DNA from: a virus
Strand: one strand, 5' to 3'
Virus record (IMG/VR): IMGVR_UViG_3300031877_000004
Location: 1 to 38,728 of that record
DNA length: 38,728 bases
Below are positions 1 through 38,728 of this stretch, piece by piece; position 1 is the stretch's first letter; each line of letters starts with the position of its first letter. The notes under the pieces were generated by a model. The model did no database searches, had not been told where the DNA came from, and worked only from the letters and a program-made list of their open reading frames with translations. Made by a program: the position numbers and the translations under genes.

Positions 1-276
1 ATCTTTCCTTTGGCTGTACATGACATTGCTTAGGCGTCCGTTGGCGTTTGAGTTGTTGAATCTCGGAGCTTTCCCATGTCGGCTCCCTAAATGATTCAAA
101 TTAAAGGTGTTTTAAAGAAGTTGCTGACGCTTTTGCCGTTTTTGGGGTGATTTCTTTAGGCTATAGAAATGATGGGAATTCTTTAGGTTAGCCGAATTTG
201 AAGGGTTCTGAAGGGTTCAGAGAATTCATAGATTGAGTTTAAATAAAGGGCTCCTCTACGTTTTAAACGACGCAAT
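1..276. other. Left-end intergenic region with short direct repeats
   Basis: No convincing plus-strand gene is visible here. Two direct repeats are: TTCTTTAGG(C/T)TA occurs at 152-163 and 179-190, and the 10-mer TGAAGGGTTC is tandemly duplicated at 199-208 and 209-218. They sit just upstream of the TATA-like element of the plus-strand operon, so they could be regulator binding sites or part of an origin. If the molecule is circular, the first 111 bases also carry the start of the minus-strand gene that runs off the right edge. Confidence 0.4.
238..247 (+). promoter_or_regulatory. TATA-box promoter of the left plus-strand operon
   Basis: The string TTTAAATAAA lies about 50 bases before the first start codon of the operon at 296. 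A start of transcription about 26 bases downstream (near 268) would leave a short leader containing the strong GGAGG at 281-285. The motif is seen; its use as a promoter is inferred from archaeal TATA spacing. Confidence 0.45.
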
Positions 277-295
277 TTGGGGAGGAAAACGGGAA

Positions 296-388
296 ATGAG
301 CCGAAGCCGCGATTATATAGGAGAAATACCTGTGGAAATCGCGGAAAGAATGATGAGAGCCCGAAAAAAGCGAGGTCGTCGAAAATGA
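296..388 (+). CDS. 30-residue basic mini-protein, first gene of the left operon
   Basis: This short ORF reads MSRSRDYIGEIPVEIAERMM and then an Arg/Lys-rich tail ending in RGRRK. It has a strong GGAGG (281-285) ten bases before the ATG, and its TGA overlaps the ATG of the next gene in an ATGA junction, the translational coupling seen in much of this genome. No family is recognised. The highly basic C-terminus would suit nucleic-acid binding, but that is only inference. It could also be a leader peptide whose translation opens the next gene. Confidence 0.55.
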   Translation: MSRSRDYIGEIPVEIAERMMRARKKRGRRK

Positions 389-645
389 ACCGAAGATTAA
401 CCTATCAGGATCTCAAAGTCGACCGTGAGAACTTGCAAAGGATTCAGATCGAAGCTGACTTGGAGCTCATGGCGTGCAAACTTAGCCTTTACGTGTATAT
501 GCGAGAGAAATATGGAAGCGATTTCTCCCAATGGATTCAACCGCTAGAGGACATGCTCGAGAACCCCGGCCTCTTACTTTTGCAGCGCCAAGCTGTAAAA
601 TCCACCTTGAAAGACCTAGAAGCCGAGCTACCTAAAAGGAGGTGA
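385..645 (+). CDS. Small helical hypothetical protein (86 aa)
   Basis: The ATG at 385 is chosen over an upstream in-frame TTG at 277 because GAGGT (372-376) stands eight bases before it and the 30-residue gene ends across it. The protein begins MNRRLTYQDLKVDRENLQRI and looks almost wholly alpha-helical, with alternating charged and hydrophobic residues and a C-terminal segment LKDLEAELPKRR. No catalytic motif or membrane segment is visible and the family is not recognised. Its stop overlaps the AAGGAGGTG that serves the following gene, so the two are co-translated. Confidence 0.7.
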   Translation: MNRRLTYQDLKVDRENLQRIQIEADLELMACKLSLYVYMREKYGSDFSQWIQPLEDMLENPGLLLLQRQAVKSTLKDLEAELPKRR

Positions 646-650
646 AAAAT

Positions 651-1262
651 TTGGGAGATATGATAATCGTTTTGGAAGCGGTATTTGACGACAGCGACAT
701 CATGACCGATTACTTCCATAGAGATAGAGGCTTTCAAGAGTGGTATATCTGTGATTTAGAGGGTAAAATGGTTACAGAGGCGAAGCTGCGGAAAGCATGG
801 AAACAACTTCCTGCGTGGCTTAAGGCTTTCAAGTGGAGTTTTAGGAAAGGCGAAAAATACAGCATGAGCGACCATTACTATGGGCAATTGAGGGCTGACG
901 AGGGAACAGGCTTAGAGATCAAGGGTGAGTTTACGTATAGCCATGACGACAAGCCTGTAAGATTTATTTTAACCGTTACACACGTAGAAACCTTCAAAAT
1001 GAATCGCAGCGTGGAAGATCCGATCCCGCAAACCATCCAGGAAATGAAGCAGATAATCGAGGGGAAACAAAGGAAATGGAGAGAAAAGCGAGAACAAACG
1101 AGAGAACACATGAAGAAGGCTTATCCTCGCATCATTCAGGATAGCTACGCCATCATAGACGGTGAAGGCTTCAGAGTTTTAACACAAGAAGACAAAGATG
1201 AGTTGGTTGCTAACTTTAAGGCGAAGATGGAACGGGAAGATAGCGAACGAAAAAGGGATTAA
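651..1262 (+). CDS. Hypothetical protein (203 aa)
   Basis: I choose the TTG at 651 because AAGGAGGTG (636-644) ends six bases before it; the ATG at 660 is an alternative. The first half is mixed alpha/beta and rich in aromatic residues (FHRDRGFQEWYICDLEGK, then WKQLPAWLKAFKWSF), followed by a beta-rich stretch and a long charged helix with many Lys, Arg and Glu around residues 125-150. No known domain is recognised. It lies in one transcription unit with a radical-SAM protein, whose start follows its stop by one base. Confidence 0.7.
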   Translation: MGDMIIVLEAVFDDSDIMTDYFHRDRGFQEWYICDLEGKMVTEAKLRKAWKQLPAWLKAFKWSFRKGEKYSMSDHYYGQLRADEGTGLEIKGEFTYSHDDKPVRFILTVTHVETFKMNRSVEDPIPQTIQEMKQIIEGKQRKWREKREQTREHMKKAYPRIIQDSYAIIDGEGFRVLTQEDKDELVANFKAKMEREDSERKRD

Positions 1263-1263
1263 A

Positions 1264-1899
1264 ATGAATCGCACAAAAATCGAGTGGACAAATTACACGT
1301 GGAATCCCATTGTGGGCTGTAAGCGAGGCTGCCCCTACTGTTATGCACGTAAAATCGCCATGAGGTTTTACGGAAGTTTTGAACCTAGGATGTTTTGGAA
1401 CCGGCTTGATGAGCCTAAAAAAGTTAAGAAGCCTTCCAAGATTTTTGTCTGCAGCATGGGTGAGATGTTCGGCGATTGGATACCTATGGGTTGGACAAAT
1501 CAGATTCTCCACGCTTGCACAGAAGCTCATTGGCACGCTTTCCAAATATTAACGAAGCAACCTCAAAACCTAAAGTTCTTCACGTATCCTCCAAACGTTT
1601 GGCTTGGAATAACAATCGATGGATTAGAGCCTTTACATGTTCAAGCGGAAGATTTAGAATGTCTGCTAGAGACAGGTGCAATGATAAAGTTTGTGAGTTT
1701 TGAACCTTTGCTTGCCAGGGTTAACCTTGATTTAGAAGGCTTAAACTGGATTATCATAGGAGCGCAGACGAACCCGAAAAAGCTTCCTAAAGGGGAATGG
1801 GTCCAAGGACTTATCGATGAAGCGAGAGAACACAACATTCCCATTTTCCTTAAAAACAACTTAGAATGGCCTCAGAAAATTCAGGAGTTTCCACAATGA
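1264..1899 (+). CDS. Gp37/Gp68-type (DUF5131-like) radical-SAM protein
   Basis: The N-terminus, KIEWTNYTWNPIVGC, is the signature of the phage Gp37/Gp68 (DUF5131) family, followed by CKRGCPYCYA, a CxxxCxxC cluster motif of radical-SAM enzymes at about residues 18-25. The rest (FVCSMGEMFGDW, ILTKQPQNL, KFVSFEPLLA, WIIIGAQTNP) follows the usual family blocks. At 211 residues it is somewhat shorter than many members. The family is widespread in tailed viruses and its substrate is unknown; nucleic-acid modification or repair is often suspected. The ATG at 1264 is chosen over an upstream GTG-initiated extension because it follows the preceding stop directly. Its stop overlaps the next ATG. Confidence 0.85.
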   Translation: MNRTKIEWTNYTWNPIVGCKRGCPYCYARKIAMRFYGSFEPRMFWNRLDEPKKVKKPSKIFVCSMGEMFGDWIPMGWTNQILHACTEAHWHAFQILTKQPQNLKFFTYPPNVWLGITIDGLEPLHVQAEDLECLLETGAMIKFVSFEPLLARVNLDLEGLNWIIIGAQTNPKKLPKGEWVQGLIDEAREHNIPIFLKNNLEWPQKIQEFPQ

Positions 1900-2081
1900 G
1901 AAACAAAGGCGAGTTTTGGCCTGATGTTCGAGAGAGGATTTGGGCGAAAGCCGAGGAACTATATATGTGGGACAACCGCCATCTGGGCTGCAATAAGCCG
2001 GAGCGGAATGAGCTCATGGAAGCCGGATACTTCTACCGAGCCAAGTTAATCGTGTTACGAGATTTAAATAGACGGTGTTAA
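1896..2081 (+). CDS. Small hypothetical protein (61 aa)
   Basis: The start at 1896 overlaps the stop of the radical-SAM gene (ATGA), with AGGAG upstream. The protein is charged and helical, with Trp residues near the N-terminus (EFWPDVRERIW) and a basic C-terminus ending LRDLNRRC. No family is recognised. Tight coupling suggests it is made together with the radical-SAM protein, possibly as a partner. Confidence 0.6.
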   Translation: MRNKGEFWPDVRERIWAKAEELYMWDNRHLGCNKPERNELMEAGYFYRAKLIVLRDLNRRC

Positions 2082-2083
2082 AG

Positions 2084-2266
2084 ATGATTGAAAGAAGATT
2101 CAAATTACCCTCTAAAGATTTCGTTCCCTGCGAGGATTGTGGTAAACTTATGAAAGAGCCTAAAGTTTTCTACACGAAAAAGGCGATGTTGTTTCTTTGT
2201 GAGGAATGTCAAGAAGAACGGAGAAAAGAACGGGAAATGAGGCAGGTGAGTCTGCTTGATTTTTAA
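2084..2266 (+). CDS. Zinc-ribbon mini-protein (60 aa)
   Basis: The protein starts MIERRFKLPSKDFVPCEDCG and has two CxxC knuckles, CEDC near residue 16 and CEEC near residue 45, separated by about 25 residues, as in a zinc ribbon. A charged tail (EERRKEREMRQ) follows. The ATG at 2084 is preferred to a GTG at 2075 that overlaps the previous gene. It probably binds nucleic acid or a protein partner. The 3' end overlaps the start of the ASCH-domain gene and contains its AGGTG ribosome site. Confidence 0.65.
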   Translation: MIERRFKLPSKDFVPCEDCGKLMKEPKVFYTKKAMLFLCEECQEERRKEREMRQVSLLDF

Positions 2267-2561
2267 GAAGAAACACATTGAAATGATTCTTGAAGGCAGA
2301 AAGACGGCAACTCGACGCCGAAGTCAATACCGTTACCGCATAGGTGGGATCCAGGGAATTCGAAGTACATGGTATGAAAAAGCTCAACACCATATCAGAA
2401 TCACCCGAAGATACAGACAACGCCTAGGGGACATGACCCAAGAAGACGCTCAAAAAGAGGGCTACCCTACCCTAGAGGAGTTTAAAAAGGTCTGGGAGGA
2501 AATTAACGGTAAGTGGGACCCTGATGAAATAGTTTGGGTATACGAGTTTATCCAGCTTTAG
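2256..2561 (+). CDS. ASCH-domain protein (PUA-like fold)
   Basis: The TTG start at 2256 has AGGTG seven bases upstream. The N-terminal block FKKKHIEMILEGRKTATRR is the characteristic ASCH opening, and the C-terminal half (RLGDMTQEDAQKEGYPTLEE, then VWEEINGKWDPDEIVWVYEF) matches the end of small ASCH proteins. At 101 residues the domain fills the protein. ASCH domains are PUA-like and usually bind RNA or modified nucleosides; one E. coli member is known to hydrolyse N4-acetylcytidine. Whether this one is an enzyme cannot be decided. Its stop overlaps by three bases the stop of the convergent ABC/GNAT gene. Confidence 0.8.
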   Translation: MIFKKKHIEMILEGRKTATRRRSQYRYRIGGIQGIRSTWYEKAQHHIRITRRYRQRLGDMTQEDAQKEGYPTLEEFKKVWEEINGKWDPDEIVWVYEFIQL

Positions 2562-4015
2562 TCATTTTCCGTTCTATTTTTCCAGAATAGGTAAACCTTT
2601 GTTTGTGTTAGGAAGCTGAGGATGCGGAGCATCTTCGCTAATCTCTGGGCATCACTTCTCTCCACGTTTTTGCAAAACTCTTTGTGAGTGTAGTAGGCTT
2701 TGCTGCCTGACAAAATACGCTTTCTGTAAATCCCCGCCGACTTAGAAAGGCCCTTGAGGATTGTTTTCACTTGATTAAGCCCTTGAAGAGCCCGCAGTTC
2801 ATGCATGTTGCATTTTTCCGAGGAGAGAAAAATAGGGTTAAAGCCCAGCTTCCTCAGTTTTTCCACGGTTTCCAAGACCGCTGGGTTAGGCTTGCCTTCC
2901 AGGATCTTCCTCATTCCTGCTTTCTCTGCGAAGGGGTTATACTTCGCCATGACAGCGATCATCTCGACGTAAGGCTTGCCAACCAAAGGCAGGGTCTCCT
3001 TCACCAGCTTGGTGCCGAGGCCTATGGAGCGGTATTTTGGGTGGACCACCACACGAGCGATTGTGGTTAAGTCTCGATTCAACTCTTCGATGCTTAGCTT
3101 TCTGCCAAAGGATTCTTTTCTGCCTTGGCATGCTACGCTTGGATATTTGTAAAGGATGACGCCGCAGAGCTCGTCTCCACGCTTCAAAACGAAAACCTTG
3201 TACACTGCGGCTACCCGGCTGCTGTCTCGGTAATGAAAACCTGAAAGTTTATGATAATCCTCAATAGATCCCTCCGCGACATGCATTCCTTTAGTGAGGG
3301 AGCAGCTTTCGTTGACGTCATTAGCATAGTAGCCAATTTTGATCTCTTTTCCAAACCTTTTGTGAATATGAACTGAAGGCTTGAGGTCCTCGAAGAGATC
3401 TATGTGCGTTGTGGCCGCTATAACAGCCCTCCCCATCTTCCTGGCAAGTTTCTGAACGTTAAACGCCACGATCTTCGCTGTGTCCCGGTCCAGGGTGCTG
3501 CAGAACTCGTCCATAACCCACCACTGGGCGCCACTCTCAATTAATTTCGCGAGGCGATACCGGTATTTCTGGCCGTCACTAAGCTGATCATAGCGACGCA
3601 CAAATAGGAAGGCGTCGTTCAGACCTACTCGAGACAGCAGCTCAAGGCCCTCCTCGACTGTTTTGCCTACAGTGTCGATGAGGGGTTTCGTGGGGTCAAA
3701 TTCCACGTCCGTCATGTCCACGGCTTCCGGTCCCAGATCCTTCTTGAAGGCTTTTAAGAGCACGGATTTGCCGGAGCCGCTGTCTCCGCTGATAAATACG
3801 ATATCCGTGGGAGCGATTTTCAACTCCACGTTGTCGTATATAATCTGCCTTTGATATTGGTCTACACCTAACCCGAAGGCCTCAGCCACCGCTATAGTCC
3901 TAGGCGTGATATCCGTCGCGGTTTCATAACTAATGTTGATGATGAATTTGCCTGTTTCTCTATCATATCTGCGAGCCCAGCGAGTAACTTGAAAGAGCTC
4001 TTTACGCTTAGTCAA
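2558..4015 (-). CDS. ABC-type ATPase fused to a GNAT acyltransferase domain
   Basis: The N-terminal half has all ABC-ATPase motifs: Walker A GDSGSGKS at 77-84, signature LSDGQ at 145-149, Walker B WWVMDEF around 165-171 and an H-loop ATTHID around 201-206. The C-terminal half carries a GNAT core, with RVVVHPKYRSIGLGTKL at about 321-337 for acyl-CoA binding and a YNPFAEKAGM block near 359-368. No membrane segments are present, so this is a soluble ATPase and not a transporter. The GNAT fold is also used by phage Mu Mom, which modifies adenine in DNA, and a role in DNA or RNA modification is my inference. It lies just downstream of the terminase gene on the same strand and converges on the radical-SAM/ASCH operon. 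Confidence 0.85.
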   Translation of the reverse strand: MTKRKELFQVTRWARRYDRETGKFIINISYETATDITPRTIAVAEAFGLGVDQYQRQIIYDNVELKIAPTDIVFISGDSGSGKSVLLKAFKKDLGPEAVDMTDVEFDPTKPLIDTVGKTVEEGLELLSRVGLNDAFLFVRRYDQLSDGQKYRYRLAKLIESGAQWWVMDEFCSTLDRDTAKIVAFNVQKLARKMGRAVIAATTHIDLFEDLKPSVHIHKRFGKEIKIGYYANDVNESCSLTKGMHVAEGSIEDYHKLSGFHYRDSSRVAAVYKVFVLKRGDELCGVILYKYPSVACQGRKESFGRKLSIEELNRDLTTIARVVVHPKYRSIGLGTKLVKETLPLVGKPYVEMIAVMAKYNPFAEKAGMRKILEGKPNPAVLETVEKLRKLGFNPIFLSSEKCNMHELRALQGLNQVKTILKGLSKSAGIYRKRILSGSKAYYTHKEFCKNVERSDAQRLAKMLRILSFLTQTKVYLFWKNRTEND

Positions 4016-4021
4016 CTTGAA

Positions 4022-5473
4022 TCACCCAAACTTAAAGGCTTCAAGTTGACCTTCTCCTTCGCCTTTTACAGCGGCTATGACGGCGAGGGCTATGGCCCAG
4101 AAGCGGTCATCATGGCTTCCCTCTGGATGGCTAAAGGTGTAAACTTCGCTTCCTTTAGTTTGTTCCCACTGGACCACGTTTAGCTCGGCCTGCACTTGTT
4201 GGTCATAGGGGAGCTCGAAGCGGCGGCGTGCGTCCGCTGGCATAAGGCCTTTGTCGGCTTTTCGCGGTGTCATCATAAGCTGCTTCAAGGTTATGGCCAT
4301 GCCGTGTTTCTTGGGCTTGGTGAAGTCTACTCCTTCCAAACCTGGGAAGCCTGCCCTTCCAATTTCTTCATCCATACCTTTAGTGCCAGTGTGGTCATAA
4401 TGAACAGCGAGCACGTATTGCCATCGATCGCAAATAGATTTGATGTAAGCCATTTGGCTAACGTATGGTGTGCCCAGCTTGAAGGATAGGCAGTGGACCA
4501 GACGACAAACGTCTCCATCTAGCTGGATCACAGCAACGGCGCCAGGGTCCCTTTCACGCCCTAGATCCCAGCCAACAAAGAATTTGCCGGTTAGGTTTTC
4601 CTCAAACTTCGCGAACTCTAAGTCTTCGTTTTGACATCGAATGATTAGGCTGGATGGCAAAAATGCGGTCTCGTCATCTATGAAGGCGGATTCCATCTCC
4701 CTTTTCCAACGCCATATTTCCCCCGCGTACTGCTCCCTCATAACCTCAACCTGCGCGGGATCCAAGGGCCCGTTTGGCTTCAGCACATTCTCCCATGTCA
4801 AAAAATATCGTGGTGGATCCCGTTCATGCACGTTTCCGCTGAAAAATTTGAAGCCTTTATCAAAGCACATTTTCCAATATACGCTGTCTTTGTTCCAGGG
4901 CGTGCTCGACACGTTAATGTAAACGGTCCTGGTCAGGGTCATGGGCAACAAAGCGCTGAGCCACAGATCTTTATCCTTGCGGATGAAGTTCATCTCGTCA
5001 ATGCTGATTTTGCGGGGTCCATGACCACGAATCGTGAAGGGCTCAGGGACCTCAGCCAAAATCTTGGAGCCGTTTCTGAATCGAATTATCGTCTGCAGCT
5101 GCTCTAGTATCAGGGCTTGGTAAGTCTCCCGGTCCATTCGCGCTAAATGCTCATGAAGGCCCCCCTCGCCTTGAAAATAAATTTCCTTAATCTGCTGATA
5201 CTTCGGCATTATAACCAAGATTGTGGAGTTAGGAACTGTTGCTGCGAAACGTATGTCGTCTCCGCTCATAACCGTTGTTTTGCCAGCTCTTCTAGGCCAG
5301 CGGATAACTTTCAGGGGCGAGGGATCCTGTAGAAAGTCAGCTTGATAAGGGTAAGGTTCAATACGAAGGACCTCTCTAAAAAATTCAACCGGGTCTTGCG
5401 GAATCGCCCTCTGCCTTTCCGCGTGAAATTTCCCTTTCAGTTCCTTTAGTCTTTGTTTTTGCCTTTGCTTCAC
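4022..5473 (-). CDS. terL: Large terminase subunit
   Basis: This is the genome-packaging motor. The N-terminal ATPase has Walker A WPRRAGKTT at 59-67, Walker B ISIDE at 156-160 and a coupling motif VSSTP near 188-192. The C-terminal RNase H-like nuclease shows GWDLGRERD (Asp303), HYDHTGTKG (Asp360) and a late HDDRFWAIALA block. At 483 residues it has the usual length. The GTG start lies inside the preceding gene with an 89-base overlap; no other start occurs before Walker A. It sits at the distal end of the virion operon, about 19 kb from the portal gene, where most tailed viruses place them side by side. Confidence 0.95.
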   Translation of the reverse strand: MKQRQKQRLKELKGKFHAERQRAIPQDPVEFFREVLRIEPYPYQADFLQDPSPLKVIRWPRRAGKTTVMSGDDIRFAATVPNSTILVIMPKYQQIKEIYFQGEGGLHEHLARMDRETYQALILEQLQTIIRFRNGSKILAEVPEPFTIRGHGPRKISIDEMNFIRKDKDLWLSALLPMTLTRTVYINVSSTPWNKDSVYWKMCFDKGFKFFSGNVHERDPPRYFLTWENVLKPNGPLDPAQVEVMREQYAGEIWRWKREMESAFIDDETAFLPSSLIIRCQNEDLEFAKFEENLTGKFFVGWDLGRERDPGAVAVIQLDGDVCRLVHCLSFKLGTPYVSQMAYIKSICDRWQYVLAVHYDHTGTKGMDEEIGRAGFPGLEGVDFTKPKKHGMAITLKQLMMTPRKADKGLMPADARRRFELPYDQQVQAELNVVQWEQTKGSEVYTFSHPEGSHDDRFWAIALAVIAAVKGEGEGQLEAFKFG

Positions 5474-5798
5474 TCACTAAACGCTCCAACTCGTCCAGTT
5501 GAGCATCTATCTGCCGCTCATCAAAACCTTGAGCGATGCTATTCATAATCTGCGCCGTATAGGCTGCAATGCGGGCCCATATCTGTCTCTGCTTCATAGT
5601 AACCTTAACTGTTTCCCCATTGACGGTTTGCGTCTTAAACTCGCCTTTAGCTAAAGAAGCAGCGAAATTGAAAATCTCTTCAAGGCTTTTCATCCATTTA
5701 GCGCGCATCCTCTGCGTATCAACTTTAACTTTTTCACGAAGCTTGGCGACGCGCCTAAGGATCATCAATTTGTGAGAACTTTTAGGTCGCAAATTCAA
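5385..5798 (-). CDS. Candidate small terminase subunit
   Basis: The protein (137 aa from a TTG start; ATG alternatives exist a few codons in) is almost entirely helical and strongly basic at its N-terminus, with a coiled segment IDAQLDELERLVSEAKAKTK near the end. It lies directly upstream of terL and overlaps it by 89 bases, the usual place for a small terminase subunit. No helix-turn-helix can be asserted by eye, so the assignment rests on position, size and helicity. The C-terminal 29 codons are read in a second frame as the N-terminus of the large subunit. Confidence 0.5.
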   Translation of the reverse strand: MNLRPKSSHKLMILRRVAKLREKVKVDTQRMRAKWMKSLEEIFNFAASLAKGEFKTQTVNGETVKVTMKQRQIWARIAAYTAQIMNSIAQGFDERQIDAQLDELERLVSEAKAKTKTKGTEREISRGKAEGDSARPG

Positions 5799-5804
5799 TA
5801 CCCC

Positions 5805-6062
5805 CTATGTTTTTTGTGATATCAAGATCCCTGTGATAGTTCCTATCAGACCAGTGATCGCAGCGAAGATCTCACTGTTCCAGGTGCGGAGGACAATCAA
5901 GTAAATTGCTTGCAGCAGAGTTAGAGACATCAAGGCAGCAATGGCGAAGCATATACCGTAAACAAGCTTTTGGCTCGGCGTCACCTCCACCTGCATTATC
6001 CTGCCTCTCGGCCCCTTAACCGCCACGGTTCTCGTTAAGGCTCTCTTGATAAGGTTACTCAT
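5805..6062 (-). CDS. Small membrane protein, two transmembrane segments
   Basis: After a basic N-terminus (LIKRALTRTVAVKGPRGR), two hydrophobic segments are visible, about residues 33-57 and 64-82, separated by a short polar turn (RTWNS). The topology and 85-residue length resemble class II holins, but no holin family is recognised. It is the last of a run of small membrane or envelope-related genes between the tail and terminase genes. Its ATG overlaps the stop of the upstream gene. Confidence 0.7.
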   Translation of the reverse strand: MSNLIKRALTRTVAVKGPRGRIMQVEVTPSQKLVYGICFAIAALMSLTLLQAIYLIVLRTWNSEIFAAITGLIGTITGILISQKT

Positions 6063-6426
6063 GGTTGTGCACCCTTCGTTTCACTGTACGAGCTCTCCCA
6101 AGCAGGAAAGACTTTAACAAGGCTTCAGCATCTTTTCTGGTAACTTCGCCTTGTTGGACCACGCTGACAGTTAAAGCCCAGCCGACCGGTATAGCTGTGT
6201 AATCAACATCGTAGACGCCGTTCGTGTACTTGAAGCTGTTTTGGCAGAGAATAATATGTTTGAGTTTCTCGCCGAGGACACCCAGGAATATGCCATAGCT
6301 TTTCACCGGCACGTCAATGGCGCCAGTGCCTCCCATACTACGACCAACACTAGCATCGTACCATTCAACCCTGATTAGATCGCCAAGATTTGTATCTTTC
6401 AACTGGTTAAGAAGCCGCTTACTCAT
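6055..6426 (-). CDS. Hypothetical beta-rich protein (123 aa)
   Basis: The ATG at 6426 is chosen over a GTG at 6474 because it overlaps the stop of the small membrane protein upstream, matching the coupling pattern of the operon. The sequence starts MSKRLLNQLKDTNLGDLIRV, then a mainly beta region with DVPVKSYGIFLGVLG, and ends in a basic segment (RARTVKRRVHNHE). It may be a small barrel or LSm-like fold, but no family is recognised. Confidence 0.6.
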   Translation of the reverse strand: MSKRLLNQLKDTNLGDLIRVEWYDASVGRSMGGTGAIDVPVKSYGIFLGVLGEKLKHIILCQNSFKYTNGVYDVDYTAIPVGWALTVSVVQQGEVTRKDAEALLKSFLLGRARTVKRRVHNHE

Positions 6427-6541
6427 GATTGATTCCCCACTTCTTTTTTTCCTCTTTCGTGTGCAGCCAAGCACTGTGCACAGCCAACCCTAAGACAAAA
6501 CCGCAAACCGCTGCAACAACCACGTTTATAAACTCCATCAT
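6419..6541 (-). CDS. 40-residue single-pass membrane mini-protein
   Basis: This short gene begins ATGATG and encodes MMEFINVVVAAVCGFVLGLA, then a charged tail rich in Lys and Glu. Residues 4-22 form one clear transmembrane helix with small residues. A GGGGGTG stands about nine bases upstream of the start, and the TAA overlaps the start of the next gene by eight bases. Single-pass mini-proteins of this shape occur in holin/spanin-type cassettes, but function is not established. Confidence 0.6.
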   Translation of the reverse strand: MMEFINVVVAAVCGFVLGLAVHSAWLHTKEEKKKWGINHE

Positions 6542-6542
6542 G

Positions 6543-6794
6543 TTATAGGCACCCCCATAGAAGTCCGAGGAACCAGCCGATGAAGATCGCTAAATAACAA
6601 AGAATATAAAATTCACTGAGGGAAAGCATGAAGAGCCATGTCTTCTTCTTAAGTTTCCGATCGATGTAAGGGAAACGCCAAACTTCAATCTGTTCATTGG
6701 GATTCTGCCAAACTAAGGGAGCCACAAAATGATCTAACTGCCACATTCCCAGCAAGAAAAAGAAATTCGCTATGACAAGAACCATTGGATTCAT
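6543..6794 (-). CDS. Membrane protein with N- and C-terminal hydrophobic segments
   Basis: The 83-residue protein has a hydrophobic N-terminal helix (residues 3-20), a polar middle with a basic turn (DRKLKKKTW) and a second long hydrophobic stretch from about 54 to 80, ending WFLGLLWGCL. The two helices suggest a hairpin with the charged loop on one side. Together with its two membrane-protein neighbours it is the best candidate for a lysis or envelope-remodelling group. The ATG overlaps the stop of the upstream regulator gene. Confidence 0.65.
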   Translation of the reverse strand: MNPMVLVIANFFFLLGMWQLDHFVAPLVWQNPNEQIEVWRFPYIDRKLKKKTWLFMLSLSEFYILCYLAIFIGWFLGLLWGCL

Positions 6795-7060
6795 GTTGTG
6801 GTCTCCATTTCGGTTAAAGAAAAATAGACTTTTCGAGGATTTCCACTTTTATGCTTGATTTTTTCGAAGCGTCTCAATTTCTTTACGTAGCCCAGCCTCA
6901 CGAGTTCGTTTAGGTTGCTGGATTCAACAGCCCTAGCTTTCCCGGTTAAGTCACTTATCTCCCAAGCAGATGCGGGAGCATCAACTTTCATCAACGCTAG
7001 TAAAGTCTCCCTCAAATTATCTTGCAGACTCATAAACGGGCAGTTTTCACATTTATCCAC
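6791..7060 (-). CDS. Winged-helix regulator with N-terminal Cys pair
   Basis: After MDKCENCPFM, with a CxxC that may bind zinc, the protein shows a winged-helix pattern: LRETLLALMKVDAPASAWEI, SDLTGKARAVESSNLNELVR as the turn and recognition helix, LGYVKKLRRFE as the wing, and a final beta strand KVYFSLTEME. At 89 residues it is a typical small archaeal DNA-binding regulator. Its location inside the tail-to-terminase part of the late operon is unusual and would let it be made only late. Confidence 0.75.
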   Translation of the reverse strand: MDKCENCPFMSLQDNLRETLLALMKVDAPASAWEISDLTGKARAVESSNLNELVRLGYVKKLRRFEKIKHKSGNPRKVYFSLTEMETTT

Positions 7061-7415
7061 GGGAAACCGTTACCTCCACGATAATGGTTGGCTTCTTATC
7101 TGAAGTTTTGGCTATGGGCGGGTCCAACAGAATCCTTAGAAGCATGTTTCCCGCTTGAGGGTCGTCAAAAATTCCGACTTCCGTGATAGTTTCGCCGTTC
7201 ATCTCAGTCCAGTCGACCACAAACTCGCAATGCACTTTGCCGAGAGACGGATAAGTTATAACGGTTAAGGTTTTGCGGACCTTTTCGGTTTGTAAGGCTG
7301 TATCGCTTGCCAAAGGTGTGTTCGTGCCTATACCAGCGGCTCCGTAGAGCATCTTGCTTTCGCCATCAGAAAACCAGCGTTCAACGCCCCAGTTTAAACC
7401 GACATCCGTGATCAT
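7053..7415 (-). CDS. Tail fibre/baseplate-associated structural protein
   Basis: The segment YGAAGIGTNTPLASDTALQT matches the 'GTGTTxPxxSDTAL' motif of a family of small tail-fibre-associated proteins in tailed viruses. Later blocks EVGIFDDPQAGNMLLRILLD and a terminal TIIVEVTVSRG are also typical, since in this family the C-terminal beta strands often state tail-fibre inclusion. At 120 residues it has normal size. It lies just downstream of the large tail hub gene. Confidence 0.65.
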   Translation of the reverse strand: MITDVGLNWGVERWFSDGESKMLYGAAGIGTNTPLASDTALQTEKVRKTLTVITYPSLGKVHCEFVVDWTEMNGETITEVGIFDDPQAGNMLLRILLDPPIAKTSDKKPTIIVEVTVSRG

Positions 7416-7421
7416 CCTTCC

Positions 7422-7697
7422 TCACTCCGGTATGTCTTGATGGAATTCTCGACCATCCTTCTTTTTGAAGTCGATGGAGACCACCTTGTTGTTTTCAACG
7501 TTGAGAGTTACCTTTTCCTCGTTTCTACCCAGCAACGCAAGTTTCGTCAGTTTTGCGGTTCCAGGTTCGGTTTCAACCTCGATTCTTTCCACGTAGTCGT
7601 GTCTTGGACCCCAATAGGCGAAGCACACGTATCTTCCGTTGTAGAAGATTTTGGTTCCATACGGCAGTTCTTCCGGCGATACTTCTTTTAAAGCCAT
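7422..7697 (-). CDS. Small beta-rich virion-associated protein (91 aa)
   Basis: The sequence is beta-rich and compact, with the regular alternation of FYNGRYVCFAYWGPRHDYVE and KVTLNVENNKVVSIDFKKKD. No membrane segment or catalytic motif is visible. It sits between the tail hub/fibre gene and a tail-fibre-associated gene, so a small tail-tip or chaperone role is likely by position only. Confidence 0.6.
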   Translation of the reverse strand: MALKEVSPEELPYGTKIFYNGRYVCFAYWGPRHDYVERIEVETEPGTAKLTKLALLGRNEEKVTLNVENNKVVSIDFKKKDGREFHQDIPE

Positions 7698-7709
7698 TTT
7701 TCATTCCTC

Positions 7710-10700
7710 CTAACTTATGTCTACGCAATCAACTTGGAAATTATCAAAAATGCCAAGCAACCCTCCAACATCGGAATAAACATTAAGGTATGCGTAATTA
7801 TCTTCCCAGTCAAGATCCGTCTGGCCCTCATATAGAAGCGTCCAGTCGCCGTCAATTCTTCTCCAAGCCTTAACCTTCTTTGTAGAAGGATTGTACATGA
7901 GTTTCATTCGACCCGAATTTTGGGTTTCCGCCGGACCATAATACAGATCCTCTTGTACACCGTTCACATATTTGCGAAGATTCCACGCATTTGGAGGGGT
8001 TGTTTCCCGTCTGATAATACGAAGCATCAAAAAATCTTCGAGACTCCAGGGCAAGCCTGATGTGCCAATGTGTGGACTTATAAATAATTGGATATGTTCC
8101 CAAGAGAGTGGTCCTGATGGTATTTGAGCGTAGGTTTTAGCGTAGAAATCTAGGGTGCCACGAGTTTTAAACTGGGTTTTTGTTCTCACGCCTTTTGTGT
8201 AATCACCAGAAGCCGTTACCGTTACCTCAAGGCGCTGATTTTGCTCTGCAACCGTGCCTCCGGTACCTGTTACAATCCACTTATTGGCGTCAAGGCTGTT
8301 ATCGTCGAAGTCGTCAAATATGTAACTCCAAAACTCGGCCGCATCCACAACTTCCAGAAACTCTCTTAAAGGCGATGTGAATAACTCAACCTTTTCAGCG
8401 TAAACGTCAGCCTTCTGGAGACGCTCAATGTATTCTTTGAGTCGCTTCTGCGGATCTGTTAAGGCGTGAGGTAGCCCAGCCAAGTTAATATCTGTAGTGA
8501 ACCTTGTTGAAGCGGGCGGAATCACATCAATTACTTCTCGAACTATCATCTCCTCATTATTGATATTCTGGTTTGGAACGTTCACGATGACAACTTCTCC
8601 GGCTCGAGTTTCAGGTAGTCCCCAAGGATGAACTAGGGAGCCCTTCACGAGCGGAGGATTCTTCAAAATGCTCAAGAAATAGTCCGCTGCTATCTGGGCA
8701 TCCTCTGGCGTCTTGAAATAGCTGCTCGTCACCTTTTCAGGCTGCAAACCATACTCAGCTATCTTAGCCTCGTCTTTGGCGATGCCCCAAGACTCGGATT
8801 CACCTTCAAACCTGACCTCGTCGATTTTGCACCATTCGCCAACGGGGGCCTCGCTAGGATAAAGGATGCCTATGTAATTGATTTCCTTCAACTGAGGCGA
8901 TCCTACTTCTTCAAATTCGATGTTTTGCACGAAGCCCACATTGAACTGGAAAAGCTCCTTCCATTTTGTTGTCGGCCAAAACTCCATGTAGTAATAATTG
9001 CTCTCATCCGTGGCTAAAATAACCTTGCAAGACTGCTCCGCTAAACTCTGTTTCATCCAAAACTTCAGTTTCTTTAATGCTAAAGCATTCATGTTGAGGT
9101 CTTTTGTCCGCGGAAAATAGATTAAATGTTCCGCGTTAGTTGTCTGTTTAGCTTTATAATGATCTCCGCCCCAAATGTCGTCATAATCTGGGCTGGTGTG
9201 GTCTAATTGATCATTAGGATTATAAACTTTAAAGAATCCTGTGAAGGGGAAGACAAGAGTTAAAACATCTAACTCGGCAATTGTGCTTCCACCGGGAACG
9301 GTTGCCTCCGCTACTTTTGAACCTGGCGAGGCCTGGGTTCCGCTCCAAAGTTCCACCGTCCAGTCAGGAGCGAGCCCTTCCACATAAATTTTTAAACCTT
9401 TATAAATTTTGAAGTTGTCTTGTTTGGGATATTGGAATGAATCGTTGTATGTGCTACCATAAAGGTAAATGTAAGCGTTGGTGAAACTTAATACTCGGGT
9501 TGCATTGCAGACAAGTTGATCATCAAGATAAACCTTTATGGTATCTGTTGTAATGATCACTTTCGCGATTTTCGTGTGGTCGGAAACGGGTCCACTATTA
9601 TAATGGATAATAGGATCATTTGGATAATCTCTTTCTTCAACCGCCCAGGTTTTCGTATTATCCCAGTCATTAAAACTGTTAACTTGAACATGATCTGTGT
9701 CTGTGGGGTTGCCGCTCGTTGTGTGTACTATGGAAAGAATTAACCGGTTTGATGTGGGACCGCTTAGGTTCTCTGAAATGATTTTGGATTCAACAACCAA
9801 ACTATTCAATGATTTCAAGTCTTTCGTAACTATATATCTGCGGTAAGAGTCCGTTATTTTTCTAATTTTATTGACGAGCTCTCCCGCTTCAACGTATGAG
9901 TCTCCTTCGCCTCCACCGTTAGCGCCCTTGTCATACTTTGTAAGATCGAGTGTATTGAAGGGATCATAAAGAATGAATCCGCTGCTTAATCGATAGAAAT
10001 CGTTGAGGACACCCTGCTCCAACACCGCCTTTAGGCTGGCTGTTCCGGCTTTCGCGTCTTGATCATTGCTTAAACTGCAGAATTCTGCTCCCCAACAAAA
10101 ACGCTGAGTGGAAATTACTACCTCATCGAAATGGAAAGTGCCTGAAACATTTGTTTCTCCATAATAGGAAGAAGGCATTATATTAATTCCATCAATATTC
10201 TTTAGCGCTTCCCCGATATCATATCCTTCAGGCCATATATAATCGGGTTTATAAAGGTCAATTATTATTGGCTTGGAAGGCCACCCTAAATAGTCATCCT
10301 TCCAAACATAATTTATCCAAACCAACCAACCTTGACATGGCAAATTCACTTCAAACCATTTACCGGAGTTTGTTCCATACCACCAAAGAAAAATGTACCT
10401 GTAACCAGACCAATCCGCCTGAGGATCATATCCATGAAAACAAGCCCAATATGCGTATGTTCCAGATCCGACAACAACTTTCGTGCTTTGGACTCCTGCT
10501 TTCTTTATGGTAGTGTCGGCAGAAATCACCGGCTCCGCTATAGTTCCGGAACCCCATTTATTAGGAGTCCAAAAGGTTTCATCGTCTTCCTCAATAATGT
10601 CAGGCGCGGGATTTTTCGTCCACTCGTCCGAGTCCGGTGGCACATTGTACGTGAACTTATCACCTTTCACAACGATCATGTTCCGAGCTTTCTTAGGGTC

Positions 10701-12188
10701 CCGTTGAAAGGCTCCGGCGTGAACGTTTGTTGCCGCATTTAACGTAAGCTTTTCATATGGAGGTGTCACGGGGAATAATCCAAGCCATTTAAAATAGAGT
10801 ATGCCTTCCCTGCCTGCTTTGGAGATGCCGAGCTTCACATTCTTTACAACTTTGTTTGCTCCCGTGATTATCGAGGTTAAATCCCATTCCTTCACCGTGT
10901 AAGATGTTGGCGCCGCCGTTAGGGCTTGAACGGTGTACTCCGCATCATCCTCGGTAACAACCTTAACAGAATATTGAGTATTAACATCTGAGCCCTTCAA
11001 TTCTAAAAGCAACTTTTTGTAGACAGTACTGTCTATAGACAAATTTGTCACACGATATAGGGTCCCGGCTCCGCCATCCGCCTTAGTTTTCATTTGGGCG
11101 ATGTCGCCGTCGGTTTCAAACTCTTTAGCGGTACAAGCCCATCCTTTCTCCCAAAAATCTTCCATCCAGCCAGCGTAACGAAGAAAACGTTTGCCGAGAG
11201 GATACAGGCTGGCATCCCTATTCGGTTCAACGTGAAAGCAGAGATCCAGTTGCTCAACCATCTCCACAAGTTTCTTAAGGGCTTCGTCATAGTCGCATTT
11301 CAAAACATCGATCTCTTTCTGAACATCTTTAATGCCGAAGGTAGTGAAGCCAAGAGCTGCTTGTTTCTCCGCCAAATCGAGGATATCCTTCGCAATATCG
11401 TCCGCATCTTCCTCCGAATATGTTTCAGCGATGAACCGCTGATACAGCAGGGCGGACCAGCCAAGCATGTTCAGGGTCAAGTAGTCTGCGCCATACTGGA
11501 CGCTTTCCGGATCTATGGCGTCAATATAGCCCCCGAAAAGCCTGTGGAAGTCACCGTTTTTCTTAACCCAAAGATAGGCTTCATCACGATAAGCGAATCG
11601 AGTTTTATGCTGCCCCCCGTGATTATCTATTATAAGCTGAAGAAAATCAGCTCGCTCATTTACACCTCCCGCATAACGGGGAATATCGAAAATGTCTCCC
11701 AAATCGTTATCATCATAAAACGGCGTTTCCTCGGTAAAAATGAAGAAATCTATCTCAACTTCAATGTCGTATCCACCTAGTGCGTTGTAAAAATAGAAGT
11801 CAAACCAATCGTTGGACGCTCCCCAATCGTCCACGTCGATCTCTTTAATTTTCCATTCGCCTAAATCGCTAAAGGGGGATTTCTCAATTAACTTGTCGGT
11901 TCCCTCGAGCGTTCCCCGCACAACAAAACTGGTTTCGTCAGGTCCGCTGTAGGAAACTATTCTATAACGTAAAATGAGTTTCTTATATTTACTGCAGTCA
12001 ATGTCGAAATCTTTCCACCAGTCATAATAATCCGTGAGGGCGTCCTCAATACTTACGTTTAAGACATCGCCATCGCATTCCTTTTCTATTTGAGGATCGG
12101 AATTCCACCCTGGTAAAGACGGGTCTGGAAAGTCCTCTCTATAACCCGCGGGCTTGCAGATGAGAAGCTGCACTTGGCGGCTAGTCAA
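7710..12188 (-). CDS. Giant tail hub/fibre protein with carbohydrate-binding-like domains
   Basis: At 1492 residues this is the largest gene and follows the tape measure, where the tail tip hub is expected. An N-terminal beta sandwich is followed by a hub-like region from about residue 165 to 330 (RYAGGVNERADFLQLII, then WVKKNGDFHRLFGGYIDAID). A central laminin-G-like jelly roll lies at about 730-935, a hub-type ending near 1190-1270 (ETRAGEVVIVNVPNQNINNE), and a second LamG/concanavalin-like domain from about 1288 to the end (FDDFDDNSLDANKW). Such domains suggest binding to host surface sugars. The TTG start overlaps the stop of a 46-residue gene. Confidence 0.8.
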   Translation of the reverse strand: MTSRQVQLLICKPAGYREDFPDPSLPGWNSDPQIEKECDGDVLNVSIEDALTDYYDWWKDFDIDCSKYKKLILRYRIVSYSGPDETSFVVRGTLEGTDKLIEKSPFSDLGEWKIKEIDVDDWGASNDWFDFYFYNALGGYDIEVEIDFFIFTEETPFYDDNDLGDIFDIPRYAGGVNERADFLQLIIDNHGGQHKTRFAYRDEAYLWVKKNGDFHRLFGGYIDAIDPESVQYGADYLTLNMLGWSALLYQRFIAETYSEEDADDIAKDILDLAEKQAALGFTTFGIKDVQKEIDVLKCDYDEALKKLVEMVEQLDLCFHVEPNRDASLYPLGKRFLRYAGWMEDFWEKGWACTAKEFETDGDIAQMKTKADGGAGTLYRVTNLSIDSTVYKKLLLELKGSDVNTQYSVKVVTEDDAEYTVQALTAAPTSYTVKEWDLTSIITGANKVVKNVKLGISKAGREGILYFKWLGLFPVTPPYEKLTLNAATNVHAGAFQRDPKKARNMIVVKGDKFTYNVPPDSDEWTKNPAPDIIEEDDETFWTPNKWGSGTIAEPVISADTTIKKAGVQSTKVVVGSGTYAYWACFHGYDPQADWSGYRYIFLWWYGTNSGKWFEVNLPCQGWLVWINYVWKDDYLGWPSKPIIIDLYKPDYIWPEGYDIGEALKNIDGINIMPSSYYGETNVSGTFHFDEVVISTQRFCWGAEFCSLSNDQDAKAGTASLKAVLEQGVLNDFYRLSSGFILYDPFNTLDLTKYDKGANGGGEGDSYVEAGELVNKIRKITDSYRRYIVTKDLKSLNSLVVESKIISENLSGPTSNRLILSIVHTTSGNPTDTDHVQVNSFNDWDNTKTWAVEERDYPNDPIIHYNSGPVSDHTKIAKVIITTDTIKVYLDDQLVCNATRVLSFTNAYIYLYGSTYNDSFQYPKQDNFKIYKGLKIYVEGLAPDWTVELWSGTQASPGSKVAEATVPGGSTIAELDVLTLVFPFTGFFKVYNPNDQLDHTSPDYDDIWGGDHYKAKQTTNAEHLIYFPRTKDLNMNALALKKLKFWMKQSLAEQSCKVILATDESNYYYMEFWPTTKWKELFQFNVGFVQNIEFEEVGSPQLKEINYIGILYPSEAPVGEWCKIDEVRFEGESESWGIAKDEAKIAEYGLQPEKVTSSYFKTPEDAQIAADYFLSILKNPPLVKGSLVHPWGLPETRAGEVVIVNVPNQNINNEEMIVREVIDVIPPASTRFTTDINLAGLPHALTDPQKRLKEYIERLQKADVYAEKVELFTSPLREFLEVVDAAEFWSYIFDDFDDNSLDANKWIVTGTGGTVAEQNQRLEVTVTASGDYTKGVRTKTQFKTRGTLDFYAKTYAQIPSGPLSWEHIQLFISPHIGTSGLPWSLEDFLMLRIIRRETTPPNAWNLRKYVNGVQEDLYYGPAETQNSGRMKLMYNPSTKKVKAWRRIDGDWTLLYEGQTDLDWEDNYAYLNVYSDVGGLLGIFDNFQVDCVDIS

Positions 12189-12321
12189 GCTTTAGGACCC
12201 TCTTCATGGCCTTAACACGGTTAATGAATGCTGTCTCAATGTCCTCACGGATTATGCGGCGTACATCCTTGGGAAACCGGTGGAAGGATTCTATGGCCTC
12301 CTTAAACTCTTCTTCACTCAA
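12181..12321 (-). CDS. 46-residue helical mini-protein before the tail hub gene
   Basis: This short ORF starts at TTG with GGAGGTG seven bases upstream (12329-12335) and encodes MSEEEFKEAIESFHRFPKDV, then a helical segment rich in Arg, Glu and Ile ending in KRVLKLD. Its stop overlaps the TTG start of the tail hub gene by eight bases. The strong ribosome site and exact coupling argue that it is real. It could be a chaperone or regulator of the giant tail protein; no family is recognised. Confidence 0.6.
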   Translation of the reverse strand: MSEEEFKEAIESFHRFPKDVRRIIREDIETAFINRVKAMKRVLKLD

Positions 12322-12418
12322 GCCTCTTCACCTCCATGTTTGGCGTGGATAGAGAGCCCCAGTTGCGAGGAAAGACACGGCCTATGGAGGAACCCAGAAA
12401 GGAGGGATCTCTACCCAT
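12314..12418 (-). CDS. Possible 34-residue mini-protein after the tape measure
   Basis: An ATG eight bases after the tape-measure stop opens a 34-codon frame (MGRDPSFLGSSIGRVFPRNW, then a short basic tail) that ends across the TTG of the next mini-gene. The ribosome site AAGGGCG is weak and the sequence has no recognisable feature. It is listed because the coupling pattern matches the rest of the operon; it may be fortuitous. Confidence 0.3.
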   Translation of the reverse strand: MGRDPSFLGSSIGRVFPRNWGSLSTPNMEVKRLE

Positions 12419-12425
12419 TTCGCCC

Positions 12426-14831
12426 TTAATCAAGCCCAATCCTCCGCTCTTCTTCAACCGTATAACGAGCTAGTTTGCAAGCGGTTTCACGGATATCCAT
12501 GTCGCTGGCTATGCTGCCCACGTAGATAGGACCTATGGATATGTTTCTTTCACCTCTCACACCCTGCGTGGTTTTGGGGACAGCTTCCATGATTCTTCTG
12601 GCAAAACCAGCCCGCCATAAAGCCGCTTCTGGTTGCGTTAAAACTAAGATTCCTTCCGGAGTCAAAGTCCACGGCTTATTATGAACTAAAACGCCTTCAG
12701 CAAAGTAGTTGTGTTCGCCATCCACTTCAAAATTGTAAACTGGACGCGATTCGGCGATCAAGTGGATTTCTTTAACTCTAATATATCCATTATTTTCGCT
12801 TTGAAGATACTCACCTATTTTTAAGTTTCCAGCTTTGACGAGGTTTCCGTTAACGTAAAAAGGATGACTAGGAGTTACCCGCAATTTTCCGTTGATTATC
12901 AGATAAGCCTCTGTTTTACCTCTAAAGGTTCTGGTGACGGTGCCGTTAACTACTCCCTTTTCCGAGTCCCAAGACTTAACGAGATCCCCAACGTTAAGAT
13001 TCTCTATGCTTTTCTTTGAGCCATCTAACATCGAAATCTTTGTTCTCGAAAGGAAACATCCTACCGTTCCTGCGGTTGCTGAAATTGTGGCAGTTCCTGA
13101 TTCCGGTGCCGCTGCTCCCGCTGCCTCGTAAACTGTTCTATAAATTGATGTGTAATATGTGTTTACGTAAACATCTTTTCCTTGAAGACTATTAATGTAT
13201 CCTTGCATCGCCGCGATGGCTGCTGCAACGTCTCCTTCGGCGTCGTCAAGGCATTGTTGCCATATTCGTGTGATTTCATCCCATTTGGCTCCGCTTAAAG
13301 CTTGCAACGTGGTAAGGCCGGACATGATTATGTTGATCTCTTCATCCGAGTACCCTTGCGTTTCTAATTGCATTCTTGTAAGAATTATACTGCGCATATT
13401 CTCCAATTCTTCTATTTTTGCGAGATAGCCCTCTTTCAGTTCTTCAGCCCTTTGAATCATTAGGTCCCGTTCTTCTCCGCTAAGCGTATCCGCTATTGCA
13501 AGCATTTCCTCAAACTCGGTTTCCATCTCTTTCGTAAGACTTTCAATCGCGGCGTCAATGTCCTGAACCATAGTCCACATCTTGTCGGGCTCAGCCTCTT
13601 TGAATGTGTCCATAAGGGCTTGTGCTTCGCCGAGTAGGCCATAACTAATCAATTCGTTAATGGAGGAAACCATGTCTTCCATTGCACTAGTCATTTCATC
13701 TCTTGTAGCGGTGCTCTTCTCGCCCATACACTCCTTAAACCGCTCCATAGCCGCCTGAGCTTTACCCACAAGTTCCTCCTCTAAAGTGGGAGCAACGGTT
13801 CCTATGGTAGCCTTAATCTCCTCAACTTTTTCCATAAGAATAGAGGAGGCTTCATCCCAAGTAATACCCCATTGATCGGCGAAATTCTGAACGATAACCG
13901 AAACCGCTGCAAAGTTTGGCTCCATTTCAGACAGAAAATCATAGACGAGGGACGCTGTTACACGTACATCATCTTGAAACTCCTGACTTTCCTTAGTGAA
14001 TACGTCAAAATACGACTTTTTGATCTTATCTGCACCCGTGATAAAGATTTCTGCGAGTTCATCAACTTGTTTTTCCACTTCAGGTAAGGTGTCTTCTATC
14101 GCTTTTAACCCTACATCTAAACCTTCAAAAAGCTCGGCTGTCCTCAAAGTTTCCTCTTGAAGCTTTTCCTCAGCATCTGAAACATCATATATATACTCCG
14201 CAAGCTTTTCAAAGGCGATGTACATCACACCAACCGCAACTGCTGCGATACCGATAATTCCTGCGGCAGCCACGGTTGTTGTTGCAAGAGATGCTTGCCC
14301 TGCAGCGACCGCGTCGACGGCTTTACTCAATTCCTTGTAAGCAACTGTTCCTCGGTCAACCGCCGTTATCACGCTGGGAATCGTGAAAAGCGCCGCTCTT
14401 AACATCGCCTCATCGAGATTGTTCTGGGTATAAGACAATCTTTCTTGAGTTACCAACACATCTCCGCATGCCGCTTCATAGGCCTCTTGGGCTCTTGCTG
14501 CTTCTTCACTATTGGCTCCGTGGTCAGCGATCGCTTTATTCAGTTTCTCCAAGGCATTATTTTGCCTTCTTTGAGCATCCTCCAGCGAGTTGGTGAGCCG
14601 CATCACCATAAGCTGCTGTCTTTGTATGTTTTCGTACATGCTGTAGAGGGCGAAGCCCGCAGTGACTACGCCGCTGACGCTCGTAGCCACATCTTTCCAG
14701 CTAACCTCAATTTTCTTAGCCTCTTGCTCCACCGTGTCCCCATAGCTTTTAACGTTTAACCCAGCCTGCGCTAAACCTTCTTTAGTCTGATCGATCAGGC
14801 TTAGAATGATTTTAACTTCTGGACTGGACAT
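12426..14831 (-). CDS. Tail tape-measure protein with embedded Hint domain
   Basis: The protein (801 aa) sets tail length and is threaded through the tail tube. The N-terminal 590 residues are helical and Ala-rich with long coiled coils (about 65-150 and 330-480) and a hydrophobic patch near 185-215 (AAAGIIGIAAVAVGVMYIAF), as expected. Residues 592-718 form an intein-like Hint domain, described separately, and 83 residues follow it. By the usual rule of about 0.15 nm per helical residue, the part before the Hint domain would span a tail of roughly 90 nm. It follows the tail-chaperone genes, in canonical order. Confidence 0.85.
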   Translation of the reverse strand: MSSPEVKIILSLIDQTKEGLAQAGLNVKSYGDTVEQEAKKIEVSWKDVATSVSGVVTAGFALYSMYENIQRQQLMVMRLTNSLEDAQRRQNNALEKLNKAIADHGANSEEAARAQEAYEAACGDVLVTQERLSYTQNNLDEAMLRAALFTIPSVITAVDRGTVAYKELSKAVDAVAAGQASLATTTVAAAGIIGIAAVAVGVMYIAFEKLAEYIYDVSDAEEKLQEETLRTAELFEGLDVGLKAIEDTLPEVEKQVDELAEIFITGADKIKKSYFDVFTKESQEFQDDVRVTASLVYDFLSEMEPNFAAVSVIVQNFADQWGITWDEASSILMEKVEEIKATIGTVAPTLEEELVGKAQAAMERFKECMGEKSTATRDEMTSAMEDMVSSINELISYGLLGEAQALMDTFKEAEPDKMWTMVQDIDAAIESLTKEMETEFEEMLAIADTLSGEERDLMIQRAEELKEGYLAKIEELENMRSIILTRMQLETQGYSDEEINIIMSGLTTLQALSGAKWDEITRIWQQCLDDAEGDVAAAIAAMQGYINSLQGKDVYVNTYYTSIYRTVYEAAGAAAPESGTATISATAGTVGCFLSRTKISMLDGSKKSIENLNVGDLVKSWDSEKGVVNGTVTRTFRGKTEAYLIINGKLRVTPSHPFYVNGNLVKAGNLKIGEYLQSENNGYIRVKEIHLIAESRPVYNFEVDGEHNYFAEGVLVHNKPWTLTPEGILVLTQPEAALWRAGFARRIMEAVPKTTQGVRGERNISIGPIYVGSIASDMDIRETACKLARYTVEEERRIGLD
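12678..13058 (-). other. Hint (intein-like/BIL) domain inside the tape measure
   Basis: Residues 592-718 of the tape measure start with CFLSRTKISMLDG (N-terminal nucleophile Cys), carry the block B motif TPSHPFYV about 62 residues in, and end with VYNFEVDGEHNYFAEGVLVH followed by Asn, with the usual penultimate His. At 127 residues it is a minimal domain with no homing-endonuclease insert. The residue after the terminal Asn is Lys, not Cys, Ser or Thr, so ordinary protein splicing should not complete. That is the pattern of bacterial-intein-like domains, which cleave but do not efficiently splice. Cleavage here would release the last 83 residues. Confidence 0.85.
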
Positions 14832-15083
14832 TTATGAATACATCTCCTTTTTCTTCATCTCCATTAACGCCCTTCGCCTAAGGATCTCCGCGCTTACGGA
14901 GCCATCAAGCTCGGGAAGCTGCGGTTTACCTAAGTCTCGTGTTGCCGCAAACTCAGCGTCGAAAAGAAGCCTTTCCCACCTCGTTTTCAAGTGTTTAAAC
15001 TCTGGATCCAGCAGATCACTTGGTCTCTGATGGTAAGTTTGCGCTACGAGGTCCACGGCGCCCCTTAGCTTTGAGCAGGCCAC
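14832..15083 (-). CDS. Tail assembly chaperone, downstream frame (frameshift product)
   Basis: This 83-residue frame overlaps the end of the upstream chaperone gene by 68 bases and lies directly before the tape measure, the position of the GT part of lambda-type tail chaperones. It has no ribosome site before its GTG at 15083, while the frame is open back to a stop in the CTAAG just upstream, so expression as a C-terminal extension by frameshifting is the simplest reading. The sequence is helical and charged (LDPEFKHLKTRWERLLFDAE, RRRALMEMKKKEMYS). Confidence 0.7.
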   Translation of the reverse strand: MACSKLRGAVDLVAQTYHQRPSDLLDPEFKHLKTRWERLLFDAEFAATRDLGKPQLPELDGSVSAEILRRRALMEMKKKEMYS

Positions 15084-15492
15084 GAAATTTTCTTAGTTCA
15101 CTCGCCCTCCCCGCGAAACCCACATGATTCATTGCGTGACTCACCAGAAATCTTCGGTCAGAAATCTTGATTTCATCGAATCCTAACTCGTCACTCTTGC
15201 TTGGTTTTCCCTCAACGATTCTAGGCTTGACAACGATGTTGGAAAGAAGCTTGATCTGGGCTTTGCGTTCATCCGCTTTGATGGCCTCTGTGGATTCCTT
15301 GGTGATTTCCTCTAGGCTGCGACGTTCATACTCTGCCTTTTTGTCTTCGTCAATGTGAAGAAGCAGGTGTTCAATCGGGTCCAAATAGCCCATCTCTATT
15401 TTTAACCCGCTTGGGCACACCACTTCCTCAGGCTTCCAAAGCTCGCGATAGTCTTCCGCGGATTCCACAGGCTTCTCCTTATCTGCAGCCAA
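15016..15492 (-). CDS. Tail assembly chaperone, upstream frame (G-like)
   Basis: The TTG at 15492 is chosen because GGAGG (15503-15507) sits ten bases upstream and overlaps the tail-tube stop; the longer frame from 15594 would lie inside the tail-tube gene. The 158-residue protein begins with an acidic, helical region (ADKEKPVESAEDYRELWKPE), continues with charged helices and ends in a basic tail (KAKGRRGPRSANLPSETK) that is read in the other frame as the start of the second chaperone. Gene order tube, chaperones, tape measure is canonical. Confidence 0.75.
   Translation of the reverse strand: MAADKEKPVESAEDYRELWKPEEVVCPSGLKIEMGYLDPIEHLLLHIDEDKKAEYERRSLEEITKESTEAIKADERKAQIKLLSNIVVKPRIVEGKPSKSDELGFDEIKISDRRFLVSHAMNHVGFAGRASELRKFRGLLKAKGRRGPRSANLPSETK
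15058..15067 (-). promoter_or_regulatory. Candidate frameshift site in the tail chaperone overlap
   Basis: On the minus strand the sequence CTAAGGGGCG lies in the overlap of the two chaperone frames. The downstream frame is +1 (equivalently -2) relative to the upstream frame. A run of four G read as AAG GGG CGC could support a -2 slip, as in phage Mu, or a +1 slip. Position and frame relation are seen; the mechanism is inferred. Confidence 0.4.
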
Positions 15493-15506
15493 GGAGCTTA
15501 GGCCTC

Positions 15507-16514
15507 CTATGCTGCGTCTGGATAACCTGTGTCTGCATTCATTAGCTCCACTTGAATCTCCGTTTTGTTGGCTCCTACGTCCCCTTGTTCGCATTGAAAG
15601 TCTACACGGAACAATTTTCGTTCCTGTCTTTCAATTCGCACTGGCGCCGCTGTTATCACGCATTGAGGCATCACAAAGTTTATCGAGTATTTGTGAGGAT
15701 CCGCAATAATAATTCCCGTGTCTATGAGCAACTCCAGCTTGAAAGGCACAACGGGTTCACCAGGTGCCACGGCGGCAACGTCTTTCAAGAAGCGTTGATA
15801 AACGTCAAGGGTTCCGCTCAATAGTGGCAGGTCCATGCTCCCCGTGATGGTTCTTTCTGCTAACTCGATTCTCGTAAGCTTTCTACTGCCTAGGACGCCG
15901 ATGTCTCCCACTCCGAAAACGCGTTGGCCAATATTAATTCTGAAACCTTCCACAAGGTTTGCTAGCTCTGAGTCTGCGAGTTCTACTTTGCTTTGATACG
16001 GCTTAAAGGGCGCAAGTGCAGACCAACCCGAAGGCGTTTGAACTGTCTCCAGTTTTTCACTTTGGCCTATGGCTGCGATATCCGCGATTAGAGGTGTTGC
16101 CCCCCTTACTATGCTGAAGTTTAGGCCGGTCATGATGCAGCCTGGAACGCGCTTCTCCTTTATAGCATCCCAGTTATAGCCTAAAGCGAAGCTTCGCACG
16201 GTCTCTGCTACTTTAAAGGTGTGCTTGTATGCTATGGTGGCGCCTTGCTGAGTTGATGTGACGCTTCCAAGAATCCATTTCAGGAACCAACCGATCATGT
16301 TGTCTGGTTTCACATCCATGTTCACGGCAACGCTTTCCGCTATCAGTCCTTCATGATGCTCCAGTATGCTTCGACCTCTAATACTTACGGGAAACGCTAA
16401 GCCCGGGTTTAGACCGCATTCTGCAAAGTTTGCGTCAAAGAACTTGTTTGGCACAACAGGCGTCGCTGGTGCATAGCTGGGTTCTTCCGCGACCGCAACA
16501 TATCTTTCAGGCAT
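15507..16514 (-). CDS. Major tail (tube) protein
   Basis: The 335-residue protein has the alternating beta-strand pattern and length of a siphovirus tube protein. It begins MPERYVAVAEEPSYAPATPV and contains characteristic turns such as ERTITGSMDLPLLSGTLDVY and an Ig-like end (LFRVDFQCEQG). It lies between the tail terminator and the tail chaperones, the expected place. Its leader holds a small hairpin CACGC-ATA-GCGTG (16543-16555) followed by an A-run and GGAGG, which may raise or stabilise expression of this abundant protein. Confidence 0.8.
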   Translation of the reverse strand: MPERYVAVAEEPSYAPATPVVPNKFFDANFAECGLNPGLAFPVSIRGRSILEHHEGLIAESVAVNMDVKPDNMIGWFLKWILGSVTSTQQGATIAYKHTFKVAETVRSFALGYNWDAIKEKRVPGCIMTGLNFSIVRGATPLIADIAAIGQSEKLETVQTPSGWSALAPFKPYQSKVELADSELANLVEGFRINIGQRVFGVGDIGVLGSRKLTRIELAERTITGSMDLPLLSGTLDVYQRFLKDVAAVAPGEPVVPFKLELLIDTGIIIADPHKYSINFVMPQCVITAAPVRIERQERKLFRVDFQCEQGDVGANKTEIQVELMNADTGYPDAA

Positions 16515-16555
16515 TTTCTAACATTCCTCCTTTTTTATTTGCACGCATAGCGTGA

Positions 16556-16981
16556 CTATGATGACGGGTAGACCTCCTTGTCGACGCGAAGCCGGCTTAT
16601 CATCATGTCAAAAGCGTAGTCAGCCTCGCGACCAGGAATAAAAATGTAACCGATAAGATGCGATTCTGAAACTAAGCCGTCCCAGTTCTCGTTTGCCTTA
16701 AAAACCTGCCAAACAACCTCGCTTTTGTCGTGGACCCACTGATCGCAAACTTTCTCGTCAATGTGACGATAGGCAATACCAACCACGACACTCATAATGT
16801 GGCGGTCTCCTCGCATGAGAGGCTCCACACGCTGTTCCTCGAGGGGAGCTAAGCTTACGTATCCTTCGCCTTTGTCTGCTCTACCCCATTTTATTGGCTC
16901 GCCATAATGCCAAGTGATCCCTGCCAAATCCGATTCGGCTTGAAGTTTCCCAATGATTTTATTCAGCAAATCTTTGATCAT
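16556..16981 (-). CDS. Tail terminator protein (gpU-like)
   Basis: This 141-residue alpha/beta protein follows the tail-completion gene and precedes the tube gene, the canonical place of the tail terminator that caps the tube. It begins MIKDLLNKIIGKLQAESDLA and includes a strand pair HIMSVVVGIAYRHIDEK and a final AFDMMISRLRVDKEVY, consistent with the gpU/DUF3168-like fold. No sequence motif is diagnostic, so the call rests on size and order. Confidence 0.6.
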   Translation of the reverse strand: MIKDLLNKIIGKLQAESDLAGITWHYGEPIKWGRADKGEGYVSLAPLEEQRVEPLMRGDRHIMSVVVGIAYRHIDEKVCDQWVHDKSEVVWQVFKANENWDGLVSESHLIGYIFIPGREADYAFDMMISRLRVDKEVYPSS

Positions 16982-17415
16982 TGCAAGATCTCCTTAAACG
17001 TTGCAGCCATCATGTCCGCAGCTATGTTTCTCACTTTTTCGCAAGTTCGTGCAATGAAGGGATTTGGCTGTGTGCCTGGATGCATAACTCTGCGGAAAAA
17101 GACTGGGGCTCCTCGCCAAACGAAATGTAACGCTCGTGCGCGACGAGCCACAATTTCATGTGGCCTTGTTCCCCGCTCCACATAAACTGCATAAGGAACT
17201 GTTGGAGCGACAACGTAGGTATCCCCGTGTTTCGTCACGGTGATAGAACGTGCAAGGTCCCCTGTTTTCTTTGGGGCTTCTATAACCATGAATGCTTCGC
17301 CGACAGTAGCCACATCGCGTAAACCCTTATCCGCTGCTTGCTTTATTGCCCAGGGAAAATAGTCGGAGAAATAAGACTCAAGCCGCGTCATGTCAATTCT
17401 AGCAGTAAGACTCAT
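16978..17415 (-). CDS. Tail completion / neck protein (HK97 gp10-like)
   Basis: The pattern VIEAPKKTGDLARSITV, followed by PYAVYVERGTRPHEI and later VMHPGTQPNPFI, is the signature of the HK97 gp10-like family, which joins the head connector to the tail. At 145 residues it has the usual size. Its stop overlaps the start of the tail terminator, as expected for neck genes. Confidence 0.85.
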   Translation of the reverse strand: MSLTARIDMTRLESYFSDYFPWAIKQAADKGLRDVATVGEAFMVIEAPKKTGDLARSITVTKHGDTYVVAPTVPYAVYVERGTRPHEIVARRARALHFVWRGAPVFFRRVMHPGTQPNPFIARTCEKVRNIAADMMAATFKEILQ

Positions 17416-17417
17416 GT

Positions 17418-17864
17418 TTAGCCCTCTGCGGTTATCACGATGTCGAAGCTGAAGTTGCCCTCTTCTGCTTCTTCATGGACTGTTAAGGTGAATGTCACCG
17501 GTAACACTTCGTCAATTTGAATCGTCTGATTAGCGTAGTCCCAAGATAAAGTCATGTATGTCGCAGCTTCCGTTGGATCCCAGTTTTCCGTGCTAAGAGT
17601 CATGGTGAAGGGCACGTCGCCGAGGTTCTTTACGTAAGCAAAAAAGTTTTCACTGTCTCCAGGTTCTAGGGTTCCCCAATCGATTTCCGTGAGGGCTACG
17701 GTGCATTCTGCATCTTGGTAAACTTTCAACTTCAACTCGCTTGGCGGAGGAGGAGGCGACGGATACCTAACAACAAGTTTGCTGGTGACCTTGTACTGCA
17801 TGACTAATAGTGCACCTACATAAATTTCGAGGATGGCAACAGCAAGCAACACTATCGCAATCAC
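17418..17864 (-). CDS. Membrane-anchored Ig-like domain protein
   Basis: A hydrophobic N-terminal helix (about residues 1-21) acts as a signal anchor, followed by a Pro-rich linker (PSPPPPPSE) and one beta-sandwich domain (LKLKVYQDAECTVALTEIDW to the end) with the DWGTLEPGDSENFFAYVKNL pattern often seen in archaeal secreted proteins. It lies inside the head-tail connector block, where a membrane protein is not expected. It could be displayed on the virion or the infected cell, perhaps for adhesion or superinfection exclusion. Confidence 0.75.
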   Translation of the reverse strand: MIAIVLLAVAILEIYVGALLVMQYKVTSKLVVRYPSPPPPPSELKLKVYQDAECTVALTEIDWGTLEPGDSENFFAYVKNLGDVPFTMTLSTENWDPTEAATYMTLSWDYANQTIQIDEVLPVTFTLTVHEEAEEGNFSFDIVITAEG

Positions 17865-18043
17865 GGCGAGCTTCTTTCTTGTCTCCGTTTTTTCTCCCCC
17901 CCTTTCCGTTTATTCGCTATCGCGTACGCGCACAAGGCGGAAGCTGTGATCGCTCCTCCAGCGAGGATAATCTCTGGACCCCCCAACACCATCATGGTTC
18001 CTGCCGCAGCGGTAAGAGCCGCCCTTCGAGCAAATCTTCTCAT
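17861..18043 (-). CDS. Small Ala/Gly-rich membrane protein (60 aa)
   Basis: A basic N-terminus (MRRFARRAALTAAAGTMMVL) leads into one or two hydrophobic segments (about 7-24 and 26-43), and the C-terminus is strongly basic (NKRKGGEKKRRQERSSP). Its stop overlaps the start of the anchored Ig-like protein and its start overlaps the connector gene, so the pair of membrane proteins is inserted into the neck block as a coupled unit. Confidence 0.6.
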   Translation of the reverse strand: MRRFARRAALTAAAGTMMVLGGPEIILAGGAITASALCAYAIANKRKGGEKKRRQERSSP

Positions 18044-18405
18044 TCCTCCGTCACCACCTTAAACGGGACCTCTTCTTGTTCAGCTTCGAGGTAGGCGGTC
18101 CAAAACTTCATAGCCATATCCCACAACACATCCGCTTCAGATGGCGGCGCTCTTCGCCTTCGGAAAAGCCATGCTGCCACATACCGTTCAAAATCCAAAA
18201 TGTTTTGATGCGGCGAACTGAAGGGCACAGAGAAGCCGGATGCCTTAGCGATGCTGTTAACAAGATTATATGCAGAAGTCAAGCATTCAGTAAGCTCAGT
18301 GTCGTACGTCTCATCTGTGAGACCTAGAATTGGTCTGACATCTACAGCTTCCCCGTACGACACTATAAAGCTCTGGCCCCAAAAGAAAACGGGAAAAGAA
18401 GCCAA
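18040..18405 (-). CDS. Head-tail connector (adaptor) protein
   Basis: The segment ILGLTDETYDTELTECLTSA, followed by YNLVNSIA and a helical C-terminal half (DVLWDMAMKFWTAYLEAEQE), resembles the gp6/gp15-like adaptor fold. At 121 residues it is the usual size. The gene precedes the tail completion and terminator genes as expected, though two membrane-protein genes intervene. The TTG at 18405 is the only plausible start. Confidence 0.65.
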   Translation of the reverse strand: MASFPVFFWGQSFIVSYGEAVDVRPILGLTDETYDTELTECLTSAYNLVNSIAKASGFSVPFSSPHQNILDFERYVAAWLFRRRRAPPSEADVLWDMAMKFWTAYLEAEQEEVPFKVVTEE

Positions 18406-18469
18406 ACTTAAAGCTAATTCAACGAAGTAGAATCTTATTGCATAAAATGCACTGAAAAATAAGTTTATT

Positions 18470-18670
18470 TCACGCGGGTTTATAGACTTTTACGCCTTTA
18501 CGCAACAGCATTTCAATCGTGTTGCTCCAGTCCGGTTCTGTGCGGTCCTGTTCTTTCGCTAGCTTAATTTCAACTGCATGGATACCCTTTATCTCGGCAA
18601 CAAGTTTCTCATCGATTGTTGCCACTACCCTAATCTTCGTTTGAGGCGGAACCTCGGCTTCATTCTTCAT
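18470..18670 (-). CDS. Small RHH-like hypothetical protein (66 aa)
   Basis: The ATG at 18670 is preferred to an overlapping GTG at 18715, although neither has a strong ribosome site. The core IRVVATIDEKLVAEIKGIHA, followed by WSNTIEMLLRKGVKVY, has a strand-helix-helix pattern that could be a ribbon-helix-helix fold. It lies between the head fibre and connector genes. It could be a structural accessory and not a regulator. Confidence 0.5.
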   Translation of the reverse strand: MKNEAEVPPQTKIRVVATIDEKLVAEIKGIHAVEIKLAKEQDRTEPDWSNTIEMLLRKGVKVYKPA

Positions 18671-18707
18671 CGATATTTTTTCTTTTCTCAAGGGGTATAG
18701 CCCGCTT

Positions 18708-20534
18708 TTATGCACTCAATCTCACAAAGACTGCTGGGCAAGCACCTGAAGCGAGAGTAATAGTGCCATTGAAAGGATTAGGTAAAGCAGCATAAGTAAA
18801 TGATCTATATGCAAATGTTAGCCATGCGGTAGTAGTTATGTCGGTTAAGCCAAAGAAAGAGGTCATCATAGAAGCCAGTGCAACAGCGCCAATTGTTGGT
18901 GTGCCATTAGTAACAATAGCCAAATAATAAAGGTATCCGCCAGTAAGCGTTTGATTAATTGTTAATTCTTGTTTACCCGTTGCGGCTATTGACACTTCCC
19001 CCGCATCCAAAATTAACGTCGCTGTTGATGGGTCCGCTGTTCCATCGTCTCGATAAATACCTAGTCTTGCGTTTCCAGTTCCAGCCGTTGAAACATGTAT
19101 CGCTATTCTGTCAAGAGTAATTGTTTTCGGAACGAAAAACGGAATTGCATAAAGTCTATTTGCAGTTAAGGCAAGTGTTGTTTTCGCCGTAGCCGCTATT
19201 CCAGTCGTAACGTATTGCCCAACTTTCCTAAAACGGAAAACACTTAAATCTCCGCCTCCACCTGGTGTTTGCCAAGCTGGTAAACCGCTTACTAAAGTTA
19301 AAACCTGTCCATCAGAACCTTTGGGGAGTCTTGCCCATTTTGGTGTTGCATTACCGAATAGTATATCGCCCGCAGCAACCGAATCAGCTAGAGAGTCAGG
19401 ATGCGTAGCACTAAGAATATTGTGATCTGCGCCAGCCGGCGGATCTTGCCAAGAAGGCAAGCCTGAAACAAGTTTAAGGAACTTGCCATCCGCAGCCTTC
19501 GCTAAACGTGCAACTTGCGGCGTAGCATCAACGTAAAAAATATCTCCGCTCGCGATTGCCGCTAAGATTTTAAAAACATTGTTGGCTGCTAATCCCGCGT
19601 GGGCGCCATCTACGGTGTCAGCATCTTTACCAGTTAGTGGCGTTGGGATTCGTGCCAAATCAAACGTTCCCGTCGTAATTTTCCCGGCATCTAAATTGGG
19701 TACTCCAGCAACAGCTATTGGACTCCCATCAGCAGCCAAACTATGGTCATGCTGCCTTGCATGATGTTGATCTCCGGTGACACCTGTCAAGCTTGCGTGT
19801 GATTTTTCGCTTAAACTTGCAAGGGCATCATGTGGCACCACGGTTCCAAGAGGATGTCTTTCGGTTACGTCATGCTCTGTTATCGTGAATTTTGTGTGGT
19901 GATCGTTTTCACCGATATTTGTTAACTCGGAATGAGCCTTTGTGCTGTGGCTCGCTAAAGTGTGTGCTTGGGGCGGATGATCTTGAACCTGAACCTTTGT
20001 CAAGCCTTCTAACTTCGCGCTATCTTGAACCCTTGCATTCGCGTCGAGAACAGCAAGCTTTCCCTCAGTAGTGCCTGGTTCCTTTCCGTCAACAGACCCC
20101 GCATCAATAGCTAAAGCATCGTGCGCATTTTTATCGTGGCCAGTTACCTCGCTCAACGGATGTGTATGCGCCTTCGGATCGTGATCCTGCACCTGCGCTT
20201 TCGTTGACCCCTCGAGGGTCGCAGCATCAATGCCGAGAGCATCATGGACGGCTTTTGTGTGGTCAGTTAATTCTGTGACGCTTGTTGTTTTCGCGTGATG
20301 TGCGGAAGCGTTGGCTTTATGGGTGTCTGCGTCACTTTTCAGTTCCATGTCGGGTTCATGCCATTCATTGCCATGTTCCTCCATTCCCCCTCCGCCGCCT
20401 AATTCACTTGCATGTTTTCCGTCCACAGTATCTGCGTCTAAGCCACCCTCATGTCCCTCGCTAATGTGTTTCCAAGTGTCAGGTGTAACGGAAGATTCAT
20501 CATAGAAACAAACAATCTTCCTGCCTTTACTCAC
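18708..20534 (-). CDS. His-rich fibre protein (head or tail fibre)
   Basis: The first 270 residues hold about 29 His, many as HxH or HH (KAHTHPL, ENDHHTK, DQHHARQHDHS) in degenerate repeats such as VQDHDPKAHTH/VQDHPPQAHTL and the fibre-type motif DADTVDGKHASEL. Metal-binding HxH repeats of this kind stabilise triple-helical fibres. Next come two copies of a roughly 45-residue cassette (ASGDIFYVDATPQVARL and AAGDILFGNATPKWARL, each ending LVSGLPxWQ). The final 170 residues form a beta-rich tip. GTG start with AAGGAGAT upstream. Position between capsid and connector genes suggests a head fibre; a receptor-binding role is inferred. Confidence 0.75.
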   Translation of the reverse strand: MSKGRKIVCFYDESSVTPDTWKHISEGHEGGLDADTVDGKHASELGGGGGMEEHGNEWHEPDMELKSDADTHKANASAHHAKTTSVTELTDHTKAVHDALGIDAATLEGSTKAQVQDHDPKAHTHPLSEVTGHDKNAHDALAIDAGSVDGKEPGTTEGKLAVLDANARVQDSAKLEGLTKVQVQDHPPQAHTLASHSTKAHSELTNIGENDHHTKFTITEHDVTERHPLGTVVPHDALASLSEKSHASLTGVTGDQHHARQHDHSLAADGSPIAVAGVPNLDAGKITTGTFDLARIPTPLTGKDADTVDGAHAGLAANNVFKILAAIASGDIFYVDATPQVARLAKAADGKFLKLVSGLPSWQDPPAGADHNILSATHPDSLADSVAAGDILFGNATPKWARLPKGSDGQVLTLVSGLPAWQTPGGGGDLSVFRFRKVGQYVTTGIAATAKTTLALTANRLYAIPFFVPKTITLDRIAIHVSTAGTGNARLGIYRDDGTADPSTATLILDAGEVSIAATGKQELTINQTLTGGYLYYLAIVTNGTPTIGAVALASMMTSFFGLTDITTTAWLTFAYRSFTYAALPNPFNGTITLASGACPAVFVRLSA

Positions 20535-20556
20535 GTCAAGCGATCTCCTTCAAAAA

Positions 20557-20817
20557 CTATTTTCTCTTTTTCTTTTTAGGGACCTCTAAAGGGACCGGCT
20601 TCTCCTCTATCGGAGGCTCAACTTTAGTCGGTGGGGCCTTCACTTTCGGCTCAGGCTCAACGGGCTCAAGCCAATTAAATGTGGCATACCGTTTAGGAAG
20701 ATCCACGATGTCACCTGGCTTATACTGTACGCCATCCTTAGTGAAGCCGTCAACCTTCGGCAAGATTCTAAACTTTGGCAGCCACTCCACCTCCTTTTTA
20801 GATATTGCACTGTACAA
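20557..20817 (-). CDS. Small Pro/Lys-tailed protein after the capsid gene
   Basis: The ordered part (WLPKFRILPKVDGFTKDGVQ, YKPGDIVDLPKRY) is a small SH3-like beta unit, followed by a Pro/Lys/Glu-rich tail ending KKKKRK. Proteins of this kind often follow the capsid gene as head accessory factors. The start is unclear: TTG at 20817 has no ribosome site, while GGAGGTG at 20788-20794 stands six bases before a CTG at 20779-20781 in this frame, which would give 74 residues. Confidence 0.6.
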   Translation of the reverse strand: MYSAISKKEVEWLPKFRILPKVDGFTKDGVQYKPGDIVDLPKRYATFNWLEPVEPEPKVKAPPTKVEPPIEEKPVPLEVPKKKKRK

Positions 20818-20838
20818 AAATGGGGAATTAAGTGTCTG

Positions 20839-20864
20839 GTTAACTCGGCGCCCCTTAAGTTAAC
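20839..20864 (-). terminator. Stem-loop directly after the capsid gene
   Basis: GTTAACT (20839-20845) and AGTTAAC (20858-20864) form a perfect 7-bp stem with a 12-base GC-rich loop, overlapping the capsid stop codon, with a TTTTT run about 20 bases further on the minus strand. It could attenuate read-through or protect the 3' end of a processed capsid mRNA. Confidence 0.4.
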
Positions 20865-21730
20865 ACAGTTATCTCACATATGCTGGTGGGTCGCTTTATT
20901 CGGGGCGCCACGACCTCGTAGACTTTGCCGAAGATGTTCATGTTTCGGTCCTGCTGTGTGAAGGTCGCTAAGTCCTGTCCAATGACCATCTCGAAGTTTT
21001 CTAGACTGGGTTCAACCACTAAGGCGCTGTCTGTTCCACCGTCACTGGCGTAAAGGCTATCGCTGACATAGATTCCTGCTTTGACGAGCTCCGCGACTTT
21101 TTCCAGCAGGAATGTGGCTGTGTTACTGATTAAGCTTCGCAGTTGCTGGTTCCAGATGCTTCGGAGCACGAGCGCGTAGGGCCCGTAATGGCCATCTGTT
21201 TCAAGCTCGGCTATGGCGGCTGCAACGTAGGTTAACGCGTTGGCGCTCCAGTCGCCGCCGGCTGTGGTGTTGCGTCCTGTTGCAGTGGCTAAGCCTTCGA
21301 TGCCTAGGGCTCTCCAGCCTGTGTATTCGCCGCTAAGCAGAAGCTTATCTTCCTCTTCTGCAACCTGCCTGGACGCGTTTTCTATGCTGCGGGTGTCAAT
21401 GGGGATCCCGCCGTTTCTGGCCGCGATCACATCTCGCCAATTCAGATAGAAGCCCTTGCTGATCACCGGCACATTAATGTTAAACTCTGTCAACTCGATG
21501 CGGTCGAAAGAATCGGTTTCACCGTTCATGTCAATAGTGGCTTGGCTCATGTCTGTTTCTTTCCAGCCTCGCACGGTCTTGTAGCCAGCGTGTGGCAAGC
21601 GAAAGACTGGGAAGAGACGTCTTCCAACGAGCAGAGGCCTTACGGTTTCGACGACTCGCGCATCAAGATACCGTAGTTCCTCATCGGTTAACTGTCCAGT
21701 TTCTATTCCTACTTTTCTGAGGGTTTGCAT
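20855..21730 (-). CDS. HK97-fold major capsid protein, encapsulin-like
   Basis: The 291-residue protein has HK97-fold hallmarks that read like family 1 encapsulins: an N-terminal helix LTDEELRYLDARVVETV, the spine-helix block RSIENASRQVAEEEDKLLLS with GIEGL after it, DGHYGPYALVLRSIWNQQL, and the final NFEMVIGQDLATFTQQDRN. The same blocks occur in Thermotoga encapsulin (VAEFEDEVIF, GPYTLVI, LILGQDLS). The ATG at 21730 is chosen over GTG 21739 because it follows AGGTGAT. It lies after protease, scaffold and decoration genes, so it is a virus capsid gene and not a cellular compartment gene. Confidence 0.9.
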   Translation of the reverse strand: MQTLRKVGIETGQLTDEELRYLDARVVETVRPLLVGRRLFPVFRLPHAGYKTVRGWKETDMSQATIDMNGETDSFDRIELTEFNINVPVISKGFYLNWRDVIAARNGGIPIDTRSIENASRQVAEEEDKLLLSGEYTGWRALGIEGLATATGRNTTAGGDWSANALTYVAAAIAELETDGHYGPYALVLRSIWNQQLRSLISNTATFLLEKVAELVKAGIYVSDSLYASDGGTDSALVVEPSLENFEMVIGQDLATFTQQDRNMNIFGKVYEVVAPRIKRPTSICEITVLT

Positions 21731-21740
21731 GTTAATCACC

Positions 21741-22217
21741 TTAAGCTGCGGCTGCAGGCTCAGCGCTCTTGTGGAAATGCACTAGAATCTCAGCGTCTAC
21801 TGCGACATTGCTTGTTTCCATCGCCCAGCCGATGACGCTGCCCTGACCGCCCATGGCTCCGACGGCTTGTTTGGCAACTTTGCCATCAGCCGCAGCAACC
21901 AGGGGATCTCCGGGTGCTACACTTTCGTTAGCCAGCAGCGTCAACTTGGCGATGCATTCGCCCATAACAACCATGGCTTGGTCTCCGACATCATAGTTTG
22001 TTGCCTCTTTTTCTCCAGACTCAACATCGAGAAAGCCAAGGACATTATCGGCTTTGGCACCAGCCTCTTTGACGCAGCCATCAACTGCGTCATGTATCAC
22101 TAGGCGGCCGGGGAGCATTTTGGCTGCGGTTGCGTTCGCGCCGATCTCCATCTCCACCTTTAATGGTTTCCCAGCAACCACCACTTGGTTTGCTGGTTTC
22201 ACAAGATATTGCGGCAT
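21741..22217 (-). CDS. Capsid decoration/cement protein
   Basis: The 158-residue beta-rich protein begins MPQYLVKPANQVVVAGKPLK and contains VLGFLDVESGEKEATNYDVG and VAPGDPLVAAADGKVAKQAV, the pattern of DUF2190-like capsid cement proteins. It sits immediately before the capsid gene, the usual place. GGAGGCC lies upstream of its ATG. Confidence 0.8.
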   Translation of the reverse strand: MPQYLVKPANQVVVAGKPLKVEMEIGANATAAKMLPGRLVIHDAVDGCVKEAGAKADNVLGFLDVESGEKEATNYDVGDQAMVVMGECIAKLTLLANESVAPGDPLVAAADGKVAKQAVGAMGGQGSVIGWAMETSNVAVDAEILVHFHKSAEPAAAA

Positions 22218-22219
22218 GT

Positions 22220-22642
22220 TTAAGGCCTCCCAGCTTTACGCTTAGCGGCTGTGACAACGCTAAGGTCCCCGACAGTTAAGCCCTCATCTTGTGCTTCATC
22301 AGCACCGATGGCACCGAAATGAATGTTTTTGTATGTCGGCAGCCTCGCTTGGTCAAGGGTCACTCGAATATGCTGCAACTCTTCTAGGTTTTTCTTAGCG
22401 AGGTCCTCAACCGTGAAAATGCTTCGTGGCAAAATCTCGCTGATAAGCTTAGCTTTCGCCTGAGATTCCAAGAGATCATTTGCAGCCTTAAGCTGGGTTG
22501 TCAAATCGTCGATGGTTTTCTGCATCTCGACAACTTTCTTCTCGAGCGCAGCCTTCTCAGCTAACGCTTGGTCAATGCTTAGTTTTACAACCGGCGGAGT
22601 TTTCGGAGGTTCAGCAGACCCACCAGGGGGATTTTCAGGCAT
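22220..22642 (-). CDS. Capsid scaffold protein
   Basis: The ATG at 22642 is preferred to one at 22708 because AAAGGAG lies just upstream. The 140-residue protein begins MPENPPGGSAEPPKTPPVVK, has a long coiled coil (IDQALAEKAALEKKVVEMQK to LESQAKAKLI) and ends in a helical tail. Acidic-Pro N-terminus, coiled coil and position between protease and capsid genes fit a scaffold that is removed by the protease. Confidence 0.75.
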   Translation of the reverse strand: MPENPPGGSAEPPKTPPVVKLSIDQALAEKAALEKKVVEMQKTIDDLTTQLKAANDLLESQAKAKLISEILPRSIFTVEDLAKKNLEELQHIRVTLDQARLPTYKNIHFGAIGADEAQDEGLTVGDLSVVTAAKRKAGRP

Positions 22643-22696
22643 TTCCTTTTCTCCTTTAACCGCTATTTCCGCTAGTTTTAGGACCCGTCGTGAGTC

Positions 22697-22744
22697 CGGC
22701 GCCATCATCTCGGCGCCGTTCTATCACACGATTGAGCATGTGAT
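22697..22744 (-). promoter_or_regulatory. Two hairpins between protease and scaffold genes
   Basis: CGGCGCC (22697-22703) pairs with GGCGCCG (22712-22718) around an 8-base loop, and ATCACA (22723-22728) pairs with TGTGAT (22739-22744). The gap is about 100 bases in an otherwise overlapping operon. The hairpins could mark an mRNA processing site that lets scaffold and capsid be made in larger amounts than portal and protease. Confidence 0.4.
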
Positions 22745-23889
22745 TATGATCCAAGAAGCTGCCTACTCCGCTCAATTTCGCGAAGCGCGTCAGCTTTAAC
22801 CTCGTGGCCCTTGGCTTCCATACGTTTTTTGACGCGGTTCTTCATCCAGGACCATTCAGACTCAGAATAACCGCCCGCCGTCCTGTTTCCTTCATCACCA
22901 AGTCGTTGCCAAGCGTTCACAAGACGATCATCGGGAACCATTGGATACTTGAAATTGCATGGATCCGCAAAATCATCTTCATCAACGTTTTCGTATTCTT
23001 GTGGCTTCGTTAAGTTACCCTTTCCTTCCTTGAAGCTAACCGGATATTTACCACAGCGATCCTTAGCGGCTTGCCTTTTTTCTTCAAGCTCGCCTTCTTG
23101 ATCTGCGATCAGCGCCCGCGCTGTTTGGTCCGCAGCTTCTTTATGTTCCTCAAACCAACTTTTCGCCTTCTCCATTGTCCACTCTTTTGCCTTACTGAAG
23201 AGGTAGCTCTGGATATCCCATTTTTCGCCATATTGACAGTAGATCGCTTTGATGCCCTGTTCCTCGCTTATGTTTATGGTTCTGCAGGTATCGCTGGGTT
23301 CCTTGTGTCCACTTCTAATGTACTCCTCAGTTTCTTCCCAGGGGTCCACGGCTACTTTGCGGATGAAGCTATCTACCGCTATACCGCAATAGGGCGAGGC
23401 GCAACGGCCCAGAGGCACGCCAGCAGCCACATGGTCCACTAAGATGTTTCGTTGCACAAAATCATATTTTTGTCCCTTCCATTCTCCAGGTGTGGCGTCG
23501 AAGTCATAGAAGAAACCGATGCTTACATCCTTATGTTTGCCTTGTCTGATGTCGTCTATGAACTGTGGAGCATTAAATTTTTTGAGAAGTCGCAGATCTG
23601 CGATGATGCCGTTGATTTCTGAAGAGAATCTAGGGTTTTCAACGCGGCCCTTAATATCTTTACGTTCCGTCAAAATCAATGTATCCGGGTGTTTCTCTGC
23701 AACTATCCAAGCGCCTTCAGCGGTCCAAGCTGCATCCCTCAATTCTTCAGCAGGCTTAAAGGCCATGCCCTCCGGATACTTGAACACGCCTTCCCGGGCA
23801 ATGACCGCCGGAACCACAAGGCAACAGTCTGAGTCTTCGAGGATTTTGGTTGAATCCACCTCAGCTTGGCCAATTCCTATTTTCTTCAA
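22744..23889 (-). CDS. Prohead maturation protease (DUF2213-like)
   Basis: The TTG at 23889 is chosen because GGAGG precedes it by seven bases and it overlaps the MuF stop. The protease fold shows VAEKHPDTL (His67), HKDVSIGFFYDF (Ser123) and ILVDHVAAGVPLG (His153), the His-Ser-His pattern of HK97-type prohead proteases in the DUF2213 family. After about residue 200 a charged helical region and a C-terminal module (NAWQRLGDEGNRTAGGYSES, then WMKNRVKKRM) follow; it could be a scaffold-like or substrate-binding part. Total 381 residues. Confidence 0.85.
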   Translation of the reverse strand: MKKIGIGQAEVDSTKILEDSDCCLVVPAVIAREGVFKYPEGMAFKPAEELRDAAWTAEGAWIVAEKHPDTLILTERKDIKGRVENPRFSSEINGIIADLRLLKKFNAPQFIDDIRQGKHKDVSIGFFYDFDATPGEWKGQKYDFVQRNILVDHVAAGVPLGRCASPYCGIAVDSFIRKVAVDPWEETEEYIRSGHKEPSDTCRTINISEEQGIKAIYCQYGEKWDIQSYLFSKAKEWTMEKAKSWFEEHKEAADQTARALIADQEGELEEKRQAAKDRCGKYPVSFKEGKGNLTKPQEYENVDEDDFADPCNFKYPMVPDDRLVNAWQRLGDEGNRTAGGYSESEWSWMKNRVKKRMEAKGHEVKADALREIERSRQLLGS

Positions 23890-24179
23890 CTTGCTTCCTC
23901 CATTAACCGTAAATCCCAGAAGCATCGACATCCTGGATGCCGAGGCAACTGAGGCATGAACTGGCCGACGCGATAACGGCGGCCACTAAAAGCGTCACAA
24001 TCAGGGCAGACACGTTCATCGCCCTCTGTAACATACTCAAACTCCACAACAGGAAGCACAGGATTCGACTTTACGTGAACTTGAATTGCGTTATTGTAAA
24101 CCTCAGTGTCTAGGCCCCAGGCTAAGTCTTCGAGCCTTACAAGAATGCCTTCATCGCTGGTCCAGAAATCAGTGCTCAT
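23886..24179 (-). CDS. Minimal MuF-like head morphogenesis protein
   Basis: Only the C-terminal MuF core is present: DERVCPDCDAFSGRRYRVGQ, followed by LPRHPGCRCFWDL, a Cys/His cluster likely to bind zinc. At 97 residues it is much shorter than typical MuF proteins, which carry a long helical N-terminus, and many viruses fuse this domain to the portal. It is coupled to the portal gene upstream (stop/start overlap) and to the protease downstream. Confidence 0.85.
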   Translation of the reverse strand: MSTDFWTSDEGILVRLEDLAWGLDTEVYNNAIQVHVKSNPVLPVVEFEYVTEGDERVCPDCDAFSGRRYRVGQFMPQLPRHPGCRCFWDLRLMEEAS

Positions 24180-25786
24180 GTTGTCTTCCCTGCTGTAAGT
24201 GCATCTTCTAGAATTTCCTTGAAATCAGAAAGATACGCCTCGCCAATGCGCAGCAGTTGACTTTTTTGTTCTTTAGGCAATTCTGCGACTCGTTGCTTGG
24301 TGACTTTTTCCAGCCTTTCCTTCGCTGCTTTCTCTAAATCATTAACATGTAACGAGATCAGTATTTGAGCGTCGTTTAAGGCATCTTCTCTGCTGATTTC
24401 GTTACTCTTAACGCCTTGAATTAAGCCGTTAAGTTTAGTCACCAACTCTTTTATTTCCTGAGTTTTCGGTTTCAAGGTGACTTCTTGATCTAAACCCATA
24501 AGTCCTATTGATGGCGCTTGGAGTTGCAGTAAGCCAGGAATAATCTCGCCTTCAGGTGTCGAAAGGGCCTCTAAGACAGGATCTTGCCGTGCTCGTAACT
24601 CGTTCACCGTCATGTACGTCCCATGCAGCTGGTCAGCTCGAGCGCGGTTTAGTTCCATTTCACTCTTGCTGATGGGATTGATCTCAAAGCCGCCAACCCA
24701 CTTAATCTTGTAATCCTGTACTTTCGCCGGTATCTGACCTGTCTCTAAAAGCAGATCGATAACCTGCCTGACACCGGGCTCGTAGCGGCTTTGGGCATCA
24801 CTTATGATCTTGAAGTATTCCCGTTCATTAACCTCTGAACCGGTTAAGGCGCCGGCCTGAACCCCTCGCAATATTGCCAACGGAATAGCTGTGGCTGCGC
24901 TGATGTTCTCCATTATGGGCAGGTAATAAGGTTCCGGGTTTAAGGCGCGACCCGCTAACCCCTTAAACTCCACCTTCTGTTTCTCGTTGTGCAGAAAATA
25001 GGTGCGGGCGTTAATGTTTTTGAATTGTCCGCTTTTTTCAAACTCATCCAACTGCTTTTTTGTGGCTCCCTGAATTTCAATATCGGGGAAGCCGCTGCCG
25101 TAGCGGAACATGGTTTGTCCCATGCCCCATCTCACGTTGCGGAGTATAGTGAGGTCGTCGTAGATGGATTCGAGAACGCTGAGGCCCTTGTAAGGATGGT
25201 TTAGGAGGCGAGTGGCGAAGTGGAGGACCCGCGTATAATGCACTTTTTCTTGGCCTACGCCGGTGCGGCTTAAAGTGTAATAAATTGGCAGGCCAAATCT
25301 TGGGCTGTTAGGGTCCTTGTCTTCATCTGTGGTTTGTACTGTTACCTGCTTGTCGCCCATGTACATGGCAAGCTCTCGGATCTCGAGGGGGCGTTCCACA
25401 GGGTCCGCTAGGCTTTTTCCGTGGTCAACAAATCCAATAACAATGATGGCCCACCCGGCAAGTCGCTCAAAAACAGCCATCTGTGTGAAGACGGCTTTAG
25501 CGTTTAAGTCTGAAAGAGCCTTTTGCACTAGCTTATCAAAGTCTGGATCCGGCTTTTCAGCGACCTCTTCAACGTTAAACCAGTTATCGAAAACGTCGTG
25601 GGCAACCTGGAAAACAACTCGGTGAGCCACGGGTTCACGTTGAACCGCAAAAATTAGGTCGTCAAGGCTTATGGGTTCGCCGAATCTAGCTTGGCTGGTG
25701 GCGCCTGCACCACGAATTCCCAGAGTCTCGGTTGTGTCCGTTTCGGTTGCAAAACGCTGCTTAAGCCAATTAAGGGGATTCGGCAA
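24176..25786 (-). CDS. Portal protein (DUF1073-like)
   Basis: The 536-residue protein has portal features of the DUF1073 type: an N-terminal PISLDDLIFAVQREPVAHRV segment, DDLTILRNVRWGMGQTMFRY in the stem region, and AIPLAILRGVQAGALTGSEV in the wing/crown, followed by a helical C-terminus. It forms the dodecameric DNA entry ring. It is the first structural gene after the long leader. The TTG start has only a weak ribosome site, so the leader structure may matter for its translation. Confidence 0.85.
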   Translation of the reverse strand: MPNPLNWLKQRFATETDTTETLGIRGAGATSQARFGEPISLDDLIFAVQREPVAHRVVFQVAHDVFDNWFNVEEVAEKPDPDFDKLVQKALSDLNAKAVFTQMAVFERLAGWAIIVIGFVDHGKSLADPVERPLEIRELAMYMGDKQVTVQTTDEDKDPNSPRFGLPIYYTLSRTGVGQEKVHYTRVLHFATRLLNHPYKGLSVLESIYDDLTILRNVRWGMGQTMFRYGSGFPDIEIQGATKKQLDEFEKSGQFKNINARTYFLHNEKQKVEFKGLAGRALNPEPYYLPIMENISAATAIPLAILRGVQAGALTGSEVNEREYFKIISDAQSRYEPGVRQVIDLLLETGQIPAKVQDYKIKWVGGFEINPISKSEMELNRARADQLHGTYMTVNELRARQDPVLEALSTPEGEIIPGLLQLQAPSIGLMGLDQEVTLKPKTQEIKELVTKLNGLIQGVKSNEISREDALNDAQILISLHVNDLEKAAKERLEKVTKQRVAELPKEQKSQLLRIGEAYLSDFKEILEDALTAGKTT

Positions 25787-25813
25787 CTTGGAGCCAGACC
25801 TGTATGGTTTTGC

Positions 25814-25886
25814 CCGAGAACGTAGAACACAAGCTTGCGAGCCCGAGGCGAGCCCCTTCTGACTGAAGCTGTATTCTACGCCTCGG
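25814..25886 (-). promoter_or_regulatory. Long hairpin in the leader of the virion operon
   Basis: CCGAGaaCGTAGAAcACA (25814-25831) is nearly complementary to TGTATTCTACGCCTCGG (25870-25886); the stem continues inwards with AGCTT and GAAGCT, giving about 20 pairs with one or two mismatches. It begins a few bases after the transcription start predicted from the TATA box at 25915-25922 and ends before the portal start. It may be a regulatory leader, an attenuator or a packaging signal. Confidence 0.55.
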
Positions 25887-25914
25887 ACTCGACAAAATAG
25901 ACTATCTTGACTTA

Positions 25915-25922
25915 ATATATAA
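25915..25922 (-). promoter_or_regulatory. TATA box for the late virion operon
   Basis: On the minus strand CTTATATATTAAG (25911-25923) contains TTATATAT. A start about 26 bases downstream falls near 25893, immediately before the long hairpin and about 105 bases before the portal start. The surrounding 60 bases are AT-rich compared with neighbouring genes. Confidence 0.55.
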
Positions 25923-25943
25923 GATTAATGTTATGATTTAAGC

Positions 25944-26462
25944 TTAAAACTCGGTTTCAGCCTCTTTTTCCTCTTCCTCGATTCCAATTTCTTCTTTTTT
26001 GGCGCTCCATGCTTTAAGTGCGAAGGAGGTTATAACCCAGCGACGACCATACGACTCAGCGAGGGCTTTGTCCAATTCGGTTTTGAGGCGTTTGTTCATA
26101 CGCTGCATCCTCCGAGTTATATGCCAGGGTTTAAAGTGGAACCTTGCGAGTTCCTTCGCCGCACAGGTCTCGGCAGGCGTTATGCCCAAGTCGCCTTTAC
26201 TAACAAGATACGCCAGCAGAGCCTCATCACCTTCGTCGCGGCACACGATTTGTTGAACATAATCTTTGCTGATGTCCTCTAAGAAAGGTGATAAAGTTGT
26301 GAGTAGGAGGCGGAAGCGTGCTTCTTGGCGCTGGAAACCTTCGCGAATTTCCTCGCGTATCTGATCTAACTTCCGATGGAGATAGCGATACTTCCCTTCT
26401 TTTTCCCACGGCGTACGAGGTTTAGGCTCCGTTATAGCAGCTTTTTGAGTCTCATTCTGCAA
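25944..26462 (-). CDS. Hypothetical helical protein upstream of the portal operon
   Basis: The 172-residue protein (TTG start) has a charged N-terminal helix (GKYRYLHRKLDQIREEIREG), a central part with DEGDEALLAYLVSKGDLGIT and a possible helix-turn-helix near 95-125 (PAETCAAKELARFHFKPWHI, TRRMQRMNKRL), then an acidic tail rich in Glu. It could be a late transcription activator or a small terminase, as it lies just upstream of the virion promoter. No family is recognised. Confidence 0.6.
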   Translation of the reverse strand: MQNETQKAAITEPKPRTPWEKEGKYRYLHRKLDQIREEIREGFQRQEARFRLLLTTLSPFLEDISKDYVQQIVCRDEGDEALLAYLVSKGDLGITPAETCAAKELARFHFKPWHITRRMQRMNKRLKTELDKALAESYGRRWVITSFALKAWSAKKEEIGIEEEEKEAETEF

Positions 26463-26652
26463 TTAAACGCCCTTCATTTGTTTTGATAACATTAGAGACA
26501 TGATATTTTGAAGCTGCCAATATAGAGGAAATATACCGTGATTTTCCCACCAAACAAAGAACCTCTAAAAAGGCTTTTCTAATGGAAAGAAGCTTGGAAA
26601 TGCCTGATTGAAATAATGTTGAATTTTGTTCATTGCAGGATTTAAGTGACAT
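26452..26652 (-). CDS. Possible 66-residue HTH protein between tRNA and late region
   Basis: The frame starts with ATG six bases after the encoded CCA of the tRNA and reads MSLKSCNEQNSTLFQSGISK, then a helix-turn-helix-like segment YISSILAASKYHVSNVIKTN. It overlaps the next gene by 11 bases. There is no ribosome site, so it would need leaderless translation or processing of a tRNA co-transcript. AT content is higher than in its neighbours. It may be non-coding. Confidence 0.35.
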   Translation of the reverse strand: MSLKSCNEQNSTLFQSGISKLLSIRKAFLEVLCLVGKSRYISSILAASKYHVSNVIKTNEGRLIAE

Positions 26653-26657
26653 AATGT

Positions 26658-26734
26658 TGGAAGCGGGGGCCGGATTTGAACCAGCGACTTCCGGGTTATG
26701 AGCCCGGGGCCCTACCAAGCTGAGCCACCCCGCT
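26658..26734 (-). tRNA. tRNA-Met(CAT), initiator type
   Basis: A complete cloverleaf is visible on the minus strand: acceptor AGCGGGG paired with CCCCGCT, D arm GCTC/GGGC, anticodon arm CCGGG-CTCATAA-CCCGG, T arm GCTGG-TTCAAAT-CCGGC, and an encoded CCA. The A1-U72 pair together with three G-C pairs next to the anticodon loop are archaeal initiator features. The discriminator base is U where A is expected. It lies between the early and late operons and not beside the integrase. It could be functional, or a captured integration-site copy. Confidence 0.9.
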
Positions 26735-26738
26735 TCAT

Positions 26739-26755
26739 TTTTCTCCGGGAGAAAA
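26739..26755. repeat. Perfect inverted repeat next to the tRNA
   Basis: TTTTCTCC-G-GGAGAAAA is a perfect 8-bp inverted repeat with a one-base centre, five bases upstream of the tRNA 5' end. The tight centre suits a dimeric regulator site better than an RNA hairpin; the winged-helix gene just upstream is a candidate binder. Confidence 0.4.
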
Positions 26756-26781
26756 TTTGTGTGTATGCGAATACTTTCACT

Positions 26782-26804
26782 TTCAACAAATAAAAAAAGT
26801 TGAA
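26782..26804 (-). terminator. T-rich hairpin terminator after the early operon
   Basis: On the minus strand TTCAAC, then TTTTTTTATTT, then GTTGAA form a 6-bp stem with an oligo-T loop, about 50 bases after the stop of the winged-helix gene. Oligo-T runs terminate archaeal transcription, so this is a good candidate end for the early operon before the tRNA and late region. Confidence 0.5.
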
Positions 26805-26856
26805 CGTCTTCTTCTTCTTTTCTTTCCTCTCCATCGTCTCTCCTTCCTTCACTTTT

Positions 26857-27156
26857 TTATTTTTTCTGACTGAGAATCTTTGCTTCATGATCATCCAAGG
26901 TCTTTTGTACCTCAGCTTTCATGGCCATCAGCGCGTTGATGCGGTAGCGGCTTGGTCCGATAGGCGTGATAAAGCCATCCTCAGTCAGTTCTCTTAGATA
27001 GTTCGCCACGGTGGTTGGGTGGGCTCCCAAGTTACGGCGAATCAAGTATTTCAAGTCGGCCAGAGAAATGACGCCGTTAGGGTAAAGGTCGATGAGGACA
27101 GCTATGAAGGATTCGCAGCGCCTAAACACTACGGACTTCTTCATCTTTAAGGGCAT
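26857..27156 (-). CDS. Winged-helix transcription regulator
   Basis: The 99-residue protein has a clear winged-helix core: ESFIAVLIDLYPNGVISLAD, LKYLIRRNLGAHPTTVANYL as the turn and recognition helix, and RELTEDGFITPIGPSRYRI as wing, followed by a C-terminal helix (KAEVQKTLDDHEAKIL) likely for dimerisation. It is the last gene of the early operon, directly before the terminator and late region, which suits a switch to late expression. AGGTTGAT precedes the ATG at 27156. Confidence 0.8.
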   Translation of the reverse strand: MPLKMKKSVVFRRCESFIAVLIDLYPNGVISLADLKYLIRRNLGAHPTTVANYLRELTEDGFITPIGPSRYRINALMAMKAEVQKTLDDHEAKILSQKK

Positions 27157-27160
27157 AAGA

Positions 27161-27349
27161 TCAACCTGGTGTCAAACTTACTTTTGATGGTTCAGGCGGT
27201 TGCATGGCGTGACCAATAGCGATGAGAAGAGGACATAACCGAACTTTACTTCCTGTCGCTGAAGTTGATTCCTTTGGCGGAGGCCGCTCCACGATTATCG
27301 GGTTTCGGTTGCATTCAATTTTGATGGGGCATCGGGAACATCGAGGGAT
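27161..27349 (-). CDS. Cys-rich ORF with ribosome site but no standard start codon
   Basis: After the stop of the HTH gene comes AAGGAGGAATAGTTA, then an open frame of 62 codons beginning IPRCSRCPIKIECNRNP, with three Cys in CxxCx5C spacing, one more Cys at position 39, a Pro-rich linker and a tail. The frame ends inside the ribosome site of the next gene. No ATG, GTG or TTG occurs before residue 20; an AUC codon stands eight bases after GGAGG. Either an unusual start is used, the gene is decayed, or the coding look is accidental. Confidence 0.4.
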   Translation of the reverse strand: MPRCSRCPIKIECNRNPIIVERPPPKESTSATGSKVRLCPLLIAIGHAMQPPEPSKVSLTPG

Positions 27350-27362
27350 TAACTATTCCTCC

Positions 27363-27578
27363 TTAAGGTGGCCAGAGGTGGCTGTTATCGTCTAACGGCT
27401 CATTTCGTTTTGCTGGATTATAATGTGGAAGTGGAACTCCACTCTTTCGTAAACGTATAATCTTCTCTCTAACGGAGTTAGGGCTTTTACCTAGCTTTTC
27501 CGCGATTTCCCGTATGGACAAAGCATCGAGTTTGTCGATGAGAAACTGCGTGTCCCTAATGCTCCATCCATACGTCAT
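27363..27578 (-). CDS. Small helix-turn-helix (Myb/SANT-like) protein
   Basis: The ATG at 27578 is chosen because GGAGAGAT precedes it and the upstream mini-gene ends across it. The 71-residue protein begins MTYGWSIRDTQFLIDKLDAL and continues SIREIAEKLGKSPNSVREKI, a textbook helix-turn-helix, with a basic wing RLRKSG and a disordered Pro/Asn tail. It is probably a DNA-binding regulator of the early operon. Confidence 0.75.
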   Translation of the reverse strand: MTYGWSIRDTQFLIDKLDALSIREIAEKLGKSPNSVREKIIRLRKSGVPLPHYNPAKRNEPLDDNSHLWPP

Positions 27579-27664
27579 TTTAATCTCTCCAAGCAGGCAG
27601 GGCAGATTCCCTGAGGCAACAGCCTCGTAGCTTTCCCACAGCAGCAACAAACCCTTTTATTCAA
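27575..27664 (-). CDS. 29-residue zinc-knuckle mini-protein
   Basis: The frame MNKRVCCCCGKATRLLPQGI, then CPACLERLK, has four adjacent Cys and a CxxC, enough for one zinc site. It starts at TTG with GAGG seven bases upstream and ends with an ATGA overlap onto the helix-turn-helix gene. Such coupling and Cys placement argue that it is real despite its size. Confidence 0.55.
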   Translation of the reverse strand: MNKRVCCCCGKATRLLPQGICPACLERLK

Positions 27665-27666
27665 GC

Positions 27667-27840
27667 CTATCGCCTCTTCTTCTCGATCTTCCGGCGCTCT
27701 TTCATGGCGATTATTAGGTCCAGGTCCTTCTGTGAGTGAACCCTCGTCACGTGGCCCCCTAAGCTCTGAGGCGTCTTAAAGGGAGGCTGATCCTCGCAGC
27801 CAGGGTAAGGACACTTGTACCCTTCAGGCTTGTATTTCAT
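27667..27840 (-). CDS. C2H2 zinc-finger protein (57 aa)
   Basis: The protein begins MKYKPEGYKCPYPGCEDQPP and has a classical finger: Cys10, Cys15, His30 and His35 (C-x4-C-x14-H-x4-H, GGHVTRVH), then a basic helical tail (KERRKIEKKRR). Single C2H2 fingers of this form are common in archaeal viruses and usually bind DNA. GAGGCG lies upstream of the ATG. Confidence 0.75.
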   Translation of the reverse strand: MKYKPEGYKCPYPGCEDQPPFKTPQSLGGHVTRVHSQKDLDLIIAMKERRKIEKKRR

Positions 27841-27852
27841 GTACGTCGCCTC

Positions 27853-28065
27853 TTACTCCGTGAGTAAAGGGCAGCCACATCGTGAGCATGTTCTGCTCGC
27901 GAGGTACCAGGGGACGCTTTCAGGATCTGCACCCCAACATATTTCCCTTTGACCTTCCTCTGTGGGCTCCCAGTCCTCTATGGCGCCCACGTATCTTTTA
28001 CAGTCAGGGCACCAAAACTCTTCTTGAGACGCTCGAACAGTAAATGTCTTCTTTCTTCGAGACAT
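27853..28065 (-). CDS. Zinc-ribbon protein (70 aa)
   Basis: After a basic start (MSRRKKTFTVRASQEEFW) come CPDC near residue 19 and CSRCGC near residue 60, a zinc ribbon with a 38-residue insert rich in Trp and Glu. It starts across the stop of the HerA-like gene (TAATG). A role with that ATPase or in transcription is possible; no specific family is recognised. Confidence 0.65.
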   Translation of the reverse strand: MSRRKKTFTVRASQEEFWCPDCKRYVGAIEDWEPTEEGQREICWGADPESVPWYLASRTCSRCGCPLLTE

Positions 28066-29825
28066 TAAACTTCAGTCTCCTTTAGCAATCCTTTACCACG
28101 GGCATCCTCTGGGCTTAACTTAATTCTATAGTCGGGTCGCCTGCCGCTCATTTGCTTCTCTAAATAGCCCCATTGACAGAACTGGTTGAGAACCTTGCTT
28201 GTTCTGGGGTCTTTGGGCCACCCGTGGCTTACGAAGGCTTTAGTTACGTCGGTGACGGTAAACCATTTGTCTTTAGGCAGTTTTCCTTCGGCATAGATAA
28301 TGGCGATTTTCCCTTCAAGGCTAGAATCGTTTAAGGTGAGTGGTGGCGTTCGCTTCTGAATGGTTAAGGCTGGCTGCTCTTTTACTACGACCATCCCAGA
28401 AGGGATGTCCACCGTAGGCATAGTCGTGGTAATAGGTGCAGGTAGAAGAGCCAGCAAGCCCTCCTTGATTTTCTGAAGAGCCTCAGTCTCTTTCTTTGTT
28501 TGATCTAATTGCTTTTCCAGTGCTTCGATGCGATCCAGTAAGTCATTTTTTTCTGCTAGCAGTTTCTGTATTTGTTCATGTTGGTTTTCCCATTGAAATT
28601 TTAGCGTAGCGATCTGACTTTCCAGGTTCCTCGTTTTCTCTTGAGCCTTTAGATCGCTCAGTCGCTCAACTTGCCTCGTAAACTCGTTCTCAAGCTCCGT
28701 TTTCTCTTTCGCTAAGTTAACGTTCGCGTACACAAGTCTATCAACTTCTTGTTGCAGGCCTTCGCTAACTCTCTTTTCTTGCTCGTATTTTTCTTTCCAC
28801 ATTTCTTCATCCTCCATAACTTTGACTTTCAAAAACTCGTCACGGACACTTTCCGGGGTTCTAATTCCCTTGGCAACGTCAACGCCAACTTGTTCAGGGA
28901 CCCCAGCAGGCAAAACATATACTTTCTTAACCACGTTCCCGATTGCAGCGTAAAAATGCCCAAGTAGAAGAGTTTGAATTTCTTCTTTCGGAACTTTCAA
29001 GCCTAGAAGCTGCTTGAGGATCCTCTCTACTTCATGCGCCTCTTTCATCCTGCCCATAAGCCAATTATCGCATTGCCGGAGCGGAGTCTTGTCAATGCCG
29101 CCGATATCCTGGCTGTCCAGCCAGAGATAATTCCCTATAGCCGCACCTTTTCGAATAAATTGCTGTGCAACCCATTTGACCGGCGTCATTTTGCTTTGCG
29201 GAAGGGTCTCCCAGGCCTCCGGCACGATAACGACAACATGGTCCAGGTAGGAGAAGGCGTATTCGATGGTGCTGGCAATAACCAAATGCTGCGTTTCCAA
29301 GCGCATGGCTGAGAGGTCCATGACGTTAACGCCCTCGTTTAATTCGAGTTTGTCAGAGAAGACCCATTTCTCAAGTTCAGGCACCACAATTTCCAGGTAA
29401 GTGATCAGTTTCTCGAAGAGTTGCTTCTGAAAGTCTCGTTTAGCCTTGGTCAGCATTTCCTCGGCTTTAGCTTTAACTTCCCGGAGGTTCTTGCTTCCCT
29501 TACTTACCTTTATTATGGCCCAACGCATTCCAGGCTCATACTTTACCTTCTCACCAAGTGCAACATTGACAAGGCCTTCAACGAACTGCCAATCCGCCCG
29601 AGGCTTATAATAAGGTGTAACCAGGTTATACGTGGTAAAGCCGGCTTCGCCACGCTTAGTTTTGAAGGCGATTGCTTTCAGCCCGGATCTGCTAATTAGG
29701 GCTTCTAGGCCGGTTGTTTTGCCGGATAGCTGCGTAATTCCAAATATTGCAAGGTGGTGTGTAATGAGATACACAGGCTCACCGCTTGGAACCTCGAAGC
29801 CTAACAAAATCTTTCCTTCACTCAT
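28065..29825 (-). CDS. HerA/VirB4-like ATPase with coiled coil and winged helix
   Basis: The first 330 residues are a RecA-fold motor of the HerA/FtsK type: a variant P-loop IFGITQLSGKTTGLEALI, a Walker B-like HVVVIVPEAWE, and LWLDSQDIGGIDKTPLRQCD followed by NWLMGRM, matching the HerA sensor region. A long coiled coil spans about 340-455 and a winged helix occupies the last 90 residues (WFTVTDVTKAFVSHGWPKDP, VLNQFCQWGYLEKQ). The P-loop departs from the GxxxxGKT consensus at its first Gly. Likely roles are DNA translocation, segregation or end processing. It has AAGGAGG before its ATG. Confidence 0.75.
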   Translation of the reverse strand: MSEGKILLGFEVPSGEPVYLITHHLAIFGITQLSGKTTGLEALISRSGLKAIAFKTKRGEAGFTTYNLVTPYYKPRADWQFVEGLVNVALGEKVKYEPGMRWAIIKVSKGSKNLREVKAKAEEMLTKAKRDFQKQLFEKLITYLEIVVPELEKWVFSDKLELNEGVNVMDLSAMRLETQHLVIASTIEYAFSYLDHVVVIVPEAWETLPQSKMTPVKWVAQQFIRKGAAIGNYLWLDSQDIGGIDKTPLRQCDNWLMGRMKEAHEVERILKQLLGLKVPKEEIQTLLLGHFYAAIGNVVKKVYVLPAGVPEQVGVDVAKGIRTPESVRDEFLKVKVMEDEEMWKEKYEQEKRVSEGLQQEVDRLVYANVNLAKEKTELENEFTRQVERLSDLKAQEKTRNLESQIATLKFQWENQHEQIQKLLAEKNDLLDRIEALEKQLDQTKKETEALQKIKEGLLALLPAPITTTMPTVDIPSGMVVVKEQPALTIQKRTPPLTLNDSSLEGKIAIIYAEGKLPKDKWFTVTDVTKAFVSHGWPKDPRTSKVLNQFCQWGYLEKQMSGRRPDYRIKLSPEDARGKGLLKETEV

Positions 29826-29956
29826 GGCTTAGCCTCCTTCCGCCGCTCCACAATTTGCGCCCTCTCATTCCGATGCTTGAAGCAAAGCCAGATCCTTTCC
29901 ACGATAGGGGGTTCTCCCTCGACCATGCATCCACACGGTAACGTAAAGCATGGCAT
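29822..29956 (-). CDS. Cys-rich mini-protein (44 aa)
   Basis: The ATG at 29956 gives MPCFTLPCGCMVEGEPPIVE, then WLCFKHRNERAQIVERRKEA. Cys at 3, 8, 10 and 28 with His31 can make one zinc site. Its end overlaps the start of the HerA-like gene. A longer frame from 30007 has no ribosome site and would overlap the upstream gene. Confidence 0.5.
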   Translation of the reverse strand: MPCFTLPCGCMVEGEPPIVERIWLCFKHRNERAQIVERRKEAKP

Positions 29957-29975
29957 TATGATCTCACTTTTCACC

Positions 29976-30542
29976 TTACTCCGCTTGCGCGGGAATGAAG
30001 CTTTCAACTGCGAAGGTTCCGAACCAGCCCTTGTGTTGTGGACGATAATCCAGCAAGCCCATCCGCGTGCCCGCGTCCTCCAGGATCTCTTTCAGCGTAG
30101 CCTCAATTCCGTCTGGTAAGCGCCTCGAATCGTAAACCAGTTGGAATTTGGCGCTCCATTTCGGCAGTTTAGCTCTGCCCTTGAGAACACGCTGTTTCTG
30201 GATCACTACTGCTCGCTCGTCCACTTCGTATTTGTCTGTGCCCAGCGGAACTTTCTCAGGCTCCACACGCATCGTCCCAGCCAAAAGGCCGGCGAGGCTC
30301 ATCCTGCGGATCTTGTACTGCTTCGCCGTGTTGATGATCATGCTGTACAAGGCTTCGCAAGGAATGTACAGCTGCTGTTTGCCGTCGATTTGTGCGATGT
30401 AGGCGCTCTTCGCTGCGTCGTCAGCCGTGCTGTAGTTCTCCATTCTCATTCTGCTTTTCGATTTCAAATTCTCAGGGTTCAAACGGTTCATTAACAGAGG
30501 CGTTAAGCCTCTGATTTCCACGTCTATTTTCTTGTAGCTCAT
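29976..30542 (-). CDS. Conserved 'GLTPLLMNR' family protein
   Basis: The ATG at 30542 follows a near-perfect GGAGGTGATTAAA. The 188-residue protein opens KKIDVEIRGLTPLLMNRLNP, a motif I know from many unannotated phage and archaeal-virus proteins found near recombination genes; the biochemical function is not known to me. Other blocks are YIPCEALYSMIINTAKQYKI and RVLKGRAKLPKWSAKFQLVY. The fold looks alpha/beta. A single-strand annealing or RNA-binding role is speculation. It stands immediately downstream of the pentamer array, so the array is its 5' leader. Confidence 0.65.
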   Translation of the reverse strand: MSYKKIDVEIRGLTPLLMNRLNPENLKSKSRMRMENYSTADDAAKSAYIAQIDGKQQLYIPCEALYSMIINTAKQYKIRRMSLAGLLAGTMRVEPEKVPLGTDKYEVDERAVVIQKQRVLKGRAKLPKWSAKFQLVYDSRRLPDGIEATLKEILEDAGTRMGLLDYRPQHKGWFGTFAVESFIPAQAE

Positions 30543-30566
30543 TTTAATCACCTCCATACCCATGAA

Positions 30567-31187
30567 GACCTAACCTCACTTGACCCTGCAAAACAGGGCT
30601 CCACCAAACTTCACATAACAGGACATCGCCAAGCCGCAATGATGCCAAGGCGAAGCTCGCCATGCATCGCCCAACATCACAGGACCATACAAAACCTAAA
30701 TGGCGCCTAACCAAGGCTTGCCCAGCAGCGCGCAACCGTGCAAAACCAGAACGAACAGTACCACGCCTAAGAATACTTAACCTCGATAACGCCTTAGCAC
30801 GCAAAACCATACAGTGCTTCACAGGACAAAACTTCACGATACCGTGCAGTGCCTCAACACTCCAAACCACACCACAATAAGACCTCACCTTAGAGTACAG
30901 TGCCCCAATGAACCCCGCTGCACCAAGCAGGACATCGCGAGACCATACCACACCTCGAAAAGCCTTACCTTGCCAGAGAAAGCCCCGCTCCACCCTTCCT
31001 CGCAACACAAAACCATAATAATGCCGTAGCTTGCAGAGCCAAACCCCACTTGACCCAACTGGACCGGACACCGCCCCTCCATGCCATGCCAGACCTCGCA
31101 ATACATCAATAGCGCCGAGCCTTGCCTTAGAGGACAGAACCGAACCCCGCAAAACCCCGCCAACCCACCCCTGACCATGCATTGCCT
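30567..31187 (-). repeat. Degenerate pentanucleotide array (NNGYN) with YYATYN hexamers
   Basis: Read on the minus strand, the 621 bases divide into 117 pentamers and six hexamers without remainder. In 99 pentamers base 3 is G and base 4 is a pyrimidine, where about 15 would be expected by chance; base 2 is usually G, base 1 and 5 vary. Typical units are TGGTA, AGGCT, TTGCG, CTGTC. The hexamers CTATTG, TTATTA, TTATTG, TTATCG, CCATTT and TCATTG shift the phase, dividing the array into blocks of 15, 17, 27, 17, 16, 11 and 14 pentamers. It starts at the stop codon of the ParB-like gene and ends just before the next gene's ribosome site. A period of five argues against coding. Confidence 0.9.
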
Positions 31188-31867
31188 TAACCATTAAACC
31201 GCACCTTCCCCAAAGCCTCTCGGCACTCCAAAACCAAATTTTTGAAGAATAGGTCATCCGTAGGGATGCAGCCAGATCTTGCCACATCGCGAATCAGCAT
31301 TAAGGCTTTCTTGAATTGCACCAACTCGCGGCCATTAGGCTGCCCATTGCAGTAAATCTTCTTGCCGCACGGCGCCGTTAAGCTCGTGATCGGCGCAGCT
31401 GATTCTCGATAAATCTCGCTGGCCGGGACATGGGTAAGCGCCACAATATCCTTAACATCGAACTTGTACTTCTGAAGCCTTTTGATATTCGCCTCTAATT
31501 CCTCTTTGCTGAAGCTTTTTCCATGGCTGCTGTTAAGCCGAACAGCCTCAGCAAACAATTCCGCCTCACTATCAAACGGCAGCTCAGCGCACTCGACATA
31601 ATCTATGCCTTTAAGCTTTCTGGCGCTTACGCGGTGAACCCCGTCAACGATAATTTTCTTCCCAACGAGAAGGCCAACCTTAACTGTTGGAAAAACGCAG
31701 CCCGCCTCCAAAGCCCGAGCGTAATTCTCCACCACATTTTTGTGATCAACTTCCATGCGCGGATAGAGACTCCAGTCGAAAATCAAGTCGGCGATCTTCT
31801 CAACACGAACAGGCGCACGGTCCCAATCCTTACCTAATTTGTCTCCCGGAGACAATTTGTCAGTCAT
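31187..31867 (-). CDS. ParB/Srx-fold protein 2
   Basis: The 226-residue protein carries a ParB/sulfiredoxin-like core: RVEKIADLIFDWSLYPRMEV, then GKKIIVDGVHRVSARKLKGI as the nucleotide-binding DGxHR box, and FAEAVRLNSSHGKSFSKEEL leading to a helical domain KYKFDVKDIVALTHVPASEI that resembles the ParB helix-turn-helix. The C-terminal region has two Cys. It is upstream of the pentamer array. No ParA is visible. AGGAGG precedes its ATG. Confidence 0.75.
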   Translation of the reverse strand: MTDKLSPGDKLGKDWDRAPVRVEKIADLIFDWSLYPRMEVDHKNVVENYARALEAGCVFPTVKVGLLVGKKIIVDGVHRVSARKLKGIDYVECAELPFDSEAELFAEAVRLNSSHGKSFSKEELEANIKRLQKYKFDVKDIVALTHVPASEIYRESAAPITSLTAPCGKKIYCNGQPNGRELVQFKKALMLIRDVARSGCIPTDDLFFKNLVLECREALGKVRFNG

Positions 31868-31870
31868 GCT

Positions 31871-32161
31871 TTACCTCCTAATCAATCTCCTTAACGGTTT
31901 GAGGTTCGTGCTTCCGCATTCTCCGCAGGTTTTGATGGCTGCCGCGCCTGTGTCAAAGTGGGTTCGAATAACGTTGTCCGGCGTCAGCAGCGTGTAGCAG
32001 TCTAGGCAGCGGTGCGTGGGTTTCACGCCCACGCGGTTTATGCAGCCGTGGTGACAGATCTCTCCGTTTAGCAAGTCGATGTTGCGAAGCACAGACTTAC
32101 CACAGATATGGCATAGTCTTCGCTCTGGCGAGATCTTGCGATATAGAAGGGTGATGCTCAA
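31871..32161 (-). CDS. Multi-CxxC zinc-binding protein (96 aa)
   Basis: The protein has CHIC near residue 17, CHHGC near 36, CLDC near 52 and CGECG near 79, enough for two zinc sites in treble-clef or ribbon form. It starts MSITLLYRKISPERRLCHIC from a TTG that overlaps the stop of the upstream ParB-like gene, so the two are coupled. It lies between the two ParB-like genes and may be an accessory DNA-binding factor. Confidence 0.65.
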   Translation of the reverse strand: MSITLLYRKISPERRLCHICGKSVLRNIDLLNGEICHHGCINRVGVKPTHRCLDCYTLLTPDNVIRTHFDTGAAAIKTCGECGSTNLKPLRRLIRR

Positions 32162-33162
32162 TTCGCTGATAACTCCTTAAGTTTATGATCGACTTTTCCA
32201 TCTGGAAACTCACGGTGGTCAATGAGGATTTCAATATGGCATTCTGGGCATTCGATCTTGAAGCCGGTGAGTAAAGGCTCCGCCTTAGGTTCCTGCGGCT
32301 CGAGAGTGGAATCCACAAACTTCTTAAGCTTCTCTACGGTCCAAGCTTCTTGCACTGTCTTCTCTGCAGCCTCAAGTTGCTTGTCTGGACGATCTTTCAA
32401 CCTCAAAAGTTGTTGCCCATGTTCTACCCCAATTTTGCCGTCGACGGCAAAATCTTTAACACCTTCGGGAAGGTAGGACATCTGAATGTATTTGTAGATG
32501 GTTCGCTCCGCTTGTTTTCCTCCAGTGAGCCCCTCGATTCGCTTGGCTAAGGCGCCTACTACTTGTTCTCCGTAGATCTTGCCAGATTCGTCTCTTTGCA
32601 TCTCATAGAGTTGCCGATATGCCTCTGCCTTGTCCATGGCTGGCAAATCGACGCGGTGAAGGTTCTCTGCAAGCTGCCACTCTATGATTTCACGTTCATC
32701 TTTGAAGGGGTGAACCCTGGCCAGAATGGTTGCGCCCATCCGAGATTTCATACCCTCGTAGCGCAGCCGACCCACCACTCCCCGATACAGACCTTCTTCG
32801 TTTGGAGGCGCCACCACAATCGGCTCGATCTGGCCATGACACGTGAAACTCATAGCCATGTTCTTAATGTCCTCTTCCTTCACGGCTTTCCGTATGGATT
32901 CCTTCCAAAAAATCCGGTTCAAGGGAATCTCTACATATTGATCTCCAGCAGCCGGCAATGGTGGAGGAGTCGGGATATACGTAGTAGGAGCCTCAGCCCT
33001 CCTAGCCTCCTTCGCGGCTTCTGTTACCACGGGAACACCCGCGAGCTCTCTAGGGCATCGGCGATTAAACACGGCGTAGTTTATGATGCGTATCCTGCAA
33101 TCGCGAAGCGTCAAGCCTTCACGCTTGCAGTCCTTACACGCTACGGGGATTGGAGCACTCAT
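32158..33162 (-). CDS. ParB-like protein 1 with zinc ribbons at both ends
   Basis: The 334-residue protein opens with CKDCKREGLTLRDC, a small zinc site, then a Pro-rich linker and a full ParB core from about 75: IPLNRIFWKESIRKAVKEED, GQIEPIVV, GVVGRLRYEGMK and AENLHRVDLPAMDKAEAYRQ, followed by a helix-turn-helix domain (ERTIYKYIQMSYLPEGVKDF) and a C-terminal CPECHIEI ribbon. Chromosomal ParB lacks such ends. Roles could be plasmid-like partition, DNA binding, or a nuclease-type activity as in phage ParB proteins. Confidence 0.85.
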   Translation of the reverse strand: MSAPIPVACKDCKREGLTLRDCRIRIINYAVFNRRCPRELAGVPVVTEAAKEARRAEAPTTYIPTPPPLPAAGDQYVEIPLNRIFWKESIRKAVKEEDIKNMAMSFTCHGQIEPIVVAPPNEEGLYRGVVGRLRYEGMKSRMGATILARVHPFKDEREIIEWQLAENLHRVDLPAMDKAEAYRQLYEMQRDESGKIYGEQVVGALAKRIEGLTGGKQAERTIYKYIQMSYLPEGVKDFAVDGKIGVEHGQQLLRLKDRPDKQLEAAEKTVQEAWTVEKLKKFVDSTLEPQEPKAEPLLTGFKIECPECHIEILIDHREFPDGKVDHKLKELSAN

Positions 33163-33497
33163 GTTTCTAATGCCTCCTCGATCTGATCCAGGATCTCTTG
33201 ACGTCGGTGCTTACTCAAAGAAGGTTCATACGAAAATCGCAGAACCTTTAAGCCCATCTTTCGCAGTTTCTCGTCGATAAGCTCGTCTTTCAAGCGTTGG
33301 TGTTCCGATTCATGTGGAGGACCATCCAAGTAGACGCATAACCCTTTCGCCGGCCAATAGTAGTCGGGAACCGTGGCTTCAAGCACAATCTCCGTGTCCC
33401 GGAACATTCCTTCAGTTAGGCGGCGTTCCTCCAAGCCTAAGAGCACATCCACCTCAGCATGGCTAGGCGAGACTCTCATTTTTTCTCGGAAACTCAA
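33159..33497 (-). CDS. Vsr/DUF559-like PD-(D/E)XK endonuclease
   Basis: The TTG at 33497 overlaps the previous stop and has GAGGG six bases upstream; ATG 33479 is an alternative. The 112-residue protein has the DUF559/Vsr pattern: SHAEVDVLLGLEER at the start, VPDYYWPAKGLCVYLDGPPH with the catalytic Asp pair region, then RLKDELIDEKLRKMGLKVLR. Related proteins nick or repair DNA. Its end overlaps the start of the ParB-like gene. Confidence 0.8.
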   Translation of the reverse strand: MSFREKMRVSPSHAEVDVLLGLEERRLTEGMFRDTEIVLEATVPDYYWPAKGLCVYLDGPPHESEHQRLKDELIDEKLRKMGLKVLRFSYEPSLSKHRRQEILDQIEEALET

Positions 33498-34051
33498 AAG
33501 TATCCCTCTGGGTATTCGTCCCATTCTTGTTCTAGGTCGTCGAAATCTTGTTCAACTTCCGCAAGCGGGTTAAAATCGCAGTTTGGGCAACCATAGAACT
33601 GTTGTTCATCGACGCAAGTGTCACAAGGAGAACCTGACTCATCGATGAATTTGCCTTTTCTAACTTTGTTCTGGAACCTTTGAACTTTCTTTTCGTCAGA
33701 GGCCCAATCATACGTGGCGCTTTGACTGTCTAAGCTTTCGGAGTCCCATCCTTGATTTGAAATATGCCATTCTCCCCTAATTTTGGGACCCACTTCCTGG
33801 AGAGCTGCTTGAATAGCTTTTTTTGTTTCTGGTTTTTCAATTAAATCATTGGACATGAAAATGATGATAGGGCTTCCAGCCATGTACCAAGGCACCTTAG
33901 GCAGATCGAGGAGAACGATAGCCATCTTTTTAGGATCAACCTTGCTGACACCGACTGCAAGAGGAACTTTCTTGAAATGACGCCGGAGCGTATCTATAAC
34001 CTCTGCAGGAATCGGTTTCTCAAAAGTCAATTCTCGAAGCTGAATATACAT
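33494..34051 (-). CDS. Hypothetical protein with C-terminal zinc site (185 aa)
   Basis: The N-terminal 90 residues look like a compact alpha/beta domain (LRRHFKKVPLAVGVSKVDPK, MAIVLLDLPKVPWYMAG). Near residue 142 comes CDTCVDEQQFYGCPNCDF, a zinc ribbon, and a strongly acidic tail ending DEYPEGYF. No family is recognised. It lies in an operon with a nuclease, ParB-like and zinc proteins. Confidence 0.65.
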   Translation of the reverse strand: MYIQLRELTFEKPIPAEVIDTLRRHFKKVPLAVGVSKVDPKKMAIVLLDLPKVPWYMAGSPIIIFMSNDLIEKPETKKAIQAALQEVGPKIRGEWHISNQGWDSESLDSQSATYDWASDEKKVQRFQNKVRKGKFIDESGSPCDTCVDEQQFYGCPNCDFNPLAEVEQDFDDLEQEWDEYPEGYF

Positions 34052-34063
34052 GAGAGAAAACTC

Positions 34064-34552
34064 CTAGCCACCTTCAGGCTTCTCTTTTGATCGAGACTCT
34101 TCGGCTTCCCCTAGCTTCTTGATCGCTTTGCGACCGATGAACTGTTTCTCCTTGCCCGAAAGCTGATAGATGTATTCGCCTAACTCCAGCTTGCCGCCTG
34201 CTCGCGTCAAGGCCTTCGCCAGCTCCGCTGCCACTGGATCGTCAAAGTCCGCGAAGTGCTCCGGGTTTTTAATCCAGCCTGCCTTCCCCGGTTCGGCTGG
34301 TTCTTTTTGATACGTGAGCCAAGGCAACTGGTCAAGATCACTTAGATCGAGCGTTGGAATATCCTCGGGTCCCGTGATCTCGCCTTGAAGCCACTCGTCC
34401 AGCATATGCTCGAGGCCCAGCCTAGCCGCCACCGGATCCTCTCCCTCGTCCAATTCAGCCTCCACCGAATAGAAAGTCTTCAACCATTCTCCTTCAGGAC
34501 CCTTAACCGGCACAGTTTTTCCTTTCCCGACCACGATCTTACTTACTCGCAT
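34064..34552 (-). CDS. Hypothetical protein (162 aa)
   Basis: The ATG at 34552 is chosen because GAGGCGAGGATC stands before it. The protein begins MRVSKIVVGKGKTVPVKGPE with a beta-rich first part (FYSVEAELDEGEDPVAARLG, a possible ssDNA-binding/OB-like N-terminus), followed by a helical part and a basic tail rich in Lys and Glu. The start resembles small viral proteins that co-occur with recombination genes, but I cannot name the family. Confidence 0.6.
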   Translation of the reverse strand: MRVSKIVVGKGKTVPVKGPEGEWLKTFYSVEAELDEGEDPVAARLGLEHMLDEWLQGEITGPEDIPTLDLSDLDQLPWLTYQKEPAEPGKAGWIKNPEHFADFDDPVAAELAKALTRAGGKLELGEYIYQLSGKEKQFIGRKAIKKLGEAEESRSKEKPEGG

Positions 34553-34662
34553 GATCCTCGCCTCTGATGTCCAACCATAAACAGCAGCTTCCATCTTCCC
34601 AGAACCAAACGGACCGACCACTGCCGATACCAGCTAGGATAGAACTTAAACTCCAGTCTCAT
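34543..34662 (-). CDS. 39-residue basic mini-protein
   Basis: The frame MRLEFKFYPSWYRQWSVRLV, then a Leu/Trp-rich stretch and a basic end, starts at an ATG with GAGGGTG upstream and overlaps the previous stop (ATGA). Its own stop overlaps the start of the next gene by ten bases. It might be membrane-active because of its amphipathic hydrophobic centre; no family is recognised. Confidence 0.45.
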   Translation of the reverse strand: MRLEFKFYPSWYRQWSVRLVLGRWKLLFMVGHQRRGSCE

Positions 34663-34823
34663 GGCTGCACCCTCTTGTATGGAGGACCCCTCAACCCTAT
34701 TCGGGCCCTACATTCCGGACACGTGGCCGCATAGTAGTGCTTGTTGCGGAGGAGCTGAGCCTCCTCGGCCGGCAACACATAGCCGCATCTCCAGCATGGC
34801 CTATCAAGTGGTTTCTTGGTCAT
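34659..34823 (-). CDS. Zinc-ribbon mini-protein (54 aa)
   Basis: The ATG at 34823 has GAGGCGAGG upstream and overlaps the stop of a 37-residue Cys-rich gene. The protein MTKKPLDRPCWRCGYVLPAE has CWRC near residue 10 and CPEC near residue 35, a compact zinc ribbon, with a basic C-terminus. A longer frame from 34916 is not preferred because another gene occupies that stretch in a second frame. Confidence 0.65.
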   Translation of the reverse strand: MTKKPLDRPCWRCGYVLPAEEAQLLRNKHYYAATCPECRARIGLRGPPYKRVQP

Positions 34824-34933
34824 GTACCTCGCCTCTTCTCTAAATAGCGATAACACACCGTGAGGTGTCTCCAGCAGGGCGCGATAACATACTCGCATTC
34901 TTTCGAAAAGGGGCATGGTTCACGTTCGCTCAT
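34820..34933 (-). CDS. 37-residue Cys-rich mini-protein
   Basis: The frame MSEREPCPFSKECEYVIAPC continues WRHLTVCYRYLEKRRGT. Cys at 7, 13, 20 and 27 with regular spacing form a likely zinc site. GGGGAG stands seven bases before the ATG and the TGA overlaps the next ATG. The fold type is common among tiny archaeal-virus proteins; function is unknown. Confidence 0.55.
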   Translation of the reverse strand: MSEREPCPFSKECEYVIAPCWRHLTVCYRYLEKRRGT

Positions 34934-34946
34934 TCCTCAACTCCCC

Positions 34947-35141
34947 CTATGTACGTCGCATTCCTTTTTTGAAGGTCCATAAAGAATCCCAGGTTGCAGG
35001 ATGTTTCTCTCGGAGCATGTCTCGGACCGCTTCTCGAATCGCTTCAGCACGGGACCCATAGATTTCCTTTTCAACCAGCGCATCAAGGCCAATAATGAAC
35101 TTGTTTGGAAGCCTTAAACTGATTTGAATCTCCTTCATCAT
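34947..35141 (-). CDS. Ribbon-helix-helix regulator (64 aa)
   Basis: The protein MMKEIQISLRLPNKFIIGLD has the beta strand of an RHH fold, then LVEKEIYGSRAEAIREAVRD with the helix-turn-helix, followed by MLREKH and a basic tail. It is a CopG/MetJ-type DNA-binding protein. It differs clearly from the RHH pair at 36.0-36.7 kb. It is in the middle of the early operon. Confidence 0.75.
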   Translation of the reverse strand: MMKEIQISLRLPNKFIIGLDALVEKEIYGSRAEAIREAVRDMLREKHPATWDSLWTFKKGMRRT

Positions 35142-35189
35142 GTTCGTGACGTCTCCTCAGTTTTGCGTTTCTTCCTCTTCCGATGATAG

Positions 35190-35423
35190 TCATAGGGCCA
35201 AAGCTTCTTTTTCATTCCAATCCCTGGCGTAGCGAAGAACATACTCTATGGTGCCTAAGGCACCGATGGCCTGCTCCCATTTTTCATCATGGATAAGCTG
35301 CGCAACCCTGATCAAACAATCATTTGCCATCTCCTTCAGCTCCTTGAGGATGCCTCTCCGAATCTCCTCTGCAGACTCAACTTCCACGCTCAACGAAGAA
35401 CCCCTCTTCCTGTAGCCGCTCAT
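35190..35423 (-). CDS. Small helical hypothetical protein (77 aa)
   Basis: The protein starts MSGYRKRGSSLSVEVESAEE and is almost all helical (IRRGILKELKEMANDCLIRV, QAIGALGTIEYVLRYARDW). It has no motif that I recognise. It lies between an RHH gene and another small gene in the early operon. Confidence 0.6.
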   Translation of the reverse strand: MSGYRKRGSSLSVEVESAEEIRRGILKELKEMANDCLIRVAQLIHDEKWEQAIGALGTIEYVLRYARDWNEKEALAL

Positions 35424-35431
35424 AGGCTCGC

Positions 35432-35713
35432 TTAACTCGGGCAGCAGGCTGTTCCGATGAGCCGGCGCCTGGGGATTTGATCCCCGTAACGACGAGACGT
35501 TTGAAACCGTCTGCGAATGTAGTTGGCTACGAGCAAAGCCTCACCTTGCAACGCGGCATTGAAGATACTACGTATATCCTCAGCTGGTATGTTCTCTGCG
35601 AGTTGGACGTTGTTGCGGTGAATCGGATACCAGCGCTGGCCATCCACACTCCACTCATAAACCTCCGTAGAGCGCAGACCATACTCTCGGCACTTACGAA
35701 AATGGACTTGCAC
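35432..35713 (-). CDS. Hypothetical basic protein (93 aa)
   Basis: The GTG at 35713 has AAGGAGG eight bases upstream. The protein begins MQVHFRKCREYGLRSTEVYE and looks alpha/beta with a basic middle (YIRRRFQTSRRYGDQIPRRR) that suits nucleic-acid binding. Three Cys are scattered. No family is recognised. Confidence 0.6.
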   Translation of the reverse strand: MQVHFRKCREYGLRSTEVYEWSVDGQRWYPIHRNNVQLAENIPAEDIRSIFNAALQGEALLVANYIRRRFQTSRRYGDQIPRRRLIGTACCPS

Positions 35714-35715
35714 GG

Positions 35716-35922
35716 CTAGGCCTCCTTTTGGAGTGTTCTAGCTTTCCGGATATCCACCGGAATCTTTTCGCCGATAGGATAGCCTACGAAGATCTCTTGG
35801 CTGGTCGAGATCAAGGTGAGAACGTGTCCTTCAGCGCTCTTCAGCTTCACCCGAAACTTGGTGCCCTCAGCCGTCTCCGTCTTCGACCGAGAAACCACCC
35901 TAAACTCAATGACACCACTCAA
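35716..35922 (-). CDS. Small beta-barrel-like protein (68 aa)
   Basis: The TTG start has GGAGG eight bases upstream. The protein MSGVIEFRVVSRSKTETAEG, then KFRVKLKSAEGHVLTLISTS and YPIGEKIPVDI, has the strand alternation of a small five-stranded barrel such as an OB or SH3 fold. It may bind DNA or RNA. Family not recognised. Confidence 0.6.
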   Translation of the reverse strand: MSGVIEFRVVSRSKTETAEGTKFRVKLKSAEGHVLTLISTSQEIFVGYPIGEKIPVDIRKARTLQKEA

Positions 35923-35925
35923 AAC

Positions 35926-36018
35926 CTACGCCTCCTTCTCCGCTGACGCCTCAGCCTTCTTCTTGATGGCTACGAGGAGGTCCCGGATCCTCAGAAGCTG
36001 GTCCCTACGCCTACCCAA
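35926..36018 (-). CDS. 30-residue helical mini-protein
   Basis: The frame MGRRRDQLLRIRDLLVAIKK continues KAEASAEKEA and forms one amphipathic helix. It starts at TTG with AAGGAGG, which lies inside the end of the RHH gene upstream, and is followed four bases later by the next TTG start. It may be a real mini-protein or a translation relay between its neighbours. Confidence 0.5.
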   Translation of the reverse strand: MGRRRDQLLRIRDLLVAIKKKAEASAEKEA

Positions 36019-36020
36019 CG

Positions 36021-36173
36021 TTAAGCCTCCTTGGGTAGGTATTGTTCGAGAAGTCTACGAATCGCTTCTTTCGCGATTTCAGCTCTGCTTGTAAAGCCAT
36101 GTTTGCCAATTAAGGCGTCTATTTCGTCTGCCAATTGTTGAGGAATCTTTAGTGTTACGTATCCATTACTCAC
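36021..36173 (-). CDS. Small RHH regulator, first gene of the early minus operon
   Basis: The 50-residue protein MSNGYVTLKIPQQLADEIDA continues LIGKHGFTSRAEIAKEAIRR and LLEQYLPKEA, a complete ribbon-helix-helix domain. It shares the 14-residue block EIAKEAIRRLLEQY and much of the rest with the divergently transcribed RHH protein at 36315-36737, so the two are paralogues. It starts at GTG with GAGGTG six bases upstream; the TATA box at 36209-36218 gives a leader of about 14 bases. A copy of the operator motif overlaps its start codon, which suggests direct autoregulation. Confidence 0.8.
   Translation of the reverse strand: MSNGYVTLKIPQQLADEIDALIGKHGFTSRAEIAKEAIRRLLEQYLPKEA
36163..36172. promoter_or_regulatory. 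Operator copy 1 (CCATTACTCA)
   Basis: CCATTACTCA overlaps the GTG start of the minus-strand RHH gene. The same word recurs at 36232 and inverted at 36298, all within 150 bases of the divergent promoters. Binding here would block translation start or early elongation of the minus operon. Confidence 0.45.
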
Positions 36174-36208
36174 ACTTTACACCTCGCGGTTACCTTTTTT
36201 AGAGGAAG

Positions 36209-36218
36209 TTATATTTAA
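36209..36218 (-). promoter_or_regulatory. TATA box of the early minus operon
   Basis: On the minus strand AAAGCTTAAATATAAC contains TTAAATATAA. A start about 26 bases downstream (near 36187) puts GAGGTG and the GTG start of the RHH gene in a very short leader. The plus-strand promoter has almost the same sequence (AAGCTTAAAATA). Confidence 0.6.
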
Positions 36219-36231
36219 GCTTTGCGTAATA

Positions 36232-36241
36232 CATTACTCAT
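36232..36241. promoter_or_regulatory. Operator copy 2 (CATTACTCAT)
   Basis: CATTACTCAT is located some 14-23 bases upstream of the minus-strand TATA box, next to where TFB would contact DNA. It shares ATTACTCA with copies 1 and 3 and probably binds one or both RHH proteins. A bound protein here could either activate or exclude the basal factors. Confidence 0.5.
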
Positions 36242-36274
36242 GGAATACTCTTCTATATTAGGTTTTCATAAAGC

Positions 36275-36282
36275 TTAAAATA
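36275..36282 (+). promoter_or_regulatory. TATA box of the plus RHH/coiled-coil operon
   Basis: AAAGCTTAAAATAG contains TTAAAATA. A transcription start about 26 bases downstream (near 36305) leaves a leader of roughly ten bases before the ATG at 36315, typical for archaea. Operator copy 3 covers this start site. Confidence 0.55.
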
Positions 36283-36297
36283 GCCCATGTCGCATAA

Positions 36298-36308
36298 ATG
36301 AGTAATGG
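36298..36308. promoter_or_regulatory. Operator copy 3 (ATGAGTAATGG, inverted)
   Basis: ATGAGTAATGG is the reverse complement of the operator word at copies 1 and 2 and covers the expected transcription start of the plus RHH gene. It also resembles the first codons of the minus RHH gene (GTGAGTAATGG), followed here by a stop codon, so it may be a remnant of duplication of the regulator gene. Confidence 0.5.
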
Positions 36309-36314
36309 GTAGAT

Positions 36315-36737
36315 ATGAAGAAGACAAATCATGTGACAATTAAAATACCTGAAGAGCTTGTCGCAGACATGGACAAGCTAAAAGGGAAATATGGTTTCCG
36401 AAGCAGAGGAGAAATAGCCAAAGAAGCAATCAGACGCTTATTGGAGCAATATTCCTCACAATTAGAACTAGAGCATTTTAATCTAAACGAGCATGGCGTT
36501 GTGATCCTTGATCGTAGTCTGAATCCACCAAAGGGGCGCCTATTTCAAGTCTACTTTAGGCCGGAAGGAGTTCTGTGTGAATTCTGCCAGAGCGATAAAT
36601 GTAGACACGTCAAGTTTTCGTTGGGCCTCCCAAAGGTGCAAGATATCCTGAGCAAGAAGGGCTGGGAAATTCCCACAGAGGAGTTGACAGACGAGGAAAT
36701 CAAAGCTGCTCTTGATGAGCTCGCCAAGAAACGATAG
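36315..36737 (+). CDS. RHH regulator with C-terminal Cys/His extension
   Basis: Residues 1-50 form an RHH domain (VTIKIPEELVADMDKLKGKY, GFRSRGEIAKEAIRRLLEQY) nearly the same as the divergent small regulator. The following 90 residues contain VYFRPEGVLCEFCQSDKCRH, a probable zinc site, and an acidic helical end (LTDEEIKAALDELAKKR). Likely the lysogeny-side repressor or its antagonist; the zinc part may sense a ligand or mediate oligomerisation. Its short leader carries no strong ribosome site, consistent with nearly leaderless expression. Confidence 0.85.
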   Translation: MKKTNHVTIKIPEELVADMDKLKGKYGFRSRGEIAKEAIRRLLEQYSSQLELEHFNLNEHGVVILDRSLNPPKGRLFQVYFRPEGVLCEFCQSDKCRHVKFSLGLPKVQDILSKKGWEIPTEELTDEEIKAALDELAKKR

Positions 36738-36764
36738 ACAATAGGAAAGGAGGTGAGAGAGAAT

Positions 36765-37361
36765 ATGGAGAAGAAAACGTTAATTCTAACAGTGATATGC
36801 GTCATTGTCTTAGGCATCAGTATCATCGGGAATTTGTTGCTTTGGCGAAGACTTGAGGAAACTAATTCGCAAATGACGCTTATTGAAACACAAATTCAAA
36901 GAAGTCTCGATGAAATTAGTTCGAAAATAGATATAAGCCTTCAAGAAATGACGTCACGAATAACAACTACAGAGAACCGACTCAATGAAAGTACCTCGCA
37001 GCTTTACAAATTGGAACAAAAGATTGAGAACTTAACAGCTGCCAGGACCTGGCATAAAGTTGAAGCCTTTACAGGAAGTGACGCTGAAACAACTGAAGTT
37101 TTTTTTGTGGAGGGAGATTTATGGAAAGTAAGATGGACTGCGAAAGCTAAGTTTCCTTCATTTGCACTTTTCGCAATATCTGTTTGCCCGGAAGGAGTCG
37201 TCGCCGAGGACGTGAGCAGTTTTATAATATATTCAAGCGATTTTACTCTAATTAATCCACAAGTCGGAGTAGAATATATCGTTGGAAAAGGCGGCTACTA
37301 CATAAAAATATTTGCTGCAAATCTTGATAACTGGGTAATTATAGTGGAATCGTATCATTAA
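36765..37361 (+). CDS. Membrane-anchored coiled-coil protein with beta domain
   Basis: The ATG at 36765 follows GGAGGTGA with nine bases between, better than an upstream GTG. The protein (198 aa) has a transmembrane anchor at about 5-26, a long coiled coil to about 90 (LEETNSQMTLIETQIQRSLD, then SQLYKLEQKIENLTA) and a C-terminal beta-sandwich. It would stand out from the cell surface. Being co-transcribed with the RHH regulator, it could be expressed in the lysogen, where a superinfection-exclusion or host-fitness role is plausible. Confidence 0.7.
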   Translation: MEKKTLILTVICVIVLGISIIGNLLLWRRLEETNSQMTLIETQIQRSLDEISSKIDISLQEMTSRITTTENRLNESTSQLYKLEQKIENLTAARTWHKVEAFTGSDAETTEVFFVEGDLWKVRWTAKAKFPSFALFAISVCPEGVVAEDVSSFIIYSSDFTLINPQVGVEYIVGKGGYYIKIFAANLDNWVIIVESYH

Positions 37362-37380
37362 ACCCTTTTTCCCTTTTTTA
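37361..37380 (+). terminator. Oligo-T terminator after the coiled-coil gene
   Basis: Two T-runs (37366-37370 and 37374-37379) directly follow the plus-strand stop codon and overlap the stop codon of the convergent integrase. Oligo-T runs are normal archaeal terminators. Confidence 0.55.
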
Positions 37381-38574
37381 TGTGTCTCTTAGTTTTTCGA
37401 GCTGCTTTATGACTCGCGGGTCCATGAGCAGGTCCAGAATCTCTTCCTCGAGCTGGATTCTCTCAGCCTGCTTGGCTGCTTCCCCTGAGTATATGTTGAT
37501 GTAGGGCTCCAGCTTGATGTATTCCTTTTCGATCACGTCCTCGTGGATCTCCGGCGTCTTGTCGTAGGTTCCGCCCATGCTGCCTATGCCGCTCACATGC
37601 CCCATCATGAACTCCACAACATCTCGATCGATGCCTCGCTCCGGCACGCTGGCCTCCGTCTTAAACAACTTACGAAGCTGATGGCTCACAAAGCTGGTGA
37701 GTCCCTTTCTCCGGTAATAGTTGATGGCCTGGAAAAAGTTGTCTTCCGTATAGGCCGTGCCCTGGTTCGTGATGAAGATGGGTTGCTGCTTCAACGTGGA
37801 TTCGGGTATGGCCTTGCCCTGCTCCCTTAAATGGTTGAGTGTACGGTGCCGCTGAATAAGCCACTTCTTCAACTCTTGAATGGCGTCGGTGCTGAAGTAG
37901 GTGAAGTAGGGGAAGCTATTGCCTTTCCGCTCAGAAAACTCCACCTTCACTCGAGGTCTGCCCACGTCCAGCTGCGCCTTCACCTCGGGCCACATGAAGT
38001 TGAACTTGTTCAAGACGGCGCCGATCTCCATTCCGCTCTGCAAAACAATCAAAAGGATAGTTCGCTCCCTCTGGGGCAGCGCCCCCAAAATCCGTTTCGC
38101 ATCAGCCAGCGTGATCTGCTTCCTCTTAACCTTCGGCATCCTCCTCCGGCCAAACACACCCTTAACATTCGTCAACGGAACCTCGTGAAAATCATAAAAG
38201 TTCTTGATGGTGACGAAGATGTCGTATTTCCGCCGGTCGCTGAGGTCCCTAAAGTCGGGATTATCTCGACTGAACTCCAAAACCCATCGAAGATGCCTGC
38301 GGCGATCCTCAATGCTGTCACTCTTCCTCAGCAGGATCTGCTCATCCAATAACCCCCTCGGACCCAGCTCCACGCCCTTCACCATGCGAAGCCACTTAAA
38401 AAACTGACACAAAACCCTAGCCTTATTACGGCCAGTCCCGCCCTCATACCTCCCCACCCAATCCCCAACCACCCCATTCCCCTCCACAAACCTCTCCAAA
38501 TCACCCTTCAAAACACCATAAACATACCTCAACCTCCCCACAAAACCACCACAAACAACACCTAAGAACCTCAA
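37378..38574 (-). CDS. int: Tyrosine-recombinase integrase
   Basis: The catalytic region is in the last 230 residues: a Lys hairpin near FSERKGNSFPYFTYFS, the HxLR box SHQLRKLFKTEAS, the GH box FMMGHVSG, and a Tyr in MGGTYDKTPE. The box where Arg I is expected reads LQSGMEIGAVLNK, with Glu in place of Arg. The N-terminal SAM-like region starts MRFLGVVCGGFVGRLRYVYG. It directs integration into the host chromosome. The TTG start is uncertain, since no ribosome site is seen and a TATA-like TTTTTATAA lies only a few bases upstream. The first 135 bases are almost free of C on the coding strand. Confidence 0.85.
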   Translation of the reverse strand: MRFLGVVCGGFVGRLRYVYGVLKGDLERFVEGNGVVGDWVGRYEGGTGRNKARVLCQFFKWLRMVKGVELGPRGLLDEQILLRKSDSIEDRRRHLRWVLEFSRDNPDFRDLSDRRKYDIFVTIKNFYDFHEVPLTNVKGVFGRRRMPKVKRKQITLADAKRILGALPQRERTILLIVLQSGMEIGAVLNKFNFMWPEVKAQLDVGRPRVKVEFSERKGNSFPYFTYFSTDAIQELKKWLIQRHRTLNHLREQGKAIPESTLKQQPIFITNQGTAYTEDNFFQAINYYRRKGLTSFVSHQLRKLFKTEASVPERGIDRDVVEFMMGHVSGIGSMGGTYDKTPEIHEDVIEKEYIKLEPYINIYSGEAAKQAERIQLEEEILDLLMDPRVIKQLEKLRDT

Positions 38575-38587
38575 GAACTTATAAAAA

Positions 38588-38728
38588 TTACCTAAAAAAC
38601 GTGCTGAAGTTCCGGAGAATCTGATCTGCTATGTCAGTTTCCTTCCTCACTTTTACCTCGGCTATAGCCTTCACAACAGAGGGGATAAAGGAGGGCGTAG
38701 TCGTCTTACCCGTAAACGGGCCCCAAAA
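38588..38728 (-). CDS. Partial gene running off the right edge
   Basis: A frame is open from the last base to a TAA at 38588-38590 and encodes FWGPFTGKTTTPSFIPSVVK, then AIAEVKVRKETDIADQILRN and a short end. It looks like the C-terminus of a real protein. If the ends of the window are joined, the frame stays open for another 37 codons into bases 1-111, back to a stop at 112-114. No family is recognised. Confidence 0.5.
   Translation of the reverse strand, partial: FWGPFTGKTTTPSFIPSVVKAIAEVKVRKETDIADQILRNFSTFFR

Follow-up and report, generated by a model that had tools for sequence, protein, structure and literature searches.

The sequence analyzed here, referred to as the window, is the entire 38,728-nucleotide stretch of IMG/VR virus record IMGVR_UViG_3300031877_000004. 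Its minus strand contains an operon in which a gene coding for a ParB-like protein is followed by a long array of five-base units and by the "PLLMNR" gene, referred to below as vipr. The main features of the locus are as follows:

32158..33162, minus strand: second ParB-like gene of the same operon (ParB_N and HTH_ParB)
31187..31867, minus strand: ParB-like gene directly upstream of the array (ParB_N only; phrog_1033, 1.4e-6)
30567..31187, minus strand: putative VIPR guide array, continuous KGY-NN pentamers with delimiters
30548..30555, minus strand: Shine-Dalgarno-like sequence GGAGGTGA of vipr, recognized from sequence
29976..30542, minus strand: vipr (phrog_4652, "PLLMNR"), predicted from profile homology and fold to encode a RAMP/Cas7-fold guide-binding protein

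The start of vipr was set at the ATG at 30542-30540 by comparison of relatives and from the Shine-Dalgarno sequence. The operon also includes a DUF559 (Vsr-like endonuclease family) gene (33159-33524), which precedes the ParB-like genes, and a tRNA-Met(CAT) gene is carried by the virus at window positions 26658-26734. A hammerhead or other known RNA was considered for the window and rejected, the Rfam search having found tRNA only.

The minus strand from 31187 to 30567 partitions exactly, with no remainder, into 117 pentamers and six hexamers (CTATTG, TTATTA, TTATTG, TTATCG, CCATTT and TCATTG). In 99/117 pentamers, position 3 is G and position 4 is Y, and in nine, C occupies position 3; the partition and the count of 99 given in the initial annotation were reproduced. 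Fourier and autocorrelation analyses detected a period-5 signal that shuffling failed to reproduce: the parse score of the array was 102.6 compared to 31.2 ± 2.5 (maximum 41.2) in 500 dinucleotide-preserving shuffles, and letter identity at lags 5-20 was 0.395 compared to 0.287 ± 0.008 in dinucleotide-preserving shuffles. Identity was ca. 0.36-0.42 at lags 5, 10, 15, 20, 25, 30 and 35 and ca. 0.22-0.31 at the remaining lags. The Fourier peak was at 5.05 and not 5.00, as expected from the inserted hexamers.

While the period had been recognized correctly in the initial annotation, the natural phase of the unit is K-G-Y-N-N rather than NNGYN, with TGY units frequent alongside GGY. In five arrays, base 1 is G in 57% and T in 29% of units, base 2 is G in 88%, base 3 is T in 57% and C in 37%, and bases 4-5 are almost free. 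The array had been described as beginning on the upstream gene's stop codon and ending at the next ribosome site; the latter holds, but the pentamer grid actually passes through the stop codon and continues until it reaches the vipr Shine-Dalgarno sequence. A 247-aa open reading frame (30544-31287, minus strand) traverses the array. A protein-coding reading was rejected, since, by inspection of the unit, YNN and NNK are the only phases in which KGYNN can give stop codons; the open frame therefore follows from pentamer composition and is a by-product. No conserved protein is known from this region, and the initial observation stands.

A search with the downstream protein retrieved four close viral relatives, and an alignment-based search retrieved a fifth (L130). 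The ParB-like and PLLMNR genes are separated by a long array of this kind in 5/5 relatives, which together with the window virus make up the clade and its six arrays. These six arrays contain 42 hexamers of the form YATYKN, in which the A and T are invariant and which are preceded by a pyrimidine in 42/42 cases, as well as 19 five-base variants at similar places. With few exceptions, 9-18 units are found between them, and successive stretches of units are joined without a recognisable tail, by the 5-6-nt elements only. We therefore read the hexamers as delimiters (Y|YATYKN) dividing a single continuous array into guides, and processing would be expected at the YATYKN sites. The initial annotation had counted the hexamers correctly, as elements that shift phase; their role is recast here, and the 5-nt delimiter TTCGA had been overlooked. 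The putative guides and delimiters of the window are listed below from the upstream end:

31112..31191, minus strand: guide 1, 16 units; decodes ..(H/Q)V(F/L)G(F/L)GSSP..
31106..31111, minus strand: delimiter TATTGA
31021..31105, minus strand: guide 2, 17 units; (I/M)(D/E)L(I/M)(I/M)GGPPC(Q/H)G(F/L)S, m5C methyltransferase motif IV
31015..31020, minus strand: delimiter TATTAT
30960..31014, minus strand: guide 3, 11 units; (F/L)V(D/E)SGG(F/L)L.., possibly TGT/DpdA-like (candidate)
30955..30959, minus strand: 5-nt delimiter TTCGA
30880..30954, minus strand: guide 4, 15 units; V(I/M)L(D/E)P(F/L)AGSGTT, N4/N6 methyltransferase motif I
30874..30879, minus strand: delimiter TATTGT
30789..30873, minus strand: guide 5, 17 units; V(F/L)V(D/E)TT(I/M)(D/E)(F/L)P(D/E)T, PAPS-reductase/PP-loop motif
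30783..30788, minus strand: delimiter TATCGA
30703..30782, minus strand: guide 6, 16 units; decodes ..YVTSL(F/L)T..
30697..30702, minus strand: delimiter CATTTA
30642..30696, minus strand: guide 7, 11 units; decodes (F/L)(I/M)P(D/E)(C/W)(D/E)(I/M)(D/E)S
30636..30641, minus strand: delimiter CATTGC
30560..30635, minus strand: guide 8, ca. 15 units; (F/L)(D/E)PY.(F/L)GP(F/L)S.., weak candidate for a small winged-helix-like protein

The target family of guide 1 is possibly a TGT/DpdA-like one. Guide 5 was at an early stage guessed to be an antisense m5C motif X, a guess replaced by the PAPS-reductase motif. The decodes of guides 6-8 (30567-30782), namely YVTSLFT, F(I/M)P(D/E)(C/W)(D/E)(I/M)(D/E) and PYxxGP(F/Y)S, recur across several clade arrays and were matched to no target family. 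In all, three or four of the window guides were assigned no target.

A blind scan was performed with the pattern GYNNN x14. GGYNN or GGCNN arrays turned up in many viral contigs unrelated to one another, and in most of the contigs inspected a PLLMNR-type gene directly adjoins the array. The PLLMNR-type proteins tested from these contigs all (8/8) match phrog_4652, a family of unknown function. In addition, 115 phrog_4652 loci were collected by protein alone and arrays were then looked for; a strong period-5 peak was found at most 700 bp from the phrog_4652 gene in 88/115 loci and farther off in 8/115. We conclude that the Vipr-type protein and the period-5 array belong together. The ParB-like gene upstream of the array is present in 6/6 clade members and in L074, and otherwise in 4/115 loci; it is a candidate for the clade's vipr-accessory gene.

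Several loci outside the clade deserve mention. At L060:7880-10100, blocks of ca. 22 GTCNN units, which read GACNN on the strand of the gene, flank a minus-strand phrog_4652 gene and have a conserved separator, ca. 40 nt long; the product of this gene appears to be a Vipr homologue with a different unit core. The AT-rich L074 contig, which is unrelated to the window clade and carries a ParB-like partner outside of it, contains vipr, the ParB-like gene and array blocks of ca. 18 units with AT-rich spacers between them (L074:2669-5318). At four loci, vipr and the array adjoin recombination genes of phage type: Sak4 with DUF669 in L018, as judged by profile, and, by eye, Sak4 in L089, ERF in L112 and RecT/YqaJ in L115.

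The window PLLMNR protein matches phrog_4652 with 7.9e-16. A profile of 72 homologues searched with hmmsearch matched PDB entry 36pp_D, "SUSP1 Vipr protein" (E 1.3e-25), which was the sole convincing match of known structure. The AlphaFold (AF2) model of the window protein (pLDDT 89.8) has the Csm3/Cas7 fold, with a Z of 13.7 over 165 residues according to Foldseek and VIA. We therefore assign the locus to the VIPR systems. The BigNuz "repressor" was also considered as a Vipr homologue and discarded, the match (E 4e-3) being too weak. VIPR (Viral Interference Programmable Repeat), a relative of CRISPR, is presented in a preprint of April 2026 (PMC13142463). As its main text describes, the system consists of Vipr, a RAMP protein, and of vrRNAs made of alternating GGY and NN; double-stranded DNA is read by pairing of the NN, each unit skipping a single target base, usually the codon wobble, and the complex represses transcription (PMC13142463). 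The initial annotation could name no described element with this structure; the older literature indeed lacked one, the preprint having first been posted in April 2026. Its alternative suggestion, a transcript acting as polyvalent RNA ligand with the PLLMNR protein as its partner, was right in substance, the pentamer being the putative footprint of a RAMP-fold guide-binding protein.

The guides were decoded by adding one wildcard to the NN of each unit, which yields codons NNx whose skipped base is the wobble position. Decoded in this way, clade arrays contain motifs of m5C methyltransferases (GGPPCQ(G/P)FS, IGNAVPP), N4/N6 methyltransferases (DPF(A/V/L/G)G(S/G)GTT, TSPPY, DPPY), type I HsdM-like proteins (CGTGGFL, TNPPFG) and PP-loop/PAPS-reductase proteins (SGGKDST, VF(V/I)DTT(I/V)EFPET). 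The decodes also include HVFGxGSS, DSGGF and LDNGA(Y/F), which we take to be possible motifs of 7-deazaguanine enzymes. One motif serine is specified by TCx in most arrays and by AGx in L004, a switch expected if the target is a protein-coding motif. With patterns that are textbook motifs picked after the arrays had been read, 34 matches were obtained in the six clade arrays, compared to a mean of 0.13 and a maximum of 2 in 2000 order shuffles. Two checks are independent of this choice: the other arrays and a Pfam scan. A single match was found in 351 other arrays (13,039 units), which indicates that the choice of targets is special to this clade. In the Pfam scan, for which ambiguous residues were settled by one fixed rule, sense pseudo-proteins matched DNA methyltransferase families in 6/6 cases, two of them exceeding the curated cut-off, and no match was found for four shuffled pseudo-proteins or for six antisense decodes. 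The NN dinucleotides are consistent with a 1-nt-skip reading of targets.

We consider it highly probable (ca. 0.93) that positions 30567..31187 house a VIPR guide array with guides against DNA-modification enzymes and that the gene downstream of it codes for Vipr. This rests on homology, fold, conservation of the array, its delimiters and decoding with controls.

Searches for targets were carried out in several sequence sets. In 1.7 Mb of unrelated phage DNA, guide 4 showed a 21/22 match to a gene in L091 coding for a methyltransferase (N6_N4_Mtase, 1e-44); the match arose under skip 1 alone, with ca. 0.003 such matches expected by estimate. The open frame of the L091 gene (L091:5589-6749) starts within a GGCAA tandem repeat. 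The clade-wide PAPS pattern (guide 5), whose motif had been named ahead of the genome scan, matched two places in 257 Gb, where ca. 0.1 were expected by chance (estimate). Both are PAPS_reduct genes matched in the predicted frame, one in a Bathyarchaeota and one in an Aenigmatarchaeota assembly. By eye, a proteasome-like Ntn-hydrolase gene is found near the matched gene at both presumed target loci (L255:5216-7216 and L270:403-1589), and the L255 locus additionally holds a ParB-like gene; the two loci may represent one type of mobile or defence cluster. Two window guides, searched with at most two mismatches, gave two and six matches in 201 archaeal genomes and none (0 and 0) with reversed patterns, and the matches inspected were methyltransferase motifs in frame. 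The archaeal matches only hint at a host; a search for the host through Vipr homologues in genome contigs found none.

A degenerate m5C motif pattern found five viral genes. Viral contigs scanned with the guide-6 pattern and the PAPS pattern yielded no match, and no full-length perfect target was found in the scans run. The guide-6 pattern gave three matches in 250 genomes compared to two for the reversed control, and these were dismissed as chance. Searches of the six clade genomes with methyltransferase motif patterns gave no convincing gene, in line with avoidance of self. Targets in the clade's own genomes were likewise rejected: no 11-unit decoded window exceeded 19/22, and the 19s were not under skip 1.

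Transcription, processing, DNA binding, silencing and purpose are inferred here from sequence. The array would be transcribed together with the operon, and the Y|YATYKN or 5-nt delimiters would mark the ends of individual 9-18-unit guides. Vipr subunits with the Cas7/Csm3 fold would line the guide, one per 5 nt, gripping KGY, and the pentamer would be the footprint of this RAMP-fold guide-binding protein; the earlier idea of G-Y steps on alternating faces of the DNA found no support. The free NN dinucleotides would pair with one strand of the target DNA, with one target base skipped per unit. The recognised guides have the same sense as the coding strand of the predicted targets, the skipped base being the codon wobble, and hence they cannot pair with mRNA and would pair with the template DNA strand. 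They appear to spell invariant motifs (m5C IV and X, N4/N6 I and IV, HsdM, PP-loop/PAPS-reductase). Since the wobble is skipped and an invariant motif is read, one guide would suffice for an entire gene family and remain effective despite synonymous changes. Transcriptional silencing of modification genes in competing viruses or proviruses, or in the host, would be the most likely effect. It is probable, in our view, that the locus is a polycistronic VIPR array with YATYKN delimiters whose guides, by spelling universal catalytic motifs, bring about family-wide silencing that strips rivals (or the host) of DNA modification. Rivals whose modification genes are silenced would become open to restriction by the host.

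The same guide array could be aimed not at rival viruses but at the host's own genes of restriction-modification, phosphorothioation and other modification or defence, a tentative reading to which we give slightly less than even odds. Both exact matches of the PAPS guide are in archaeal assemblies, the methyltransferase near-matches are in archaeal genomes, and the scans of viral contigs with two decoded patterns were empty (though the degenerate m5C pattern found its five viral genes). However, the L255 match lies, by eye, beside IS-like and ParB-like genes and so may itself be mobile, and if a type II methyltransferase were silenced, the host's own restriction enzyme would threaten the host itself and an integrating virus along with it. 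Rival phages and satellites are, moreover, the targets that the main text of the preprint reports (PMC13142463).

Other readings deny the array a guide function altogether. The initial annotation had considered a DNA element, i.e., a site of ParB loading or partition or an origin of replication or recombination, and the array does adjoin two ParB-like genes in a clade-conserved manner, with related arrays of bacterial phages lying near Sak4, RecT or ERF genes. Yet arrays track phrog_4652 genes (88/115 loci) whether ParB is present or absent, only 4/115 loci having a ParB-like gene, and hypervariable NN that encode protein motifs are unlike a binding site, so both the partition site and the origin are hardly credible. 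A structured leader had been proposed as well. TRAP binds trinucleotides spaced 2-3 nt apart, and Vipr might similarly bind the leader of its own mRNA and regulate its own translation, the NN carrying no information; the clade array indeed ends at the vipr ribosome site. But in other phages the array is located either upstream or downstream of vipr and sometimes on the opposite strand, as are the GGYNN arrays of L214, L217, L221 and L234, which cannot be the leader of vipr's own mRNA, and the NN are far from random. This makes a TRAP-like leader very improbable, though autoregulation by Vipr may occur as a side effect.

If the guide array is what we propose, the non-contiguous 1-nt-skip code of VIPR is confirmed independently, from sequence alone, in a distant lineage. 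The clade would use wobble skipping in such a way that a guide reads a protein motif rather than a gene, amounting to broad-spectrum, motif-level RNA-guided interference. The decoded guides suggest that DNA modification is contested among viruses and, together with the apparent processing signal, are available for experiments.

As described in the main text of the preprint, VIPR examples come from Escherichia phage SUSP1 and a P. fulva prophage, and the accessory genes are vap1-6 (PMC13142463). The window locus shares with them a homologous RAMP protein, GGY/NN pentamers beside vipr, the 1-nt skip at wobble and location in a viral genome, and its guides of 9-18 units are similar in length to vrRNAs, which have 9-16 repeats (PMC13142463). 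It differs in that the core is relaxed to KGY, a related consensus with TGY frequent, in that there is one continuous array of ca. 120-190 units, in which 5-6-nt delimiters separate the guides and tails are not recognisable, and in having a ParB-like neighbour and guides apparently aimed at catalytic motifs of DNA-modification enzymes. Type II VIPR (SUSP1-like) has separate vrRNAs, each with an invariant structured 3′ tail; the window array is continuous with delimiters only, and the locus is therefore not filed as type II. The word methyltransferase is absent from the main text of PMC13142463, while figs S17-S18 and data S3-S4 of that preprint may list such a variant. Four features are absent from this main text: a continuous array cut by delimiters, a core of KGY, a ParB-like gene as neighbour, and guides apparently directed at DNA-modification enzymes on the level of motifs. 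TRAP-RNA and other periodic RNA-protein arrays are similar in their trinucleotide contacts and spacing of two or three nucleotides, but the protein fold is another one, and here the spacer bases carry target information. With class 1 CRISPR-Cas, the locus has in common the Cas7/Csm3 fold, a periodic protein footprint on guide RNA and many guides per array, whereas identical repeats and spacers are replaced by a non-contiguous period-5 guide and the protein is a single small RAMP protein. The locus links a CRISPR-like array organisation to the proposed ancestor of CRISPR.
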